NCBI RefSeq assembly: GCF_018417635.1 | Contig: NZ_CP071007.1 | Span: 1,984,501-2,048,500 of the forward strand | Reading direction: 5' to 3' | Length of the DNA: 64,000 nucleotides | Origin: Pseudomonas sp. SORT22 | Lineage (GTDB): Bacteria > Pseudomonadota > Gammaproteobacteria > Pseudomonadales > Pseudomonadaceae | Part shown: positions 1 through 64,000 of the stretch, piece by piece | Layout of the letters: every line of letters begins with the position of its first letter | Numbering within the stretch: position 1 is the stretch's first letter | Position numbers and translations under genes: made by a program | The notes under the pieces: generated by a model | What the model was told of the DNA's origin: nothing | Database searches by the model: none | What the model saw: only the letters and a program-made list of their open reading frames with translations

Positions 1-1
1 T

Positions 2-1396
2 GCAGAAGCGATGATCCCGCTTATCGGTCAGCTCTACCGCAATAACAATGTGGTGAGCTCGATCTATGGCCGTAGCCTGATCAACCGCTCGGTGATCTCG
101 ATCCTCAAAGCACACCGCTTTGCCCGTCATCGCCAGACCGACGAAACCGAACTGTCTGTACACGAGACATTCCCGCTGCTCAAAGCCATGAGCGAGCTGA
201 AACTGGGCGCCGCCTCGGTCGACCTGGGCAAGCTGGCCAACAAGTTCAAGCAAGAAGGCAACGGCCGTACTGCCGAGCAGTTCGTGCGTGAAGAAATGGC
301 TGACGTGGTTGGCCAGCAAAACGCTTCGGCACGCAAAGGCACCGACGTCGTGCTGTACGGCTTCGGTCGTATCGGCCGCCTGCTGGCGCGCATCCTGATC
401 GAAAAAACCGGTGGTGGCGACGGCCTGCGTCTGCGCGCCATCGTCGTGCGCAAAGGCGCCGAGAACGATCTGGTCAAGCGTGCCAGCCTGCTGCGTCGTG
501 ACTCGGTGCACGGCCCGTTCGATGGCACCATCACCATCGACGAAGCCAACAACACCATCACCGCCAACGGCAACCTGATCCAGGTTATCTACGCCAAGAA
601 CCCGAGTGAAGTCGACTACACCCAGTACGGCATCGAGAATGCCCTGATCGTCGACAACACCGGTGTATGGCGCGACGCCGACGGCCTGGGCCAGCACCTG
701 GCCTGCCCGGGCGCGGCCCGCGTGATCCTCACCGCACCTGGCAAGGGCGCGCTGAAGAACATCGTGCACGGCATCAACCATGGCGAAATCAGCGCTGATG
801 ACAAGATCATCTCCGCGGCTTCCTGCACCACCAATGCCATCGTTCCTGTGCTCAAAGCGGTCAACGACAAGTTCGGTATCGTCAACGGCCACGTTGAAAC
901 CGTTCACTCGTTCACCAACGACCAGAACCTGATCGACAACTTCCACAAGGGCAGCCGTCGTGGCCGCGCCGCGCCGCTGAACATGGTTATCACCGAGACC
1001 GGTGCCGCCACTGCAGCCGCCAAGGCACTGCCAGTGCTCAAGGGCAAGCTGACCGGCAATGCGATCCGCGTACCAACGCCGAACGTGTCGATGGCCATCC
1101 TCAACCTGAACCTGGAAAAAGCCACCAATCGCGAAGAGATCAACGAGTACCTGCGCCAGATGGCCATGCACTCGGACCTGCACAAGCAGATCGACTACGT
1201 GAGCTCCCAGGAAGTGGTCTCCACCGACTTCGTCGGTTCGCGCCACGCCGGTGTGGTCGATGCCGAAGCCACCATCTGCAACGATAACCGTGTTGTCCTG
1301 TACGTCTGGTACGACAACGAATTCGGTTACAGCTGCCAGGTAGTGCGCGTGATGGAAGACATGGCTGGCGTCAATCCGCCTGCTTTCCCACGCTAA
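2..1396 (+). CDS. gap: Glyceraldehyde-3-phosphate dehydrogenase, long form (5' end cut by window edge)
   Basis: This cytoplasmic enzyme oxidises glyceraldehyde-3-phosphate to 1,3-bisphosphoglycerate with NAD(P)+, or runs the reverse reaction in gluconeogenesis. The reading frame is open to the left edge, so the true start lies outside; the first visible ATG (position 11) is internal. The visible part has an N-terminal extension of about 110 residues, then the Rossmann motif GFGRIGR (about residue 116 from the ATG) and the catalytic motif SCTTN (about residue 270) with the active-site Cys. The roughly 480-residue form with this extension is common in Pseudomonas beside the shorter classical enzyme. 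A strong terminator follows. Family assignment is firm; the physiological direction is inferred. Confidence 0.95.
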   Translation, partial: AEAMIPLIGQLYRNNNVVSSIYGRSLINRSVISILKAHRFARHRQTDETELSVHETFPLLKAMSELKLGAASVDLGKLANKFKQEGNGRTAEQFVREEMADVVGQQNASARKGTDVVLYGFGRIGRLLARILIEKTGGGDGLRLRAIVVRKGAENDLVKRASLLRRDSVHGPFDGTITIDEANNTITANGNLIQVIYAKNPSEVDYTQYGIENALIVDNTGVWRDADGLGQHLACPGAARVILTAPGKGALKNIVHGINHGEISADDKIISAASCTTNAIVPVLKAVNDKFGIVNGHVETVHSFTNDQNLIDNFHKGSRRGRAAPLNMVITETGAATAAAKALPVLKGKLTGNAIRVPTPNVSMAILNLNLEKATNREEINEYLRQMAMHSDLHKQIDYVSSQEVVSTDFVGSRHAGVVDAEATICNDNRVVLYVWYDNEFGYSCQVVRVMEDMAGVNPPAFPR

Positions 1397-1417
1397 GCTT
1401 GGCTTGATCGTGAAAGA

Positions 1418-1445
1418 CGGGAACCTCAGGGTTCCCGTTTTTTTT
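1418..1445 (+). terminator. Rho-independent terminator after gap
   Basis: An eight-base-pair stem (CGGGAACC with GGTTCCCG, four-base loop) is followed by eight T residues. It lies 22 bases after the gap stop codon and separates gap from apbE. Confidence 0.9.
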
Positions 1446-1469
1446 GCCTGAATTTTCCCTGGAGGCTGG

Positions 1470-2468
1470 ATGCGCAAGGCAGTGTTGATCGGTGCGATGC
1501 TGGGCCTGGCCGGGTGCGGGCAGGGCAACACCCTGGAGCGCATCAGTGGCCCGACCATGGGCAGCAGCTACACCGTGCAGTATGTGCGTACGCCCCAGGG
1601 GCCGGCACCGGAGCTGGTCAAGCGCGAGGTCGAGCGGATTCTCGAGGGTGTCGACAGGCGTTTTTCCACCTACCGTAGTGATTCTTTGACCGAAGCTTTC
1701 AACAGGCTGCCGGCCAATAGCTGTCAGTCGATGCCGGCCGATGTACTGCAACTGGTGCGGGTCGGCGAGCAACTGGCGCAGCAAAGTGACGGCGCTTTTG
1801 ACCTGACCGTGGAGCCCTTACTCGACCTGTGGGGCTTTGGCCCGCAGTCGCGGATGGAAAAAGTACCGGATGCCCAGGCCCTGGCTGCCACTCGCCAGCG
1901 GGTCGGGCATGGGCATTTGCGCATAGTTGGCGAGCAGCTGTGCAAGGATGCGCCGGTGGAAGTGGACTTCAACAGCATCGCCGCCGGGCATGCCGTAGAC
2001 CTGCTGGTGGAGCGGCTAAAAGCCCTGGGGGTCGCGAATTTGCTGGTCGAGGCGACAGGTGAACTCAAGGCGATCGGGCGCAAGGCCGACGGCAGCCCGT
2101 GGAAAGTGGCGCTGGAACTGCCCCGCGCTGACCGCCAGATAGCCCAGCAAGTGCTGGACGTGGACGGGTTTGGTGTATCGACCTCCGGTGACTATCGCAA
2201 TTATTTCGAGGAGAATGGCCAGCGCTATTCACACACCTTCGATGCGCGCCAGGGAAAACCCGTGAAACACGAGCTGGCCTCGGTGACGGTGTTTGACCGC
2301 TCGACGCTGATGGCTGATGGTTATTCGACCTTGCTGCTGATTCTCGGGCCTGAGCGCGGCTGGGAGTTTGCCCTTCGACACGGGATTGGCGCAGTGTTCG
2401 TGACCCGGGTTGCCGATGGTTTCGTCTCCCGCAGTACGCCGGCGTTTGCCCAGGTGCTGGTGAACTGA
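1470..2468 (+). CDS. apbE: FAD:protein FMN transferase, ApbE-type lipoprotein
   Basis: ApbE proteins use FAD to attach FMN covalently to Thr/Ser of target flavoproteins such as Nqr or Rnf subunits, on the periplasmic side. The 332-residue product starts with a lipoprotein signal ending in the lipobox LAGC (Cys16). It has the family motif TMGSSYT (about residues 29-35), the central DFNSIAAGHAVD block and the STSGDYRN motif near residue 235, followed by a DARQGKP/MADGYST metal-site region. The ATG follows a CTGGAGG Shine-Dalgarno. The gene stands alone between the gap terminator and sthA, so its target protein is not given by context. Confidence 0.92.
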   Translation: MRKAVLIGAMLGLAGCGQGNTLERISGPTMGSSYTVQYVRTPQGPAPELVKREVERILEGVDRRFSTYRSDSLTEAFNRLPANSCQSMPADVLQLVRVGEQLAQQSDGAFDLTVEPLLDLWGFGPQSRMEKVPDAQALAATRQRVGHGHLRIVGEQLCKDAPVEVDFNSIAAGHAVDLLVERLKALGVANLLVEATGELKAIGRKADGSPWKVALELPRADRQIAQQVLDVDGFGVSTSGDYRNYFEENGQRYSHTFDARQGKPVKHELASVTVFDRSTLMADGYSTLLLILGPERGWEFALRHGIGAVFVTRVADGFVSRSTPAFAQVLVN

Positions 2469-2639
2469 CAATGAATACATGTAGTGCAGAGAAAAATAGC
2501 CTACGACGCGACCAAGGGTTAATGTGCGCGGCGTTCAAGCTTGATTAGACTGCACCCGAATTTTTGCATGGCGCCGCTGGCGACATGAGGTAGCCCCGCC
2601 CGCCGATGTGGCGCGTGGGCCTGTTCTGAAGGAGTACGC

Positions 2640-4034
2640 ATGGCTGTCTACAACTACGACGTAGTGGTGCTGGGTTCCGGCCCCGCAGGAGAAGGGGCGG
2701 CAATGAATGCTGCCAAAGCAGGACGCAAGGTGGCGATGGTCGATAGCCGTCGCCAGGTCGGCGGCAACTGCACCCACCTGGGTACCATTCCGTCCAAGGC
2801 CCTGCGTCACTCGGTGCGCCAGATCATGCAGTTCAACACCAACCCGATGTTCCGGGCCATTGGTGAGCCGCGCTGGTTCTCGTTCCCCGACGTGCTGAAA
2901 AGCGCCGAGAAGGTGATCTCCAAGCAGGTGGCCTCGCGCACCGGCTACTACGCCCGCAACCGCGTCGACGTGTTCTTCGGCACCGGCAGCTTCGCCGACG
3001 AGCAGACCATCGAAGTGGTCTGCGCCAACGGCGTGGTCGAGAAGCTGGTGGCCAAGCACATCATCATCGCCACCGGTTCGCGCCCGTATCGCCCGGCCGA
3101 TATCGATTTCCACCACCCGCGAATCTACGATAGCGACACCATCCTCAGCCTCGGCCACACCCCGCGCAAACTGATCGTCTACGGCGCCGGCGTGATCGGC
3201 TGCGAGTACGCCTCGATCTTCAGCGGCCTGGGTGTGCTGGTAGAGCTGGTAGACAACCGCGGCCAGTTGCTGAGCTTCCTCGACTCGGAAATCTCCCAGG
3301 CGTTGAGCTACCACTTCAGCAACAACAACATCACCGTGCGCCACAACGAAGAGTACGAGCGTGTCGAAGGCCTGGACAACGGGGTGATCCTGCACCTGAA
3401 ATCCGGCAAGAAGATCAAGGCCGATGCCTTGCTCTGGTGCAACGGCCGTACCGGCAACACCGACAAGCTGGGCCTGGAAAACATCGGCATCAAGGTCAAT
3501 AGCCGTGGCCAGATCGAAGTCGACGAAAACTACCGCACCCACGTGGCGAACATTTACGGTGCCGGTGACGTGATCGGCTGGCCGAGCCTGGCCAGTGCCG
3601 CCCACGACCAGGGCCGCTCGGCTGCCGGCAGCATCGTCGACAATGGCAGCTGGCGCTTCGTCAACGATGTGCCGACCGGCATCTACACCATTCCGGAGAT
3701 CAGCTCGATCGGCAAGAACGAGCAGGAGCTGACCCAGGCCAAGGTGCCTTATGAAGTGGGCAAGGCCTTCTTCAAGAGCATGGCCCGGGCGCAGATTGCC
3801 GGTGAGCCACAAGGCATGCTGAAGATCCTGTTCCACCGCGAAACCCTGGAAATCCTCGGCGTGCACTGCTTCGGCTACCAGGCCTCGGAGATCGTTCACA
3901 TTGGTCAGGCGATCATGGACCAGCCGGGTGAGCGCAATACCCTGAAGTACTTCGTCAACACCACCTTCAACTACCCGACCATGGCTGAAGCCTATCGGGT
4001 AGCGGCTTACGACGGCCTCAACCGGCTTTTTTGA
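2640..4034 (+). CDS. sthA: Soluble pyridine nucleotide transhydrogenase
   Basis: SthA is a cytoplasmic flavoprotein that transfers reducing equivalents between NADPH and NAD+. The 464-residue protein has the FAD motif GSGPAGEG (about residues 12-19), an NAD(P) Rossmann motif [10 protein letters not shown] (about 181-190) and the C-terminal dimerisation domain of class I disulfide reductases. The usual CxxxxC redox pair is replaced by CTHLGT (about residue 44), so only one Cys remains; this is the hallmark of SthA as opposed to dihydrolipoamide or glutathione reductases. A strong GAAGGAG precedes the ATG. A long open frame on the opposite strand is a GC-driven shadow. Confidence 0.96.
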
Positions 4035-4076
4035 GCGGCTCCGGCCGGTGGCCTGAGCCGGCCGGGGAGACCGATT

Positions 4077-4799
4077 TCAGCGATTCTCGAGGGTGGCGCT
4101 GGCCAAACCGGGAAAGTCTGTAATCAGGCTGTCTACGCCGAAGTCGGCGAGCCTGCGCATCAGCGCCGGCTCGTTGACTGTCCACACCGACACGTGCAAA
4201 CCCTGGCGCTGGGCCTTGATCAGGCGCTCGGGGGTGCACAGTGTCCAGTTCAACGCCAGCAAGTTGCAGCCGTAGTTCTGGGCGACCTTCAGCGGGTCGA
4301 GCCAGGCGTACTCGGCCACCAGTCCCCTGGAAATATCCGGAGTCAGCTCCAGCGCTGCGCCCAGCACTTCCCGTGAGCTTGAGGTGATGGTGATCTTGTC
4401 GAGCAGGCCGAACTGCTGGGCCATTTCGCGGATCGCCAGCACGGTGGTGGCGGCGCGGGTGCGCGAGGCGCTCTTGACCTCAAGCTGCCAGTGCTCGAAA
4501 TCGCACTTTTCAAACAGCTCCTCAAGTCGCGGGATCGGGCAGGGCGAGACCCAGCCCGGGCCACCCTTGCGCGCGTCGTAGGTGGCAAGGTCGGCGGCGC
4601 TGTGTTCAACCACCTTGCCGCGCCGGCCGGTGGTGCGCTTGAGGCTGGGGTCGTGAATCACCATCAGCTGGTTGTCAGCCGACAGGTGCAGGTCGAGCTC
4701 GCAGCGGCGCACGCCATGCTTGAGGCACTGCTGGAAGCTGGTGAGGGTGTTTTCGGGGGCTTCGCCCTTGGCGCCGCGGTGGCCGTAAATCGTGGTCAC
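4077..4799 (-). CDS. Glycerophosphodiester phosphodiesterase
   Basis: The enzyme hydrolyses glycerophosphodiesters to glycerol-3-phosphate and an alcohol. The 240-residue protein has the GDPD signature at the N-terminus: HRGAKGEAPENT (His7, Arg8), ELDLH (Glu34, Asp36) and the general acid pair IHD (His49, Asp50), with conserved TIM-barrel strands to the end. There is no signal peptide, so it is cytoplasmic and UgpQ-like rather than periplasmic GlpQ-like. It is convergent with sthA and followed in the same direction by nothing within 40 bases. It probably shares a transcript with the PilZ gene just upstream (29-base gap). Confidence 0.93.
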   Translation of the reverse strand: MTTIYGHRGAKGEAPENTLTSFQQCLKHGVRRCELDLHLSADNQLMVIHDPSLKRTTGRRGKVVEHSAADLATYDARKGGPGWVSPCPIPRLEELFEKCDFEHWQLEVKSASRTRAATTVLAIREMAQQFGLLDKITITSSSREVLGAALELTPDISRGLVAEYAWLDPLKVAQNYGCNLLALNWTLCTPERLIKAQRQGLHVSVWTVNEPALMRRLADFGVDSLITDFPGLASATLENR

Positions 4800-4827
4800 G
4801 TCTGTTCCTTCAACAAATAAGTGAAAC

Positions 4828-5415
4828 TCAGGAGGCGCTTGGGTCGTTCTGCTCCAGGGCCTGGCGTCGTTGTTGCGCTTGGCGTTGCAGGATGTAGCGG
4901 GCCAGCAGCTGGCGCTGGGCGTCGGTGGTGTCGACGAACTCGGTGCCGATCTCGTACTGGCCGTCGGCCTGGCGGTCGCAATGGGTGACCTTGGCGCGCA
5001 GCAGCAGGCCCAGGGCCTGGGGCATCAGCACCATCTTCACGGCCACGCGTTCGCCGGCCGCCAGCGGCTCGGCGCGGTTGAACTCGATGCCGCCCTCGGA
5101 CAGCACTACCGCCTGCGGCGCGCTCAATTGCCCGAGCAGGGTCTGCGCAACCACGGCACTGAGCAGGTCGATGCGTTTGTTCTGGGCCTTGAGAAAGGCC
5201 GCCAGGGTGCGGTCCTTGTCACTGAGCTGGCGCAGCAGGTGCTGGGACTCGAACTCGCTCAGGTGCAGTTCACTGAGCAGGTTGAACAGCGGTGAAGTAT
5301 CTTGCAACAAGTCTGTGCCAAGCGCTTCGGCGGCGCTCAACGGGCTAATTTCCAGTGCGATCCGATCCTCGATACGGTAGTATTCGCGGCGATCTTCTTC
5401 ATCTAATGTCGACAT
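4828..5415 (-). CDS. PilZ-domain protein (probable c-di-GMP effector)
   Basis: The 195-residue protein carries an N-terminal RREYYRIEDRI segment resembling the PilZ RxxxR arm. A central helical stretch follows, then a C-terminal beta-rich half with GTEFVDTTDAQ, in the style of PilZ-like proteins that bind c-di-GMP. No signal peptide or membrane segment is visible. It lies upstream of the glycerophosphodiesterase gene on the same strand and is divergent from lolC (94-base gap that must hold both promoters). The target process is unknown; motility or exopolysaccharide control is the usual role of the family. Confidence 0.75.
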   Translation of the reverse strand: MSTLDEEDRREYYRIEDRIALEISPLSAAEALGTDLLQDTSPLFNLLSELHLSEFESQHLLRQLSDKDRTLAAFLKAQNKRIDLLSAVVAQTLLGQLSAPQAVVLSEGGIEFNRAEPLAAGERVAVKMVLMPQALGLLLRAKVTHCDRQADGQYEIGTEFVDTTDAQRQLLARYILQRQAQQRRQALEQNDPSAS

Positions 5416-5509
5416 GGCGAACCCATGGTAGCGGCGGTGGTCTGAGTGTAAAGCTGCTAATCAAGCCCCGCCACAAGGACGTTCCTCTTTCATCCGAACA
5501 AGCCCCGAC

Positions 5510-6760
5510 ATGTTCAGACCTCTCTTCGTATTCATCGGCACGCGTTATACCCGTGCCAAGCGTCGCAACCACTTCGTCTCGTTCATTTCCCTGACCTCGA
5601 TGATCGGCCTCGCCCTGGGCGTTGTCGTGATGATCGTGGTGTTGTCGGTCATGAATGGCTTCGATCACGAGATGCGCACCCGGGTGTTGGGCATGGTGCC
5701 CCACGCCACACTGGAAACCGGCCAGCCGATCAACGACTGGCCCGCCCTTGCCAGTCAAGTAAAGCAGAACCCGCAGGTTCTGGCGGTGGCGCCCTTCACC
5801 CAGATGCAGGGCCTGCTGACCCATGACGGCAAGGTGCAGAAGGTGCTGCTCAACGGCATCGACCCGGCCCAGGAGCGCAAGGTCTCGATCATCGACGACT
5901 TTATCCGCGAGGGTAAGCTCGATGACCTGGCCCCTGGCGGCTTCGGCATCATGATCGGCGACAAGGCGGCGGCCAAGCTGGGCGTCGGTATCGGTGACAA
6001 ACTGACCTTCGTCGCCCCCGAGGTCACCGTCACTCCGGCCGGCATGTTCCCACGCATGAAGCGCTTTACCGTGGTCGGCATCTTCCATGTCGGCGCCGGT
6101 GAAATCGACGGCTACCTGGGCCTGACCAACCTGTCGGACCTGTCGCGCCTGCACCGCTGGAAAGCCGACCAGGTGCAGGGCCTGCGCCTGAAGTTCGACG
6201 ACCTGTTCCAGGCCCCCCGGGTTGCCTGGGACATCGCCCAGAAGCTGGGCGAGCAGGAGTTCTACGCCCGCGACTGGACCCGTAGCCACGGCAACCTGTA
6301 CCAGGCGATCCGCATGGAAAAAGCCATGATCGGCCTGCTGTTGCTGCTGATTGTCGCGGTGGCCGCGTTCAACATCATTTCCACCCTGGTGATGGTGGTC
6401 AACGACAAGAAGGGCGACATCGCCATCTTGCGCACCCTGGGCTCGACGCCGGGGCAGATCATGGCCATCTTCATGGTCCAGGGCACGGTGATCGGCGTGG
6501 TCGGCACCCTGATCGGCGCGCTGGTGGGCATTTTCGCCGCGCTCAATGTCAGCGCCGCGATTGCCGGCATCGAGACCCTGATCGGGCACAAGTTCCTCAA
6601 TGCCGACGTCTACTTCATCGACTACCTGCCATCGCAGGTCATGGCCGAGGACGTGTGGATGGTCTGCGGTGCGGCATTGGTCCTGAGTTTCCTCGCCACC
6701 CTGTATCCGGCCTGGCGTGCGGCACGCACCCAGCCTGCGGAGGCGCTACGTTATGAGTGA
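5510..6760 (+). CDS. lolC: Lipoprotein-releasing ABC transporter permease LolC
   Basis: LolC with LolE and the ATPase LolD extracts outer-membrane lipoproteins from the inner membrane and passes them to LolA. The 416-residue protein has one N-terminal membrane segment (about residues 24-48), a large periplasmic domain, and three C-terminal membrane segments with the MacB/FtsX-type permease fold. The N-terminal pattern [20 protein letters not shown] is typical. The stop codon region overlaps the start of lolD, and a paralogous permease follows lolD, giving the classic lolCDE operon. It was named LolC from its position as first permease. Confidence 0.94.
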
Positions 6761-7451
6761 GTTGGGCATGAGTGATAAAGCAGTGCTGAGTTGCCGCAAC
6801 CTGGGCAAGTCCTACGAGGAAGGCCCGGAGAAAGTCCAGGTATTGTCCGGCCTGCAGCTGGAGCTGCACCCGGGCGAGCGGGTGGCGATCGTCGGTAGCT
6901 CCGGTTCAGGCAAGAGTACTTTGCTCAACCTGCTCGGCGGCCTCGATACCCCGACCGAAGGCAGCGTCTGGCTGGCCGGCGAAGAGCTCTCGGCATTGGG
7001 CGAACGCGCCCGTGGCCTGCTGCGCAACCGCGCCCTGGGCTTCGTCTACCAGTTCCACCACCTGCTGCCGGAGTTCACGGCGCTGGAGAACGTGTGCATG
7101 CCGCTGCTGATCGGTCGCACCGCCATCCCCGAAGCCCGCGAGCGCGCCGAAGCGCTGCTCAAGCGCGTCGGCCTGGGCCATCGCCTGAGCCACAAGCCGG
7201 CCGAGCTGTCCGGTGGCGAACGCCAGCGCGTGGCCATCGCCCGGGCGCTGGTCAACCGTCCGGGGCTGGTGATGCTCGACGAGCCTACCGGCAACCTCGA
7301 CCATCACACCGCCCAGGGTATCCAGGACTTGATGCAGGAGCTCAGCAGCTCTTCGCAGACGGCCTTCCTGGTGGTGACCCACGATCTTAACCTGGCGCGC
7401 CAGATGGACCGCGTACTGCGCCTGGAAGACGGGCACCTGGTACCGATCTGA
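6753..7451 (+). CDS. lolD: Lipoprotein-releasing ABC transporter ATPase LolD
   Basis: This is the ATPase of the LolCDE complex on the cytoplasmic face. The 232-residue protein has Walker [10 protein letters not shown] (residues 48-56), the signature [15 protein letters not shown] (from about 152), Walker [12 protein letters not shown] (about 172) and the switch VVTHD (about 206). I chose the ATG at 6753: it overlaps the lolC stop and has GGAGG upstream; an in-frame ATG at 6768 is the alternative. The overlap implies translational coupling with lolC. Confidence 0.95.
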
Positions 7452-7523
7452 TTGCCCGCGCAACGTGCCCGCCGCTGTCAGGCGGGCACCTGGTTCCTTT
7501 TCTTTACCCGGGTGCTTTCGTTC

Positions 7524-8768
7524 ATGTTCAGACCCTTGTCTATTTTCATCGGCGCGCGCTACACCCGCGCCAAGCGCCGCAACCATTTCATCTCGTTCAT
7601 TTCCATGACCTCGATGATCGGCCTGTCCCTGGGCGTGCTGGCGATGATCGTGGTGCTGTCGGTGATGAACGGCTTCCAGCGCGAAATGAGCTCGCGCATC
7701 CTCGGCATGGTGCCGCACGCCAGCGTGCTCGGTGCCCAGCCGCTGGACGACTGGCGGCCGGTGGCGGCGCAAGCCTTGAAAAACCCTGAAGTGATCGCCG
7801 CCGCGCCACTGACCGAGATGGAAGGCATGCTCTCTTACAAGGGCTCGATGCAGCCGATCCAGGTCAGCGGCATCGACCCGGCCGAGGAGGGCAAGGTCTC
7901 GATCGTTGCCCAGCATATCGTCCAGGGCAGCCTTGAAGACCTCAAACCGGGTGAGTTCGGCGTGGTCATCGGTGAAATCACCGCGCGCCGCTTTCGCCTC
8001 AATGTCGGCGACAAGCTGACCCTGATCGTGCCCGAAGTCAGCAGCGCGCCGGGTGGCATCACCCCGCGCATGCAGCGCCTGAACGTGGTCGGGGTATTCA
8101 AGGTTGGCGCCGAGCTCGACGGCTCGCTGGGCCTGATGCACATGGCCGACGCCGCGCAGATGCAGCGCTGGGCGCCGAACCAGGTGCAGGGCGTGCGCCT
8201 CAAGGTCAAGGACCTGTACGCGGCGCCGCAGGTGTCCAAGGCGATTACCACAAGCCTTGGCGAGCAATACCGCGCCGATGACTGGACCCACACCCAGGGC
8301 AGCCTGTTCAGTGCCATGAAGATGGAAAAGACCATGATCGGCCTGTTGCTGCTGCTGATCATCGCCGTGGCGGCGTTCAACATCATTGCCACGCTGATCA
8401 TGGTGGTCAACGACAAGGGCGCCGACATCGCCATCCTGCGCACCATCGGCGCAACGCCGGCGCAGATCATGGGCACCTTCATGGTCCAGGGCAGCCTGAT
8501 CGGTATCGTCGGTACCTTGATCGGCGGTGTGCTGGGGGTGATTGCCGCGCTCAACGTCAGCCAGATCGTCGGCTGGCTGGAGCGGGTCAGCGGCCAGCAC
8601 ATCTTCACCTCGGACGTGTACTTCATCAGTACCTTGCCGTCGGAACTGCAATGGGGCGACGTGGCGCTGATCTGTAGCGCCGGCCTGATCATGAGCTTCC
8701 TGGCCACCCTGTACCCGGCCTGGCGGGCTTCGCAGGTAGAGCCGGCGTACGCCTTGCGTTACGAGTGA
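7524..8768 (+). CDS. lolE: Lipoprotein-releasing ABC transporter permease LolE
   Basis: This is the second permease of LolCDE, 414 residues, clearly paralogous to LolC along its whole length (same N-terminal [20 protein letters not shown] pattern, same C-terminal membrane segments and LYPAWRA ending). The frame extends upstream to 7452, but the ATG at 7524 aligns with the LolC start, so it is preferred. The 72-base gap after lolD contains a short GC-rich inverted repeat and probably no terminator. An inverted REP pair follows. Confidence 0.94.
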   Translation: MFRPLSIFIGARYTRAKRRNHFISFISMTSMIGLSLGVLAMIVVLSVMNGFQREMSSRILGMVPHASVLGAQPLDDWRPVAAQALKNPEVIAAAPLTEMEGMLSYKGSMQPIQVSGIDPAEEGKVSIVAQHIVQGSLEDLKPGEFGVVIGEITARRFRLNVGDKLTLIVPEVSSAPGGITPRMQRLNVVGVFKVGAELDGSLGLMHMADAAQMQRWAPNQVQGVRLKVKDLYAAPQVSKAITTSLGEQYRADDWTHTQGSLFSAMKMEKTMIGLLLLLIIAVAAFNIIATLIMVVNDKGADIAILRTIGATPAQIMGTFMVQGSLIGIVGTLIGGVLGVIAALNVSQIVGWLERVSGQHIFTSDVYFISTLPSELQWGDVALICSAGLIMSFLATLYPAWRASQVEPAYALRYE

Positions 8769-8774
8769 TGGCTG

Positions 8775-8829
8775 ATCGCGGGGCAAGCCCGCTCCTACAC
8801 CGGCTGTAGGAGCGGGCTCGCCCCGCGAT
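8775..8829. repeat. Paired inverted REP element
   Basis: Two 25-base arms, ATCGCGGGGCAAGCCCGCTC and the following CTACA on the left and nearly the exact reverse complement on the right, are separated by six bases. This is the Pseudomonas REP type (REP doublet). It lies between the convergent lolE and sensor-kinase genes and could also terminate both transcripts. Confidence 0.88.
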
Positions 8830-8834
8830 GGTAT

Positions 8835-10181
8835 TCACACCGTCGGCAAGTCGATCACGAACCGCGTCCAGCCCTCAGCCGACTCCCCGCGAATACGCCC
8901 GCCGTGCGCCTGTACGATCGAGCGGGTAATCGCCAGTCCCAACCCTGCATGCTCACTGCTGCCTTCGCGCCGTGCCGGGTCTGCCCGGTAGAAACGATCA
9001 AACAACTTCGGCAGCAACGCCGGGTCAATCGGCTCACCGCGGTTGGCCACCTGCAGCCTTACTCCGTCTTGGTGTCGCTCGATGGTCACACGTATCTCGC
9101 CGCCGGCCGGGGTAAAGCGCAGGGCGTTGTCGAGCAAATTGGACAGCGCCCGGCGCAGCATATGCCGGTCGCCGGCAAGCGGCGCCTGGCCCTCACGGCT
9201 CAGGCTTACCTCGGCATCTTCAGCCAGCGGTGCGTAGTATTCGAGCAAGGCATCGGCCTCGTCTTCAAGTGCCAGTTGCTGGCGGCTGGGCATCAGCAAA
9301 CCGTGGTCAGCCTTGGCCAGGTAGAGCATGTCGTTGACCAGTTGCGCCATCCATTGCAGCTCTTCGAGGTTGCTGTGCAGCGCCTCGCGGTATTCATCCA
9401 GGCTGCGCGGCCGGGTCAGGGTTACCTGGGTGTGGGTCAGCAGGTTGGACAGCGGCGTGCGCAGCTCGTGGGCAATGTCGGCAGAGAACGCCGAGAGGCG
9501 CTGAAAGGCATCGTCCAGGCGTTCGAGCATGGCGTTGACGGTCTGCGCCAGTTCTGCCAGCTCCACCGGCATTTGCCCTTCGGGCAGCCGCGTGGTCAAC
9601 GAGCGTGCCGATACCCCGGAGGCCACCTCGCCCATCTGCCGCAGTGGCCGCAGCCCGCTGCGCGCGGCCCAGGCGCCGAGCAGCGCGGTCGCCAGCGCCG
9701 AAAGGCCGACAGTCAGCCAGATCAGCTGCTGCATGCGCTGGAGGAAATGCTGATGGTGGGTGATGTCGAGAAACAGCGTCAGCTGCGCGTCGCCACCGTT
9801 GAGGTTGACACACAGGCTGCGAAAGTCGACGCCGCTGCTGTGCAGGGTGCTCAGGCCGAGCACTTGCGGCGACTCGGGCAGGCCGGCCTGGCTGTCGAAC
9901 CAGATGCGCCCGTCCCGGCCGCGAATGCGCACGGCAAGGTCGGCCTGGTGGCTGAGTTCGGTTTGCAGGGCAGGCAGGCGCGGGGCGAGGCTGGCCGGGT
10001 CGTCCACGCCTTCGAGCATCTGGCGCAGCAGTGACAGGCGGCTGTTGAGCAGTTGCTGGTCGAGCTCGATGAAGTGGGTGGCGCTGGCGCGGCTAAAAAG
10101 GATACCGGCAGTCAGCGACACCACTGCCGTGCAGGCGGCAAACAGCAGTGCCAGGCGACTACCGAGGGACAGGCGGCGCAT
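8835..10181 (-). CDS. Heavy-metal (probably copper) sensor histidine kinase, CopS/CusS type
   Basis: This inner-membrane sensor kinase has 448 residues: a first membrane segment (about 8-28), a periplasmic sensor region, a second segment (about 150-172), HAMP, an H-box AHELRTPLSN (His near residue 239), an N-box NLLDNALRF and a G-box GLGLAITRSI. The IrlS/CusS/CopS subfamily is indicated by the short periplasmic domain and the neighbouring cupredoxin gene. Its ATG overlaps the stop of the response regulator by one base, so the pair is translationally coupled. Copper specificity is inferred from context. Confidence 0.88.
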   Translation of the reverse strand: MRRLSLGSRLALLFAACTAVVSLTAGILFSRASATHFIELDQQLLNSRLSLLRQMLEGVDDPASLAPRLPALQTELSHQADLAVRIRGRDGRIWFDSQAGLPESPQVLGLSTLHSSGVDFRSLCVNLNGGDAQLTLFLDITHHQHFLQRMQQLIWLTVGLSALATALLGAWAARSGLRPLRQMGEVASGVSARSLTTRLPEGQMPVELAELAQTVNAMLERLDDAFQRLSAFSADIAHELRTPLSNLLTHTQVTLTRPRSLDEYREALHSNLEELQWMAQLVNDMLYLAKADHGLLMPSRQQLALEDEADALLEYYAPLAEDAEVSLSREGQAPLAGDRHMLRRALSNLLDNALRFTPAGGEIRVTIERHQDGVRLQVANRGEPIDPALLPKLFDRFYRADPARREGSSEHAGLGLAITRSIVQAHGGRIRGESAEGWTRFVIDLPTV

Positions 10182-10861
10182 CAGGCGCTGCGCTCTTCAA
10201 GCACATAACCCATGCCGCGCACGGTATGGATCAGCTTGTTGTCGTGGGCATCGTCGATCTTCAGGCGCAGGCGGCGGATCGCCACTTCAATGACGTTGGT
10301 GTCGCTGTCAAAGTTCATGTCCCACACCTGCGAGGCGATCAGCGACTTGGGTAGCACTTCGCCCTGGCGGCGCAGCAGCAGTTCGAGCAGGGCGAACTCC
10401 TTGGCGGTCAAGTCGATGCGCTGGCCTGTGCGTTCGACCCGGCGGCGGATCAGGTCAAGGCGCAGGTCGGCCAGGCCCAGGCTGGTTTCCTGTGCCGGGC
10501 TGCTGCCGCGGCGCAGCAGGCTGCGCACCCGTGCCAGCAGTTCAGAGAAGGCGAACGGCTTGACCAGGTAATCGTCGGCGCCCAGTTCCAGGCCGTGCAC
10601 GCGGTCTTCGACGGCGTCGCGGGCGGTGAGGAACAGCACCGGGATTTCCAGGCCGGCGGCGCGCACCGCCTGAAGGATCTGCCAGCCATCGCGGCCCGGC
10701 AGCATGACGTCGAGGATCAGCAAGTCATAGTCGCCGGTCAGGGCCAGGTGCTGGCCGGTATTGCCGTCGCTGGCAAGCTCGGTGGCAAAGCCCGCTTCAC
10801 TGAGGCCCTGGCACAAGTACTGGCCGGTCTTGGTCTGGTCTTCGACGATCAACAATTTCAT
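10181..10861 (-). CDS. OmpR-family response regulator, CopR/CusR type
   Basis: This 226-residue transcription factor has a receiver domain with phosphoacceptor Asp51 and conserved Thr79 and Lys101, and a C-terminal winged-helix DNA-binding domain (from about 125). It is the first gene of the leftward pair with the sensor kinase. It is divergent from the cupredoxin gene, and a CopR-type direct repeat lies in the shared upstream region. It probably activates the cupredoxin gene and its own operon when periplasmic copper rises. Confidence 0.9.
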
Positions 10862-10925
10862 CGGCTGGCTCTTTTACGTGGATTGCCGCAGGGTTATACC
10901 GCGGCGGGCGTGGCGGGTGGCCAAG

Positions 10926-10941
10926 CTGACAAAGTTGTAAT
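10926..10941. promoter_or_regulatory. Putative CopR box
   Basis: The sequence CTGACAAAGTTGTAAT fits the form CTGACA-N5-GTAAT that I recall for Pseudomonas CopR sites. A mirrored TTTGTCAG follows seven bases later, giving an overall inverted repeat. It lies 64 bases before the regulator start and 76 bases before the cupredoxin start, where it could control both. Confidence 0.7.
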
Positions 10942-11017
10942 GTTTTTGTCAGGTGACTGCCAGCGGCGATTTTCTACAGTGAAGCCTGAACCGTCGCAAC
11001 CCTGGAGTGGGCTTGAA

Positions 11018-11509
11018 ATGAAACACCTTTTTATCATTGGCGCACTGGCGCTGTTCAGCCTTCCAGCCTTGGCGTCGCCCGCGCATTCCTACACCTTCGG
11101 CCAGCCTGCGCCTGCGAGCAAGGCCACCCGCAGCGTCGAGGTGGTGATGGGCGACATGTATTACGCGCCGCGCAGCCTTGAGGTCAAGGCCGGGGAGACC
11201 GTGCGCTTCGTGCTAATCAACAAGGGCGCGGTAGTCCATGAGTTCAGCCTCGGCGATGCTGTGATGCACGCCAGGCACCAGAAAGAAATGCTCGCCATGC
11301 AGGGCCAGATGGACCATTCGGCCATGGGCCACGGCAACATGAATCACGCCAGCATGCAGCACGACGATCCGAACACGGTGATGGTCGAACCTGGCAAAAG
11401 CGCTGAACTGACCTGGACCTTTAGCCAGTCGGCGCCAATCGAGTTCGCCTGCAACGTGCCCGGTCATTATCAAGCAGGCATGGTCGGCAAGCTGACCATC
11501 GGCCAATAA
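11018..11509 (+). CDS. Periplasmic cupredoxin with Met/His-rich loop (CopI-like)
   Basis: This small blue-copper protein probably buffers or detoxifies copper in the periplasm. The 163-residue precursor has a Sec signal (about residues 1-19, ALA-S). The cupredoxin copper ligands are visible as His74 (VVHEFS), Cys145, His150 and Met155 (ACNVPGHYQAGM). Between the first and second ligand lies an insertion rich in Met and His (about residues 84-115), typical of copper-tolerance proteins. The start follows CCTGGAGTGGGCTTGAA. Divergence from a CopRS-like pair and the box between them support copper induction. Confidence 0.88.
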   Translation: MKHLFIIGALALFSLPALASPAHSYTFGQPAPASKATRSVEVVMGDMYYAPRSLEVKAGETVRFVLINKGAVVHEFSLGDAVMHARHQKEMLAMQGQMDHSAMGHGNMNHASMQHDDPNTVMVEPGKSAELTWTFSQSAPIEFACNVPGHYQAGMVGKLTIGQ

Positions 11510-11577
11510 CAGCCGATTGCCCAAAGCATGGCCTAAAACCGATAAACTAGGCGCATTTGCTCCTACAGGTTTTAGCC

Positions 11578-12408
11578 ATGCATCCTGCCGCCGAACATTC
11601 TCCGCTGGGTAAATCCAGCGAATACGTCTCCACCTACACACCCTCGCTGCTGTTCCCGATCCCGCGGGCGGCAAAATGGGCCGAGCTGGGCGTCAGCGCC
11701 CAGACCCTGCCATGGCAGGGCGTCGACTTCTGGAACTGCTTCGAGCTGTCCTGGCTGCTGCCATCGGGTAAGCCGGTGGTAGCAATCGGTGAGTTCGCCA
11801 TCCCGGCCGACTCGCCGAACATCATCGAGTCGAAGTCGTTCAAGCTGTACCTCAACTCGCTGAACCAGACCGTGTTCGAATCGCCCGCTGCCCTGCAGGC
11901 ATGCCTGGTCAAGGACCTCTCGGCTGCCGCCGGCAAGCCGGTGGGCGTGCAGGTCCGCAGCCTGGCCGAGGTCGAAGGGCAGGGCGTGGTCGGCTTGCCG
12001 GGCGTGTGCATCGATGAGCTGGATGTCAGCATCAGCAACTACGAGCAACCGCAGCCGGAGTTGCTGCGTTGCGACAGCGCCAACATTGTTGAAGAAACCC
12101 TGCACAGCCATTTGCTCAAGTCCAACTGCCCGGTCACCGGCCAGCCGGACTGGGGTAGCGTCACCGTGCACTACCGTGGCGCGGCGCTGGATCACGCCAG
12201 CCTGCTGACCTACCTGATCAGCTTCCGCCAGCATGCCGACTTTCATGAGCAGTGCGTCGAGCGCATCTACCTTGACCTCAAGCGCCTGCTCAACCCCGAG
12301 CACCTGACGGTTTATGCCCGTTACGTGCGCCGCGGCGGCCTGGACATCAACCCGTACCGCAGTACTTCCCAGGTGACCCTTCAGAACCTGCGACTGGTTC
12401 GCCAGTAA
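11578..12408 (+). CDS. queF: NADPH-dependent 7-cyano-7-deazaguanine reductase
   Basis: QueF reduces preQ0 to preQ1 in queuosine biosynthesis. The 276-residue protein is the long two-lobed (E. coli-like) type. It has the QueF motif [11 protein letters not shown] (from about residue 83), the catalytic Cys184 in [12 protein letters not shown] and the nearby Asp191. The frame is open further upstream, but the ATG at 11578 gives the conserved N-terminus [15 protein letters not shown] bidirectional terminator follows. Confidence 0.95.
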
Positions 12409-12410
12409 CG

Positions 12411-12440
12411 AAAAGCCCCGTTCGATGACGGGGCTTTTTT
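12411..12440. terminator. Bidirectional terminator between queF and the DUF4404 gene
   Basis: The stem AAAAGCCCCG / CGGGGCTTTT with an eight-base loop has A residues on the left and T residues on the right, so it can stop transcripts from both convergent genes. Confidence 0.88.
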
Positions 12441-12452
12441 ATTCCGGCGGGC

Positions 12453-12716
12453 TTAGATGCCCATGCTTTGCAGGCTCTGAACGATATTGCGCAAGGTGGC
12501 GGTCAGGCCCGGGTGCTCGACTTCAAAGCGCTCCACGGCGAGGTTGACGCCATCGACCAGGTTGTTGTCCTTGGTCGCGGCTTCCAGCTTGATCTCGGCC
12601 TCGATCTTCTCCATCAGCTCATGCAGGTGTTGGCGCTCTTCTTCTGAAAGCGGCGGGTTCTGCTCCAGTTGCTCGCGCAGCTCAGTGAGTTGCTTTTGCA
12701 GTTCTTGGGCAGGCAT
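12453..12716 (-). CDS. DUF4404 family protein
   Basis: This is an 87-residue, highly charged, helical protein with heptad-like LxxLxxxLE repeats in the first half (residues about 6-45), suggesting a coiled coil, and a C-terminal amphipathic helix. I recognise it as DUF4404, a small cytoplasmic Pseudomonas family without known function. The ATG at 12716 has GGGAG upstream; the frame runs open to 12854 but the extra residues are not protein-like. It is convergent with queF. Confidence 0.8.
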   Translation of the reverse strand: MPAQELQKQLTELREQLEQNPPLSEEERQHLHELMEKIEAEIKLEAATKDNNLVDGVNLAVERFEVEHPGLTATLRNIVQSLQSMGI

Positions 12717-12840
12717 GGGTGTTCTCCCTCTATGAATAGGCACAGTCATGGACCCCGTTAGCGGGTGAAAGGTCCATGCCCTGTCTACTAGAGTAATCCA
12801 CCGGCCAGCGCTTTGCATGACCCTGATCAAAGGTGCTGTT

Positions 12841-13401
12841 TCAGGGTTTTTCACCTTTGCGCCGGCGCTGGCCGATGTCTGCCAGGCAGTCGGCCAGGGC
12901 TTCGAGGTGGTCGATCACCGAGTGCACGCCCAGGGCAAACAACTGCAAGGTGGCCTGGCCACGCTGGCGTTCCTGCTCCTTGGGGCCAAGGGCTTGCCAC
13001 TGGCTGCTGGGCCCGCAGGCGGCCAGGCCGATGGTCCACAACCCGGCGTTGAGGCCCGACTGCAGCAAGCGTGGTTCGCCACTGACCAGCACGCAACCGT
13101 CGAGTTTGCCCGCCCTGAGGCTCATCAGTGCCTGCCAGCAGGCATCCGGTGCCGGCCAGGGGGTCTTGCAGGCCGGGAAGGCATTGAGCCAGGCCGGCAA
13201 GGGGCTGGCCATTTGTTTGCCGTCTGCAGCCGGCAGCTCATCGAGCCAGGCACAGGGAACCTTTTGCTGATACAGCCAGTCAAGGGTGGGCAGCGCGCCC
13301 GGAGTGGGGCAGGGTGCCTGGGCATCAGAGCCCGGGTTCACTTCGACAAGGCAGCCGCGCAAGCCGAACAGCAGGGCAGTAATGGCGGGGGAGTCTGGCA
13401 T
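12841..13401 (-). CDS. HAD-superfamily protein, phosphonatase-like, probable pseudoenzyme
   Basis: The 186-residue product follows the order of phosphonoacetaldehyde-hydrolase-type HAD proteins: a hydrophobic first strand, a cap region, LVSGEPRLLQSGLNAGLWTI (compare the family's DD...GLNAGMWT) and a final VHSVIDHLEAL. The first-strand motif that should hold the nucleophile Asp (DxDxT or DxAGT) reads LLFGLRGCLVE, and the later acidic pair reads VSGE, so the catalytic aspartates appear lost. It is a single gene, divergent from mlaA. Catalysis is therefore doubtful; a regulatory or structural role is possible. Confidence 0.7.
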   Translation of the reverse strand: MPDSPAITALLFGLRGCLVEVNPGSDAQAPCPTPGALPTLDWLYQQKVPCAWLDELPAADGKQMASPLPAWLNAFPACKTPWPAPDACWQALMSLRAGKLDGCVLVSGEPRLLQSGLNAGLWTIGLAACGPSSQWQALGPKEQERQRGQATLQLFALGVHSVIDHLEALADCLADIGQRRRKGEKP

Positions 13402-13591
13402 GGCAACGTCCCTGAAATACTTTGCAGGCTACGCTTGGGTTGTTACTTTTTGGTGACGCTGCCGATACACAGTTGTTCACATTTTTGCGACGTTGTTTAT
13501 GCCAAGCTGCTTAACGGCAGCAGAGCCTTTATACTTGCTTCATTTTTTGGCGTAGGACGCGCGGCGTCTGCCTAGTTCGAGGAGTAACACT

Positions 13592-14293
13592 ATGCGTAGG
13601 ATCGGCCTGATCGATCGGATGACCCGGGCTTGTGTCTGTGCCGGCCTACTGTTGGCGCCTGTCGTCGCGGCCCAGGCGGCCACTGAAGAAGATCCCTGGG
13701 AAAGCATCAACCGGCCGATCTTCCGCTTCAACGACACGCTCGACACCTACGCGCTCAAGCCGCTGGCACAGGGGTACCAGGCGGTCACTCCGCAGTTCCT
13801 CGAAGACGGCATCCACAACATGTTCCGCAACCTGGGCGACGTCACCAACCTGGCCAACAACGTGCTGCAGCTCAAGCCGCACGCCGCCGGGGTTGATACT
13901 GCGCGGCTGATCGTCAACACCACCTTCGGTATTGGCGGGTTCTTCGATGTCGGCACCAAGATGGGCCTGCAGCGCAATGACGAAGACTTTGGCCAGACCC
14001 TCGGCTATTGGGGCGTGAGCAGCGGCCCGTACGTAATGCTGCCGTTGCTCGGCCCGAGCACCGTGCGCGATGCCATCGGCAAGTACCCGGACACCTACAC
14101 CGAACCCTACCGCTACATCGACCACGTGCCGACCCGCAACACCGCCGCCGCCGTCGATGTGGTCGACACCCGCGCGAGCCTGCTGTCGGCTGAAAAGCTG
14201 ATCAATGGCGACAAATACATCTTCATTCGCAATGCATACCTGCAAAATCGCGAATTCAAGGTCAAGGATGGCGCCGTCGTCGACGACTTCTGA
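13592..14293 (+). CDS. mlaA: MlaA/VacJ family outer-membrane lipid-asymmetry protein
   Basis: MlaA removes misplaced phospholipids from the outer leaflet of the outer membrane and hands them to MlaC. The 233-residue precursor has a signal peptide (residues about 1-29, ending AAQA) and the family core: DPWESINRPIFRFND, LGDVTNLANN, NTTFGIGGFFDVGTKMGL, DFGQTLGYWG and GPYVMLPLLGPS. A CGAGGAG site precedes the ATG. Oddly, no lipobox Cys is placed before the mature start, so this copy looks like a type I exported protein and not a lipoprotein. A strong terminator follows. Confidence 0.93.
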   Translation: MRRIGLIDRMTRACVCAGLLLAPVVAAQAATEEDPWESINRPIFRFNDTLDTYALKPLAQGYQAVTPQFLEDGIHNMFRNLGDVTNLANNVLQLKPHAAGVDTARLIVNTTFGIGGFFDVGTKMGLQRNDEDFGQTLGYWGVSSGPYVMLPLLGPSTVRDAIGKYPDTYTEPYRYIDHVPTRNTAAAVDVVDTRASLLSAEKLINGDKYIFIRNAYLQNREFKVKDGAVVDDF

Positions 14294-14309
14294 TCCGAGC
14301 GGGTAAACA

Positions 14310-14336
14310 AAAGGCGACCTTCAGGTCGCCTTTTTT
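14310..14336. terminator. Terminator between mlaA and the PilZ gene
   Basis: A ten-base-pair stem AAAGGCGACC / GGTCGCCTTT with loop TTCA is followed by T residues. Its A-rich left side suits the convergent PilZ gene too. Confidence 0.9.
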
Positions 14337-14346
14337 GTGTCTGCAA

Positions 14347-14646
14347 TTATTTCATGCTGAGGATGCGCAGCCCGAGTTTCTGCTTGCCGTCTTGCTGGTC
14401 GGCAATCCACACCACCTCTGTGCTCGCTTCCAGGCCCTTGAGTGCCGGATGGTCGGAGTCGATACGCACCTCGAGTTGATCGCCAACCGTGAACGGCTGC
14501 GGCGCCTGGACCTGCATGCCACTGCTGGAGAGGTCGAGGCAGACGGCGGCGATGACCTGCCCCTGGTGGATCAGGCTGATATCTGCTTCCACCCGCATGC
14601 GAATGAAATCGCGCTTCTCGCTGTAGTCCATGGGCCCTGAGCTCAT
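14347..14646 (-). CDS. PilZ-domain protein (c-di-GMP receptor)
   Basis: The 99-residue product is a single PilZ domain with both c-di-GMP motifs: the arm KRDFIRMRVEAD (RxxxR, residues about 11-22) and DLSSSGMQV (D/NxSxxG, about 38-46). Proteins of this size act as stand-alone c-di-GMP adaptors, usually for motility or polysaccharide secretion. The ATG has a GGATG-type region upstream. It is convergent with mlaA. Confidence 0.88.
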   Translation of the reverse strand: MSSGPMDYSEKRDFIRMRVEADISLIHQGQVIAAVCLDLSSSGMQVQAPQPFTVGDQLEVRIDSDHPALKGLEASTEVVWIADQQDGKQKLGLRILSMK

Positions 14647-14908
14647 CTCGGCATCCTTTCATTGCGTTGCGGTTGGAGGGGTTTTTATAACTCCCGGTGC
14701 TTTCGGCTGTAAAGAGCATCGGCGACCATCGGTGTGCCCTTGAAACGCCCGGCGGATGGGAGTACCGTCTGCGCCTTACAAGGCACCTCTGCTATTTGCC
14801 GGACAGGTTTTGATGTCCTACAACTCATAGAAGAGTAGCTCGAAGTGAATCCAGTACGTGGGCCGATGCTCACCTACGCCCAACCTATTCCTGGCGCCGT
14901 TTGCCCAC

Positions 14909-16093
14909 ATGCAGAAAACCAGTGCAACGCTGCTGATAATCGATGACGACGACGTCGTACGTGCGAGTCTTGCCGCCTACCTGGAAGACAGCGGTTTCAG
15001 CGTCCTGCAGGCAGCCAATGGCCAGCAGGGCCTGCAGGTCTTCGAACAGGAACATCCTGATCTGGTGATCTGCGATCTGCGCATGCCGCAAATGGGCGGC
15101 CTGGAGCTGATTCGCCAGGTAACCGAGCGCGCGCCGGAACTGCCGGTGATCGTGGTATCGGGCGCCGGGGTGATGAACGACGCCGTCGAGGCCCTGCGCC
15201 TGGGCGCGGCCGACTACCTGATCAAGCCCCTCGAAGACCTCGCGGTGCTCGAGCATTCGGTACGCCGGGCCCTGGACCGCGCGCGTCTGGTGCTGGAAAA
15301 CCAGCGCTACCGGGAAAAGCTCGAAACCGCCAACCGCGAGCTTGAGGCCAGCCTGCACCTGCTGCAGGAAGACCAGACCGCCGGGCGTCAGGTGCAGATG
15401 AACATGCTGCCGGAAAGCCCCTGGGTGGCCGACGACCTGTCGTTCGAGCACCAGATTATTCCGTCGCTGTACCTGTCGGGCGACTTTGCCGACTATTTCC
15501 GTGTCGATGACCGGCGAATTGCCTTTTACCTGGCAGACGTTTCCGGGCATGGCGCGTCTTCGGCCTTCGTCACCGTGCTGCTGAAGTTCATGACCACGCG
15601 CCTGCTGTTCGAATTCAAGCGCGGCGGCAACTTGCGTGACTTCAAACCGTCGGAAGTACTCGGACACATCAACCGCGGCCTGATCAACTGCAAGCTGGGC
15701 AAGCATGTGACCATGGTCGGCGGCGTGATCGACGAAGACACCGGTATCATGACCTACAGCATCGGTGGTCACCTGCCGTTGCCAGTGCTGTACACCCCGG
15801 GCCAGAGCCGTTATCTGGAGGGCCGCGGATTGCCGGTCGGCTTGTTCGAGGAGGCCACCTACCAGGACCACGTCCTGGAGTTGCCGCCGCAGTTCAGCCT
15901 GACCCTGCTGTCTGATGGCATTCTGGACCTTTTGCCCGGTGACACACTCAAAGATAAAGAGGCGGCCCTGCCTGAAATCATCAAGGCCGCAGGCGGTAGT
16001 CTGGATGGGCTGCGCCAACGATTCGGATTAGCTACGCTTGGGGAGATGCCGGATGATATCGCCCTATTGGTGTTGAGCAGGAACCTTCAATGA
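14909..16093 (+). CDS. rssB: Response regulator with PP2C-type phosphatase output, RssB of Pseudomonas type
   Basis: The 394-residue protein has an N-terminal receiver domain (LLIIDDDD, phosphoacceptor Asp56 in ICDLRMP, Lys near 108), a coiled-coil linker (about 130-170) and a C-terminal PP2C/SpoIIE-like serine phosphatase domain (about 180-394, with ADVSGHGASSA and LLSDGILDL). In Pseudomonas this architecture, followed by a STAS protein, is the RssB/RssC pair linked to RpoS stability. The phosphatase probably dephosphorylates the STAS partner. I chose the ATG at 14909; an upstream GTG at 14858 is possible. It overlaps the next gene by four bases. Confidence 0.87.
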   Translation: MQKTSATLLIIDDDDVVRASLAAYLEDSGFSVLQAANGQQGLQVFEQEHPDLVICDLRMPQMGGLELIRQVTERAPELPVIVVSGAGVMNDAVEALRLGAADYLIKPLEDLAVLEHSVRRALDRARLVLENQRYREKLETANRELEASLHLLQEDQTAGRQVQMNMLPESPWVADDLSFEHQIIPSLYLSGDFADYFRVDDRRIAFYLADVSGHGASSAFVTVLLKFMTTRLLFEFKRGGNLRDFKPSEVLGHINRGLINCKLGKHVTMVGGVIDEDTGIMTYSIGGHLPLPVLYTPGQSRYLEGRGLPVGLFEEATYQDHVLELPPQFSLTLLSDGILDLLPGDTLKDKEAALPEIIKAAGGSLDGLRQRFGLATLGEMPDDIALLVLSRNLQ

Positions 16094-16572
16094 GTACGGG
16101 TAGAATCCAGTTCGCCGAGCAGAATGGCACCTTCGTGCTGAAGTTTGTCGGTGAAGTGCGCCTGACCTTGTGTTCGGCGCTGGATGCGACGATTGAAAAG
16201 ATCTTCACGGCGCTGAATTTCTCGGCGATCGTCATCGATCTGACAGAAACCCACAGCATCGACAGCACCACCTTGGGCTTGCTGGCCAAGCTCTCGATCC
16301 TGTCGCGGCAAAAGGTCGGGTTGTTGCCGACGGTGGTCACCACCCACGCCGACATCACCCGCCTCTTGCAGTCGATGGGTTTCGACCAGGTGTTCAACAT
16401 CGTTGACCGGCCGATCCCGTGCCCGGAATGCCTGACCGACCTGCCGTCGCAGGATCAGAACGAAGACGTGGTGCGCTCCAAGGTGCTTGAGGCGCACAAG
16501 ATCCTCATGGGCCTGAACGATTCCAACCGCGAAGCCTTCCACGACCTGGTCAACGCCCTCGAGCGCACCTGA
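16090..16572 (+). CDS. rssC: STAS-domain anti-sigma factor antagonist (RssC)
   Basis: This 160-residue cytoplasmic protein has a STAS domain (residues about 5-105) with the phosphorylatable serine in SIDSTTLGLLA (Ser59), the site that the RssB phosphatase would act on. A C-terminal extension of about 50 residues includes CPECL and a helical segment. ATGA overlap with rssB implies coupled translation. The role in RpoS turnover is taken from the known Pseudomonas pair. Confidence 0.87.
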   Translation: MSTGRIQFAEQNGTFVLKFVGEVRLTLCSALDATIEKIFTALNFSAIVIDLTETHSIDSTTLGLLAKLSILSRQKVGLLPTVVTTHADITRLLQSMGFDQVFNIVDRPIPCPECLTDLPSQDQNEDVVRSKVLEAHKILMGLNDSNREAFHDLVNALERT

Positions 16573-16770
16573 TAAAGCCCGCTGTACCCGTTTTATCAGG
16601 TGTGTATTTACTACTGAGCAGCTTGATTTTTCATACATAATTATATCTTCATACTAGAGGAGGTTCTTCCTCCTGTGCGTGTTTCTAGATAAATCTTACA
16701 TATTTTCAAGTGCCGGTTATCTCCGTGGCAGTTATGCTTTTTGATAAATAACTCACGTGGAGATTTACCT

Positions 16771-17727
16771 ATGGCAGGTGATAATGCTGTGCAGCTTGAA
16801 GAGGGCTCGGTTGGGCAGATGTTGTCCAAGCTTTCAGTGTTATGGAAAAGCCGGGCGGCAGTGAATGCCGGCATGCGCGACTATTCGTTGCTGGATTTCA
16901 ACCCGGCTAAAAATGATTTCAGTGAAGAGCTTCTGCCATTCAAACATCACCCTGCCTGGCAGGTGGCAAGTGATGAGATGAAGTCAAAGTGCCTGTCGTA
17001 TGCCTGGATTATTTATAACCTCAAAACCATCTATATCGAGAGTAACGTGGTAACGCCAGCCTGCGAGGATGTTATCAAATCACCTCCCGTTGGCTCACGC
17101 AATCGCCCGGCCTTGCAGTCGGTTATGGTTGAATCCTTGCTCGATGAGGCGCTACATACAAAAATGTCGGTGGATGCCTGCAATTATATCTACGCCATGC
17201 GTGGCATTGAGTATCTTGACTTTACTGATTTCAATCTCGTGACATGGCGAAACTCTTTGCTTGCTGGCTGTAATGCCGAGTGGGAAAGACGTCTCACCCG
17301 TTTTGGAATCGCCTGTGCCAGCGAAACGCTGATCACTGACTACTTGAAAGTCATGGCGGAGGACACGCACATTCAAAGTATTTGTCATGAGGTGACGAGT
17401 ACCCATGCGCGTGATGAGTGGAGTCACTCAAGTGTCTTTAGTTTTGCTGCTATCGATATTCTCAGGGATCTTTCAGAACGCGAGAGGAAATATTTTAAAT
17501 CGGTGGTGTTGAAGACGGTTGAAATGTTCGCGAACAACGAATTGGGGGCTTGGCAAGCCGCTTTCTCGCTAATCAAGTTCCCCGACGCTGATGCCATCAT
17601 TCACGACACGGGAAGTCGTAACGAGGTCGGTATCTACATGGACTCGGTAGAGAGGCTCATTGAGCGTGTTGGGCTGAATGCACCTGCGGTGGTGCGTAGT
17701 CAGGCATTCAATACATCGATGGGGTGA
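16771..17727 (+). CDS. AurF-like diiron N-oxygenase
   Basis: AurF-type enzymes are ferritin-like diiron oxygenases that oxidise aromatic or other amines to nitro or hydroxylamino compounds. In the 318-residue product all seven AurF metal ligands can be placed at conserved spacing: Glu90, Glu126 and His129 (LLDEALH), Glu185, and His212, Glu216, His219 (HARDEWSH). I recall the AurF ligands as Glu101, Glu136, His139, Glu196, His223, Glu227, His230. The start at 16771 has GTGGAG upstream. It is the first gene of a three-gene unit; the 198 bases before it are AT-rich and hold a GGAGG/CCTCC hairpin at 16657-16674. The substrate is unknown. Confidence 0.88.
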   Translation: MAGDNAVQLEEGSVGQMLSKLSVLWKSRAAVNAGMRDYSLLDFNPAKNDFSEELLPFKHHPAWQVASDEMKSKCLSYAWIIYNLKTIYIESNVVTPACEDVIKSPPVGSRNRPALQSVMVESLLDEALHTKMSVDACNYIYAMRGIEYLDFTDFNLVTWRNSLLAGCNAEWERRLTRFGIACASETLITDYLKVMAEDTHIQSICHEVTSTHARDEWSHSSVFSFAAIDILRDLSERERKYFKSVVLKTVEMFANNELGAWQAAFSLIKFPDADAIIHDTGSRNEVGIYMDSVERLIERVGLNAPAVVRSQAFNTSMG

Positions 17728-17730
17728 CCC

Positions 17731-18768
17731 GTGAGCGAATCATTGCAATTGAGTTGTGTGTCGGTGGTCGATAAAACACCGCTAGTCAAAGTGTTCCGCT
17801 TCAGAGTAGTCGGTACGGTAGCGGATTGGTGTGCATTCAAGGCCGGTCGCTATGTGTCACTGGGTTTTCCAGACATTGAAGGGCTGTTGCAGCATCGTTG
17901 CTATTCCATTGTCCGCATCGTGGCGCCGAACATGTTTGAGGTCGCCATTCAGAAAAGTGGTCGACATCAGGTTGCAGACGCTCTGTTTCACAGGTTGTCG
18001 ATTGGTGACCTGGTCAGTTGCAAGCCACCTGCTGGCAGCATTACGGTGGACCGGTTGGCGTCGTGCAAGCAGATACTGATGCTTGCAGGGGGTATTGGAG
18101 TAACCCTGCCTATGGCGCTGATTGAAGAGCTCAGTGCGCTGCACAAGCTTCGGGGAAGCGGTCCTGTGGTTCGACTGGTGCTGTGTTCCCCTCGAAGAGA
18201 AGAGACGCCTTTTCTTCAAGAGTTGTTGACCTTGCAAGCCAGTGCACAATGGTTTTCGCTCGATCTGTGCTTGACGCGCGAGCCTCAAAAAAATGACGGC
18301 GGCAGCTTCCACGCAGGACGTCCCACGACTGCGTTGTTTGATTCCCTGCCGTTGCCCGATGCGGTGGTCATCTGCGGTAGCCAGGACTTTGCCCGCTCAA
18401 TGCAGCAGCGGGTCGAGATGTACCCTGCAAGCGAGGTCATGATCGAAGCTTTTTCCTCGCCCGTTGCTCGCGCGCTCGGCGCTGAAGAAACATCATCAGC
18501 GACGAACTGTTTGCAGGTGGAGGGTCTATCCGAGGTAATAGCTTTGCGCCCCGGTACGAGTCTTCTTGAGCACCTGCTCGAAGCTGATATTGCGCTAGCC
18601 CACGAATGCCGTGCCGGCATCTGTGGCAGTTGCCGTATCAAGCTGCTGCGCGGCGGTTGTACAAGTGAGATGGATTTCGCCCTAGGCGTGCATGAGAGGA
18701 AAGCAGGTTATGTGCTTGCCTGCTGCACCTTTCCGGCAGGTGAGTCAATGACCGTCGCATTGCCGTGA
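17731..18768 (+). CDS. NAD(P)H:ferredoxin-type oxidoreductase with C-terminal 2Fe-2S domain
   Basis: The 345-residue protein combines a ferredoxin-NADP+ reductase module (FAD motif RCYS near residue 56, nucleotide-binding GGIGVTLPMA near 115) with a C-terminal plant-type 2Fe-2S domain (CRAGICGSC at about residues 294-302 and a last Cys near 331). This is the order seen in vanillate demethylase-type and related reductases. It starts with GTG four bases after the AurF-like gene, so it is almost certainly the electron donor for that diiron enzyme. Pairing with AurF is inferred from the tight operon. Confidence 0.86.
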   Translation: MSESLQLSCVSVVDKTPLVKVFRFRVVGTVADWCAFKAGRYVSLGFPDIEGLLQHRCYSIVRIVAPNMFEVAIQKSGRHQVADALFHRLSIGDLVSCKPPAGSITVDRLASCKQILMLAGGIGVTLPMALIEELSALHKLRGSGPVVRLVLCSPRREETPFLQELLTLQASAQWFSLDLCLTREPQKNDGGSFHAGRPTTALFDSLPLPDAVVICGSQDFARSMQQRVEMYPASEVMIEAFSSPVARALGAEETSSATNCLQVEGLSEVIALRPGTSLLEHLLEADIALAHECRAGICGSCRIKLLRGGCTSEMDFALGVHERKAGYVLACCTFPAGESMTVALP

Positions 18769-18811
18769 ACGTTGTACCGCACTTATTAAAATGCACATAG
18801 AAGGTTTACCG

Positions 18812-19507
18812 ATGAAAACGCTACTCGCACTGCGTCACCTGTATTTCGAGGATCTTGGCAACCTGGAGCCGGTGTTGGTCGAGCTCGGATATCATGTTCA
18901 GTATCTGGATGTCTGCACCACCGAGCTTACCGATATTGATCCGCAGCGAGCCGATCTGGTTGTTGTTCTGGGTGGACCCATCGGCGCCTATGAAGAGGCC
19001 AGTTATCCTTTTCTGGTGCAGGAACTTGAGTTAATCCGCTCACGGTTGAAATCCGGCAAGCCACTGTTGGGCATTTGCTTGGGAGCCCAGTTGATTGCTC
19101 GGGCTCTCGGGGCAGAGGTCTACCCAATGGCGAGTAAGGAAATCGGCTTCAACAAGGTCAGCCTGACCGCCGCTGGACAGGCATCGGCGCTGGCATCATT
19201 GGGTGATGTGCCGGTATTGCATTGGCACGGTGATCAGTTCGACATTCCACCGGGCGCCACGCGTTTGGCTGAAAGCGATTTGTGTACCAACCAGGCCTTT
19301 TCAGTGGGAAGCAACGTGCTGGCATTGCAGTTTCACCTGGAGGCCGATCCGGGGAGGATTGAGCAATGGCTAGTGGGGCATGCGGCTGAACTAGCAGCTC
19401 AAGGTATTCAGCCAGATGCCATGCGCCAGGAGGCGCTGAAAGTCAGCAGTCAACTTGAGCAGGTGTGCCAGTCGTTCATCCAGGGCTGGGTCAGGCAGCT
19501 TGTATGA
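18812..19507 (+). CDS. Class I glutamine amidotransferase-like protein
   Basis: This 231-residue free-standing GATase1 domain has the full triad: Cys in GICLGAQ (about residue 89), and His and Glu in QFHLEAD (about 173-176). It resembles the GMP-synthase-like amidotransferases that hydrolyse glutamine or gamma-glutamyl compounds. The ATG at 18812 has AGAAGG at good spacing; an upstream ATG at 18791 lacks one. It lies 43 bases after the reductase in the same direction, so it may provide ammonia or deglutamylate an intermediate for the AurF-like enzyme. That link is an inference. Confidence 0.82.
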   Translation: MKTLLALRHLYFEDLGNLEPVLVELGYHVQYLDVCTTELTDIDPQRADLVVVLGGPIGAYEEASYPFLVQELELIRSRLKSGKPLLGICLGAQLIARALGAEVYPMASKEIGFNKVSLTAAGQASALASLGDVPVLHWHGDQFDIPPGATRLAESDLCTNQAFSVGSNVLALQFHLEADPGRIEQWLVGHAAELAAQGIQPDAMRQEALKVSSQLEQVCQSFIQGWVRQLV

Positions 19508-19534
19508 TCAGTAAGGCTGGCGTGGGGGGCGCAG

Positions 19535-21448
19535 CTAGTCGGGTAGTCGAGCCGGGAACTCGGTTACCGGTGAGCCATCGGCGTTAAGTTGGAATATCCG
19601 CGTCGGCTGTCCTGCTTCGTTAAAAAACACCTGGCCAAGCCCCGCGCTGTTCCACAGCCGCTCGCCGGCCTTGCTGTGCGCGGGTGTGCGCGGCATCACC
19701 TGCATTTGCCGGCGCTTGGTAAACCAGTTGAGTGGTGAGCGTGGCGAGTACAGCCAGCGGTTGAGGCGGTCGAAGGTGTCCAGCAGGCGCTTGGGGAACT
19801 GGTTCTTGATGCCGCTGCTGGTGATCTGCCACAGGTGCGGGGCGCGCTGGCGGTGGCGGATCAGCACCTCATAGACGAACGAGTAGTGCACGTCACCAGA
19901 GAGAATCACGTAGTGCCCCGGTGTGCGCGAGTGGCGGAAGATGTTCAGGATCACTTGCGCCGCGCCGCGATGAGCCATCCAGTTTTCGGCATCGACCAAT
20001 AGCGGATAACCCAGCCAGCTGAATACCCGCTGCACGCTCTCGATCAACTTGACGCCGAAGATCGGCGCCGGCGAGACGATGATCGCCGAAGGATGGTCGA
20101 GCAGCGCCTGTTGCAGCTCGCTCAAGGCTTCCCAGTCGAGCAGGCCCGAGGGTTTGTTGAAGTTGCTTTCACTGCGCCAGCGCCGGGTGCGGGTATCGAG
20201 CACCAGCAGCGCCGGGCTGCTGGGCAGGACGAACTGCCAGCCCTGAAAGCGCAGTACTTCGTTGATCAGCGCATCCTGCAGCGGCGTGTCGAGGTAGTCA
20301 TCGGCGTCGGCACTGTGGCTGAAGGCCTGGCAATGCTCCAGTAGCCCGGTAAAGGCATCCGGGTTGTTACCCCAGCCCTGGCACAGCATATAGCCGAGCA
20401 GGGCGTTGCCGATGATGCGCTTGGAGAACGGGTGGCCGTAGGCGGTTTCTTCCCATTGCGCCGACAGGTTCCAGTCATCGGTGATGTCGTGGTCATCGAA
20501 AATCATCAGGCTCGGCAAATGCGCCAATACCCGCGCCACCCCGCCAAGGCCGCTGGCAAAGCCGTCGATCAGTTGCTGTTCCTGGCGGTAGCGGGCCTGG
20601 CGCTCGGCATTGAGGCCGGGTGGCATCTGCACGTCGATCAGGCCCCAGGGCAGCGGGGACCAGACCAGCAGGTACATGGCCATGACTTCGGCGAAGGTCA
20701 CCAGGTGGTTGTCGGCGTTGCTGCTGGTGAAGATCGGCTTGCGCGTGCCGCCGAAAAAGCGCTCGCGCAGGGTTTCGTTGCTCTCCAGTGCCGGCAGCAG
20801 GTCGGCGCGGTGGTAATAGCTGGCCGGGTGCTGGTAGAGCGCGGCGCTGTCATCGACTACCGCACCTTGCAGGTGCTCGCCAAACAGCCCCAGGCGCTCG
20901 ATCAGCGCATGTATGGCGCGCAGCATGGGCCCGGCGACATCGTCGGCATACACCTGGTCACCGCTCATCATCAGCAGGGCCGGGCGCTGCAATGGCGTGG
21001 GGTGTTCCAGCAACAGGCGGTCGGCGCACAACAGGCCGTCGGCCGCCGGGTGGTGGGGTTTGCGGCAGGAGCCGTGGAGCAGGTGCTCAAGGTGCGAGCG
21101 CAGGACGAAATTCGGCCGTTGCGCGCCCGGGTAGAGCAGGTGCGGGGCGTAGTCGGCGATGCTCTGGTTGTTGAAGATCAGGTCGTAGTCGATCTGCTCA
21201 TCACACGGCAGTGGGTGGTCGAGGTGGATGTCGAGCAGGTGGACAAAGGCCTGGCGGCCGATCGGCACAACCTTGCAGTGGATGTCGGCGCAAACGCCTG
21301 CGTAGCTCAGTTGCAGTTCAGCTTGCAGCGGCTCGCAGGCTACCAGCCAGAACACGATCCGCGTGGGTTCGAGGCGGCGCAGCAACGGGCCGGCCAGTAC
21401 CAAGGGCAAAGAAGATGCATCGGTTATCGACAACGGAGAAGGCGCCAC
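19535..21448 (-). CDS. PhoD-like metallophosphatase (alkaline phosphatase D family)
   Basis: The 637-residue protein has the metallophosphatase motifs of the PhoD family: MSGDQVYADD (about residue 160), MIFDDHDITDDWN (about 315) and LSGDVHYSF (about 525). There is no clear signal peptide, so it is likely cytoplasmic, unlike secreted PhoD. The substrate is unknown; phosphodiesters are the usual guess. It is convergent with the amidotransferase gene (27-base gap) and upstream of tal in the leftward direction. Confidence 0.83.
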   Translation of the reverse strand: MAPSPLSITDASSLPLVLAGPLLRRLEPTRIVFWLVACEPLQAELQLSYAGVCADIHCKVVPIGRQAFVHLLDIHLDHPLPCDEQIDYDLIFNNQSIADYAPHLLYPGAQRPNFVLRSHLEHLLHGSCRKPHHPAADGLLCADRLLLEHPTPLQRPALLMMSGDQVYADDVAGPMLRAIHALIERLGLFGEHLQGAVVDDSAALYQHPASYYHRADLLPALESNETLRERFFGGTRKPIFTSSNADNHLVTFAEVMAMYLLVWSPLPWGLIDVQMPPGLNAERQARYRQEQQLIDGFASGLGGVARVLAHLPSLMIFDDHDITDDWNLSAQWEETAYGHPFSKRIIGNALLGYMLCQGWGNNPDAFTGLLEHCQAFSHSADADDYLDTPLQDALINEVLRFQGWQFVLPSSPALLVLDTRTRRWRSESNFNKPSGLLDWEALSELQQALLDHPSAIIVSPAPIFGVKLIESVQRVFSWLGYPLLVDAENWMAHRGAAQVILNIFRHSRTPGHYVILSGDVHYSFVYEVLIRHRQRAPHLWQITSSGIKNQFPKRLLDTFDRLNRWLYSPRSPLNWFTKRRQMQVMPRTPAHSKAGERLWNSAGLGQVFFNEAGQPTRIFQLNADGSPVTEFPARLPD

Positions 21449-21498
21449 AAGATTGGGAGGTCAGGTTGATCCGGGATGCCTGCTATGCATGCAGTACC

Positions 21499-21523
21499 TG
21501 TGGGAGCTGGCTTGCCAGCGATT
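21499..21523. repeat. Single REP-type repeat
   Basis: TGTGGGAGCTGGCTTGCCAG followed by CGATT is a standard Pseudomonas REP sequence with an imperfect internal palindrome (GCTGGCTTGCCAGC). It lies in the gap between the PhoD-like gene and tal. Confidence 0.85.
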
Positions 21524-21586
21524 GCAGACGACGCGAACCGAGTGATGCTCCGCGCAATCTACCTCACTGGCAAACCCAGATTTGTA

Positions 21587-22513
21587 TCAGGCCTTTGCCG
21601 CCAACAACGCCTCAAGCTTCTCCTGATCCCGGGCAAACTGGCGAATCCCCTCAGCCAGCTTCTCGGTAGCCATGGCATCTTCGTTCGACGCCCAGCGGAA
21701 CTGGCTCTCCGTCAACTGCTGGCGCGCCTCGCCGGTTTTGCCAGGCTTGAGGATGCGCGGCAGCTCGCCCTGATCATCGCTCAACTGTTGCAACAGCTCG
21801 GGGCTGATGGTCAGGCGGTCACAACCCGCCAGCTGTTCAATCTGGCCGATATTGCGAAAGCTCGCGCCCATGACCACGGTCTTGTAGTCATTGGTCTTGT
21901 AGTAGTCATAAATGCGCGTCACCGACTGCACGCCCGGGTCTTCGGCGCCGGCATACTCCTTGCCGGTGGACTTCTTGTACCAGTCGTAGATGCGCCCCAC
22001 GAACGGCGAAATCAAGAACACGCCGGCGTCGGCGCAAGCCTGGGCCTGGGCGAAGGAGAACAGCAGGGTCAGGTTGGTCTGGATGCCTTCCTTTTCCAGA
22101 ACCTCGGCGGCGCGGATGCCTTCCCAGGTCGAGGCCAGTTTGATCAGCACCCGGTCACGGCCGATACCGGCCTGGTCGTACAGCGCGATCAACTGCCGGG
22201 CCTTGGCCAGCAGCGCCGGTTGGTCGAAGGACAGGCGGGCGTCGACCTCGGTGGAGATACGCCCCGGAATCACCTTGAGAATGCCGGCGCCAACCGCCAC
22301 GGCAAAGGCGTCACAGGCGAGGCCGACATCGCCCTTGCTGTGCGCGACCGATTGCTGGAGCAGCTCGGCATAGCCAGGCATGGCCGCGGCCTTGAGCAGC
22401 AGCGAAGGGTTGGTGGTGGCATCGACCGGTTTCAAGCGGCTGATGGCATCAATATCACCGGTGTCGGCAACCACAGTGGTGAACTGCTTGAGTTGTTCCA
22501 GCTTGGAAGTCAT
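21587..22513 (-). CDS. tal: Transaldolase
   Basis: Transaldolase moves a three-carbon unit between sedoheptulose-7-phosphate and glyceraldehyde-3-phosphate in the non-oxidative pentose phosphate pathway. The 308-residue protein is the classical TalB type: VDATTNPSL near the N-terminus, the Schiff-base lysine in [12 protein letters not shown] (about residue 130) and TNLTLLFS. The ATG at 22513 gives the standard N-terminus [10 protein letters not shown]; the frame extends upstream without a better start. Confidence 0.96.
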
Positions 22514-22638
22514 GGGCGTGCTCTGTCCTGTGCAATGGATCGACATTACCCGAGCGCTGCCAGCCGCTCAAGGGCTGGCTGGCAGGCGGGGCGAAGGGGA
22601 TAAGCCTTCGAGTGCCAAAGCGCGCACAGGTTCCGGGG

Positions 22639-23649
22639 TTAACGCCCCTGCAGCAGCTCGCCGGCCTGGTCGAGCAGGGCCAGTGGGTCCTTGCTCTTGT
22701 GGATATCCACCGACAGCAACTGGCGAAACTTGCGCGCCCCCGGGAAGCCTTGGCCAAGGCCGAGAATATGCCGGGTGATGTGATGCATGGCGCCGCCGCA
22801 GGCCAGGTGCGCAGCAATATAAGGGCGCAATTTGGCCAGCGCTTCGCTGCGGCTGATCACCGGCGCGCTGCTGCCGAACAACTGCTGGTCAACTTCGGCC
22901 AACAGATACGGATTGTGATAAGCCTCGCGCCCGAGCATCACCCCGTCGAAAACCTTCAAGTGCTCCTGGCATTCCGCCAGGGTTTTGATCCCGCCGTTGA
23001 GCACCAGCTCAAGGTCCGGGAAGTCGGCCTTCAACTGCGCGGCGACGTCATACCGCAGCGGCGGAATCTCACGGTTCTCCTTCGGCGACAAGCCTTCAAG
23101 AATCGCAATACGCGCATGCACGGTAAAACTGCGGCAACCGGCATCACGCACCTGACCGACGAAATCACACAGCTCGGCGTAGCTATCGCGGCCATTGATA
23201 CCGATGCGGTGCTTGACCGTCACCGGAATCTGCACCGCATCCTGCATCGCCTTCACGCAATCGCCGACCAGCGCCGGATGGCCCATCAGGCAGGCGCCGA
23301 TCATATTGTTCTGCACCCGATCGCTCGGGCAGCCGACGTTGAGGTTGACCTCGTCATAGCCTGCGGCCTCGGCCAGCTTGGCGCAGGCGGCCAGATCAGC
23401 CGGCACACTGCCGCCCAACTGCAGCGCCAGCGGATGCTCGGCCTCGCTATGACGCAGGAAACGCTCGGCATCACCGTGCAGCAAGGCGCCGGTGGTGACC
23501 ATTTCGGTGTAGAGCAGGGCGTTGCTGGACAGCAGGCGCAGGAAGAACCGGCAGTGGCGGTCAGTCCAATCCATCATAGGCGCAACGCTGAACCGGCGGG
23601 ACGGCTCATGGCGCGGGTTTACTGGGGTTGATGCGGATTCTAGGGGCAT
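22639..23649 (-). CDS. dusA: tRNA-dihydrouridine(20/20a) synthase DusA
   Basis: DusA reduces uridines in the tRNA D-loop using FMN and NADPH. The 336-residue protein begins with a variable tail, then RRFSVAPMMDWTDRHCR (FMN and tRNA-binding start), the catalytic Cys in LNVGCPSDRVQ and the HARIAILEGLSP block. The 5' part of dusA is a known insertion site for a family of integrases, and a phage integrase gene starts 104 bases upstream. The reading frame is intact, so the recombination re-created or preserved the coding start. Confidence 0.95.
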   Translation of the reverse strand: MPLESASTPVNPRHEPSRRFSVAPMMDWTDRHCRFFLRLLSSNALLYTEMVTTGALLHGDAERFLRHSEAEHPLALQLGGSVPADLAACAKLAEAAGYDEVNLNVGCPSDRVQNNMIGACLMGHPALVGDCVKAMQDAVQIPVTVKHRIGINGRDSYAELCDFVGQVRDAGCRSFTVHARIAILEGLSPKENREIPPLRYDVAAQLKADFPDLELVLNGGIKTLAECQEHLKVFDGVMLGREAYHNPYLLAEVDQQLFGSSAPVISRSEALAKLRPYIAAHLACGGAMHHITRHILGLGQGFPGARKFRQLLSVDIHKSKDPLALLDQAGELLQGR

Positions 23650-23662
23650 TTTCGGTTACGTA

Positions 23663-23746
23663 TTTTGTACCATTTTTGGACGTTTTAAGGCGTTTTTTGT
23701 ACCTCGGTGGTACGATGTACCACCGACAATCTCCTTTGTACCACCG
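23663..23746. promoter_or_regulatory. Repeated GTACC sites upstream of the integrase (putative arm-type binding sites)
   Basis: TTTGTACC occurs at about 23664, 23697 and 23736. The last two carry the longer word GTACCACCG on one strand or the other: a perfect palindrome CGGTGGTAC-GAT-GTACCACCG at 23705-23725 and a third copy at 23738-23746. The position between dusA and int suits integrase arm sites or an autoregulatory operator. Confidence 0.6.
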
Positions 23747-23752
23747 GAATCT

Positions 23753-24877
23753 ATGGCAACGATCAGAGCACGAAAAAAGGCCGACGGAACGGTCAGCTAC
23801 ACCGTCCAGATCCGTCTTAAAAACAAGGGTGTCCTAGTCTACCAAGAGTGCCAGACATTCGCCCGCAAGCAGGCTGCCCAGGCGTGGGCAAAGCGACGAG
23901 AGACAGAGCTAGCTGAACCTGGTGCGATCGAGCGAGCAAACCGCAAGGGGCACACCGTTCGGGAAATGATTGACCGCTACCTGGTCGAAGGCGCCAAGGT
24001 CCGGCCGCTTGGGAAAACCAAGAAGGCTACGTTGCTCGCCATTGCTGCGAGCCACTTCGGAGAGGTAGTGGACTCTGCTATCAACAGCCAGATCCTGGTT
24101 GATTACGCTTTGTGGCGCATGAGCCCTGAAGGTGGCGCTGTACAGCCGCAGACGGCTGGCAACGATCTCGCACACCTCGGATCGGTGCTATCGGTGGCTC
24201 GGCCTGCTTGGGGGTATGAGGTGGAACCTCACGCCATGAGTGATGCCCGTACCGTGTTGAAGAAGCTCGGGTACAACATGAAAAGCCGTGAGCGTGATCG
24301 TCGGCCGGCGATGGTTGAGCTGGACAGGCTGCTTGAGCACTTCTTCGAGATGCAGAAGCGTCGGCCATCGTCTATCAACATGCCAAAGGTGCTTGCCTTC
24401 GCCCTGTTCTCGACGCGTCGTCAGGAGGAGATCACGCGAATCCGCTGGGCTGATCTGGATGAAGAGCGGCAGGCAGTGAAGGTTCGGGACATGAAGAACC
24501 CGGGGCAGAAGATCGGTAACGATGTCTGGTGCCATTTGCCGGATGAGGCCTGGGCGATTGTCCACAGCATGCCTCGGGAGTGCGATGAGATATTCCCTTA
24601 CAACAGTGATTCAATCTCGGCCGCATGGACCAGGGCTTGCCAGTTCCTAGAGATCGAGGACCTGCACTTCCACGACTTGCGGCATGAGGGGGTCAGTCGC
24701 TTGTTTGAGATGGACTGGGATATTCCGCGAGTGGCGAGTGTTTCGGGTCATAGGGACTGGAACTCACTACGCCGTTATACGCATCTGCGGGGGCGGGGTG
24801 ATAATTACCGCGATTGGAAGTGGTTAGAGCAAATAAAGAAGGCGCCCGTAGAGTTGGGCGCCCGGATCAAGGCGTAA
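23753..24877 (+). CDS. int: Tyrosine-type phage integrase (dusA-associated)
   Basis: The 374-residue recombinase integrates and excises the prophage. Its N-terminus (ATIRARKKADGTVSYTVQIR) is the arm-binding fold; the C-terminal catalytic domain has the Arg in FSTRRQEEITRIRW (about 222), HDLRHEG (about 307), the SGHRDW His (about 332) and the nucleophile Tyr in RRYTHLR (about 341). The ATG at 23753 lies after the GTACC repeats; the frame is open from 23522 but the upstream part is dusA antisense. It is convergent with the PrtN-like gene, two bases apart. Confidence 0.93.
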   Translation: MATIRARKKADGTVSYTVQIRLKNKGVLVYQECQTFARKQAAQAWAKRRETELAEPGAIERANRKGHTVREMIDRYLVEGAKVRPLGKTKKATLLAIAASHFGEVVDSAINSQILVDYALWRMSPEGGAVQPQTAGNDLAHLGSVLSVARPAWGYEVEPHAMSDARTVLKKLGYNMKSRERDRRPAMVELDRLLEHFFEMQKRRPSSINMPKVLAFALFSTRRQEEITRIRWADLDEERQAVKVRDMKNPGQKIGNDVWCHLPDEAWAIVHSMPRECDEIFPYNSDSISAAWTRACQFLEIEDLHFHDLRHEGVSRLFEMDWDIPRVASVSGHRDWNSLRRYTHLRGRGDNYRDWKWLEQIKKAPVELGARIKA

Positions 24878-24878
24878 G

Positions 24879-25154
24879 TCAGCTGGCTTTCTTGTATCCG
24901 TTGAGCTGTGCGCATTCCTTTAATGCGGCTTCTCGTTGTTGGTCCAGATAGAGCGCCAAGTCGGCGATATGAATCCCTTTGGCGCTCTTCTGGCTGGACT
25001 CAAGTCGAGTGATGGGGATTTTGATCTGACCAGCCAAGACTTTACGCTCTAACATCTTTACAGTTAGGTGTGTGAAGTAATCGTTGCACACCTGCTCCAG
25101 AGGGATGACAGCAAGCCCGTTGTATTGCGCCATCAGTACGAAGGACGTATTCAT
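24879..25154 (-). CDS. PrtN-like pyocin/prophage activator
   Basis: The 91-residue protein resembles PrtN, the transcriptional activator of pyocin genes, along its length: MNTSFVLMAQYNGLAVIPLE, a VCNDYF/TVKML segment, then SQKSAKGIHIADLALYLDQQ. It is a small DNA-binding protein with a predicted helix-turn-helix. It is the last gene of the leftward early operon; its ATG overlaps the stop of the gene before it. The target may be the phage late genes, by analogy with pyocin control. Confidence 0.82.
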   Translation of the reverse strand: MNTSFVLMAQYNGLAVIPLEQVCNDYFTHLTVKMLERKVLAGQIKIPITRLESSQKSAKGIHIADLALYLDQQREAALKECAQLNGYKKAS

Positions 25155-25618
25155 AAATACCCCCTCTCTAAGGTGTCCTGTCGGTACGCTTCAATTAGTG
25201 CCTCACGAACATGCGTGTATTCGCCGGTCTCTGACTCGGTGTGTGGGAATCTTATTTCAGTTGTTTCGGGGTCGCTCCATATAGTGCCTCTCTGATCAAG
25301 CCATTCAATAAGTTGACTATCAGAAATACACTTATCCAGATGCATGCCAGGATGGATGTCGTGGTCGGGCGTGCCGCCCTCCGCTTTCGCCAAAGTGTGC
25401 TCGACCGTCACATCGGCGGTGGAGTGGCCAGCATGATCGTTGACGAGCTCGGGCTTACAGCCCTCGGCTTCTAGGCGGTGGCGCTCGATCTCTGTGATGA
25501 GTTCCAGAACAACCGCTGGCGGTACCGCCATGCCGTAGTCGTTCAGTACCAAACAGTCATACTGATCACGCTTGGCCGCCTCGGCTAGAGTCTTCAGTTT
25601 CAGGATGTCGACGCTCAT
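25151..25618 (-). CDS. Ead/Ea22-like early phage protein
   Basis: The 155-residue acidic protein starts DILKLKTLAEAAKRDQYD and continues with an LELITEIERHRLEAEG helix, which resembles the Ead/Ea22 family of lambdoid early proteins of unknown function. The ATG at 25618 overlaps the preceding stop (ATGA), so it is translationally coupled. The frame is open upstream to 25711, but this overlaps the preceding gene. Confidence 0.65.
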   Translation of the reverse strand: MSVDILKLKTLAEAAKRDQYDCLVLNDYGMAVPPAVVLELITEIERHRLEAEGCKPELVNDHAGHSTADVTVEHTLAKAEGGTPDHDIHPGMHLDKCISDSQLIEWLDQRGTIWSDPETTEIRFPHTESETGEYTHVREALIEAYRQDTLERGYL

Positions 25619-25803
25619 GCCTTGCTCTCCTGCTTGATGATGAACCCAGCCGCTTGGCGGGCCTTTGAGCATTTGTCGTGGCCGCCTGGGCGAGTACGAG
25701 ACTTGCCGCACACGTCGCAGATCGCCGACATCGCTGGGCGAAGCAGGGACTGCATGCCCCCGGGCGTTCTGGTCTCAGGTTGATAGCTGATAGTCGTATT
25801 CAC
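25615..25803 (-). CDS. Small zinc-ribbon-like phage protein
   Basis: A 62-residue product with CDVCGK and HDKCSK, spaced to form a small zinc-binding knuckle in the second half. No named family recognised. It overlaps both neighbours by four bases within the leftward operon. Confidence 0.6.
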   Translation of the reverse strand: MNTTISYQPETRTPGGMQSLLRPAMSAICDVCGKSRTRPGGHDKCSKARQAAGFIIKQESKA

Positions 25804-26003
25804 AGTGAATACCTCTCATGAGCGCGGCGGGCTGCAGGGCTCAGCACTAGAGCGGTGGCAGCGTCGGCATTGATAACAGTCGGTAACATGCCTTTAGAGG
25901 CGAGCGCACAGGGCACTACCTGGTATAGGGCAGTGAGTGCGGCAACCAGCCCCACTGTCAGTACCACGCTGATGAACTGCCAGATGCGTTCTGGTTTAGG
26001 CAT
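25800..26003 (-). CDS. Small single-pass membrane protein
   Basis: A 67-residue product starting MPKPERIWQF, followed by a hydrophobic stretch FISVVLTVGLVAALTALYQV (about residues 10-29) and a short polar tail. One membrane segment is likely. Function unknown. It overlaps the downstream gene by four bases and the upstream gene by eight. Confidence 0.5.
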   Translation of the reverse strand: MPKPERIWQFISVVLTVGLVAALTALYQVVPCALASKGMLPTVINADAATALVLSPAARRAHERYSL

Positions 26004-26289
26004 TGCGGCGGGCCTCGATCTGCATAAGGACCAGAGCGCGGGCATATGCAAACAGTTGGTCCGCTGATACGGGCTCTATGCGCTGCTCCCCGTTCTGCAG
26101 GGCTTCCAGGCGAGTGCGGTAAAGCCCGGCCGGGCCGAGCCACGCGACGGCGTTGTGTTCGGCGTCCGACACTGGACAGTCGTGGTTTTTGGGGCGGGGG
26201 CCTTGGTGGTCTCGACCACATTTTCTGCAGTGATGCAGGCCGCCGTCGTAACCTTCGGATGTGTACCAATTGTGGCTATGTGTGCTCAT
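25996..26289 (-). CDS. Hypothetical phage protein with N-terminal zinc-finger pattern
   Basis: A 97-residue product. The first 40 residues carry HHCRKCGRDH followed by NHDCPVS, a Cys/His pattern that could bind zinc. The rest is helical with EALQNGEQRIEPV. No known function. ATGA overlap with the methyltransferase gene upstream. Confidence 0.6.
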   Translation of the reverse strand: MSTHSHNWYTSEGYDGGLHHCRKCGRDHQGPRPKNHDCPVSDAEHNAVAWLGPAGLYRTRLEALQNGEQRIEPVSADQLFAYARALVLMQIEARRNA

Positions 26290-28115
26290 GCGGCCTCCTG
26301 CTGGTACAGGTCGATCAGGTCTTTCGCATTGGCGGCGATCAGGTCTTCAGCCTCATCGGGGCAAACACTGTTGCCGATCAGGCGTATCTGGTCAGTGTTC
26401 TTGATGGGGCGCCATTCCAGATGGCCAGTTTCTGCGTTCTCGAACAGGCCGCGATCGAGGATGTAGTCAGGGCTGAATCCCTGAGCGAGCTTCAGTTCGG
26501 GGGCTTTGAGCATGCGCAGGGTGAAATCGACTAGGGCGTGCTCGCCCAGCAGTATCACGTCGACCGGCTCAGGGAAGTGCTCCGGCAGGTACTTGTGCAG
26601 GAAACGGGCGCACTTGTGGGCCTTCTCCATCAACTCGGGAGGTAGGATCGCGGCGGGCACCTGAACTACGGTGACCAATGCCATGCGTTCTTTGGTAGGC
26701 AAGGTGTGCATCGGTTCGTACATGCCTTGCCATTGGCCGCCTGTGCCGTAGTACTTCACCAGGTACGCAGAGGCCAGGCGTTGATTGGTGCCGCGCCCAA
26801 GAATCGTGCTCAGTGGCGCCTTGGCTGCTCGGCCATCACCCTTGTAGAACCCGCCGTTCGCCTGTTCGAAGTGGCAGGCTACGACCGCGTGGTGGCCGCT
26901 GCTGGTGGTAAGGGCATTAACGGGCTGGCCCATCCCGTTGCCGATGGAGCCTTTACGCAGGGTGATCATGGAGGCGGTGACCAAAGCCTGCTCGCCTCGG
27001 TTAGCGCCGGTGATCGTGCGGGTTGCCTCGGTAATTGGGTAACCCGAGCGGTCCCCGTGATGGGTCAGGTGGGTGAGGTGTGCTGCGGCCAGAGCGAAGT
27101 GGCCGCCCTTGATCTGCGCAACCTGAGTACGCAGCGGCTCGGCGGCACTGAACGTTCGTTGAGTGCTCGCGTTAGCGAACTCAGTGAGACTCGCCGCTGC
27201 CAGCTGTTGCTCGTCCAGCTGGAGCACGAAGGGCTGCTCAGCCATGACGGTATGGCGCCAGAAGCCCTTGGCTACGCGGCGGCAGGTGTTGTCCACCAGC
27301 GGGCGCTTTCGGGTGAACAGGCTTTTGCCCAGGTCAGTGAAGTCAATGCACTCGGCGGCGGTTCGCCACGGCAGTTGACCCGACTTGGGATTCTCGTGTC
27401 GTTTCGGTTTCGTCCACACGATGGGACGGCCATCGGTGCGGCCGATGAGGAACAGACGCTTACGGATGGTGGGTGATCCTGCGTTCGAGGCGCGGCGCTC
27501 ACGCCACTGCACGTCGCAGCCCAGTCCGCGCACTAAGGCATCCATTGGCACCCACTGGCCGATGCAGTCGATGATCTCGTCCATGTCCGGGTGATCGGCT
27601 GCGAGGCCGGTAGTGAGGCAGGCGACAAACGCCTTGAAAGTACGGCCCATTTCCGACTTGATCGGCTTGCCCTGGTCGTCCAATGGGCCCCAGGCCTGGA
27701 ACTCTTCAACGTTTTCCATCAGGAAAAGGCGTGGGCGGGTCACGTAGACCCAGCGAACCACGACCCAAGGCAGCGAGCGCACGCTCTTACTGCGTGGGGC
27801 GCCGCCTTTCGCCTTGCTGAAATGGCGGCAGTCTGGCGATGCCCACAGGATGCCGACAGGTTGACCGCCGGTCGCCTGCAGTGGGTCGACCTCGTAGATG
27901 TCGCTGATGTAGTGGCGGGTGTTGCGATGGTTCGCTCGGTGAACTGCGATAGCGATTGGGTTGTGGTTAATGGCCACGTCGGGATCGCGGTAGGCGCGGG
28001 CCCCGCCGCTGCTGGCCCCGCCGGCGCCGGCGAACAGATCCACATAAAGCTCGCGCTGGAAGGGCAGGGCGTGCTGCTGTGCTCCCGCCAAACTGATCTG
28101 TTGGGCGATAGTCAT
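26286..28115 (-). CDS. Phage DNA (cytosine-5) methyltransferase
   Basis: The 609-residue protein methylates cytosine in DNA, probably to shield phage DNA from host restriction. Motif I is DLFAGAGGASSG (about residues 27-38), the catalytic loop is ASPDCRHFSKAKG with the nucleophile Cys, motif VI is MENVEEF, and motif VIII-like KRLFLIGR follows; motif X IGNSVCP is at the C-terminus. The catalytic motif is not the canonical PPCQ but SPDCRH. A long variable target-recognition region (about 230-480) lies between VIII and IX. It overlaps both neighbours by four bases. Confidence 0.88.
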   Translation of the reverse strand: MTIAQQISLAGAQQHALPFQRELYVDLFAGAGGASSGGARAYRDPDVAINHNPIAIAVHRANHRNTRHYISDIYEVDPLQATGGQPVGILWASPDCRHFSKAKGGAPRSKSVRSLPWVVVRWVYVTRPRLFLMENVEEFQAWGPLDDQGKPIKSEMGRTFKAFVACLTTGLAADHPDMDEIIDCIGQWVPMDALVRGLGCDVQWRERRASNAGSPTIRKRLFLIGRTDGRPIVWTKPKRHENPKSGQLPWRTAAECIDFTDLGKSLFTRKRPLVDNTCRRVAKGFWRHTVMAEQPFVLQLDEQQLAAASLTEFANASTQRTFSAAEPLRTQVAQIKGGHFALAAAHLTHLTHHGDRSGYPITEATRTITGANRGEQALVTASMITLRKGSIGNGMGQPVNALTTSSGHHAVVACHFEQANGGFYKGDGRAAKAPLSTILGRGTNQRLASAYLVKYYGTGGQWQGMYEPMHTLPTKERMALVTVVQVPAAILPPELMEKAHKCARFLHKYLPEHFPEPVDVILLGEHALVDFTLRMLKAPELKLAQGFSPDYILDRGLFENAETGHLEWRPIKNTDQIRLIGNSVCPDEAEDLIAANAKDLIDLYQQEAA

Positions 28116-28609
28116 GCCGCTTCCCCCGTGTCTGTTGGCTTGGCGGGGGTGATACGCAACTGGGCATGTACGCGGGCGGCGAGCTCTTCGATGTAGCGTT
28201 GCTGGTCATTAGCGTGCTGGGTCTGAGGGTCGACGTGCAGGGCCTTCCAGGTGCGGCCGGCCAGCTTCAAAGTGTTGGCGGTTTTGGTCAGCAGGTCGTG
28301 GTCAGCCCTGGTCACCGGCATGTCGGTGTAGGACATGATCCGGTCTTCAAGCTCTTTGACCCTGCCCTGGAGAGCGGCTTTGATGGTGAGGTGCTTTCGT
28401 TGTTCGGCTTCAAGCTGGATGGCGAGCTCGTCTCGCTCGATGCGTATCGACGCGATCCGCTGAGAGTTGATTGCGTCGCGGGTTTCAAGCCCTGCCGCTC
28501 TTCCGCTGTCGAATGCGCGAGTCCGGGCTTTTGCGAAAAGGAAAGGCAGGAATGCCAGGGTGAACAGCCAAAGGGCTGCGAGGGCCAGGATGTAGTGTTG
28601 CTGTTGCAT
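28112..28609 (-). CDS. Membrane-anchored coiled-coil phage protein
   Basis: A 165-residue product. It has an N-terminal membrane segment (residues about 6-26), then a long charged helical region (about 45-100, IERDELAIQLEAEQ) with coiled-coil character. Start 28609 has CTGGAG upstream; a long palindrome (28627-28675) precedes it. No function recognised; the layout resembles spanin or Rz-like anchors, but the place in the early operon argues against lysis. Confidence 0.55.
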   Translation of the reverse strand: MQQQHYILALAALWLFTLAFLPFLFAKARTRAFDSGRAAGLETRDAINSQRIASIRIERDELAIQLEAEQRKHLTIKAALQGRVKELEDRIMSYTDMPVTRADHDLLTKTANTLKLAGRTWKALHVDPQTQHANDQQRYIEELAARVHAQLRITPAKPTDTGEAA

Positions 28610-28626
28610 GTGTTGTGCTCCAGGTG

Positions 28627-28675
28627 TTGCTCGGCACCAAGCCGTGAAGCCGTGGTGAGGTTCGATGCCGAGCAA
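28627..28675 (-). ncRNA. Hairpin 4: ten-base-pair stem with a CCTCACCAC loop
   Basis: On the minus strand TTGCTCGGCA pairs perfectly with TGCCGAGCAA across a 29-base loop that contains CCTCACCAC, a shorter form of the loop motif of the hairpins at 30662-30769. It lies in the leader of the membrane coiled-coil gene, just before its ribosome-binding site. Confidence 0.5.
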
Positions 28676-28702
28676 GGTGTCCCAACAGGCCGGGACCGCC
28701 GT

Positions 28703-28942
28703 TTACGCCGTTTGCTTCGATTGGGAGTCGAGGAAGTCAGCAAGGTCGTGCAGGTAGACCACGGTTTGCGCTCGTGCCGAGTTATGCACCTTGCTGAGCT
28801 TGAGTTTGACCCGGTTGGTCTTGATCAACTCGCGCAGCCGGCGGTCTGTCTTTATGTGCGGGAAGTAGTGCTCTCGCACCGCTGATAGCGTTGGGCAAGG
28901 CGTGGTGAACTGCTTGCGCAGCTGGGCCAGCGTGTCAGTCAT
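28703..28942 (-). CDS. Small PrtN-like DNA-binding phage protein
   Basis: A 79-residue product. Its second half (KTDRRLRELIKTNRVKLKLS then VYLHDLADFLDSQ) follows the pattern of the PrtN family, including the DLAxxLDxQ ending shared with the 24879-25154 gene. The ATG at 28942 has GGGGAG upstream. It overlaps the preceding gene by eight bases. A regulator is likely; the exact role is unknown. Confidence 0.5.
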   Translation of the reverse strand: MTDTLAQLRKQFTTPCPTLSAVREHYFPHIKTDRRLRELIKTNRVKLKLSKVHNSARAQTVVYLHDLADFLDSQSKQTA

Positions 28943-29447
28943 GGGTGCTCCCCGCCCCCTCTTGGGTGGGCCGGAGCTTGACGCGTACGGATTCTGCAAG
29001 ATGGTTCTTACATCTGCCGGTGACAGCCGCACAGATTTCGCCTTGTACGTTGGTCACAACGACCCCGAAGGGGCGCTCCGAGTTGGTAGTCGGGGTGATG
29101 TAGGCGATCTGATCCCCTTCAAGCACGCCGTTCACGCTGTCGAGTGCTTCCATAAGAGCAAACGCCTGCTGCGACAGTTGCCCAGACTCAGTCCGGCCAT
29201 TCGCCAGGTCTTGCATAAAGTCCCGCAAGGCGATGTATTTCGCCGAGTCGCCGCGTTGCAGTGTGAGAGAGCCGGTGAGAGGGCCGAAGGTAACTTTCAG
29301 CCGATGAGTGCGGTCATCGTTCTCAACGTCGATTCGAGCGTCAATGGACGTCTCAGGTCGGCGCATGGGGCAGGTGGTTGTGCCGCCATTTTCCAGAACG
29401 TGCTGAAGCAGCATGACTCGCTTGAGGGGGAGAATGTACTCGCTCAT
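28935..29447 (-). CDS. Hypothetical phage early protein
   Basis: A 170-residue product with no family I recognise. It has a beta-rich first half (RLKVTFGPLTGSLTLQRGD) and a C-terminal half with VVVTNVQGEICAAVTGRC. ATG 29447 overlaps the stop of the 53-residue gene by four bases, and the two form the start of the PL operon. Confidence 0.55.
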   Translation of the reverse strand: MSEYILPLKRVMLLQHVLENGGTTTCPMRRPETSIDARIDVENDDRTHRLKVTFGPLTGSLTLQRGDSAKYIALRDFMQDLANGRTESGQLSQQAFALMEALDSVNGVLEGDQIAYITPTTNSERPFGVVVTNVQGEICAAVTGRCKNHLAESVRVKLRPTQEGAGSTHD

Positions 29448-29605
29448 GCGGCACCTCCAGCGGGGATGGCGCGAACGATTCCTGTCGGAGAGACAATCAG
29501 TTGGAGCCCGGTGCGACGCTGGAAAGCGTCCACGATAGCAGGGCGAGTGCAGGTGGTTGGATGCAAGTAGACCTTGCATTCACTAGCGATATGTATGGGT
29601 TGCAT
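29444..29605 (-). CDS. 53-residue first gene of the leftward (PL) operon
   Basis: A small open frame, MQPIHIASECKVYLHPTTCT then a basic stretch with DAFQRRTG and a hydrophobic end, starts directly after a hairpin that carries TGAGG at good Shine-Dalgarno distance. Its stop overlaps the next start (ATGA), which supports real translation. It is the first gene after PL, the position of N in lambda. The protein is not strongly arginine-rich, so an N-like role is only a possibility. Confidence 0.6.
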   Translation of the reverse strand: MQPIHIASECKVYLHPTTCTRPAIVDAFQRRTGLQLIVSPTGIVRAIPAGGAA

Positions 29606-29644
29606 GTCTGGACCTCAGTGGTGAGAGGGGGGTGCGGTCCAGAC
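29606..29644 (-). ncRNA. Hairpin 3: nine-base-pair stem with a CCTCTCACCAC loop at PL
   Basis: On the minus strand GTCTGGACC pairs with GGTCCAGAC across a 21-base loop that contains CCTCTCACCAC, the first 11 bases of the loop motif in hairpins 1 and 2. It lies between PL and the first leftward gene. The predicted PL start point (about 29636) falls near the end of the left arm, so the full hairpin would form only in longer transcripts or as a DNA cruciform. Confidence 0.5.
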
Positions 29645-29671
29645 AATACTCAAACGAATTTATCAGGTCAA
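29643..29671 (-). promoter_or_regulatory. Leftward early promoter PL
   Basis: On the minus strand TTGACC (29671-29666), a 17-base spacer and TATTGT (29648-29643) form a near-consensus sigma70 promoter. It has the same layout as PR, including the operator word that runs into the -10 box. Confidence 0.8.
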
Positions 29672-29684
29672 TACATGTTCGTAT
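29646..29684. promoter_or_regulatory. Left operators (two sites) for the phage repressor
   Basis: Two 14-bp sites fit AT-N-CG-N4-CG-N-AT with one change each: ATACTCAAACGAAT at 29646-29659 and ATACATGTTCGTAT at 29671-29684. Their centres are 25 bp apart and they cover the -10/spacer and -35 of PL, so repressor binding would block it. Confidence 0.78.
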
Positions 29685-29704
29685 TGATCGGTTAGGAGGT
29701 TTGG

Positions 29705-30364
29705 TTAGAAAATCTCCACTTTCGAAATCACCACGCCGCAGATCAGTGCGCTATCAGGTAACTCAATGATTGGGTCGGGCCAGGAGGGATTGAGTGGCTT
29801 GAGAAATTGGCGCGTTCCCTCGCAGACGATCTGCTTGAAGGTCGCTTCCCGGCTGTCGGGTAGCTTGGCTATAACAAGTGACCCGTTCTCGTAGTCTTTA
29901 GCTGGATCTACAAAGATTATGTCGCCATCCCTGAATGACCGCCGCTCATGGGGGTTGAACATCGAAAGCCCCCTTACTCGTAGCGCGAAGGTACCGCTAC
30001 TGTGGGATACGGCGCAGGGAAGCCACGTCTCCACATCTTGCAGCTCGAGCACGTCCTGCATCTCGCACCACGCCCCGGCCTGGACCCATGAAATCAGAGG
30101 GACAAAGCCGCGAACGCGAGGACCTGGCTCGATGTTGGAGTTAGGTCCAACAGTCATGTCAGGAGCTTCGCCTCCTTTCCAGAGCCACTCGCTGGTAACC
30201 CCCAGGGCTTTTGCAAGCTTCTCGACATTCGATTGGCGAGGGCTAGCGGATGTCCCTGTCAGGATCCTGTGGATGGTGGGTTGAGGTACGCCTGAACGCC
30301 TACCTAGTTCCCCTTCCGACCAGCCTAGTTCCTGCATTCGCTGGGCTATGCGTTTTCCAATCAC
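29705..30364 (-). CDS. CI-like prophage repressor with S24 autocleavage domain
   Basis: The 219-residue repressor keeps the prophage silent. It has an N-terminal helix-turn-helix (GELGRRSGVPQPTIHRILTG, about residues 18-37) and a LexA/CI-like S24 domain with cleavage site Ala96-Gly97 (VQAGAW), catalytic Ser134 (RGLSMF) and Lys177 (TFKQI). RecA-stimulated self-cleavage after DNA damage is expected. It starts with GTG and faces Cro across the operator region. Its own promoter is weak and not clearly seen. Confidence 0.93.
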   Translation of the reverse strand: MIGKRIAQRMQELGWSEGELGRRSGVPQPTIHRILTGTSASPRQSNVEKLAKALGVTSEWLWKGGEAPDMTVGPNSNIEPGPRVRGFVPLISWVQAGAWCEMQDVLELQDVETWLPCAVSHSSGTFALRVRGLSMFNPHERRSFRDGDIIFVDPAKDYENGSLVIAKLPDSREATFKQIVCEGTRQFLKPLNPSWPDPIIELPDSALICGVVISKVEIF

Positions 30365-30376
30365 GGCTATTGCTCG

Positions 30377-30450
30377 ATTCGTTTGCGTATCGGAATTGTA
30401 TTGCTCTGGTTAATTCGTTTGGGTATTATCCGCTCAATTCGATAACGCAT
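30377..30450. promoter_or_regulatory. Right operators (three sites) for repressor and Cro
   Basis: Three 14-bp sites lie between the repressor and Cro genes: ATTCGTTTGCGTAT at 30377-30390, ATTCGTTTGGGTAT at 30413-30426 and ATTCGATAACGCAT at 30437-30450. They share the palindrome AT-N-CG-N4-CG-N-AT (one change in the middle site) and match the left operators. The middle site overlaps the -10 of PR, and the first lies just upstream of the repressor start. Confidence 0.82.
30401..30429 (+). promoter_or_regulatory. Rightward early promoter PR
   Basis: TTGCTC (30401-30406), a 17-base spacer and TATTAT (30424-30429) drive cro and the genes after it. The operator word ATTCGTTTGGGTATT runs into the -10, as it does at PL. 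Confidence 0.8.
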
Positions 30451-30461
30451 CGGTGGGTGCA

Positions 30462-30656
30462 ATGACCATTCAAGAGATGCTTCAAAAACTGATTGAGTTG
30501 GGATTCTCCCAGCGGGCAATTGCTGAGCGGGTGGGGGTTACCCAGCCGACTATCTATCGCGCAACGAAGGGGGCGGCAGTCCGCTATGAGGTGGGCAAGG
30601 CTGTTGAGCAGTTCTACGAAGAGCAAATCAAGATCGCAAATAAGCCCCAAAAGTAA
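30462..30656 (+). CDS. Cro-like repressor
   Basis: This 64-residue helix-turn-helix protein (FSQRAIAERVGVTQPTIYRA, about residues 17-36) is divergent from the CI-like repressor and first under PR. The position and size are those of Cro, which turns down both early promoters and the repressor gene. The ATG at 30462 is preferred; a GTG nine bases upstream is the alternative. Two unusual hairpins follow within 6 bases. Confidence 0.85.
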   Translation: MTIQEMLQKLIELGFSQRAIAERVGVTQPTIYRATKGAAVRYEVGKAVEQFYEEQIKIANKPQK

Positions 30657-30661
30657 GGAGT

Positions 30662-30702
30662 GCTGAGCTGGGCCTCTCACCACAAGAACCTCCCAGCTCA
30701 GC
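30662..30702 (+). ncRNA. Hairpin 1: eleven-base-pair stem with conserved loop
   Basis: GCTGAGCTGGG (30662-30672) pairs perfectly with CCCAGCTCAGC (30692-30702). The loop region contains GCCTCTCACCACAAGAA (17 bases, first G at the stem end), which recurs exactly in hairpin 2 although the stems are unrelated. It lies six bases after the cro stop, where lambda has nutR. There is no T tract, so it is not an ordinary terminator. Confidence 0.75.
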
Positions 30703-30733
30703 GTTGACGATGTATTAGCACCGCTACACCCGC

Positions 30734-30769
30734 CATCCGGTTGCCTCTCACCACAAGAATCACCGGATG
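30734..30769 (+). ncRNA. Hairpin 2: eight-base-pair stem with the same loop as hairpin 1
   Basis: CATCCGGT (30734-30741) pairs with ACCGGATG (30762-30769). The 20-base loop holds GCCTCTCACCACAAGAA (30743-30759), identical to the 17 bases of hairpin 1, 71 bases away. Conserved loop with different but intact stems points to a structured RNA whose loop is recognised by a protein or another RNA. Confidence 0.75.
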
Positions 30770-30882
30770 ACTAGAACGACATGCCGTGTCGCACAACACA
30801 CTTGAACAGGCACATCGGTCGTGGTCGTAGGATAGGGCTTGCCCAATCCTGTGGCTACACCGTTAATCGAGGTTTAACGGTT

Positions 30883-31371
30883 ATGAGTCGTATTGATCTA
30901 TTTCCACGTCCAGGCGTGGTCCTCAGGCTTCGGCGGGCGCTCTATCGTGCAGGGCGCGATCCAGAGGGCGGCATTACTTCAGCAGCTTATGAGATGGGCA
31001 TGGATGTCGATGCTCTGCAGAAAAAGCTCAACCCCAATGAAGAGCGCCGCTGGCTTTCGCCCGATGAGCTAGAAGAGTTTCTGGCATTGAGGCCCGATCC
31101 AAGGGTGCTCGACGCGATTTGCAGGGCGGCGGGAGTTGTGTGGTACCGCCCGGAGCCAGTTCCTGCCACAAATGAAGCGCTTAAAGCTGTCGGCAAGCTG
31201 CTTGATGAGGCTGGCGAGTTCGTTAGCAGCATGCACGATGGTGCGGCGGACAATATCTGGGAGCTGCATGAGGTGCTGCATCTTGAACAGCGCGGCATGG
31301 ATGTGATCCGGCAGGTGTTGGCCATCATGGCCGGTGCTCGTCAGGCCATGGAGGACCGCACCAATGGCTAA
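30883..31371 (+). CDS. CII-like phage regulatory protein
   Basis: This 162-residue protein follows the Phage_CP76/CII pattern: VLRLRRALYRAGRDPEGGIT, SAAYEMGMDVDALQKKLNP (helix-turn-helix region, about residues 31-49) and LSPDELEEFLAL. It is expected to activate lysogeny promoters. An eight-base-pair palindrome (ACCGTTAA / TTAACGGT, 30859-30881) encloses the GAGG ribosome-binding site and could control its translation. The gene overlaps the next one by eight bases. Confidence 0.8.
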   Translation: MSRIDLFPRPGVVLRLRRALYRAGRDPEGGITSAAYEMGMDVDALQKKLNPNEERRWLSPDELEEFLALRPDPRVLDAICRAAGVVWYRPEPVPATNEALKAVGKLLDEAGEFVSSMHDGAADNIWELHEVLHLEQRGMDVIRQVLAIMAGARQAMEDRTNG

Positions 31372-31576
31372 CCATCCAGATCCTCTCGACGTTGCAAACG
31401 AGCAGGCCGAGTACTTCCTTCAAATGGCGCTTCAGCGCCATACGCAAAAGCCCAGCAAACCTAGCGCCCAGTTCTGTGAGGATTGCGACGACGCTATTCC
31501 GTTGCTGCGTCAGCAATTGGTCGCGGGTTGTGAGACCTGCGTGAGTTGCCAGGAGCTGCGGGAGCGGCGTAGATGA
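31364..31576 (+). CDS. TraR/DksA-type zinc-finger protein
   Basis: This 70-residue protein has the C4 zinc-finger of the DksA/TraR family: CEDCDDAIP and, 17 residues later, CVSC near the C-terminus. Phage TraR-like proteins bind RNA polymerase in the secondary channel and mimic ppGpp/DksA. The ATG at 31364 overlaps the CII stop and the gene overlaps the primase by four bases, so the three are coupled. Confidence 0.85.
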   Translation: MANHPDPLDVANEQAEYFLQMALQRHTQKPSKPSAQFCEDCDDAIPLLRQQLVAGCETCVSCQELRERRR

Positions 31577-34341
31577 GCGAGCCCAAAGGACATTCGATTG
31601 CGGCATGGTCGCGGCGTTATATCGAAACTTTCGGGCTCGCTCTGGTACCCGTTGAACCAGGAGAGAAGGGGCCCAAGGGGGACGCCTGGAACAAGCCCGG
31701 TGGTTACTTCACTGATGCCGACGCGGCCGAGGCGTTCTGGGCTGCTCATCCAACCCACAACCTTGGTGTAGTGCTTGGCCCAAGCCAGGTGTGCTCGCTG
31801 GACGTTGATGAAGTAGAGATGTCGCGGCAGGTCCTGCAGGAGGCATTCGGGCTGGACCTCGATGCGCTTGCCGCCGCCCATCCCACCACCGTGGGTAACC
31901 CTGCGCGTTTTCGCGTTATGTTTCGGGTGCCTACAGGCGTTGAATTGAGTCGTCGCTCGCTCACTTGGCCCAACCAGGCGGACCCGGATGGCTCGATTCT
32001 GAAGGCTCTCACCGCTCAGATGGTGGCAGCCAAAAAGGCGGGTGACGCGGGCAGGGTAGCCGCGCTGCGCATGGCTGCAGAGCCCTTCAAACGGACAACC
32101 GTGTTCGAACTGCGGGGTGGTGCTGTTCAAGACGTTCTGCCGCCATCCATTCATCCTGGTACTGGCCAGCCGTACACTTGGCGCAATCCACCCCCGCCTG
32201 AGGGCATGCCTGAGCTGCCAGCTGAATTGTTGGCAATTTGGCTTGGATGGGATCAACTCAAGGCTCAGGCGCAAGCGGTGTGTCCTTGGGCGCCTAAGCC
32301 TGCAGCTGCTCCGGCCCTTCCTGCCTCGAGGCCCCACTTAGCCGCTGAACGTTCTGGAGATCGACTGCCAGAGGTCATTCCCGAGTTCAACCGTTGTCAC
32401 GACATCGCAACGCTGATCGAGGCCCACGGCTACGAGCGTAGAGGTGACAAGTGGCTGTGCCCGCACAGCAGCAGTGGCGATCCAGGAGTGACCATCATCG
32501 ATGGCAAGCTCTATTCACATCACAGCTCCGATCCGCTTGCCAATGGCCACAAGAACGACGCTTTCGACGTTTTCTGCATCCTGATGCACGACGGTGACCA
32601 GCGGGCAGCGACCAGAGCGGCTGCGAAGGCCCTCGGTTTGGATGTTAAGTCGCGTCCACCAGCCCCACCGCCTCTCGGCGAGCTTCCCCATGCCCCATCG
32701 GTAAATGAGCCCGTGAGGCAGCCAGCCGGTGCGGCCACAACTGAACAGGAAGAAGGTGTGGCCCGCGAAGCATTGGATAGCGAGGTAGCCAGCTCGGCCG
32801 GCTCCTCAGGCCAAGGGGGCGCGGGGGGTAATGGTTTGGACATCGACGGAGCGATGCGGCGGTTCGCCCTGGTCGAGAGCACCACCAACGTGTGGGACTT
32901 CGACAAGGGTAAGCCTATGAAGCGGACCGGTTTCGAGGCCCTGGTTGGCAAGCCGCTCGCGAAGGAATGGATGGAGCGGACCGACAAGAAGTTGATCGCG
33001 TCGGAGAAGGTCCAAGAGCTGGACCAGGCGCGGCGTCTGTCGGCCAAAAAAGGCGCAGCGTTGAAGATGGACCCTATTGAACGCTATGTGTACATCGACG
33101 GCACAAAGGACGTCTGGGACCGCGAGAAGAAACGGCGCATCGCTGAAGGCGCTGTGAAGATGGCCCTGGGCGAGGAATACAAGTGGTGGTTGAACAGCCA
33201 GGATCGTCGGGTGGTGGACGTCGACCATATCGTGTTCGACCCGACCATGCGCAAGGACCCGAATGTTTACATCAATACCTTCGACGGGTTGCCCCTGGAG
33301 CCGGTGCGTGATGACGCCGCATGCGAGAACCTGCGATGGTTGATCTCATTCCTCTGCAACCATGACAACAAGGCGCTGGATTGGCTGGTCAAGTGGCTTG
33401 CGTATCCGCTGCAGCACATGGGAGCCAAGATGGACACCGCCGTCTTGATGCATTCGATCATGGAGGGTTCCGGCAAGAGTTTGCTGTTTGCTGATGTGTT
33501 CGGCCAGCTGTATGGCCAATACGCGGCGACCGTCGGGCAGACGCAGCTGGAGGGCAGCTTCAACGCCTGGCAAAGCCGCAAACTATGGGCGGTGTTCGAA
33601 GAAGTCGTCAGCCGGGATCAACGCTACAACCAGGTGGGCAAGATCAAGCACATGATCACCGGTAAGACGGTGCGCATGGAGTCCAAGTTCATCAATGGTT
33701 GGGAGGAAGCCAACCATATGAACGCGGTCTTCCTGAGTAACGAGATCATGCCGTGGCCGATCAGCGACGCTGACCGCCGAATGCTGGTTATGTGGCCAAT
33801 GGAGACGCTGCCGGTCGAACGGCAAAAGGCGATCAGTCATGAACTGGCCAACGGCGGGGTGGCGGCGTTGTATGGCTGGCTGTTGGCTGTAGACCTGGGT
33901 GAGTTTGACCAGCGCACGCGTCCGCCTGATACCGAGGCGCGTCAGCGGTTGGTAGCCCTGAGTCGCACGGCCTGGCAAACCTTCCTTTTCCTTTGGCGTA
34001 CTGGCGAGCTGGGGCATGGCCTATGGGGTTGCTGCCTCACCAGCGATCTGTATGCACTGTTCCTCGAGTGGTGCTCACGCAATAAGGAGCACTCCATGAG
34101 TCAGACCAAGTTCTCGCTGATGCTCAGCGCGACGGTGGAGAAGACGCGGGCGATCCCCTGGACCGATGGCAACAACCGGCGTTTCGCCGCGTTCTTCTTT
34201 CCCAGTGACGGCGATCCCTCCCTGCCCCCTTCCTTGAAGTCGGCCGAGCTGGGCAAGAACGTCGTCGAGTGGCGTGCTCGGGCAAAGCTCGCCGGCTGGA
34301 ACGTGGACGCTTGGGAGCACGTCAAGGGGATCGCGGCATGA
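31573..34341 (+). CDS. Primase-helicase replication protein (prim-pol plus D5/DUF5906 helicase)
   Basis: This 922-residue protein probably starts phage DNA replication. The N-terminal third is a prim-pol-type domain (about residues 10-240, with LGVVLGPSQVCSLDVDE). A middle region contains a short CPHSSSGDPG zinc-like patch, a Gly/Ser-rich linker (about 395-425), and a C-terminal SF3 helicase of the DUF5906/D5 type with Walker A EGSGKS (about 630), Walker B-like WAVFEE and a sensor region FLSNEIMPW. The same protein type in P4-like elements binds origin repeats; iteron-like repeats follow directly downstream. Confidence 0.87.
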   Translation: MSEPKGHSIAAWSRRYIETFGLALVPVEPGEKGPKGDAWNKPGGYFTDADAAEAFWAAHPTHNLGVVLGPSQVCSLDVDEVEMSRQVLQEAFGLDLDALAAAHPTTVGNPARFRVMFRVPTGVELSRRSLTWPNQADPDGSILKALTAQMVAAKKAGDAGRVAALRMAAEPFKRTTVFELRGGAVQDVLPPSIHPGTGQPYTWRNPPPPEGMPELPAELLAIWLGWDQLKAQAQAVCPWAPKPAAAPALPASRPHLAAERSGDRLPEVIPEFNRCHDIATLIEAHGYERRGDKWLCPHSSSGDPGVTIIDGKLYSHHSSDPLANGHKNDAFDVFCILMHDGDQRAATRAAAKALGLDVKSRPPAPPPLGELPHAPSVNEPVRQPAGAATTEQEEGVAREALDSEVASSAGSSGQGGAGGNGLDIDGAMRRFALVESTTNVWDFDKGKPMKRTGFEALVGKPLAKEWMERTDKKLIASEKVQELDQARRLSAKKGAALKMDPIERYVYIDGTKDVWDREKKRRIAEGAVKMALGEEYKWWLNSQDRRVVDVDHIVFDPTMRKDPNVYINTFDGLPLEPVRDDAACENLRWLISFLCNHDNKALDWLVKWLAYPLQHMGAKMDTAVLMHSIMEGSGKSLLFADVFGQLYGQYAATVGQTQLEGSFNAWQSRKLWAVFEEVVSRDQRYNQVGKIKHMITGKTVRMESKFINGWEEANHMNAVFLSNEIMPWPISDADRRMLVMWPMETLPVERQKAISHELANGGVAALYGWLLAVDLGEFDQRTRPPDTEARQRLVALSRTAWQTFLFLWRTGELGHGLWGCCLTSDLYALFLEWCSRNKEHSMSQTKFSLMLSATVEKTRAIPWTDGNNRRFAAFFFPSDGDPSLPPSLKSAELGKNVVEWRARAKLAGWNVDAWEHVKGIAA

Positions 34342-34365
34342 GTGCGTCAGTAAGTGTGGTGGGTG

Positions 34366-34625
34366 TGTTGGGTTGGTGTTGGGTCCGTTCTGGCAGGCCA
34401 ACACAGTCTCAAGCCCCGGAATCAGCAGGGGGGCGGGCATCCGTGGCGGGTGTGTTGGGTTTGCGCACGCGCACGCGCAGGCGCGCCAACTTTAGTGGCG
34501 CCGCTATAGGTGAATTCAAAGTCCATGCGAAACTTCAAAAACTCAACAAACCCAACACACTCGACACAACCATAGGCAATCAATTGATTTTATTGAGTTT
34601 TAACTGTGTTGGGTTTGTGTTGGGT
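34366..34625. other. Iteron-like repeats, candidate replication origin
   Basis: Between the primase-helicase gene and the next gene (34342-34666, no coding frame seen) the word TGTTGGGT occurs at 34366, 34377, 34453, 34607 and 34618 and once inverted (34550-34557). Two pairs are spaced 11 bp, one helical turn. An AT-rich core with CAATCAATTGATTTTATTGA lies between the inverted copy and the last pair, and AAAACTCAA / TTGAGTTTT form a further inverted pair. Repeats, AT-rich core and the adjacent helicase gene are the elements of an iteron origin. No experiment shows this. Confidence 0.55.
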
Positions 34626-34666
34626 AGCGTGAATGTGTGTCGGGTTCAGTTTACGGTGAGGGGGCA

Positions 34667-35149
34667 ATGACAATGGATCAGACTGAACGCCTACAAGCGG
34701 TAGCGGATTTAATGTGTCATTGGGGCAGGCAGCGGTCCCTGCTTGGGCAGGATGCTGGATTAGGCAGCCAAATGGGCAGCATCATGGAATGGAAGGGGGC
34801 AGCCCCCCGAGGCGGATCATCTGGTGCGCGTATCCTGGTAGCCGGAGCTGGTCTGGATCACTCAGCGGCAGAAGTCGATGCAGCGGTCGCTGAACTGGAG
34901 CGCCGTGATCAGCGTGGTGCAACGTTGGCAAAGCTGGCCCAGTTCCGCTACTTGCATGGCGCAACGATCCGCGAGCAAATGCACCAGGTGGGGCTCGCCG
35001 AAGATGCTGATCGGACCTACCGTAACTGGGTCAAGGCGCTGCATTTGCAGGTGTTATCGATTCTTATAGCGCGCTCTGGTCCGAATCGACGGCATACCGT
35101 CCGTCGGCTAACAATGCGCCGAGTATGCGCCGGGGATGCGTCGAAGTAG
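34667..35149 (+). CDS. Probable Q-like late regulator (antiterminator position)
   Basis: A 160-residue product. The C-terminal two thirds (AVAELERRDQRGATLAKLAQ, then LHGATIREQMHQVGLAEDAD and TYRNWVKALH) resemble the helical repeat layout of Q/DUF1133-type phage antiterminators. The gene lies between replication and packaging genes and is followed by two terminators, as in lambda Q and tR'. The ATG at 34667 has GAGGGGG upstream; a second ATG lies six bases on. The assignment rests mostly on position. Confidence 0.5.
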   Translation: MTMDQTERLQAVADLMCHWGRQRSLLGQDAGLGSQMGSIMEWKGAAPRGGSSGARILVAGAGLDHSAAEVDAAVAELERRDQRGATLAKLAQFRYLHGATIREQMHQVGLAEDADRTYRNWVKALHLQVLSILIARSGPNRRHTVRRLTMRRVCAGDASK

Positions 35150-35162
35150 CGTCAAGGCTGCG

Positions 35163-35190
35163 AACCGAAAATCACCTCTTTTCGGTTTTT
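35163..35190 (+). terminator. Terminator after the Q-like gene
   Basis: A nine-base-pair stem AACCGAAAA / TTTTCGGTT with a seven-base loop runs into TTT. It lies just after the Q-like gene and before the late genes. Confidence 0.85.
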
Positions 35191-35291
35191 CCGGTGGCAT
35201 GTAAAAAGGCGCCACGATATGAAAAGTGCGCTTAGGCGCTGACCCAACAACCACTGTGCCATGCAATTGCTCCGGTCTTAGGTGCATTGAG

Positions 35292-35320
35292 AACCCTGCC
35301 ATTTGGCGGGGTTTTCTTTT
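35292..35320 (+). terminator. Second terminator before the late genes
   Basis: The stem AACCCTGCC / GGCGGGGTT (one G-T pair) with loop ATTT is followed by TTCTTTT. With the terminator 100 bases upstream it forms a tandem stop that late transcription must pass. Confidence 0.8.
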
Positions 35321-35342
35321 GGGAGTACGCAAGGAGATGACG

Positions 35343-35549
35343 ATGCGAGTTGAAGTACGAGATGAGGGGGGCGAATTGATTTGGTCGAGGAGCCCCGTAG
35401 GCGGCTTCACCAGCAACACCTACGGAGCAGATGGAACCCTCAAGCGTTTAGAACGAGCGCTGATGATGGCGCTTGATCAGTGTCGAGGTGAACTAGTCAT
35501 TTCGGTGGATAGTAATCGAGTGGCGGATCTGGGCGGACCCACCACCTAG
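35343..35549 (+). CDS. Small hypothetical phage protein
   Basis: A 68-residue product, MRVEVRDEGGELIWSRSPVG onwards, with beta-rich first half and helical second half. ATG 35343 has AAGGAG at six bases. No family recognised. Its 3' end overlaps the convergent DUF1883 gene by 57 bases. Confidence 0.5.
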   Translation: MRVEVRDEGGELIWSRSPVGGFTSNTYGADGTLKRLERALMMALDQCRGELVISVDSNRVADLGGPTT

Positions 35550-35759
35550 GTCAATAGTGATGTTCCAGTAGCCGGAATGTGGCGCAGCGATGCGTGCAGG
35601 CAGTTGCTTGTAGAAGCCACCGTAGTACGTGTGCTTCTTACCATTCTTGAAGTTCGAAAACTGAGAGTCGGTGGTCAGTCGAACATTGCATTGGTGAGAG
35701 CACTGTACCTCGACAACATCGCCTTCGTTCAAGTGTTCGCGTTTGTGCAAGAACTGCAT
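35493..35759 (-). CDS. DUF1883 domain protein, antisense to the late operon
   Basis: This 88-residue protein is a complete DUF1883 domain (MQFLHKREHLNEGDVVEVQC, then YYGGFYKQLPARI and YWNITIDLGGG). The domain is also found fused to TIR domains, so a signalling or defence role is possible. It has its own strong AAGGAGG ribosome-binding site and is transcribed opposite to the late genes. Its lower GC and reversed orientation suggest acquired cargo. Confidence 0.82.
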   Translation of the reverse strand: MQFLHKREHLNEGDVVEVQCSHQCNVRLTTDSQFSNFKNGKKHTYYGGFYKQLPARIAAPHSGYWNITIDLGGGSAQIRHSITIHRND

Positions 35760-35840
35760 AAGGCCTCCTTAGCCTATGTTGTGGTTGCATTTTGACATTA
35801 GCACCATATCCACCCTGCATGAGGAGAAGTTGTTAAAGAC

Positions 35841-36188
35841 ATGACTAGTGAACAGCAAACGCTGATTGATATGCCTATCTGGATGGTCATCGTACTGGCC
35901 CTGGTCGGCGGGGTGTCAGGTGAGATGTGGCGGGCAGACAAGGCCGGTGCTCGGGGCTGGGGACTAGTGCGGCGGATCGCCCTGCGGTCGGGTGCCTGCA
36001 TCGTCTGCGGGCTCTCGACCATCATGCTCTTGTACTCCTTGGGGTTGTCGATCTGGTCGGCGGGGGCTGTTGGTTGCCTCACGGCCATGGCCGGTGCCGA
36101 CGTGGCAATCGGCTTGTACGAACGTTGGGCCGCCAAGCGTCTGGGTGTCTGCGATGTGCCGCCATCGAGCGGTGGTGCTGGTCAGTGA
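35841..36188 (+). CDS. Phage holin
   Basis: The 115-residue product has three hydrophobic stretches (about residues 10-27, 47-66 and 70-88) separated by short charged loops (MWRADKAGARGW), and a polar C-terminal tail with ERWAAKRLGVCDVPP. This matches the holin family often seen just before the terminase genes in Pseudomonas prophages and R-pyocins. It would make the membrane lesion that lets the endolysin out. Confidence 0.75.
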   Translation: MTSEQQTLIDMPIWMVIVLALVGGVSGEMWRADKAGARGWGLVRRIALRSGACIVCGLSTIMLLYSLGLSIWSAGAVGCLTAMAGADVAIGLYERWAAKRLGVCDVPPSSGGAGQ

Positions 36189-36189
36189 C

Positions 36190-36290
36190 CCAGGCGGGGT
36201 GGGGGTGGGGGTGCCAATTTTCTGGGTCCTCCCCCTGGGCCGCCCCCTACACGGGTACGGGGACTCGCGGAATCTCTGCAGCTGAGGTGT
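36190..36290. other. Candidate cos region
   Basis: The gap directly before the Nu1-type small terminase is GC-rich, with runs such as GGGTGGGGGTGGGGGTG and the imperfect repeat CCTCCCCCTGGGCCGCCCCC. In lambda-type phages cos lies at this position. No cut site can be assigned from sequence alone. Confidence 0.3.
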
Positions 36291-36324
36291 GTGCAGGGAT
36301 GTCCGTCTTTTCAAGGACTTAGCA

Positions 36325-36849
36325 ATGGGAAGGACAGTCAGCAAGGCCGAACTTGGTGAGATCGTCGGTCGAGATGAGCGCACCCTCAGCCGCTGGCAGA
36401 AGGACGGAATGCCGGTGATCGAGTTTGGCGTGGGGCGCGGCAACGAAAACCAGTACGACACCCAGGCGGTGATCGAGTGGCTCATGCGCCAGGCTGCGTT
36501 GAACGGCAAGAAAGAAAGCACACGGGATCGGCTAGACAGGCTACGCGGCGACCGCGAAGAGCTGGCGCTGGCCAAGGACCTGGGCGAAGTCGTGATCGAG
36601 GCAGAGATGGTTTCCCGCTTCGAGGCTGTCATTACCGCCGCCAAGATCGAGCTGCTCAACACTCTGCCGGATGAGTTGTCCGCAACTTTGTCCGCGCAGT
36701 ACGGCGTCCAAGTTGACGACCAACTGATCCGCGAGCCCATCGAACTAATACTCAGGAGGTTGTCCGCGTATGACGAGGATGACGATGATCCCGAATGGGA
36801 TCCTGACGAGCCGGACGATGAGGAGGGCTCTGAAGAAGACGGCGAGTAA
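36325..36849 (+). CDS. Terminase small subunit (Nu1-like)
   Basis: Nu1-type proteins bind cos DNA and start packaging. The 174-residue protein has the winged-helix N-terminus (VSKAELGEIVGRDERTLSRW, about residues 5-24; MPVIEFG, DTQAVIEWL), then a long helical part and an acidic tail rich in Asp/Glu (from about 148) for contact with the large subunit. The start at 36325 has AAGGACTT upstream. Its 3' part overlaps the large subunit gene by 80 bases in another frame. Confidence 0.88.
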   Translation: MGRTVSKAELGEIVGRDERTLSRWQKDGMPVIEFGVGRGNENQYDTQAVIEWLMRQAALNGKKESTRDRLDRLRGDREELALAKDLGEVVIEAEMVSRFEAVITAAKIELLNTLPDELSATLSAQYGVQVDDQLIREPIELILRRLSAYDEDDDDPEWDPDEPDDEEGSEEDGE

Positions 36850-38779
36850 GGGCATCAGCCGGGCGTGCCGAAAATGGGCGCCGCCACCACGAATGAGCAT
36901 CATCGAGTGGGCCACCAAGTACCGCTACCTCTCAACTGAAGAGGCGGGCAAGCCTGGTAAATACCGCTTCGATGTCACGCCTCACCTGGTCTGGCCGGGT
37001 GGCCCGCTGGAAGCCTTGGACGATCCGAATGTGTTCGAGATCGTTGGCCGCAAGTCCGCCCAGGTGGCCTGGACGTCGGGTGTGATGGGTAACGCCATCG
37101 GCAAGTGGATCGACCTTGATCCGTCCCCGATCCTGATTCTGTTTCCCAAGGCCGAAGCGGCCAAGCAGTACGTCGCTGAAAAGCTGGAGCCGATGATCGC
37201 GGCGACCAAGCGCTTGCGTAAGAAGGTCGATCTCCGCAGCCGCAAGCTGCAGCAGCGGCAGGACTTCAAGCGCTTCCCTGGCGGCTTCCTCAAGATGGTC
37301 GGATCAAACAGCCCCTCCAGCGTAAAGTCCACGCCGGTGCCTCGGGTCGCGGTCGAGGAGCCAGATGACTGCAACCTCAACCTGCGGGGGCAGGGGGACA
37401 GTATCAAGCTGGCTAAGGAGCGCCTCAAAACGTTCAGGCGCTCCAAGATCATTATCGGTGGCACGCCTACCATCAAGGGGCTCTCGGCGATTGACGCGGA
37501 GCTGGAGCTGTCGGACAAGCGCATTGGCCTGGTGCCATGCCATGGCTGCGGTCAGTCGCATGCGCTGAGCTTCGAGCACCTGTATTGCGACGAAGACCCC
37601 AGCTATCACCACGAGGTATACGGCAAGCGTCGGCCTGAAACGGCGTACTACGCCTGCCCTCATTGCGGCGAGATCTGGGACGACCACCAGAAGAATGCCA
37701 ACCTCCAGCACGGCCGTTGGGAGGCTACCGCCGAGTTTCGGGGTATCGCGGGTTACATCCTCAATGAGCTGTATGCCACGTTCCACGGCTCTCGATTCGA
37801 AGTGCTGATGGAGAAGAAGCTCCAGGCTGAACACGCCGCGTCGAACGGCAACCACGGACCGATGATCGCGTTCACCAACAGCCAGATGGGCGAGTGCTAT
37901 GAGTACAAGAGCAATGCGCCCAAGACGGACGAGCTGGAGAAGCGCGCCGAACCTTACGCCGAGTTGACCGCGCCGAAAGGCGTGCTGTTGGTCACCGTCG
38001 GCGTGGACGTTCAAGGTGACCGCCTGGCCCTGGTGATCGTGGGCTGGGGCAGGGGAGAAGAGTCCTGGCGGCTGTACTGGGGCGAGTTGGGGGGCAATCC
38101 GATTGATCCCCACGATCCGGTATGGACTGAGTTGGACAAGATCATCGCCACACCGATACCCGCCGAGGGCGGCGCTCAGCTGGCCGTGTCAGCGGTGAGT
38201 ATCGACAGCTCCGACGGCAACACTAACGATGCGGTTTACACCTACGTTCGGGATCGGCAGCGCTTCAATATCATGGCCATCAAGGGCGCATCGATCGACA
38301 GCCGGGACCGGGAGATCTTCACCAAGCCGGCCCAGTCGGCGGACACCAGCCAGGACAACACCAAGGCTGCCAAGTACGGGCTGCGGGTCTACATCGTTGG
38401 CACCCACAAGGCCAAGACGCTGATCGATGGCCGTATGCGGCTCTCGGGCAGTGGGCCCGGCCGCATGCACTGGTACAGCGAGATTCGCGCTGATTACTAC
38501 GAGCAGGTGACCAACGAGGTGCTGGCGCCGCACCCGCGTCAGCCCAGCAAAATGGTCTGGCAGAAGAAAGCAGGGCGGCGCAACGAAGCCCTGGACTGCG
38601 AGGTTTACGCCTTGCACGCGGCGCGCAGCCTCAAGACCCACCTGCTGCGCGATCACGAATGGGACCAGCTGGAGCAGCAACAGCTTCAGCCTACCCTCTT
38701 CAACACTGAGCAGGCGGTAGCGCCGGTGCCGCGCCGCGCAGTGACTCGCGGGCGTGGCACTCGGAGCCGCGTCAGCTAA
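36770..38779 (+). CDS. Terminase large subunit (lambda GpA-like)
   Basis: This 669-residue protein is the packaging ATPase and cos nuclease. Visible parts are the N-terminal PPPRMSIIEWATKYR, the ATPase segment VGRKSAQVAWTSG, the Walker B-like VAVEEPDDC, a C4 zinc-finger-like insertion (CHGCGQ and CPHCG, about 260-305) and a C-terminal nuclease fold (VGVDVQGDRLALVIVGWG). I chose the ATG at 36770 because AGGAGG precedes it; an ATG at 36818 is also possible. Confidence 0.9.
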   Translation: MTRMTMIPNGILTSRTMRRALKKTASKGISRACRKWAPPPRMSIIEWATKYRYLSTEEAGKPGKYRFDVTPHLVWPGGPLEALDDPNVFEIVGRKSAQVAWTSGVMGNAIGKWIDLDPSPILILFPKAEAAKQYVAEKLEPMIAATKRLRKKVDLRSRKLQQRQDFKRFPGGFLKMVGSNSPSSVKSTPVPRVAVEEPDDCNLNLRGQGDSIKLAKERLKTFRRSKIIIGGTPTIKGLSAIDAELELSDKRIGLVPCHGCGQSHALSFEHLYCDEDPSYHHEVYGKRRPETAYYACPHCGEIWDDHQKNANLQHGRWEATAEFRGIAGYILNELYATFHGSRFEVLMEKKLQAEHAASNGNHGPMIAFTNSQMGECYEYKSNAPKTDELEKRAEPYAELTAPKGVLLVTVGVDVQGDRLALVIVGWGRGEESWRLYWGELGGNPIDPHDPVWTELDKIIATPIPAEGGAQLAVSAVSIDSSDGNTNDAVYTYVRDRQRFNIMAIKGASIDSRDREIFTKPAQSADTSQDNTKAAKYGLRVYIVGTHKAKTLIDGRMRLSGSGPGRMHWYSEIRADYYEQVTNEVLAPHPRQPSKMVWQKKAGRRNEALDCEVYALHAARSLKTHLLRDHEWDQLEQQQLQPTLFNTEQAVAPVPRRAVTRGRGTRSRVS

Positions 38780-38791
38780 TCGAGGTTCACC

Positions 38792-39007
38792 ATGACAGAA
38801 GCACAACAACGCCTTGCGGAAGTCCGGGCGGCGATTTCGGCCGTCCTGAAAAACGGCCAGCGCCTGCGCCGGGCGGATCGTGAGGTCCAGATGGCCGAAC
38901 TCAACAGCCTGCGTCTGCTGGAGAAACAGTATGCCGAGCAGGTCGCCGCTGAGGCGGCTGCGCTCCAGCGCCGTGGCCGCAATCGCGTTTCGTACGTGAG
39001 GGTTTGA
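38792..39007 (+). CDS. Head-tail joining protein (GpW-like)
   Basis: A 71-residue, highly charged helical product (EVRAAISAVL, then REVQMAELNSLRLLEKQYAE) that matches lambda GpW in size, composition and place between the terminase and the portal. GpW stabilises DNA in the filled head. Confidence 0.82.
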   Translation: MTEAQQRLAEVRAAISAVLKNGQRLRRADREVQMAELNSLRLLEKQYAEQVAAEAAALQRRGRNRVSYVRV

Positions 39008-39009
39008 GC

Positions 39010-40617
39010 ATGTGGCCATTCAAAAAGCCTGAGCGCGCTGCTGACCTACTGATGCGCGAAGCCCTGAAGCTTGCGAAGGCTACAGTGGGTGGCCAGCAGA
39101 TCGTTGCCCAGGGCGGCGGTGGCGGGGTCGAAACCCGGTGGCGCGGTGCCTCGCGCATGCTCCGAAGCATGGCCAGCTGGATTCCAGGCCTGGGCAGCCC
39201 GCGCCGCGACTTCAACCAGAGTGAGCGGCGGATGTTGGTGGCTCGCTCACGCGATGCCATGCGCAACCACCTTATCGCCCGTGCGGCGATCACACGGCTG
39301 CGTACCAATGTCGTCGGTACCGGTCTGGTCTGCCGCGCCCAGGTCGACCATGCGGCGCTCGGCATAAGCGAAGAGGCGGCGGATGATTTGAACGGTGAGC
39401 TTGACCGCCTGTGGTCGTTGTACGCCGACGACCCACGGGAGTGCGATGCCGAAGCCACGCTCAACCATTACCAGCTCCAGGCGCTGGTAATGGTGTCGTC
39501 AATGGTCGCGGGCGATGTGTTCGTGGCCAGCCCGGACCAGGAGCGCCCCGGTTGCATCTTCAGCACCCGTTTGCAGTTGATCGAATCCGACCGGGTCTGC
39601 AACCCAAATAACGGGATGGACCGGGTTGACCTGGTCGATGGCGTCGAGTTCGACGGGCTGGGTTCGCCCGTGGCGTATCACGCGTGCACCGGCTATGTCG
39701 GCGAGCACCTCGCCGGTAAGCCTCTGAGCTGGGAACGGCTGAGCGTGTTCGGCGCTGAGACAGGCCGCCGCCGTGTGTTGCATGTCTTAGCGGACAAGGA
39801 ACGGCCCGGCCAGAAGCGGGGCATGCCTTATCTGGCGCCGGTCCTCGAACCCCTACAGAAGCTCGAACGCTACGCCAGTGCCGAGCTGATGGCAGCGGTG
39901 ATCTCGGCCATGTTTACGGTGTTCATTAAAAAGACCGGCGACTTCCAGGCTGGCAATCTGCCGATGAGTGCCCTGGCGGAAGAGGCCCCCGGCGGGGATG
40001 ACACCACCGACGGAGAGTTGGCCCTGGGCGAGGGCGCTGTGGTTGATCTCGGCGTGGGCGAGGAACCAGTTGTGGCTAACCCCGGTCGGCCCAACGCCCA
40101 GTTCGATCCGTTCTTCACCGCCGTGGTGAAAGAGATTGGTGCCGCCCTGGAGCTGCCGCTGGAGGAACTGCTGTTGCACTACAGCAGTAGCTACAGCGCT
40201 GCCCGCGCCGCGATGCTGCAGGCATGGCGTTTCTACAGCCTGCGCCGCTGGTGGCTGGCCTGCGACTTCTGCCAGCCCAGCCGCGAGTTGGTCATCGATG
40301 AAGCGGTGGCCAGGGGCCTGATCGATCTTCCGGGGTACGGCGATCCAGCCAAACGCAAAGCGTACTGCCAGGCCATCTGGATTGGCCCAGCGCGTGGTGC
40401 CATCGACGAGCTTAAAGAGGCCAACGCCGCTGGCAAGCGCATCGAGATCGGCGTCAGCAACGAAACCCTGGAAACGGCGGCGATGACCGGCGAGCCCTGG
40501 CAGCAGGTGTTCCGCCAGCGTGTGCGCGAGGTCGACCAGCGCCGCAAACACAACCTGCAGGCCCTGCCCAAAGGTGGGTTGGAAAACCCGCCTGAGCCCA
40601 AAACCGAAGAGGATTAA
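39010..40617 (+). CDS. Portal protein (lambda GpB-like)
   Basis: The 535-residue portal ring protein conducts DNA into the capsid. The lambda-portal family is indicated by RRDFNQSERRMLVARSRDAM near residue 60, LRTNVVGTGL, IESDRV, GMPYLAPVLEPLQKLERYAS and SYSAARAAML. The start is the ATG at 39010, just after the gpW stop; an upstream in-frame TTG is less likely. A four-residue-spaced acidic tail ends the protein. Confidence 0.92.
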   Translation: MWPFKKPERAADLLMREALKLAKATVGGQQIVAQGGGGGVETRWRGASRMLRSMASWIPGLGSPRRDFNQSERRMLVARSRDAMRNHLIARAAITRLRTNVVGTGLVCRAQVDHAALGISEEAADDLNGELDRLWSLYADDPRECDAEATLNHYQLQALVMVSSMVAGDVFVASPDQERPGCIFSTRLQLIESDRVCNPNNGMDRVDLVDGVEFDGLGSPVAYHACTGYVGEHLAGKPLSWERLSVFGAETGRRRVLHVLADKERPGQKRGMPYLAPVLEPLQKLERYASAELMAAVISAMFTVFIKKTGDFQAGNLPMSALAEEAPGGDDTTDGELALGEGAVVDLGVGEEPVVANPGRPNAQFDPFFTAVVKEIGAALELPLEELLLHYSSSYSAARAAMLQAWRFYSLRRWWLACDFCQPSRELVIDEAVARGLIDLPGYGDPAKRKAYCQAIWIGPARGAIDELKEANAAGKRIEIGVSNETLETAAMTGEPWQQVFRQRVREVDQRRKHNLQALPKGGLENPPEPKTEED

Positions 40618-40619
40618 AC

Positions 40620-41840
40620 ATGCCGCGAGCACTTGAGCTGGCTGCCTCGCAGCCCTGGCTGATGCTGCCCGACGCCCTGGACAACCTGTTGGCCATCTCT
40701 GATCGCATGGGCGATCCGGTGGCACTGGCGACCAAGCGCGGCGAGCGGCTGGAAGAAACCCGCAGTGTCAGCCTGCGCAACGGCGTGGCGGTGGTACCGG
40801 TCATAGGGCCGATCTTTCGCTACGCCAACTTGTTCACCGAGATCAGCGGCGCGACCAGTACTCAGGTCCTGGCCACCGATATCCAGCGCGCCTTGGATGA
40901 CCCGAAGGTCAAGGCCATTGTGCTCAACATCGACAGCCCTGGTGGCGTGGCGTCGGGCATCAACGAACTGGCCGAGATGATCTTTGCCGGTCGCTCCCGC
41001 AAACGCATCGTCGCGTACATCGGCGGCACGGGGGCGAGCGCAGGTTACTGGATCGCCTCGGCAGCCAGCGAAATCGTCATCGACGAGGCCAGTCTGGCGG
41101 GCAGCATCGGCGTCGTTGTCGAAGCGGTTGTCGAAAACGAGTCGGCCAGCGGCCGCAAGCGATACCAGATCGTCAGCCGCAACGCCCCGAACAAGCGCCT
41201 GGACCTCTCCACCGAGGAAGGGCGCAGCAAGCTCGGCGAGACCATCGACGCCCTGGGCGATGTCTTCGTGAGCAAGGTTGCCCGCAACCTGGGTGTCGAT
41301 GCCGAGACAGTCCCCGAGATGGGCGACCACGGCGGGTTGCGTGTCGGCGCTGATGCCGTCAAGCACGGCCTGGCCCATCGCGTGGGCTCGCTGGAAGCCC
41401 TGCTCACCGAACTGGCCAAACCGGCCATCACCTCCACAAGGATACACACCATGACCACCGTCAAGACCACGGCAGACCTGCGTGCGGCACTGGCTGCCGG
41501 TACCGACGTCAACACCATCGAGATTGCCCAGGCTGACCAGCCGGACACCGCCTCGATCCGTACCGAGGCTGCTACCGAAGAGCGCGAGCGGATCAAAGGC
41601 ATCAATGCGCTGGCCAGCAAGGGCTTCGAGAAGGAAATCGAGGCGGCCATCGATAACGGCAGCTCTGTTGAAGCGACCGCGCTGGTGATGTTCAAGGCCG
41701 CACAGGATCGCGGTATTTCGCTGGCAAGCATCAAGAGCGATGCCCAGGGCGTAACCGGCACCACCCCAACCGGCGACGGCAAGCAAGGCGAGCGCAAGGC
41801 CGCCGTCAGCGCCATTGTTTCAGGCGCCTCGCGCCGTTAA
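40620..41840 (+). CDS. Capsid maturation protease of S49 family (lambda GpC-like) with scaffold domain
   Basis: The 406-residue protein has an N-terminal S49/ClpP-like protease (about residues 1-260; LNIDSPGGVASG, catalytic Ser near 140 in GTGASAGYWIAS) and a C-terminal scaffold part (from about 278). As in lambda C/Nu3, the scaffold part has its own start (see 41451-41840). The protease processes scaffold and portal during capsid assembly. Confidence 0.9.
   Translation: MPRALELAASQPWLMLPDALDNLLAISDRMGDPVALATKRGERLEETRSVSLRNGVAVVPVIGPIFRYANLFTEISGATSTQVLATDIQRALDDPKVKAIVLNIDSPGGVASGINELAEMIFAGRSRKRIVAYIGGTGASAGYWIASAASEIVIDEASLAGSIGVVVEAVVENESASGRKRYQIVSRNAPNKRLDLSTEEGRSKLGETIDALGDVFVSKVARNLGVDAETVPEMGDHGGLRVGADAVKHGLAHRVGSLEALLTELAKPAITSTRIHTMTTVKTTADLRAALAAGTDVNTIEIAQADQPDTASIRTEAATEERERIKGINALASKGFEKEIEAAIDNGSSVEATALVMFKAAQDRGISLASIKSDAQGVTGTTPTGDGKQGERKAAVSAIVSGASRR
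41451..41840 (+). CDS. Nested capsid scaffold protein (Nu3-like)
   Basis: Within the protease gene, in the same frame, an ATG at 41451 follows AAGGATACACACC, a good ribosome-binding site. The 129-residue product would be the scaffold alone: helical, Ala- and Glu-rich (EERERIKGINALASKGFE). This mirrors lambda Nu3, which is made from an internal start of gene C. Independent translation is inferred. Confidence 0.7.
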   Translation: MTTVKTTADLRAALAAGTDVNTIEIAQADQPDTASIRTEAATEERERIKGINALASKGFEKEIEAAIDNGSSVEATALVMFKAAQDRGISLASIKSDAQGVTGTTPTGDGKQGERKAAVSAIVSGASRR

Positions 41841-41852
41841 CTGGAGACACCC

Positions 41853-42203
41853 ATGAGCAACCCCAAACGCACTACTTACCAGCCACGGCAGTTGTCTGCG
41901 GGCGACTTTCCCATCGCGATGGATACCGGTGTCATTGCTGCAGGCCAAACCTTGAGCTGTGGCGCCGTCCTGGGCCAGGTATCCGCCACCAAGGAATACC
42001 TGCTGTGCAAGGCCGCAGCCGATGATGGGTCGCAGGTGCCGACAGCGATCCTCGACCAGGACGTCGACACCACGGGTGGCGCCAAGAACGCCCCGATCCG
42101 CCTGACCGGCCAAGTGCTGGGCAGTCAACTCACTCTCGGCGAGGGCCTGACCCTGGCCGCCGCAAAGGTCGCCCTGCGACCTCTGTGCCTCTTCATTCGC
42201 TGA
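41853..42203 (+). CDS. Head decoration protein (lambda GpD-like)
   Basis: The 116-residue product matches the lambda D family in size, in the motifs GVIAAGQTLSCGAVLGQ and AILDQDVDTT, and in its position before the major capsid gene. Trimers of this protein sit on the three-fold axes and stabilise the full head. Confidence 0.88.
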   Translation: MSNPKRTTYQPRQLSAGDFPIAMDTGVIAAGQTLSCGAVLGQVSATKEYLLCKAAADDGSQVPTAILDQDVDTTGGAKNAPIRLTGQVLGSQLTLGEGLTLAAAKVALRPLCLFIR

Positions 42204-42214
42204 CCGGAGCCCCC

Positions 42215-43246
42215 ATGACCGATATTTTCGACACCCTGACCATGCTGGACGCGGTCGAGCAGATGACACTGCCGCGACGTTTCCTGATGAATACCTTTTT
42301 CAACGGCGCCAACCCGGTGACCTTCGGTACCGAAGCGGTGACCATCGATATCGTTAAAGGCCAACGCACGATGGCGCCGTTTGTTCACCCTTCGCTGCCA
42401 GGGAGTATCTCGCTGCGTACTGGCTTCAGCAGCGAAACTTATACCCCGCCGTACATTCAGCCGAAGCGTAAGACCCGCGCCGAACAGATCCTCAAGCGTG
42501 CTGCCGGTGACAACCCCTTTTCTGCCCGTACCCCTCTGGAACGTGCGGGTGAGCAACTGGGGCGTGACCTGGCCGAGCTGGACGATGAGATCACCCGTCG
42601 CGAAGAGTGGATGTGCGCTCAGGCGTTGAGCACCGGCCGGGTTCGTGTGGTTGGCGAGGGCGTGGATGACACCATCGACTTCCTGATGGAAGACAGCCAC
42701 AAGGTCACCCTGGCCACCGGCCGCTGGAACAGTTCGGACTCTGACCCCATCGGCAACCTGCGGCAGTGGAAGCGACAGATCGCCAAAGACTCCGGGCGCA
42801 CCGGCAACGTCGCGGTGCTCAGCGGTGAGGCTCAGGATGCGTTTCAAAGTAATGAAACCGTGTTGAAACAGCTCAATAGCCGCCGTGTAGATATGGGCTT
42901 GATCAAGCCTGAGCTGCTGCCCGACGGCGTGACTTACCTGGGCTACCTGAACGATCCGGGCATCGACCTGTATGTGTATGACGAGTGGTACCTGGACGAT
43001 GACGGGGACGAACAGCAGATGGTGCCTGCTGGTGGGTTGATTCTTGGCGCGACTTCAACGCGCAACGCGATGTTGTACGGCGCGATTCAGGACATCGACG
43101 CCATTGAGAGCGGCCTGGTGGAGGCGGTGCGCTTCCCGAAAAGTTGGGTCACCCCAGATCCGAGCGCACGTTGGTTGAAACTGCAGAGCGCCGCCCTGGC
43201 CGGCATGCTGGAACCCAACGCTTTCCTCTACGCGAAGGTGGTGTGA
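42215..43246 (+). CDS. Major capsid protein (lambda GpE-like)
   Basis: The 343-residue protein is the main shell subunit. Typical features of the family are FFNGANPVTFGTEAVTIDI, ISLRTGFSSETYTPPYIQPK and the late VEAVRFPKSWVTPDP. The ATG at 42215 has CCGGAG upstream. It follows the decoration gene by 11 bases. Confidence 0.92.
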   Translation: MTDIFDTLTMLDAVEQMTLPRRFLMNTFFNGANPVTFGTEAVTIDIVKGQRTMAPFVHPSLPGSISLRTGFSSETYTPPYIQPKRKTRAEQILKRAAGDNPFSARTPLERAGEQLGRDLAELDDEITRREEWMCAQALSTGRVRVVGEGVDDTIDFLMEDSHKVTLATGRWNSSDSDPIGNLRQWKRQIAKDSGRTGNVAVLSGEAQDAFQSNETVLKQLNSRRVDMGLIKPELLPDGVTYLGYLNDPGIDLYVYDEWYLDDDGDEQQMVPAGGLILGATSTRNAMLYGAIQDIDAIESGLVEAVRFPKSWVTPDPSARWLKLQSAALAGMLEPNAFLYAKVV

Positions 43247-43247
43247 C

Positions 43248-43430
43248 ATGGCGGCGAAAATCGAATACGTGGTGGTAGACGGTTGCGTTCAGGACGGCAG
43301 CAAGATCTACAAGAAGGGCGAAGCCTACGTGCCGCCGAACAAGGAGCTCCTTGAGCTGTTGCTCGATGAAGGCAAAATCGCGCCCCGCGGGAAGCTCCCC
43401 GCCAGGGACGAACAAGACGACGGTGAGTAA
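43248..43430 (+). CDS. Small hypothetical head protein
   Basis: A 60-residue acidic product, KIEYVVVDGCVQDGSKIYKK onwards, ending in DEQDDGE. Small proteins of this kind often follow the major capsid gene (FI position in lambda), but no similarity to FI can be claimed from sequence inspection. Confidence 0.6.
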   Translation: MAAKIEYVVVDGCVQDGSKIYKKGEAYVPPNKELLELLLDEGKIAPRGKLPARDEQDDGE

Positions 43431-43432
43431 CC

Positions 43433-43750
43433 ATGGCCTTCCGTGACCAAGTGGCAGCGATGGACACGCAGCTACTGGAGGTCCTGGGCGATGAGGCGAT
43501 GATCGAAGGGCGTGACGAGCCGGTGCCGGGTTTCTTCTCGGCACCTTGGTTGCAACCCAAGATCGGCCGCATCAACACCGGTGTGCGCGAGCCGGTCTTT
43601 GCAGTACGGATCGCAGAGGCGAACGGTATCAAGGAGGGGCAGCACCTGGTCTGCCTGCTCGCGCCTGAGGATGGCGGTGGACGCTATGTCATCAGCAAGC
43701 GGGAGCCGGACGGTACGGGCTGGATCAACCTGATATTGCGGGAGGTTTGA
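43433..43750 (+). CDS. Head-tail attachment protein (GpFII-like)
   Basis: A 105-residue product with PGFFSAPWLQPKIGRINTGV and the beta-rich ending WINLILREV. Size, motif region and place between capsid and GpZ suit the phage attachment family (lambda FII). It would seal the head and connect it to the tail. Confidence 0.65.
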   Translation: MAFRDQVAAMDTQLLEVLGDEAMIEGRDEPVPGFFSAPWLQPKIGRINTGVREPVFAVRIAEANGIKEGQHLVCLLAPEDGGGRYVISKREPDGTGWINLILREV

Positions 43751-44412
43751 TGAGCGTTGGCAGCTATCACAAGCAGTCGGCGAGCAGTGGCCTAATCAGT
43801 CTGCAGGCCGACCAGTCGGACCTGAAGGCGTTTGCCGACTTCGCTGCTTTAGTACCCAAGGCAGCCGCCGCCGCCCAGCGCCGGGCGATTAACAAAACCC
43901 TGCGCTGGTTGCGAACGCATGTCGCCCGGGCGGTCAGTCGGCAGGAGAAGATTGCGGTTGGTGCGGTCCGGCAGCGTCTGCGGGCCTACCCGGTAGGTAG
44001 CAACGGTCAGGGCAAGCTGTGGTTCGGTATCAACCCGATCGAGGCCAGCCGCGCTGGCCGACCTCGGCAAAGCCGGTCGGGCGTTTCGGTGGCGGGGCGC
44101 CGCTATGAGGGGGCGTTCTACCGGAGAGTGTATGGCGGTCAGCCAGACATCTGGATCCGCACGGCCAGCAAGCACTTCAAGGCCAGCGACTACCCCGACA
44201 GCGAAGTCTCTGGCGGTGGTGGTGCGAGTTCGGGTTGGATCAGTGAAAACGGCAGCCGCTACCCGCTGGCCAAAGCCAAGATATCCCTGGATGACGTGCG
44301 CCCATACTTCGAGCGCTGGACCAAGCAAGCGCATGAGCACCTGCTGAAAGTCCTTGAGCAGGAGCTGAACTTTGAACTGCAGAAGTACTTGCGAGGATCT
44401 GCCCGTGTCTGA
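43750..44412 (+). CDS. Minor tail protein Z (lambda GpZ-like)
   Basis: The 220-residue basic product has the GpZ pattern: AAAAAQRRAINKTLRWLRTH near residue 35, QEKIAVGAVRQRLR, and a C-terminal helix that ends EQELNFELQKYL. Z is a tail-completion protein at the head-proximal end. The start overlaps the preceding stop (TGATG). Confidence 0.83.
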   Translation: MSVGSYHKQSASSGLISLQADQSDLKAFADFAALVPKAAAAAQRRAINKTLRWLRTHVARAVSRQEKIAVGAVRQRLRAYPVGSNGQGKLWFGINPIEASRAGRPRQSRSGVSVAGRRYEGAFYRRVYGGQPDIWIRTASKHFKASDYPDSEVSGGGGASSGWISENGSRYPLAKAKISLDDVRPYFERWTKQAHEHLLKVLEQELNFELQKYLRGSARV

Positions 44413-44935
44413 GGATGAGTTCAACCTGGAGCTGTTTTATCAAGCCATTGAGGAACATATCGACCGGGCAATCCCTGGTTTGGCTTGTGTTTGCACTATG
44501 CCGCACATGAAGGAACGCATAGATCTGCCAGCGGCAGTGATCGAGTTGGCGGGTTTTGAGCCCGGCCTTGATCAAGGTACGGGGGAAACGGCGCTGATTG
44601 CCCGATTGGAAGTGCGCTTCATCGTCGCTGGTGAGGATGTGGAATGCCAGCAGAAAGCCGCCTTCGCGGCGGCGCAAATGGCGGTGCTACTGCGCACTCA
44701 ATCGTGGGGGCTGCCGGTCGACCAGGCCGAGTTCGTGAATTCGGCGCAGGATTGGACCCGACCCGAACTGGACAGTTACGCCGTGTGGGTCGTCGAGTGG
44801 ACGCAGGGCATCTACCTCGGCGAGGAAGAGTGGCCTTGGCCCAATCAGCCCCCCGGCAGTTTGCTGTGGGGTATCAGCCCAGACGGCGGCCCGATCTCCG
44901 AAGGTGACTACCAGCCCCCGGAGGCCATGACATGA
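44405..44935 (+). CDS. Probable tail terminator/completion protein
   Basis: A 176-residue product starting at a GTG with GAGGA upstream, overlapping the Z gene by eight bases. It has a helical N-terminus, a central VIELAGFEPGLDQGTGE/ALIARLEVRFIV beta part, and a conserved EWTQGIYLGEEEWPWP end. Its place between Z and the baseplate spike suits a tail terminator, but this is by position only. Confidence 0.55.
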   Translation: MSEDEFNLELFYQAIEEHIDRAIPGLACVCTMPHMKERIDLPAAVIELAGFEPGLDQGTGETALIARLEVRFIVAGEDVECQQKAAFAAAQMAVLLRTQSWGLPVDQAEFVNSAQDWTRPELDSYAVWVVEWTQGIYLGEEEWPWPNQPPGSLLWGISPDGGPISEGDYQPPEAMT

Positions 44936-45492
44936 GCTACGCGAGCGCAGCCCATGACCGTATGCTGGCGGGGCTGATCATTCCTTGCCGGGTGGTGGCG
45001 GTCGATTTGGCTGCCGCGATGGTCCGCGTGTCCGACGGTGCTGGATGGACCAGCGCCTGGGTCCGCTGGCACAGCCAAGCTGCTGGCAAGGCCCGGCACT
45101 GGCGTGCGCCAAGCCTGGACGAACAGGGCGCTTTGATCAGCCCGAGCGGTGAGCCAGCTCAGGGCACGTTCGTGCCGGGGTTGTACGGCAATGCCGGTGC
45201 CCAGCCAGACAACCGCGACCACGTCGAGGTGTGGCGTTTCGATGACGGTGGCTCGCTGGTCTACGACTGGCAGGCCAACAGCTACACCATCGAACTGCCG
45301 GGCGGGACCGCGACGGTCAAGGTTGGTGGCAGCACGGTGGTGGTGACGGACTCCGCGATCACCGCCAAGGCAGCGAGCATCACCCTGGAGGGCCAGGTGC
45401 AGGTCAACGGGCCTTTGCGCGTTACCGGCGACATCAACGGCGGCGGCAAGATCATCGATACCGGTGGCAACACGGCCAATCACAAACATTGA
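44932..45492 (+). CDS. Baseplate spike protein (P2 GpV-like)
   Basis: The 186-residue product is the membrane-piercing spike at the tail tip. It has an OB-like N-terminal domain (CRVVAVDLAAAMVRV), a beta-helix-like repetitive part and a C-terminal NHKH, matching the HxH iron-binding tip of P2 V. ATGA overlap with the previous gene. From here the tail genes are of P2 type. Confidence 0.87.
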   Translation: MSYASAAHDRMLAGLIIPCRVVAVDLAAAMVRVSDGAGWTSAWVRWHSQAAGKARHWRAPSLDEQGALISPSGEPAQGTFVPGLYGNAGAQPDNRDHVEVWRFDDGGSLVYDWQANSYTIELPGGTATVKVGGSTVVVTDSAITAKAASITLEGQVQVNGPLRVTGDINGGGKIIDTGGNTANHKH

Positions 45493-45502
45493 GTACTCAG
45501 TC

Positions 45503-45754
45503 ATGGCTGAAAAGATGACAGCGTCGGATTTTGAACTTGCTTGGATTTTAAGCCCGACCAGGCCAGATGATCTCGGTGGTCACCCCTTAACTGGACGGCG
45601 CAACGATGCGAAGACATTGGTGCGTCTTGTTCTGGTTGAGGGGGTCGCAATTACGGAAGTAGCGTACCGATACGGCCTTAGAGGATGCACAGTAAGCCGA
45701 TTGAAGGAATGCGTTAGCGAGGTAAGAAATCAAATTCTGGTACGTGTTGGCTGA
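45503..45754 (+). CDS. TrfB/KorA-like helix-turn-helix protein, moron gene
   Basis: An 83-residue product, MAEKMTASDFELAWILSPTR followed by VRLVLVEGVAITEVAYRYGL and CTVSRLKECVSEV, fits the TrfB/KorA type helix-turn-helix repressors. It is inserted between the spike and baseplate W genes, has lower GC than its neighbours, and is followed by its own terminator, the marks of a moron. A repressor role is inferred. Confidence 0.6.
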   Translation: MAEKMTASDFELAWILSPTRPDDLGGHPLTGRRNDAKTLVRLVLVEGVAITEVAYRYGLRGCTVSRLKECVSEVRNQILVRVG

Positions 45755-45793
45755 CGCTCTTCCATAGGAGCTGTTTATCGAAGTTTTTCAATG

Positions 45794-45814
45794 CCCGCTT
45801 TTTGCGGGTTTTTT
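45794..45814 (+). terminator. Terminator after the moron gene
   Basis: Stem CCCGC / GCGGG with a five-base loop and six T residues. It lies inside the tail gene cluster, so late transcription must read through it. Confidence 0.8.
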
Positions 45815-45829
45815 GTGCCTGGAGGCATC

Positions 45830-46048
45830 ATGGCCAAAGAAGTGAACAAGCAGCTAGATCCCCCGTTAGCCGTTCCACAAGCGGCAGCTCAGGTGTACCG
45901 CGACACGGTCTACACCTCCCGCGTGTTGATCCTGCCGGACGGCCGCACCCTGGCAGTGACCGGGGCGCTGGTGATCGCCGAGGCAGGCGACACCGTCGCA
46001 CAGGCCTATCTGGGCAAACACCCAGACCTGAAGCTGCAGCCGGAGTAA
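45830..46048 (+). CDS. Small hypothetical tail-cluster protein
   Basis: A 72-residue product (MAKEVNKQLDPPLAVPQAAA onwards, beta-rich middle TVYTSRVLILPDGRTLAV). TGGAGG precedes the ATG. Small proteins at this place between V and W are common in P2-like Pseudomonas tails; function unknown. Confidence 0.6.
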   Translation: MAKEVNKQLDPPLAVPQAAAQVYRDTVYTSRVLILPDGRTLAVTGALVIAEAGDTVAQAYLGKHPDLKLQPE

Positions 46049-46052
46049 CCCC

Positions 46053-46379
46053 ATGATCGGAATGGACCGCCGCCTGGGTCAGCCTCTTTCCGGTCTGGCG
46101 CATTTGCGGCAGTCCATAGAGGACATCCTGACCACCCCGCTGGGCAGCCGCCGTATGCGGCCGGAGTACGGCAGCCAGCTGCGCCGCTATGTCGATCTGC
46201 CGGTTAACGAAGGCTGGAAGAGCGCAGTGCAGGCGGAGGTGGCCCGGTCGCTTGGCCGCTGGGAGCCACGCCTGAAGCTGGAGCGGGTCAGGGTCACCGC
46301 CGTTGTCGGTGGCCAGATCACCCTGCAGCTGACCGGCCAGTATCTGGGCGAGAGCGCGATAGTTGAGGTAACGGCATGA
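46053..46379 (+). CDS. Baseplate wedge protein (P2 GpW / T4 gp25-like)
   Basis: The 108-residue product has the gp25-like fold signature: LAHLRQSIEDILTTPLGSRR, MRPEYGSQL and a final beta part. It forms the inner baseplate with J and I. It overlaps J by four bases (ATGA). Confidence 0.88.
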   Translation: MIGMDRRLGQPLSGLAHLRQSIEDILTTPLGSRRMRPEYGSQLRRYVDLPVNEGWKSAVQAEVARSLGRWEPRLKLERVRVTAVVGGQITLQLTGQYLGESAIVEVTA

Positions 46380-47257
46380 GCACCATCGAACTGACGGCGC
46401 TGCCCGCGCCGCAAGTGCTGGAGGATCTTGACTTTGAAGAGGTCTACCAGGCCGAGCTGGCAGTCTTTCGCCAGTTCATGGGCGATAACTGGTCGGCCCT
46501 TCTCGAAAGCGATCCGGTCACCAAGCTACTGGAGCTGGGAGCCTACCGGCGTCTGCAGGACCGGGCGCGGGTTAACGACGCGGCCAAGGCCTTGTTGCTG
46601 GCCTACGCCCAGGGCACTGACCTCGATCACCTGGCAGCCAACGTGCGGCTTAAGCGGTTGGTGGTTCAGGCCGAAGACTTGGCTGCTGTACCACCGGTAC
46701 CGGCTGTGCTTGAGGCGGACGATGCTCTACGGGAGCGGATCCAGCTGGTGTATGAAGGGTTGACCACGGCAGGGCCCCGCAACAGTTACATCCTGCATGC
46801 GCGCAACGCCTCGGGCCTGGTCGCTGATGCCACCGCCGAAAGCCCCACACCAGCAGTGGTAGTGGTCACGGTGTTGAGCCTGGAGGGAGAAGGCCAGGCC
46901 GGGCCAGAGCTGCTGGAGACGGTCCGCACCCGGCTCAGCGACGATGACGTGCGGCCGGTAGGTGATCGCCTGACGGTGCAGGGCGCCGAAATCCTGCGAT
47001 ACCGAATCGACGCTGTGGTGTACATGGCTGGCAGTGGCCCGGAGATCGAAGCCACGCTAGCCGAATGCCGCCGCCGACTCAAGGCATGGATCAACCCTCG
47101 GCGTCGCCTGGCGGTCGAGGTGGCCCGTTCGGGTGTGGACGCCCAGCTGCACATCGCCGGTGTCAGCCGGGTCGAGCTGATCAACTGGACGGACATTCGC
47201 CCGACCAAGTCGCAGGCGGCCTGGTGTGAGGACATCACCGTCAAGCGGGGTGGCTGA
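46376..47257 (+). CDS. Baseplate assembly protein J (P2 GpJ-like)
   Basis: The 293-residue baseplate wedge component has the J family motifs LLELGAYRRLQDRARVNDAA near residue 57, AYAQGTDLDHLA and a VARSGVDAQLHIAGVSRVEL ending. It is translationally coupled to W and followed at once by I. Confidence 0.9.
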   Translation: MSTIELTALPAPQVLEDLDFEEVYQAELAVFRQFMGDNWSALLESDPVTKLLELGAYRRLQDRARVNDAAKALLLAYAQGTDLDHLAANVRLKRLVVQAEDLAAVPPVPAVLEADDALRERIQLVYEGLTTAGPRNSYILHARNASGLVADATAESPTPAVVVVTVLSLEGEGQAGPELLETVRTRLSDDDVRPVGDRLTVQGAEILRYRIDAVVYMAGSGPEIEATLAECRRRLKAWINPRRRLAVEVARSGVDAQLHIAGVSRVELINWTDIRPTKSQAAWCEDITVKRGG

Positions 47258-47258
47258 G

Positions 47259-47864
47259 ATGAAAAGCCTGCTCCCCCTGAACAGTACCCAGCTTGAGCGA
47301 GCGATCGAGACGGCCACCGAGAATACCCCCGAGGTGCCGTTGCGGGTGTTGTACAACCCCGACACATGCCCGGCGCACCTGTTGCACCAGCTGGCCTGGG
47401 CCTGGTCCGTGGACCGCTGGGACGAGCAGTGGACGGAGGCGGTCAAGCGTTCGGTGATCCGCTCTGCGTTCTACGTGCATGCCCACAAGGGCACCATCGG
47501 TGCCTTGCGCAGGGTGGTCGAGCCGTTGGGCTACCTGATTGAAGTGCAGGAGTGGTGGGAGACCTTGCCACCGGGCGTGCCTGGCACCTTCGCGTTGCAG
47601 GTCGGCGTGCTCGATACCGGCATCACCGAGGAGATGTACCAGGAGCTGACCCGGTTGATCGATGACGCCAAGCCGGTCAGCCGCCACCTCACGGGGCTGG
47701 CAATCACCCTGGCCAGCACCGGCTACCTTCGCCTGCCGGGTTGTTTGTACGAAGGCGACGAAATCGACGTTTACCCGCCGACCTCCCGCGACATCGAGGT
47801 CATCGGCAGCTATGGCCCTGCAGGCCGCGAACACACTATTGAAACCCTGGACGTTTACCCATGA
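47259..47864 (+). CDS. Tail protein I (P2 GpI-like)
   Basis: The 201-residue product has the GpI pattern: a helical start, LLHQLAWAWSVDRWDEQW near residue 43, and KGTIGALRRVVEPLGY. It joins the baseplate to the tail fibres. The ATG at 47259 lies one base after the J stop. Confidence 0.88.
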   Translation: MKSLLPLNSTQLERAIETATENTPEVPLRVLYNPDTCPAHLLHQLAWAWSVDRWDEQWTEAVKRSVIRSAFYVHAHKGTIGALRRVVEPLGYLIEVQEWWETLPPGVPGTFALQVGVLDTGITEEMYQELTRLIDDAKPVSRHLTGLAITLASTGYLRLPGCLYEGDEIDVYPPTSRDIEVIGSYGPAGREHTIETLDVYP

Positions 47865-50146
47865 CCGACCAAAACAGCCAGTTCTTTGCCATTCTCACGG
47901 CGGTAGGAGAGGCCAAGCAGGCCAACGCCGATGCCCTGGGTGTGCCCTGGACCTTCAGCCAGATGGGCGTTGGTGATGCCAACGGCACCGAGCCGATCCC
48001 CTCGCGCACGCAAACCCGTCTGATCAACGAGCGGCGCCGGGCGCCGTTGAACCAGGTCAAGGTTGACCCAGCCAACGCCAACATCGTTATCGCCGAGCAG
48101 ATCATTCCGCCCGACGTCGGCGGCTGGTGGATCCGCGAGATCGGCCTGTATGACGCAGACAACGACCTGGTGGCCGTGGCCAACTGCGCGCCGAGCTTCA
48201 AGCCGCTGCTGAGCCAGGGCACTGGCAAGACCCAGGTGGTGCGGATGAACTTCATCGTCACCAGCGCCGCCAACGTTACCCTGAAGATCGACCCGGCCGT
48301 GGTGCTGGCCACGCGGGAGTTTGTCGAACTGCGCCTGAGCGAAGAGATCGGCAAGCTCGATGGCAAGAACAGCGTACGTGTCGCGACCCTCGGCCCTATT
48401 GATCTCGGCGGGATCCCCACCCTGGACGGGGTGGCCCTGCAGGCCGGTGATCGGGTACTGGTCAAGGACCAGGTACAAGGGCGGGAGAACGGACTGTACG
48501 TCGTCGGCCCTGGCCTGTGGGCTCGGGCGCAAGACGCGGATGGCAATGCCGAGGTAACTCCGGGTTTGACGGTGACGGTCGAGCAAGGTGCCAAGCTGGC
48601 CGATACCCAATGGAAACTGGTCACCGACGCGCCCATCGTGGTGGGCACCACGCCGCTGCAGTTCCAAAACGTGGCTGCCGGGTACAGCGGAATCGCTCCG
48701 CGCAATGTGGGTGGCCCGATTACCACCGCTGAGGCAGGTAAGCTGATCTACTTCTACGGTGGCGCGACCGGCCAGGTGCTGACCTTACCTAGCGCCGCCG
48801 ACTTCCCCACGGGCGGTAAGCTCAACCTGCAAAGCATGAGCGGCGTGCCCTGTGAGCTTGCCGCGTTTGGAACTGAGCGGATCTGGGTCGGTGCCAGTAC
48901 GGTTGCCAGTTTGACAATGTATCCCTGCACCGAGCTCGAGCTGGTGCGGGTCAGCTCCACCGAATGGTTTGCCCAGGGCACCGGCACCCTTTACCGGCTG
49001 AACAGCATGCCGCTGGTGGGCACAGGCGCAAATGACGGCCGACTGGCGAGCACAGCCTTTGTCCAGCAGGAACTGGTGGTCGAACGTGGCAGTGCTGCCC
49101 CGCTGATGGATGGCGTGGCCGCTGCCGGTACGGCGGTCAAGAAAGCGCGAGAGGATCATCGGCACCCGACCGACACCAGTCGGGCGCCGCTGGCATCGCC
49201 GGTATTTACCGGGGTGCCCCGCGTGCCCACGGCAGCAGCCAGCGCCACGGGTGACCAGGCGGCCAGTTTGGACTATTGCCGACTGGTGGTTGCGGCGCTG
49301 GTGGACTCGGCGCCGGGCGCATTGGACACGCTCAAAGAGCTGGCCGCCGCCCTGGGCAACGACCCGAACTTTGCCGCGACCATGACCTACTACCTGTCGC
49401 TCAAGGCGCCGTTGGCCAGCCCGGCCCTGACCGGCACCCCGACGACGCCGCTGGCGGCATTGTTCGACGACTCCAGCCTGCTGGCGTCGACGGCCTTTGT
49501 CCGGCGCTTCGGCAACCAGTTCGGCGGCGTAGGCGTATACACCGCATCGGCGCAATTGCCGGCGACGGACGCAGGCAAGCTGATCTACTTTGCCGGTTCC
49601 GCACAAAACCAGACGCTGACGCTGCCTCCGGCCAGCTCGTTGCCGGTGGGTAGCAAGCTGCACTTCCAGAACATGGCGCCCAATCAGGTGTTTGTCAGTC
49701 GCGCCGGCACTGACACGGTGCAGGTAGGGGGTGTGCTGACACCGGTAGTGGTGATCCCCACCGGTGGTGATGCGTACTTCACCCGCGTGGGTACCAGTGA
49801 TTGGTTCGTCAACGGCACGGCAGTTCTGGACAAGCTGGCCAGCTTCGCCAGCCTCAAGCAGCCCAACGGCTGGGAGAAGTCACCGAGCGGAATCATTCGC
49901 CAGTGGGGCTACGCCAACAACGGCGACATGGTGAACGGCACGCTTATCACCCTGCCCATGACCTACCCGAACGAACACTTTCAGACCGTCGTCTGTGCCT
50001 ACAACTCCACCGGCGATATCGACAACTGCTACATCGGCGAGCTGGGCACGAACTTTTTCCGCTTGCTCACGCAATCGCAGGCAGCGGCAGGTGGCCCCTG
50101 GGTCAACAACGTCGTGGCGGCCCGATACGTTTCCTATGGCTGGTAA
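47861..50146 (+). CDS. Tail fibre protein (P2 GpH-like)
   Basis: The 761-residue receptor-binding fibre starts with a conserved attachment domain (FSQMGVGDANGTEPIPSRTQ, WWIREIGLYDADND). Two similar modules in the shaft each contain AGKLIYF...TLTLP and STAFV (about residues 290-400 and 540-660). It ends with a gp53-like tip domain (GWEKSPSGIIRQWGYANNGD). The tip sets host range. The fibre assembly gene follows. Confidence 0.88.
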   Translation: MTDQNSQFFAILTAVGEAKQANADALGVPWTFSQMGVGDANGTEPIPSRTQTRLINERRRAPLNQVKVDPANANIVIAEQIIPPDVGGWWIREIGLYDADNDLVAVANCAPSFKPLLSQGTGKTQVVRMNFIVTSAANVTLKIDPAVVLATREFVELRLSEEIGKLDGKNSVRVATLGPIDLGGIPTLDGVALQAGDRVLVKDQVQGRENGLYVVGPGLWARAQDADGNAEVTPGLTVTVEQGAKLADTQWKLVTDAPIVVGTTPLQFQNVAAGYSGIAPRNVGGPITTAEAGKLIYFYGGATGQVLTLPSAADFPTGGKLNLQSMSGVPCELAAFGTERIWVGASTVASLTMYPCTELELVRVSSTEWFAQGTGTLYRLNSMPLVGTGANDGRLASTAFVQQELVVERGSAAPLMDGVAAAGTAVKKAREDHRHPTDTSRAPLASPVFTGVPRVPTAAASATGDQAASLDYCRLVVAALVDSAPGALDTLKELAAALGNDPNFAATMTYYLSLKAPLASPALTGTPTTPLAALFDDSSLLASTAFVRRFGNQFGGVGVYTASAQLPATDAGKLIYFAGSAQNQTLTLPPASSLPVGSKLHFQNMAPNQVFVSRAGTDTVQVGGVLTPVVVIPTGGDAYFTRVGTSDWFVNGTAVLDKLASFASLKQPNGWEKSPSGIIRQWGYANNGDMVNGTLITLPMTYPNEHFQTVVCAYNSTGDIDNCYIGELGTNFFRLLTQSQAAAGGPWVNNVVAARYVSYGW

Positions 50147-50155
50147 GGAGTCCAC

Positions 50156-50713
50156 ATGACTATTTTCTACAGTGCTTCAACCGGTGGCTTCTTTGACGAC
50201 GCGCTGTTTGATGCCGACACCCTGCCGGCCGATGTGGTCGAGATCACCGAAGAGGATCACCAGGCGCTGCTGCAGGGGCAGTCGGACATGAAACAGATCG
50301 TCGCCGACGACAACGGCTACCCGCGCTTGCTGGAGCGTCCGACCAGCCTGCCGACCCCGGAAGAACTGGTGCAGCGGATCGATGCCTACGCCGTGACCCA
50401 GTACACCTACCTCAACCGGTTCGAAGTCGAGTACCGCGAGCGCGCAGCTGCAGCGCGCAGCTATCGCGAGGCTGGCTACAGCGGTGAGCCGGGGATCTGG
50501 ATCACCTCGTTTGCCGAGGTAGCCGGACTCGAACCGGCATCGGCTGCAGATCGCATCATCAGCCAGGCCGAGGCGCTGGCCGATGCATTCGCCCAGCTGG
50601 CGGCACTGCGCATGCGAAAGCGCGAGGTGCTCGCCCTGGACGGTGAGGATGCGCTGGTGCGCGCGCAGGAGATCACGGCGGCCATGGATGAGGTCGTGGC
50701 GCGGATCGAGTAG
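50156..50713 (+). CDS. Tail fibre assembly protein (chaperone)
   Basis: This 185-residue, acidic, helical product starts with the fibre-assembly type N-terminus (IFYSASTGGFFDDALF). It lies directly after the fibre gene, with which such chaperones co-evolve. Conserved features include YTYLNRFEVEYRERAAAARS and a C-terminal helix-rich tail. Confidence 0.82.
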   Translation: MTIFYSASTGGFFDDALFDADTLPADVVEITEEDHQALLQGQSDMKQIVADDNGYPRLLERPTSLPTPEELVQRIDAYAVTQYTYLNRFEVEYRERAAAARSYREAGYSGEPGIWITSFAEVAGLEPASAADRIISQAEALADAFAQLAALRMRKREVLALDGEDALVRAQEITAAMDEVVARIE

Positions 50714-50738
50714 CCCCGCAGGTTAACCACCCCACAAC

Positions 50739-50764
50739 AACCCCAGCCCCGTAAGGGGTTTTTT
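50739..50764 (+). terminator. Terminator between fibre assembly and sheath genes
   Basis: CCCC-GTAA-GGGG followed by six T residues; a wider AACCCC / GGGGTT pairing is possible too. Confidence 0.75.
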
Positions 50765-50783
50765 CATTTCTGGAGCATCACTT

Positions 50784-51950
50784 ATGAGTGGCTTTTTCCA
50801 CGGCGTGACCGTGACCAACGTCGACACCGGGTCGCGCACCATCGGCCTGCCATCGTCCTCGATCATCGGCCTGGTCGATACCTTCACCCCGGGCCCGACG
50901 GCCAGCGCCAAGGCCAACGACCTGGTGCTGATCACCAGCGAGCGCGAGGCGGTTGCCGCCTTCGGTCCCGACTCGGCGATCACCAAGGCCTGCCAGGCCA
51001 TCTACATGCGTGCCAAGGCCGTGATCGTCGCCTGTGGCGTGGCCAAGGTCGAAGAGGCAGCAGCACAAACCTCGGCGATCATCGGCGGTGTGCTGGCCGA
51101 CGGCAAACGCACCGGCCTGCAAGCGCTGCTGGACGGCAAGAGCCGGTTCAACGCGCAGCCGCGGCTACTGGTGACGCCCAAGCACAGTGCCACCCAGGCG
51201 GTCGGTACCGCGCTGGTAGCCCTGGCGGACAAGCTGCGCGGCATCGCCATCATCGACGGGCCGAACACCACCGACGAAGCGGCCATTGCCTACGCGGAAA
51301 ACTTCGGTGCCAAGCGCGCCTACTTGGTCGACCCCGGCGTCCAGTCCTGGGACACCACGGCAGACGCGACCGTCGATGCCCCGGCCTCGGCCTGGGTTGC
51401 TGGTCTGTTTGCCTGGACCGACAGCGAGTACGGCTTCTGGGCCTCGCCGTCAAACAAGGAGTTCGTCGGCATCACCGGTACCGGCCGGCCGATCGAGTTT
51501 CTCGACGGTGACGAAACCTGCCGGGCCAACCTGCTCAACAACGCCAACATCACCACCATCATCCGTGATGACGGCTACCGCCTGTGGGGCAACCGCACGC
51601 TGAGCAGTGATCCTAAGTGGGCGTTCGTTACCCGCGTGCGGACCATGGACATCGTCATGGACGCGATCCTGTACGGGCACAAATGGGCGGTCGACCGCTC
51701 GATTACCGCGACCTACGTCAAGGACGTGACCGAGGGCCTGCAGGCGTTCATGCGCGACCTCAAGGCCCAGGGCGCAATCATCAACTTTGAAGTCTTCGCT
51801 GACCCCGAGCTGAACACGGCCAGCCAGCTGGAGCAGGGCAAGGTGTATTGGAACATCCGCTTTACCGACGTGCCGCCTGCCGAAAACCCGAACTTTCGCG
51901 TCGAGGTCACCAACCAGTGGCTGACCGAAGTCCTCGACCAAAACGCCTAA
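50784..51950 (+). CDS. Contractile tail sheath protein (P2 GpFI-like)
   Basis: The 388-residue sheath subunit has the FI family pattern: FHGVTVTNVDTGSRTIGLPS, SIIGLVDTF, a DGPNTTDEAAIAYAENFGAK region and a C-terminal WLTEVLDQNA. It proves a contractile (myovirus) tail. Confidence 0.93.
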   Translation: MSGFFHGVTVTNVDTGSRTIGLPSSSIIGLVDTFTPGPTASAKANDLVLITSEREAVAAFGPDSAITKACQAIYMRAKAVIVACGVAKVEEAAAQTSAIIGGVLADGKRTGLQALLDGKSRFNAQPRLLVTPKHSATQAVGTALVALADKLRGIAIIDGPNTTDEAAIAYAENFGAKRAYLVDPGVQSWDTTADATVDAPASAWVAGLFAWTDSEYGFWASPSNKEFVGITGTGRPIEFLDGDETCRANLLNNANITTIIRDDGYRLWGNRTLSSDPKWAFVTRVRTMDIVMDAILYGHKWAVDRSITATYVKDVTEGLQAFMRDLKAQGAIINFEVFADPELNTASQLEQGKVYWNIRFTDVPPAENPNFRVEVTNQWLTEVLDQNA

Positions 51951-51962
51951 GGAGCTGAACCC

Positions 51963-52472
51963 ATGGCAATGATTCCCGAAACCCTGGCCAACCTGAACCT
52001 GTTCGTTGATGGCATCAGCTTTCAAGGCGATGTGCCCAGCCTGACACTGCCCAAGCTAACCCTGAAGATGGAAGAGCACCGCGCCGGTGGCATGGATGCG
52101 CCGATCGAGCTGGACCAGGGCATGGAAAAGCAGGAGGCCGGTTTTGTTACCACCGGCGTACGGCGCGAGTCGCTGAAGTTCTTCGGCCTGGCCGACGGCA
52201 CCTCCTTTAACGGCACCTTCCGGGGCGCCTTCAAGGGCCTCAAAGGCAAGGTGACGCCGGTGGTGGTGACCCTGCGCGGCTCACTGAAAGAGGTCGACAT
52301 GGGCGACTGGAAGCCCGGCGACAAGGCCGAGATCAAGCACAACGTCGCGGTCACCTATTACAAGCTCGAGGTCGACGGCCGCCTGGTGTACGAGATCGAT
52401 CCACTTGGCATGAAACGCGTCATCAACGGCGTCGACCAGCTCGCCGCCCAACGTTCGGCCCTGGGCCTGTAA
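51963..52472 (+). CDS. Tail tube protein (P2 GpFII-like)
   Basis: The 169-residue inner tube subunit starts MAMIPETLANLNLFVDGISF, with PIELDQGMEKQEAGF and the DPLGMKRVINGVDQLAAQR ending of the FII family. It follows the sheath gene by 12 bases. Confidence 0.92.
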   Translation: MAMIPETLANLNLFVDGISFQGDVPSLTLPKLTLKMEEHRAGGMDAPIELDQGMEKQEAGFVTTGVRRESLKFFGLADGTSFNGTFRGAFKGLKGKVTPVVVTLRGSLKEVDMGDWKPGDKAEIKHNVAVTYYKLEVDGRLVYEIDPLGMKRVINGVDQLAAQRSALGL

Positions 52473-52484
52473 GGAGATCTATCG

Positions 52485-52787
52485 ATGAGCAATGGAATCA
52501 AAACCCCGGTCTGGATGGAACTGCGTGCCGAGGGCGTACACATCACCCTGAGTAAGCCAACGGAAGCCAACGGCGTGCTGGTCGACAAGCTGCACCTGCG
52601 GGCCCCTACCGTCCGCGATGTACGCGCTGCCGGGGCCACTGCGGGTGGTGATGACGAACAGCGCGAGCTGGCCCTGTTCGCCTCGCTGGCCGAGGTTGGC
52701 ACCAAGGACCTGGAGGGCTTGACCCTCAAGGATTACAACCGCCTGCAGGCTGGCTATTTTCGCCTGGTGCAGGATGACAGCGTTTGA
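52485..52787 (+). CDS. Tail assembly chaperone (P2 GpE-like)
   Basis: The 100-residue product lies between tube and tape measure, as P2 E does, with the pattern LRAPTVRDVRAAGA and LTLKDYNRLQAGYFRLVQDD. Such proteins guard the tape measure before tail polymerisation. Its 3' end overlaps a second small frame (see 52774-52899). Confidence 0.83.
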   Translation: MSNGIKTPVWMELRAEGVHITLSKPTEANGVLVDKLHLRAPTVRDVRAAGATAGGDDEQRELALFASLAEVGTKDLEGLTLKDYNRLQAGYFRLVQDDSV

Positions 52788-52899
52788 CCCAGTGGTGCAG
52801 AAGCGAGCGGCCAAGCGATTGGCCGCAGAGCTGAATTTCTCGGCTGCTGAAATCGAGGCCATGCCGTTTGATCGCGTGGTCTGGTGGCTCACGGACTGA
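52774..52899 (+). CDS. GpE'-type small tail protein overlapping GpE
   Basis: A 41-residue frame, MTAFDPVVQKRAAKRLAAEL then MPFDRVVWWLTD, starts 14 bases before the GpE stop in the +1 (or -2) frame. P2 and relatives make an E-E' fusion by frameshifting at this position. Here the second frame has its own ATG, so restart or frameshift are both possible. The upstream part of this frame is open over the end of GpE. Confidence 0.75.
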   Translation: MTAFDPVVQKRAAKRLAAELNFSAAEIEAMPFDRVVWWLTD

Positions 52900-52921
52900 G
52901 CCCGCACACAAGGGGTAGACC

Positions 52922-55648
52922 ATGGCAGGCAAGCTATCACTGGGACTGGTGATCGGCGGCGCCGTTAGCGCGACGGTGCGTTCGGCGTTCACCGAAGTCC
53001 AGGGCCATATCAAGAAGCTGGAAGAGAAGGGCAACAAAGCCAAGGTGCTCAAGAGCACCATTGGCGAGACCATTCGCCTGCGCGAGGAATGGAAGAAGGC
53101 GCACGACAGCGGCTCGGCCTCGGCCTCCGGTTTGTTGCGCAAGCTGGAAAGCAACCTCGACGGCCTGCGCAAGCAAGGGGTCGCGGTTGGCAAGTTGAAT
53201 CAGGAGTACCAGCGCCTCGGCCGTACCGCCAAGGCGACGGATCTGCAGATCAAGGGCCAACAGCAGATCCAGCAGGGCAAGGAAGGGCTGAAGTCGACGG
53301 TCGGCCAGGCGGTGGTCGGCGTTGGTGCCTTGGGCGTGGCGGGCAAGATCAGCGCGGACTATCAGGCGATCATCCGCGACATTGCGATCAAGGCCGATGT
53401 GGTCAACCAGCCGCAAGAGGCCCAGATGAGCCGCACGGTTATTCAGACCTCGCAAGAAACCGGGATGGCGCGCAACGATGTAGCCGACCTGATCAATCAG
53501 TTGGTCGGCGCTGGCATGGACTTGAGCCAGGCTATGTCGTATGCGCCAGTGGCGGCCAAGTTCGCCATTGGCCAGGGGGCCAGCGGCGTCGACACGGCGA
53601 GCATGATTCAGGCGCTGCAGCAAAACGCCAAGATCACCGACCCCAAGGTCATGGAGCAGGCCCTGGAAGCCATCGCCCTGCAGGGTCAGGCAGGAAGCTT
53701 TGAGGCCTCCGACATGGCCAAGTGGTTCCCGCAGCTGTTGGCGGGTATGGAGAAGAACGGCAGCATCGGCATGGAGTCGGTCAGTTCCCTGGGTGCGATG
53801 CTGCAGGTGCAGATGAAGACCGCCGGCGGTTCCGATGAGGCGGCCAACAACCTCAAGAACTGGATGGAAAAAATCGGTTCGGGCGACGTGGTCAAGGCCT
53901 ACAAGGACGCTGGCATTGACTATCAAAAATCTCTCAACACCGGCATTCAAAAGGGTATGTCTACCCTTGAGTCGAGCTTTTCCTTGGCTATGGAGTACAT
54001 CCAAGCGACCGATCCCGCCAAGGCGGCCGCGATGGCCGAAGCTCAGGCCAAGATCAGCAAGGAGGCCAACCCCGAGAAAGCCAAGGCGATGCTCAACGCC
54101 CTGGAGCAGTCGCTGCGTACCGGCGATATCTTTGCTGATATGCAGGTTAAGGCGGCGCTGACTGCCTATGCCGGCAACCGTGACCTGTACGAACAGCTCA
54201 AGAAGGATTCGCAGAACGCCAAGGGCATTCTCGACAAGAACCTACGTGAGCGGCGGGAGGCATCGGCGCAAAAGTGGGCGGAAGCAACGCAAGCGATTAA
54301 CGATTCGATGCGTAGCCTTGGCGAGGCAATTGCCCCGGTAACTGACATGATCGCGGTGGGCATCACGAAAGTCGCCCATGTGCTGACCAATCTGTCGGAC
54401 GGCTCGCAATCGGTGGTGCTGGGGATCACAGCCATCGGTGCCGCATTCGTCGCCTTCAAGACCGTGCTCAACAGCCTGAAGATTGCCCGAGGGCTGGCCA
54501 ACATCGGTCGCGGGGTGATGATGGAACGTAGCGGTTCACGCGGTGGGAGCCGCATCAGTGACGCCATCACCGGTAAGGGAGGGAAGACCGGTATCAAGCC
54601 GGTGGATACCGGCCTCAAGGTACTGGGCGGCCTGCTCGGGGCCAGCAACGATGGCGATGGCGGCAACAGCCGCGATCCGCAGCGGGTGTTTGTGGTCAAT
54701 GCTAATGCCATGGGCGGATTGGGAGGCGCAGGCGGCAACGAGCGATCAGGTGGTCAGCGCTCCTCGAGGCGCAAACGCCGAGGGCGGACATCAACCAACA
54801 CGCAGCAACGCTCGGCGGGCCCTCGCTCAAAGGGCGCTCGTCCAGTTACCTCGAGTGCGCCGGTTCCCCGGCCTGTGGTGCCGCCGGTCGCTGCGCCGGG
54901 CGCCCTCGGCAAGATGCTCGGTGCCGTTGGCAAGGTCAGTAAGTTCGCCAAGGGGGTGCCGGGCGGTGGCCTGATCGATGCTGGGGTGACCGCCGTTGAT
55001 ACCTTCATGAATGCCGAAACCCAGGACGAAAAAGCCGAGGGTTACGGCAGCGCGGCCGGTGGACTGGCCGGGACCATGGCCGGGATGGCTGCCGGGGCCG
55101 CGATTGGCTCGGTGGTACCGGTGATCGGTACCGCCATTGGTGGCGCCGTAGGGGCGCTACTCGGTGGCCTGGGTGGCGACAGCTTGGGTGGCATGCTGGG
55201 CAAGGCGTGGTTCGGTAGTGATGACAAGGACACGGCGGTGGCCAAGGCGGACGAACCTGACAAAGCCGCCAAGCCAGCGGTGCCCGGGGATGCTGTGCGT
55301 GCCATTGCCGCGACGGCGCCATCGCCTGCCGTGCCGGTCAAGGCTGCAGAACCGATCACGAAAGCGCCGGCCAACGCGCCGGGGGATGTTGTCCGCTCGA
55401 TGGCCGTGGCGCCTCCGGCACCGGCAGCGGTGCAGGCCATCGCCAAAGCGGCGGAGCCAGCCAAGCCGGTGCAGCCGCAGGTGGACCAGCAGTTCACCTG
55501 GTCGCCGAGCTTCTCGGTCACGGTGCAAGGCGATGTGAAGGACGCGAACCAATTGGCCCGCGACCTGGCCCCCCATTTGCGGCCGCAGTTCGAGGAGTTT
55601 GCCCGTCAAGTTATGGGGCGACAGCTGTTCGACGCTCCCCACGTATAA
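52922..55648 (+). CDS. Tail tape measure protein (P2 GpT-like)
   Basis: The 908-residue product sets tail length. It has a coiled-coil N-terminus (about 20-110), a conserved tape-measure domain (QSRTVIQTSQ-like TSQETGMARNDVADLINQLV near 175-195), long helical stretches, a Gly-rich hydrophobic region near 700-760 (AGMAAGAAIGSVVPVIGTAI) and an Ala/Pro-rich part towards the end. It is the longest structural gene in the tail operon. Confidence 0.9.
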   Translation: MAGKLSLGLVIGGAVSATVRSAFTEVQGHIKKLEEKGNKAKVLKSTIGETIRLREEWKKAHDSGSASASGLLRKLESNLDGLRKQGVAVGKLNQEYQRLGRTAKATDLQIKGQQQIQQGKEGLKSTVGQAVVGVGALGVAGKISADYQAIIRDIAIKADVVNQPQEAQMSRTVIQTSQETGMARNDVADLINQLVGAGMDLSQAMSYAPVAAKFAIGQGASGVDTASMIQALQQNAKITDPKVMEQALEAIALQGQAGSFEASDMAKWFPQLLAGMEKNGSIGMESVSSLGAMLQVQMKTAGGSDEAANNLKNWMEKIGSGDVVKAYKDAGIDYQKSLNTGIQKGMSTLESSFSLAMEYIQATDPAKAAAMAEAQAKISKEANPEKAKAMLNALEQSLRTGDIFADMQVKAALTAYAGNRDLYEQLKKDSQNAKGILDKNLRERREASAQKWAEATQAINDSMRSLGEAIAPVTDMIAVGITKVAHVLTNLSDGSQSVVLGITAIGAAFVAFKTVLNSLKIARGLANIGRGVMMERSGSRGGSRISDAITGKGGKTGIKPVDTGLKVLGGLLGASNDGDGGNSRDPQRVFVVNANAMGGLGGAGGNERSGGQRSSRRKRRGRTSTNTQQRSAGPRSKGARPVTSSAPVPRPVVPPVAAPGALGKMLGAVGKVSKFAKGVPGGGLIDAGVTAVDTFMNAETQDEKAEGYGSAAGGLAGTMAGMAAGAAIGSVVPVIGTAIGGAVGALLGGLGGDSLGGMLGKAWFGSDDKDTAVAKADEPDKAAKPAVPGDAVRAIAATAPSPAVPVKAAEPITKAPANAPGDVVRSMAVAPPAPAAVQAIAKAAEPAKPVQPQVDQQFTWSPSFSVTVQGDVKDANQLARDLAPHLRPQFEEFARQVMGRQLFDAPHV

Positions 55649-55657
55649 GGAGGTGCC

Positions 55658-56503
55658 ATGCCTTACATGGAACAAATGCAGTCCGGGCTGAAGTCCCTGG
55701 TCGCGGCGGGAGAAGCGGGCCGCCGCAATCTCGATGGCATGCTGGGCCCGCTCAACGGTGCGATCAGCGACATGACCGGTGCGGCGTCAGAGCTGGAAAA
55801 CATCCCGTTCATCGGTCCCGCTCTGGGCGAGAAGCTGCAGCGCACCATGCGCGGTATCAACGCGGCCCAGTCAAAGGTCGGTGAGGTCGCGGCCAAGTAC
55901 GGCCAAGCCACAGCGGCGGCCGCCCAGATCCAGGAGCGGATCGGCACCCTCAAAGAGCAGGCGTCCAAGGCCGGAGCGGAGATCAACCGGCTGGCCGGAA
56001 AGGTCAGTCCGTCTCTGGGCAACATCATGCCCACGGGCGCGCTGGCCCCGTCGACCACCCCGGCGGCCGAGGCGGTGAAACCCTTCCCGCACCTGCTGAT
56101 CCTGCAGCCCCTACAGGCCAATGCGCAGCCGTACTTCTTCAACCTCGACACTGCCGCGTTCGATGAGTTACGGCGGCAGACCGCGTTCCGATGGGCGGGG
56201 CAGGAACGCCTGAGCCGTAGCATTGCCCAGCAGGCCATCGGCCAGGGGGAAGACAAGCTCAGCCTCAAGGGCGCGATCTTCCCAGGGCACAAGGGTGGCC
56301 TCAAACAGCTCGACACCTTGCGCAGTATCGGTCGGCGCCTGCAGCCGCTGAGCCTGACCACAGGGTACGGCGAAGTGCTGGGTAACTGGTGCCTGCTTAG
56401 CCTAGACGAAGAGCAGAGCAACCTGCTGGCAGGCGGGATCCCGCGTAAACAAACCTTCAGCCTGGAGTTCGTGAGCTATGGCGATGACATGCAGAACGTC
56501 TGA
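55658..56503 (+). CDS. Tail protein U (P2 GpU-like) with N-terminal helical extension
   Basis: The C-terminal 120 residues (from about 160, FRWAGQERLSRSIAQQAIGQ, GILPG-like IFPGHKGGLKQLDTLRSI, WCLLSLDEEQS) are the GpU domain. The 281-residue protein carries about 140 extra N-terminal residues, mostly helical with coiled-coil character (KVGEVAAKYGQATAAAAQIQ), not found in P2 U. A Pro-rich linker joins the parts. Confidence 0.8.
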   Translation: MPYMEQMQSGLKSLVAAGEAGRRNLDGMLGPLNGAISDMTGAASELENIPFIGPALGEKLQRTMRGINAAQSKVGEVAAKYGQATAAAAQIQERIGTLKEQASKAGAEINRLAGKVSPSLGNIMPTGALAPSTTPAAEAVKPFPHLLILQPLQANAQPYFFNLDTAAFDELRRQTAFRWAGQERLSRSIAQQAIGQGEDKLSLKGAIFPGHKGGLKQLDTLRSIGRRLQPLSLTTGYGEVLGNWCLLSLDEEQSNLLAGGIPRKQTFSLEFVSYGDDMQNV

Positions 56504-56684
56504 CGGGGATCTGCTCGACACCCTCTGTCAGTACCACTACGGCCACCTCAATGGCGCAGTCGAGGCGGTGCTCAATGCCAACCAGGGGTTAGCCGACGAA
56601 CCGCAACCCTACCGTGCGGGGGTGCTGATCGTGCTGCCGGATCTGCCGACCTCGACCGAGGCACTGATGCGGCTCTGGGATTGA
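56478..56684 (+). CDS. Tail protein X (P2 GpX-like, LysM-type)
   Basis: A 68-residue product with DTLCQYHYGHLNGAVEAVLN and a LIVLPDLP ending, the LysM-like pattern of P2 X. It overlaps the U gene by 26 bases in another frame; in-frame ATGs at 56478 and 56484 are both possible starts. Confidence 0.82.
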   Translation: MAMTCRTSDGDLLDTLCQYHYGHLNGAVEAVLNANQGLADEPQPYRAGVLIVLPDLPTSTEALMRLWD

Positions 56685-56707
56685 TCGCCGTCACCTGGTC
56701 ACCAACG

Positions 56708-56731
56708 AAGCCCCGCCTTGTGCGGGGTTTT
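56708..56731 (+). terminator. Weak terminator between X and D
   Basis: CCCCGC / GCGGGG with a five-base loop, flanked by AAG and TTTT. The tail operon continues behind it. Confidence 0.65.
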
Positions 56732-56751
56732 GCATTTCTGGAGAGCAATCC

Positions 56752-57807
56752 ATGCAACCCGTTTTCCGCCTTGTCGCTGACGGCAAGGACATTACCGCGC
56801 TGATCAACGACCGGCTGCTGACGTTGCGCACCTCGGACAAGCCCGGCATGGAGTCGGATGAGTTCGAGCTGCGCATCGATGACCGCGATCAGGGCGTGGC
56901 GCTGCCTTCGCGGGGCGCACATATCGAGGTGTTCCTCGGCTATGCAGGTCAGCCTCTGGCCCGCTTGGGCCGCTACACCGTGGATGAGGTCGAGTTGTCC
57001 GGCCCGCCCGATTCCTTGGTCATACGCGGCAAGGCCAGCGACATGCGCGGGAGCGGCAAGACCACACGCAGTGGCAGTTGGGAAGACGTGCCGCTGCAAC
57101 AGATTGTTCGTGACGTGGCGGCACGCAACGGCTGGCAGCCGGTCTGCCCGGTGACCACCAAGGTGCCCCGCGTCGACCAGTTCAACGAGTCGGACTTCAA
57201 CTTCATCACCCGCCTGGCCAAGCAGTACGACTGCACCGCCAAGGTCGGCGACGGCAAGTTGCTGGTGTTGCCGCGACAGGCCGGGCAAAGCGCGAGCGGC
57301 AAGGCCCTGGGCACGGTCACCATCACCCGTCATGACGTCAGCCGCTACCAGTTCCGCCTGGGGGACAAGTCGACCCAGAAGGCGGTGCAAGCCAAGCACC
57401 AGGACAAGAAGAGCGGGGCGCTGAGGGTGGTCGAGCTTGGCAACGACGAGGCACCGGACGGCCTGCCGCCGGTGCATACCGATCGACATATCTACCCGAA
57501 CAAGAGCGCCGCCGAGCAAGCCGCCAAGGCCCGGTTGGCCGCGTTCAACCGCAGCACTGCCGGGGTGCGACTGGAGATGCCCGGGCGAACCGACCTGTTT
57601 GCCGAACGGATGATCAGCGCCCAGGGCTTCAAGGTCGGTCTCGACGGTGAGTACTTGGTGGACTCGGTGGAGCAGGTGTTCACCCAGTCCGGGTGGAGCA
57701 CCACGGTCGAGTGCAACGGTGGCAAGAAGGGCAAGGCCAAGGCCAAAGGCAAGAAAAAGAAACAAACCAAACCACTGAAAGTGGTCGAGCTGTCCCCATC
57801 GGCCTGA
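56752..57807 (+). CDS. Tail protein D (P2 GpD-like)
   Basis: The 351-residue baseplate hub/tail protein has the late-control D pattern: FRLVADGKDITALINDRLLT, PDSLVIRGKASDM, QFNESDFNFITRLAKQYDC and LFAERMISAQGFKVGLDGEY. The last 25 residues are very rich in Lys. It closes the P2-type tail module; lysis genes follow. Confidence 0.9.
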   Translation: MQPVFRLVADGKDITALINDRLLTLRTSDKPGMESDEFELRIDDRDQGVALPSRGAHIEVFLGYAGQPLARLGRYTVDEVELSGPPDSLVIRGKASDMRGSGKTTRSGSWEDVPLQQIVRDVAARNGWQPVCPVTTKVPRVDQFNESDFNFITRLAKQYDCTAKVGDGKLLVLPRQAGQSASGKALGTVTITRHDVSRYQFRLGDKSTQKAVQAKHQDKKSGALRVVELGNDEAPDGLPPVHTDRHIYPNKSAAEQAAKARLAAFNRSTAGVRLEMPGRTDLFAERMISAQGFKVGLDGEYLVDSVEQVFTQSGWSTTVECNGGKKGKAKAKGKKKKQTKPLKVVELSPSA

Positions 57808-57832
57808 CGTGGCCATCACTGGAGAAACATCG

Positions 57833-58384
57833 ATGTCTATCACCGCGCAGCAGCTACTGCAGATCCTCCCCAACGCCGGCAAACAAGCCGGCGTTTTTGT
57901 TCCTGGCCTCAATGCCACCATGGGCAAGTACGCCATCATCACCCGCCTGCGCATGGCCGCGTTCATTGCCCAGATTGGCCATGAGTCTGGCCAGCTGCGC
58001 TATGTCCGTGAGCTGGGTGGTGACACCTACCTGGCGAAGTACGACACCGGCAGGCTGGCCCAGCGCCTGGGCAACACGCCAGAGGCTGACGGCGACGGCC
58101 AGAAGTATCGCGGCCGTGGGCTGATTCAGGTCACCGGGCGTGCCAACTACCAGGCCTGCAGCGAAGCCCTGTTTGGCGACAGCCGATTGCTCAACACCCC
58201 GGAGCTGCTTGAGCAGCCGGTCTATGCCGCGATGTCGGCGGGCTGGTTCTGGCAGCGGTCGGGGCTCAACTCCTTGGCCGACAAGGGCGACTTCCTCGCC
58301 ATCACCAAGAAAATCAACGGCGGTACCAACGGCCTGGCGGATCGCGAAGAGCTGTATGAGCGTGCTTTGAAGGTGCTGCAGTGA
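57833..58384 (+). CDS. Endolysin, glycoside hydrolase family 19
   Basis: This 183-residue chitinase-like lysozyme cuts peptidoglycan at lysis. The GH19 features are the catalytic Glu in IGHESGQL (about residue 51), KYRGRGLIQVTGRANYQ and a KKINGGTNGLADR end. There is no signal peptide, so it depends on the holin. The start at 57833 has GGAGAAACATCG upstream. Confidence 0.92.
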   Translation: MSITAQQLLQILPNAGKQAGVFVPGLNATMGKYAIITRLRMAAFIAQIGHESGQLRYVRELGGDTYLAKYDTGRLAQRLGNTPEADGDGQKYRGRGLIQVTGRANYQACSEALFGDSRLLNTPELLEQPVYAAMSAGWFWQRSGLNSLADKGDFLAITKKINGGTNGLADREELYERALKVLQ

Positions 58385-58896
58385 AGGGCCTGAATTGGCA
58401 ACTGCTGGCCCTGGCGCTGCTGCTGGGGCTTGCCCTGGGCGGCGGTGCTACCTGGGTCTGGCAGGCAAACAGCTACGAGAAGGCGCTGGCCCTGCAGAAC
58501 ACTGACCATCAGAGGGAGCGAGAAGACGCCGTGATCGCCGCGATCGATCGGCTCGGCCAGGAACAAACTCAGCGCCGGGCGCTGGAGGATCGCCTGCAGG
58601 CGAGTGATCAAACCCATTACCAGGAACTGCTCGATGCCCAACACACTCAAGCTCGCTTGCGTGACCGCCTTGCTACTGCTGATCTGCGGTTGTCAGTCCT
58701 ACTCGACGCCACCGCCCAGGGTGGTGACTGTGGGGTGCCAGCCACCGCCAGCGGCGCCGGCATGGTTCATGGAGCCATTCGAGCCAACCTTGACCCAAGA
58801 CATGCTCAACGAATTATCAGCATCACCGACCGAGGCGACAAAGGATTGATCGCCCTCAAGGCCTGTCAGGCCTACGTGCGCGCTATCACGCGCTGA
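58381..58896 (+). CDS. Inner-membrane spanin (Rz-like)
   Basis: The 171-residue product has one N-terminal membrane segment (residues about 7-26) and a long coiled-coil (about 30-100), the make-up of i-spanins that help disrupt the outer membrane. It starts with GTG overlapping the endolysin stop and contains the Rz1-like gene in another frame. Confidence 0.85.
   Translation: MKGLNWQLLALALLLGLALGGGATWVWQANSYEKALALQNTDHQREREDAVIAAIDRLGQEQTQRRALEDRLQASDQTHYQELLDAQHTQARLRDRLATADLRLSVLLDATAQGGDCGVPATASGAGMVHGAIRANLDPRHAQRIISITDRGDKGLIALKACQAYVRAITR
58634..58849 (+). CDS. Outer-membrane spanin lipoprotein (Rz1-like), nested in Rz
   Basis: The 71-residue precursor has a lipoprotein signal with lipobox LICGC (about residues 16-20) and a short Pro-rich mature part (TPPPRVV, QPPPAAPAWF). 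It lies wholly inside the Rz gene in the +1 frame, the usual arrangement for embedded spanin pairs. Confidence 0.85.
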   Translation: MPNTLKLACVTALLLLICGCQSYSTPPPRVVTVGCQPPPAAPAWFMEPFEPTLTQDMLNELSASPTEATKD

Positions 58897-59018
58897 AGTG
58901 AAAAGGAGCGGGCCAGGAGGATGCGTCAACATCCAGCTGGCCCACCGAACCCGCAGACCCTTCCTGCAAGTCCAGCCGAGGCTCCTGCTCCGTGCACAAA
59001 GCGCGGCGAGCCTAACAC

Positions 59019-59034
59019 CTGTTTATCCATACAG
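59019..59034. promoter_or_regulatory. LexA box upstream of the dam-type gene
   Basis: CTGTTTATCCATACAG fits CTGT-N8-ACAG. It lies 17 bases before the methylase start, so induction by DNA damage is expected. Confidence 0.8.
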
Positions 59035-59051
59035 TAAAGACTTGCTATCAA

Positions 59052-59846
59052 ATGACGACTCCTATCATTCCCTGGATGGGCGGCAAACGCCGCCTAGCCG
59101 ACCGCCTTATCCCACTCTTTCCCCCTCACGAATGCTACGTCGAGGTCTTCGCCGGTGGTGCTGCGCTGTTCTTCATGCGCCCGCAGCCCGCCCCGGTGGA
59201 GGTGCTCAACGACCTTAACGGCGACCTGGTGACGCTCTACCGGGTGGTGCAGAACCACCTGGAAGAGTTCGTCCGCCAGTTCAAATGGGCCCTCAGCTCG
59301 CGTCAGATTTTCGAATGGCAGAAGATGACCCGACCCGAAACCCTCACTGATATCCAGCGTGCAGCCCGGTTCTTCTACCTGCAGCAGCATGCCTTTGGCG
59401 GCAAGGTCACGGGCCAGACATTCGGTACCGCGACAACCGGTCCGGCCATCAACCTGCTGCGCATCGAAGAGAACCTGTCGGCCGCGTGGCAGCGGCTGGC
59501 CGGAACCTACGTGGAGAACCTCTCCTGGCTGGAATGCGCCGAGCGCTACGATCGAGCCCACACCTTCCACTACATGGATCCGCCGTACTGGCAGACTGCC
59601 GGTTACGGAGTCGACTTTCCTTTCGACAACTACGAGCGGATGGCTGAGTTCATGCGGTGCTGCAAGGGCAAGGTCATGGTCAGCATCAATGACCACCCGG
59701 ACATCCGACGTGCGTTCGAGGGCTTTCACTTCGAAACGCTGGATATCCGGTACACCACGGCCAACCAGCGGCAAGGCAAAGCCGAGGTGACCGGTGAACT
59801 GGTAATCATGAATTGGATGCCCTCTGCACTTGGCGGCCTGTTCTAA
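59052..59846 (+). CDS. Dam-type DNA adenine methyltransferase (D12 class)
   Basis: The 264-residue protein methylates adenine N6 in DNA. It has the N-terminal IPWMGGKRRLADRLIPLF, the SAM motif VEVFAGGAALFF (about residues 33-44), the LNDLNGDLV segment and the catalytic DPPYW (about 177-181). The recognition site cannot be read from the sequence. It has its own LexA box. Downstream is a gene-poor region with phased repeats, then a convergent operon. Confidence 0.9.
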   Translation: MTTPIIPWMGGKRRLADRLIPLFPPHECYVEVFAGGAALFFMRPQPAPVEVLNDLNGDLVTLYRVVQNHLEEFVRQFKWALSSRQIFEWQKMTRPETLTDIQRAARFFYLQQHAFGGKVTGQTFGTATTGPAINLLRIEENLSAAWQRLAGTYVENLSWLECAERYDRAHTFHYMDPPYWQTAGYGVDFPFDNYERMAEFMRCCKGKVMVSINDHPDIRRAFEGFHFETLDIRYTTANQRQGKAEVTGELVIMNWMPSALGGLF

Positions 59847-60114
59847 CCAATCACCATCATCCGGATCAATCGGATGAGTTCGATTGCCAAGATCAAAATG
59901 AGTTGAAAGGTCATATAATTCTCCGGGATGAGTTTGGCCGTCCGGCGCGTTATTGGGCGTCGGCTATGGTTTTCTTTAAATGGCTTGGCGATTAAATATA
60001 AGTTTGGGTCGGGCTGTCAATGCTCTTCAGGAAACTTTCTGAATGCGGTCCGCTAAGCCGCAGCCCGCCGTTGTCAAGGGGTGGCGTCAGGGGAAGTATC
60101 TAGTCTTCTTAAGT
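59847..60114. other. Gene-poor region after the dam-type gene
   Basis: No convincing gene. A frame ending at 59995 (HIILRDEFGRPARYWASAMV, then FFKWLGD) looks protein-like at its end but has no good start and may be the remnant of a lost gene. The stretch becomes AT-rich towards the repeats that follow. Confidence 0.4.
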
Positions 60115-60143
60115 TAAGTAGGCTGGTTGGCCTAAGTAGGCTG
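60115..60143. repeat. TAAGTAGGCTG direct repeat
   Basis: The 11-base word TAAGTAGGCTG occurs at 60115-60125 and 60133-60143, 18 bases apart, just left of the phased TATC array. Confidence 0.7.
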
Positions 60144-60171
60144 TGTAGGTTTCTTGATTTAAAAATTCTCT

Positions 60172-60277
60172 GGATATCTTCTGATATCAATTGTTATTAC
60201 TAAATATCGTTAGGTATCTAGAGGGTATCTATTAAGTATCCAAAGGTTATTTTTTAGATGTCCTTTGGATATCCATG
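60172..60277. repeat. Helically phased array of ten TATC units
   Basis: Ten consecutive 10- or 11-base units have TATC or one-base variants at the same place: positions 60175, 60185, 60195 (TATT), 60205, 60215, 60226, 60237, 60248 (TATT), 60259 (TGTC) and 60270. Spacings are 10,10,10,10,11,11,11,11,11, the period of the DNA helix. Examples of units are GGATATCTTC, TGATATCAAT, AGGTATCTAGA and GGGTATCTATT. The last part also forms a hairpin, TATCCAAAGG / CCTTTGGATA. It lies between two convergent genes and has no coding frame. A protein binding one face of the DNA is the simplest reading. Confidence 0.7.
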
Positions 60278-60302
60278 GTGGAGGTGAGCTTGAGTTTATG
60301 TG

Positions 60303-60986
60303 TCAGCGGCTATTCTCGACCTGCGGGGTAATCAAGTCTGTACCTTGGTTTCGAACGTTTCCTACGGAGACGCCAACCCGAAACCACTCGAATGCCTCTG
60401 AGGGCTCGCCTAGATTCAGGGCCATTTGCTCTGCCTGTTCTTTGGATGTAGTCGGAGCAAGCCACTCCCTGGCCAGATCCGGTGCTAGGACTACAGGACG
60501 GCGGTCGTGTACGTCGACCATACCGCCGACGCTATCGGCAGTGATGATCACGAAGCCATCATGCTCATTTGGCTCGGCACTGAACTGGCCAATACCTGCG
60601 CACAGGGAAGGGCGGCCATCCTTTCTTCTTATCAGGTATGGCTGCTTTTTGGGGCTACCTTCATCGACCCACTCGAACCAGTTGTCGATCGGCACAATTG
60701 CGCGGTGCGGCCAGATCGGTCGGAAGAAGGGGCCGTGGGCTACCTTCTCCACCCGAGCATTGATCGGAGCTGCGCGATCCTTTGCCCAGTGCGGGCGCCA
60801 ACCCCAGCGCACCAGGTCGGCATGAAGCACACCATCATCCAGCCGCAGCAAAGCAACGCGGGTGGTTGGGGCAACATTGTATCGACCGAGTGGCTGCTCG
60901 CCGACGGAGTTGGCCAGCGGGTTGCTCATGCTCAAGGCGTCTACGAAGTCATGAATGCCACGGTACTGGCTCAGTCTTCCGCACAT
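60303..60986 (-). CDS. SRAP-domain protein (YedK/HMCES family)
   Basis: SRAP proteins crosslink to abasic sites in single-stranded DNA and protect them. The 227-residue protein has the catalytic Cys2 (MCGRLSQY), NARVE (Asn near 77), the WFEW Glu (about 105) and the VHDRRPV His (about 160). It is the last gene of a leftward operon that begins behind a LexA box, which agrees with its SOS association. Confidence 0.9.
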   Translation of the reverse strand: MCGRLSQYRGIHDFVDALSMSNPLANSVGEQPLGRYNVAPTTRVALLRLDDGVLHADLVRWGWRPHWAKDRAAPINARVEKVAHGPFFRPIWPHRAIVPIDNWFEWVDEGSPKKQPYLIRRKDGRPSLCAGIGQFSAEPNEHDGFVIITADSVGGMVDVHDRRPVVLAPDLAREWLAPTTSKEQAEQMALNLGEPSEAFEWFRVGVSVGNVRNQGTDLITPQVENSR

Positions 60987-61699
60987 CCCGGCTCTCCTAG
61001 GTTATCCGCAACAAATCCCTGCGCATGGCAGGTCTCACAATCTTCGCGCTGAGCGAACGAATCACAGCACGCCGGACAACATTCAAACGGCGAGTACCTC
61101 AACCGGTCCCGCAATAGGCGGTACCACGTCCACTCTTTCTTCTCAAACGCTTCCTGCGCCAAATCAATCAGTACCCGGTATGCATCAGGATCATCGACAC
61201 CCTGCAGCATCCTGCCTTCAATCATCCTCGCGGTCTCAACTAGGCGGTAGACCCCGCCTTCGGCACCAACCAGCTGCAGTCCCTGGATCACCCCCAGCTC
61301 ACCTGAGGTGCGCAGCACGACTCGAATGCGATCCGGCTCCTGGATCACCATGCCGTCGCAGCTGAATGCCTTCGTTCGGTTCTCCTTATAGTAGTTGCCC
61401 TGGCGGATGCAGCCGATTCGACGATGCCCACCCACCGGCACAACGTTGTAGCTTGATGCTCTGCAGTACAGATCATGGGCGAACTGCTCCTCCAGAGCAG
61501 CGCTGTAGGCTGCTTGGGCTTGCTCGGATAAGTCGTGCACTTCCAGTGGGTCGAACAGCTCGAGAGCCTGCAGATCCGCGGTGGCTATACGCATGACCTG
61601 CAAGTAGACCTCGGGGTTGCTCAGCCTGAGGTGCTCATTGCGCAGCGATCCGTTCCAGCGAGCCAGGGCTTCTGGCTTGCTCGGTGGCTTCTTGTTCAC
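60971..61699 (-). CDS. Hypothetical phage protein with C-terminal zinc-ribbon
   Basis: The 242-residue product has no named family that I recognise. The N-terminal part is helical, the centre contains RRIGCIRQGNYYKENRTKAF, and the last 50 residues hold CCPACC and CETCHAQGF, a likely zinc-ribbon. It overlaps the SRAP gene by 16 bases and is second in the LexA-controlled operon. Confidence 0.7.
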   Translation of the reverse strand: MNKKPPSKPEALARWNGSLRNEHLRLSNPEVYLQVMRIATADLQALELFDPLEVHDLSEQAQAAYSAALEEQFAHDLYCRASSYNVVPVGGHRRIGCIRQGNYYKENRTKAFSCDGMVIQEPDRIRVVLRTSGELGVIQGLQLVGAEGGVYRLVETARMIEGRMLQGVDDPDAYRVLIDLAQEAFEKKEWTWYRLLRDRLRYSPFECCPACCDSFAQREDCETCHAQGFVADNLGEPGCAED

Positions 61700-61723
61700 T
61701 GGGTGATTGCCCCTGGGTGAAGA

Positions 61724-62089
61724 TCATTCGATCAAATGAAAGTCATCCCTGGTCCTGGGGCACGGTGTAGCGCCCCTTAAATTATCTCCCTTCATTGGTT
61801 GGTGCCCTGGCAGGAAGAACAATCCTTCTGCCTCCAAGGCGTAGGCGAGGGCCTGCATCGTGACGCGGCGCAGCTCGGCCCCGTTCTCCAGACGCCTAAT
61901 CGCTCCAGGTGATACGCCCGAACGGAATGCCAAAGCTTCAATGCTCCAGCCAAGCATCGTGCGCGCCTCGGCGCAGTGGGTACCACGAAAGCCAAGTGGC
62001 AGGTTCTCCATAAGCCATTCCATGGTTAGTTTCTGTGTTTCATCCAGAGCCAATCGAATAGGTTGAATGTCGTCTTCGTCTGTAGGCAT
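61724..62089 (-). CDS. XRE-type helix-turn-helix regulator
   Basis: The 121-residue protein has a helix-turn-helix of the XRE type in its centre (EARTMLGWSIEALAFRSGVS then PGAIRRLENG, about residues 41-70) and a LEAEGLFFLPGHQ end typical of small XRE regulators. It is the first gene behind the LexA box at 62106-62121 and probably controls the operon or other phage genes. Confidence 0.82.
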   Translation of the reverse strand: MPTDEDDIQPIRLALDETQKLTMEWLMENLPLGFRGTHCAEARTMLGWSIEALAFRSGVSPGAIRRLENGAELRRVTMQALAYALEAEGLFFLPGHQPMKGDNLRGATPCPRTRDDFHLIE

Positions 62090-62105
62090 TGGTGCTCTCG
62101 CGTTG

Positions 62106-62121
62106 CTGTATGTTTATACAG
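62106..62121. promoter_or_regulatory. LexA box upstream of the XRE/SRAP operon
   Basis: CTGTATGTTTATACAG fits CTGT-N8-ACAG very well. It ends 17 bases from the XRE start, the same distance as the box in front of the dam-type gene. Confidence 0.85.
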
Positions 62122-62564
62122 TGTAAGCTCTGGCGATAGTCCACGCAAAAAATGGCAGGCGCTGCTACATCGAGGCGTGTACGCGGGTGTTGGGGCGTGC
62201 TTTCTTAGGGGGGGATTTAGGGCAAAAACTAGGTCCGCATCTAGGATGCTGCAGCCCGATAGAATGCGTCCTGGGTCCAGCAAATGCGAGCCAATAGTGG
62301 ACTGCGCTCCGCTGTAGGCAGGTTCAAATCCTATCTGCGTTCCTCGCTAAGCATCTGCTATTGGTCAAATGCGGTCGCGGACTCCCCAGTGGCCAAACGG
62401 TAGCCTATCCTTGCAGTGATCGACAAAAGGGCTTGGAGCTTATGTCGTGAGCATCGGAAGACTCGACAACGACATACTGAGCGCCAAGTGTTTATGTGAC
62501 AAGCTCTGGCGTTTAGACGTAACAGGCATGTTGTATAACTGTAATCATAAGTAAAGGATAAATA
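62122..62564. other. Non-coding region with tRNA-like fragment
   Basis: No gene is seen. At 62283-62341 a 59-base stretch has a T-loop-like GGTTCAAATCC and ends that could pair imperfectly (AATGCGA with CTGCGTT), without a D-arm or CCA. A second stretch near 62380 (CCAGTGGCCAAACGGTAGCC) looks like a D-arm. These may be remnants of phage tRNA genes or old att sites. Confidence 0.35.
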
Positions 62565-63224
62565 TTGAGAGAGTTAAGATTTGCCCTCATGGCGTTTATT
62601 GCTGTATCGGTGGCTGCTGCAATGACGTATCTGTTTGCAATGTATGCAGTCGGAAATATAAGTATCAGCCAAAATAATCAAGACTGGGGTGGTTTTGGCT
62701 CGTATATTGGTGGGGTTGTAGCTCCTGTGGCGTCGCTTCTAGCAGGGTACTTGGTATATAAAAGCTTCGCTTCAAGTGCGTATCAGCAAAAATTGTTGTT
62801 GGCGCGCGAGTCGATTTCAAGATTGGATTTGGTAGTTGAGAAAAAGCTAGAGATGCCATTCAATAATGTCGGCTTGGGCGCAGAGTACTATGGTCAACCG
62901 CTTAGGCTCGTTCTCTATGCGCTGTCAAATAATGAAATTGCTACAACCGAAGCCGTGAATAAGGCGATATTAGCATTACTGCACAATATGGCAATAATGA
63001 CTACATCCATAAGGTACTATATTGATCTTTTAGGTGCCCATCCTTCTGATGAGAGAGACAACCACTGGCTAGGTCAATTAGAAAAAAGTTACTGGATTGA
63101 AAAATATTCAACCATCTGCTCGCGCATGGTGCGAATTGTTGGTCAAAGTGCGTTTGAAGAAAAGTTAAGCTCGGAGGAACTTCGGAGCTTTAAATTGGTG
63201 CTAGGCGGCGAACGTGGCTTCTAG
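62565..63224 (+). CDS. AT-rich membrane protein, possible AbiC-like abortive-infection protein
   Basis: The 219-residue product has two N-terminal membrane segments (about residues 8-30 and 48-67) with WGGFGSYIGGVVAPVASLLA between and in the second, a pattern seen in putative phage abortive-infection (putAbiC-type) proteins. The rest is helical and cytoplasmic. A TTG start at 62565 has AAAGGA at good spacing; an ATG lies at 62589. GC is far lower than in the phage core, a sign of acquired cargo. A strong terminator follows. Confidence 0.55.
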   Translation: MRELRFALMAFIAVSVAAAMTYLFAMYAVGNISISQNNQDWGGFGSYIGGVVAPVASLLAGYLVYKSFASSAYQQKLLLARESISRLDLVVEKKLEMPFNNVGLGAEYYGQPLRLVLYALSNNEIATTEAVNKAILALLHNMAIMTTSIRYYIDLLGAHPSDERDNHWLGQLEKSYWIEKYSTICSRMVRIVGQSAFEEKLSSEELRSFKLVLGGERGF

Positions 63225-63328
63225 TCATATGCTCAAGTCGTTCGGTTTCGCGTTTAGTAGGGGGTTGAGTAATTAGTATGCTACTCTAAAATTTAATGTA
63301 AAGTACCATGGCTTAGAGGTTTCGTTTG

Positions 63329-63371
63329 AGCCCCTCGAGTCCGCCTACTTTGCGGGGCGAGGGGCTTTCTG
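63329..63371. terminator. Terminator between the membrane protein gene and the nuclease gene
   Basis: AGCCCCTCG (63329-63337) pairs with CGAGGGGCT (63358-63366); an inner GTCCGC / GCGGGG extends it. TTTCT follows. It can serve both convergent genes. Confidence 0.75.
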
Positions 63372-63407
63372 CTGAGATCACACTGAGCTATATGCAGTTA
63401 GCTTAAA

Positions 63408-63998
63408 TTATGGGTATGAGCCATTCTTGATTAGATTTTTTGCCGCGGTTGTTAATAGTTCTGCCCTGGCATTGATGAAGTCTACATAAGACCTATCTCC
63501 GTCGTGAAATCCTTCTGGGATCAGCGCGGCTTTGAATACATTGGCTTTGATTAGCTCATTGATCTCGCTGAAATAGATGTCCGGGGCTTTATCGGATATG
63601 GTCCGATTGTCTGAGGAGTTCAGAAGGCAGATGTTCGCAATGATGTTTGATTCGTGAAAGCCAATGCCCTGGCCAAGCAAGTAAGATTTAGGGTAAATGT
63701 GATGGAATTCCCTTGAGTTGTAGGACGCTAACGTCGTGCCCAGCTCGATGTTTTGACCATTAAGGAAGCTCTTAGGCTGCAGCTGTGCCAGTAAGCAAAT
63801 AGTGGTCTTGGCAGCAGTTGTGTTAATGCGCCATGATTTTTTGAACAAATTGCTTTCGATTTTGTCGTCTAAGTCGTCGAAAGGGCCTTCGCCTTGAGAA
63901 AGTCTTTCCATTTTCTCAATATCTGCCAAGACCTGCTTGTTAGTGCCGGCCTTGTACCTTTGCGTGAACGCACAATGCCAGAACCACTTTTTGAGGCC
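63408..63998 (-). CDS. GmrSD-like (DUF262/DUF1524) nuclease, C-terminal part only
   Basis: The frame is open to the right window edge, so the N-terminal part with the DUF262 domain is missing. The visible 196 residues contain LKKWFWHCAFTQRYK, the DUF1524 HNH motif FHHIYPKSYL and SNIIANICLLNSSDNRTIS, as in the D half of GmrSD type IV restriction enzymes, which cut modified phage DNA. The TTG-started shorter frame (63929) is not the true start. AT-rich like its neighbour; a defence gene is likely. Confidence 0.75.
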   Translation of the reverse strand, partial: GLKKWFWHCAFTQRYKAGTNKQVLADIEKMERLSQGEGPFDDLDDKIESNLFKKSWRINTTAAKTTICLLAQLQPKSFLNGQNIELGTTLASYNSREFHHIYPKSYLLGQGIGFHESNIIANICLLNSSDNRTISDKAPDIYFSEINELIKANVFKAALIPEGFHDGDRSYVDFINARAELLTTAAKNLIKNGSYP

Positions 63999-64000
63999 AA

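Follow-up and report, generated by a model that had tools for sequence, protein, structure and literature searches.

The window, i.e., the whole stretch of 64,000 nt that was analyzed, is part of the 5.8 Mb chromosome of Pseudomonas sp. SORT22 and contains a prophage control region with a lambda-like organization (Table 1). The left operon of the prophage is encoded on the minus strand. The window has a total of four hairpins that are relevant here, two in the PR leader, one in the PL leader, and one inside the left operon, and in addition a second conserved word, called the box. The left operon also contains a PrtN-family gene (pyocin activator, PF11112; 28703-28939, minus strand), which is annotated in several relatives too and whose family is named excisionase by PHROGs. 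Downstream of the phrog_4300 gene, at the position of lambda Q, there is a PR'-like short transcription unit that ends in a terminator-like hairpin. Another terminator-like hairpin is located on the minus strand at 24840-24863 (GGGCGCCC-AACTCTAC-GGGCGCCT, followed by a T-rich tail), and its loop happens to include CTCTAC.

Table 1. Features of the prophage control region; positions refer to the window unless a phage is named.
Feature	Position	Strand	Remarks
Left-operon box GCACAACACA	28609..28618	-	between Shine-Dalgarno GGAG and ATG of the gene 28112-28609
Left-internal hairpin	28627..28675	-	14 bp in the predicted fold; loop has the shortened core CCTCACCAC
First PL-operon gene, phrog_13491	29444..29605	-	53 aa; candidate loop reader
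PL-leader hairpin	29605..29645	-	stem TGTCTGGACC/GGTCCAGACA; core CTCTCACCAC at 29627-29618; loop with CCCTCTCACCAC
Putative PL promoter	29643..29671	-	TTGACC-17-TATTGT; sole promoter-like site in 24000-35600
CI-like repressor gene (phrog_4)	29705..30364	-	
cro-like gene (phrog_6831)	30462..30656	+	
PR-leader hairpin 1	30662..30702	+	11 bp; loop CCTCTCACCACAAGAACCT
PR-leader hairpin 2	30734..30769	+	8 bp; loop carries the same 17-nt word as hairpin 1
Second word (box) GCACAACACA	30791..30800	+	GCACAGCACA or close variants in relatives
cII ribosome-binding hairpin	30859..30881	+	ACCGTTAA/TTAACGGT; GAGG in loop
CII-like gene (phrog_101)	30883..31371	+	
TraR/DksA-like zinc finger gene	31367-31576		
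Large open frame	31573-34341		relatives annotated as primase
PR'-like unit	35160-35320; LPPA56 (L103) ~40640-40760		carries TGTGCTGTGC, complement of the box GCACAGCACA, in 27 of 45 loci; degenerate in the window (TGTGCCATGC)

The original prediction had described two hairpins of 11 bp and 8 bp with differing stems and a common 17-nt loop word at the nutR position between cro and cII, and direct reading of the sequence bore this out. The arms are GCTGAGCTGGG (30662-30672) and CCCAGCTCAGC (30692-30702) in hairpin 1, and CATCCGGT (30734-30741) and ACCGGATG (30762-30769) in hairpin 2. The word GCCTCTCACCACAAGAA is present in exact copies at 30672-30688 and 30743-30759; in hairpin 1 the left arm ends with the first G of this word, and the strict loops comprise 19 nt and 20 nt, respectively. 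Allowing up to three mismatches, the 17-mer has two matches in the window, while two or more matches were found in none of 100 shuffled sequences. The 131-nt stretch with both hairpins has a predicted folding energy of -39.1 kcal/mol (z -2.8), and 1 of 200 shuffled sequences was as good. Five bases separate the cro stop codon (30654-30656) from the stem of hairpin 1. A T tract is absent 3' of both hairpins, and a terminator scan of 30656-30883 found no terminator and thus none between the PR hairpins and cII, in agreement with the claim that they are not ordinary terminators.

The observation was correct and also understated. Missing from it were the two sister hairpins on the left side (PL leader and left operon), the existence of phage-specific loop versions, and the second word downstream. 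The putative PL promoter directly precedes the PL hairpin and the first left gene; taken alone, the promoter scan is weak, because shuffled sequences contained on average 4.1 sites versus the one found. The predicted PL start site falls within the left arm of the PL hairpin, which poses a genuine problem for an RNA hairpin at PL in the window. The third site is located farther downstream in the left operon. The box GCACAGCACA (GCACAACACA in the window) usually adjoins the sites. It is found downstream of the hairpins at PR, and in the left operon either between the Shine-Dalgarno sequence and the ATG or just past the ATG of the first left gene. In the left operons of the loci there are 74 copies of the word CACAGCACATG, versus none of each of 20 permuted words, and on the antisense strand of the same stretches, PR leaders included, there are 36. 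By eye, the remainder of the leader (30800-30881) is also conserved and looks structured, with GTAGGATAGG..CCTATGGCTAC in relatives and the hairpin at the cII Shine-Dalgarno sequence, which has the arms GTAAA/TTTAC in relatives and is thus apparently compensated. Therefore, the entire cro-cII leader may be one riboregulatory unit.

Compensated stems around a fixed loop had been regarded as the mark of a functional RNA, and the pairing and covariation of the stems of relatives back this view. For hairpin 1, an alignment of 20 sequences that were chosen from leader hairpins, hairpin 1 of the window among them, had 94.1% of its cells paired, and nine of 12 pairs had changed on both sides; the number of pair types was no better than in shuffles (491/500). 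The alignment for hairpin 2, made of 19 chosen sequences, had 92.6% of its cells paired, with nine of ten pairs changed on both sides (1/500 shuffles) and 48/500 shuffles for the number of pair types. None of 500 shuffles reached the values for cells paired or for the covariation score in either alignment, and slid structures dropped to 17-54% paired. Left arms paired with their own right arm at 0.91 of the inner positions and with the right arms of other hairpins at 0.56; this comparison covered the 40 of 41 distinct hairpins that were long enough, and the arms were chosen by pairing score, which inflates the value of 0.91.

The conservation of the loop was also seen in a sample that was assembled independently of it. 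Relatives were fetched via the CII-like protein (best 80 of 257), and UCUCACC was present in 75 of the 77 leaders that were long enough, CUCUGACC in the other two. Among viral contigs, 57 stretches contain the 16-mer CCTCTCACCACAAGAA; about 11 of these are, by eye, stemless chance matches, and in the remaining stretches it is a hairpin loop on varied stems, in most cases accompanied by another copy at a distance of 52-71 nt. TCTCACC was located in a stem with a good score in 203 of 381 occurrences, versus 0 to 4 of 38 to 99 for eight permuted words, whereby the share in stems is the evidence and not the count, because the loci were fetched for the word and overlap.

A search for the two-copy pattern that covered 84,980 genomes, each from a different species, yielded 12 matches, 11 of them in Pseudomonas; a match in Rossellomorea (L089) was dropped as a tandem repeat. 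A covariance model built from the hairpin-1 alignment scored hairpin 1, the sequence of which is in the model, with 55.2 bits at 30661-30703, and hairpin 2, the sequence of which is outside the model, with 19.6 bits at 30731-30772. The covariance search over Pseudomonas prophages that had been named as a check of the prediction was positive. Of 54 further loci, 53 had the site on the PR strand (E ≤ 0.1); these loci are part of the best 80 of 143, and in many of them the opposite strand of that hairpin gives a weak match as well. Within the genus, 36 of 298 genomes matched, the window's own included (E ≤ 0.001, strict filters). None of the 4227 Rfam models matched at the gathering threshold over the window, or at E ≤ 1 over 28500-31000. 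In the titles and abstract openings listed by searches of the open-access literature the element is undescribed, the loop word is absent, and so is a combination of boxA with a hairpin loop, which agrees with the earlier statement that no described element with this loop is known. The hairpins thus belong to a widespread and apparently undescribed set of RNA elements at both early phage operons.

The arrangement of the sites is similar in relatives. In 55 of the 65 PR leaders that were placed by script (of 85), the hairpin starts 2-6 nt past an upstream frame of at least 50 codons. PR leaders have one to three hairpins with loops of 8-20 nt; many have one and some have three. In some of them (L014, L017, L028) two sites are about 140-160 nt apart, and those of L014 and L028 have a middle hairpin with the loop CCTCTCACCAAAGAAA. 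At PL one hairpin was seen per leader. UCUCAC is present in 73 of 79 PL leaders of a first set (80 examined, L120 not placed) and in 64 of 78 leaders of a second set; the six others of the first set have CUCUAC, CACUUACC, CACUCACC, CCCUCACCAC (two), and CUCUCUCAAA. A homolog of phrog_13491 is encoded in the left operon of 79 loci. The left-operon copies that were read are located just upstream of start codons, whereby one of the readings sought copies by that rule, and one such copy (LPPA56 ~31970, KT1 ~10257) has no strong stem. By computation, the stems are conserved at the RNA level, the sites are on the sense strand of both operons, and they are placed at PL, at PR, and in the left operon.

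The loop had been predicted to be identical, which is true for the two PR hairpins of the window; across phages the identity breaks down, and phage-specific versions occur, namely CUCUCAC, CUCUAC, CACUUACC, and CACUCACC, as well as others in two genomes from a different family within the order. In the Pseudomonas aeruginosa phage LPPA56, PL, the left-operon sites, and the two PR hairpins all read CUCUAC. The same word was found at the PL, PR, and left sites read of the near-identical L201-L206 and of L212, which belong to a series of loci collected as relatives of the LPPA56 first-gene protein (best 80 of 143). In contrast, Lodos, Turba, and Presto have CUCUCAC at PL, at both PR hairpins, and at the left site, and L213 and L210 have it at the sites read. 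LPPA56 and Lodos differ in their loop words, although their CII, PrtN, and primase proteins are 90-100% identical. The Stutzerimonas phages PG1 (CACUUACC) and pAN (CACUCACC) each have the same word at PL and at the second PR hairpin, while their first PR hairpins, with UCUUACC in PG1 and CCUCACC in pAN, are unlike their other sites. Each of the two genomes of the other family has a phrog_13491-like gene and a hairpin with a CUGCAA loop at PL and PR on differing stems, a left-internal hairpin with ACCACC, and a box GCAAACCAAT at PL, at PR, and at several start codons.

Other genomes are mixed. In L208, PL and the left sites have CUCUCAC, whereas the two PR hairpins have CUCUAACC. The sites of L211 read CUCUAC except for one PR hairpin with CUCUGAACC, and L207 has CUCUAACC at PL and at the PR hairpin seen and CUCUAC on the left. 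The words of L209 are also mixed, and L135 has CUCUGAC at PR hairpin 1 and on the left and CUCUCUCAAA at PL. The left-internal loops of the window and of several putida-type phages contain the shortened CCUCACCAC or CCACCACCAC. Therefore, the loop words of a genome tend to agree, strongly so in several lineages, while in others the agreement is broken. Gene conversion is unlikely as its cause, because the stems of the sites differ. The fact that the word mostly agrees between dispersed sites suggests a phage-encoded reader, and a reader that tolerates some loop variation would be the simplest cause.

The element is thus probably an RNA site that is read by a factor of the phage itself. The factor would be a phage protein. 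A protein reader fits the loop best, and the idea of a small RNA suits the second word better than the loop. As judged from sequence comparisons, the best candidate, on thin evidence, is the phrog_13491 product, a protein of 53-69 aa encoded by the first gene of the PL operon. Five shared early proteins, CI and Cro not among them, were compared between two groups of six genomes each, one with CUCUAC and the other with CUCUCAC; L208 was assigned to its group by the PL and left loops, and the mixed L209 and the duplicates L202-L204 were left out. In this grouping only phrog_13491 has a column that separates the two classes (residue 49, Y/I versus T; 6 of 924 partitions were equal), and CII has none. 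Without L207 and L208, phrog_13491 has two separating columns (4/252 partitions) and CII has one at residue 129 (8/252). When L208 is classed by its PR loop, both proteins have one (6/792 for phrog_13491, 8/792 for CII). The outcome hinges on L208, and therefore phrog_13491 stays the best candidate and CII is also possible. The 94-aa and 122-aa proteins have no separating column in any grouping. The PrtN-family protein was rejected as the specificity factor, because it has no such column and is 100% identical between LPPA56 and Lodos, Turba, and Presto in spite of their different loops. The most divergent proteins between LPPA56 and the Lodos group are CI and Cro (26-32%), followed by an HD-type protein (63%) and the product of the first left gene (75-78%); for several LPPA56 genes, the stretches compared contained no match.

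The sites occupy the places of nutL and nutR in lambda and of putL and putR in HK022, a resemblance that is positional. In lambda, nut consists of boxA and a boxB hairpin with a pentaloop, and it is read by the arginine-rich N protein, which is encoded first in the PL operon. Like nut, the hairpins are present on the sense strand in both the PL and the PR leader, on the right past cro, they fall into specificity classes between phages, and the first gene of the PL operon encodes a small product. Unlike nut, the loops have 8-20 nt, there are one to three hairpins at PR and extra copies in the left operon, and phrog_13491 is, by eye, not rich in arginine. The exact host boxA word CTCTTTAACA is absent from the window, and no separate boxA was seen beside the hairpins; CTCTTTA occurs three times in the window, and the hairpin loop itself is boxA-like. 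The put sites of HK022 are located just past PL and about 270 nt past the PR start, and they are described as a unit of about 70 nt with two stem-loops, which acts without a phage protein and forms a V-shaped fold on the zinc-binding domain of the RNA polymerase beta' subunit (PMC9378689). The sites in Pseudomonas share the positions just past PL and past cro, but do not form a fixed two-stem-loop unit, since many PR leaders have one hairpin and some three, and one was seen at PL; moreover, one loop word is found on unrelated stems, and the words are phage-specific. The latter argues for a phage-encoded reader, in contrast to the protein-independent put.

Our main reading, to which we tentatively assign a probability of roughly 40%, is a nut-like control of the early transcripts. 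A cis-acting RNA recognition element would mark the PL and PR transcripts of a family of temperate Pseudomonas phages, with hairpins 1 and 2 as its copy in the right operon. The stems would present the loop, and a phage-encoded factor, most likely the small phrog_13491 protein, would read the loop word on the nascent RNA just past PL and again past cro on the PR transcript. The bound factor would then alter elongation, so that transcription enters the delayed-early genes. The resemblance to lambda nut and N lies in the position, the sense orientation, the phage-specific loop words, and the small first-gene product. The model is weakened by the incomplete agreement of loop words within phages, by the predicted PL start inside the left arm, and by the lack of an intrinsic terminator between the PR hairpins and cII. 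The choice of phrog_13491 as the factor is weakened by its composition, by a poor AlphaFold model (pLDDT 63.6, pTM 0.38), and by the dependence of the residue test on L208.

The left-operon copies upstream of start codons, one of them without a strong stem, also weaken the nut-like model and would suit control of translation. Phage RNA translational operators, e.g., those of coat protein and RegA, are hairpins or single-stranded words near ribosome-binding sites that are read by a protein, and autoregulation is possible. By analogy, a phage RNA-binding protein, again probably phrog_13491, could bind the core in 5' leaders and control the translation or stability of its own mRNA and of the mRNAs of other early left genes and cII. 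The location of the box next to the ribosome-binding sites and start codons is in agreement with this explanation, as is the core within 80 nt upstream of 88 of 133 distinct left-operon boxes, versus 282 of 5000 random positions, whereby the loci are related. Furthermore, the copy without a strong stem lies beside a ribosome-binding site and follows the left-side loop word of its genome, and cII has a ribosome-binding hairpin of its own. However, the PR hairpins directly follow cro, at the nutR/putR position, and precede the cII start by more than 100 nt, and the left-internal hairpin leaves the Shine-Dalgarno sequence uncovered. In addition, and unlike translational operators, copies are present in the PR leader far from start codons, and one word is common to both early operons. 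Translational control is a close rival of the nut-like model, if a slightly less probable one.

It is improbable that the loop is a boxA-like site on a hairpin that is bound by the host NusB-S10 complex. CUCUUAC and CUCUCAC resemble boxA, which is CGCUCUUACACA in lambda, the sites have the position of nut, and the imperfect agreement of loops within phages weakens the case for a phage-specific reader. But the boxA of the host rrn operons, located in four loci at 177 nt ahead of the 16S start, is GCTCTTTAACA, and one host factor should not favor differing words, as are found in LPPA56 and Lodos, both of which are phages of P. aeruginosa. The PR'-like unit is possibly, as judged from its sequence, a phage small RNA against early ribosome-binding sites, yet that the hairpins themselves are the target of such an RNA is also improbable. 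The exact complement of the box, TGTGCTGTGC, is present in the PR'-like region of 27 of the 45 loci that were placed by an anchor word, and within two mismatches in 43 of 45, compared to 41 and 590 of 4616 random 200-nt windows. This complement matches the box and not the loop, however, and the PR' regions of LPPA56 and Lodos are almost alike, although the loops of the two phages differ. Moreover, the copy in the window is degenerate (TGTGCCATGC), and in the two genomes of the other family with the box GCAAACCAAT no complement was found past the gene at the phrog_4300 position. Least probable is a DNA-level inverted repeat, an operator or cruciform, with an incidental RNA structure: the left arm of the PL hairpin does overlap the -10 region in the window, but the loop is on the sense strand of both operons, compensatory changes occurred repeatedly on different stems, and the stems have no DNA sequence in common.

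Additional candidates were tried and rejected. Complements of the loop that would make it an antisense target (GTGAGAG/GGTGAGA, in LPPA56 GTAGAGG/TGTAGAG) were sought in the window, KT1, LPPA56, and Lodos; by eye, they had no shared location beyond the opposite strands of the sites themselves, and none was in the PR' region. A kissing interaction of the loop CCUC with the GAGG of the cII ribosome-binding hairpin would leave CACC unexplained, and the first C's are, by eye, among the least conserved bases of the loop. An N-terminal extension of CII as the cause of leader conservation was discarded, as the frame to cII breaks, by eye, in L006-type leaders.

Detailed knowledge of the RNA control of early genes in lambda-like phages comes mainly from N/nut and put. 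It is conceivable, if unlikely, that the Pseudomonas phages have a new type of early-gene control, in which a loop word on drifting stems at PL, PR, and in the left operon would be read by a non-N protein of 53-69 aa, with the loop classes as phage-specific addresses, and maybe in cooperation with a small RNA from the PR' region, which would pair with the neighboring box. As the element is directly upstream of cII, it may offer a handle on the choice between lysis and lysogeny in these prophages. With an RNA element in 36 of 298 genomes of the genus, natural loop variants, and a small candidate protein, the specificity of the loop reader is directly testable.
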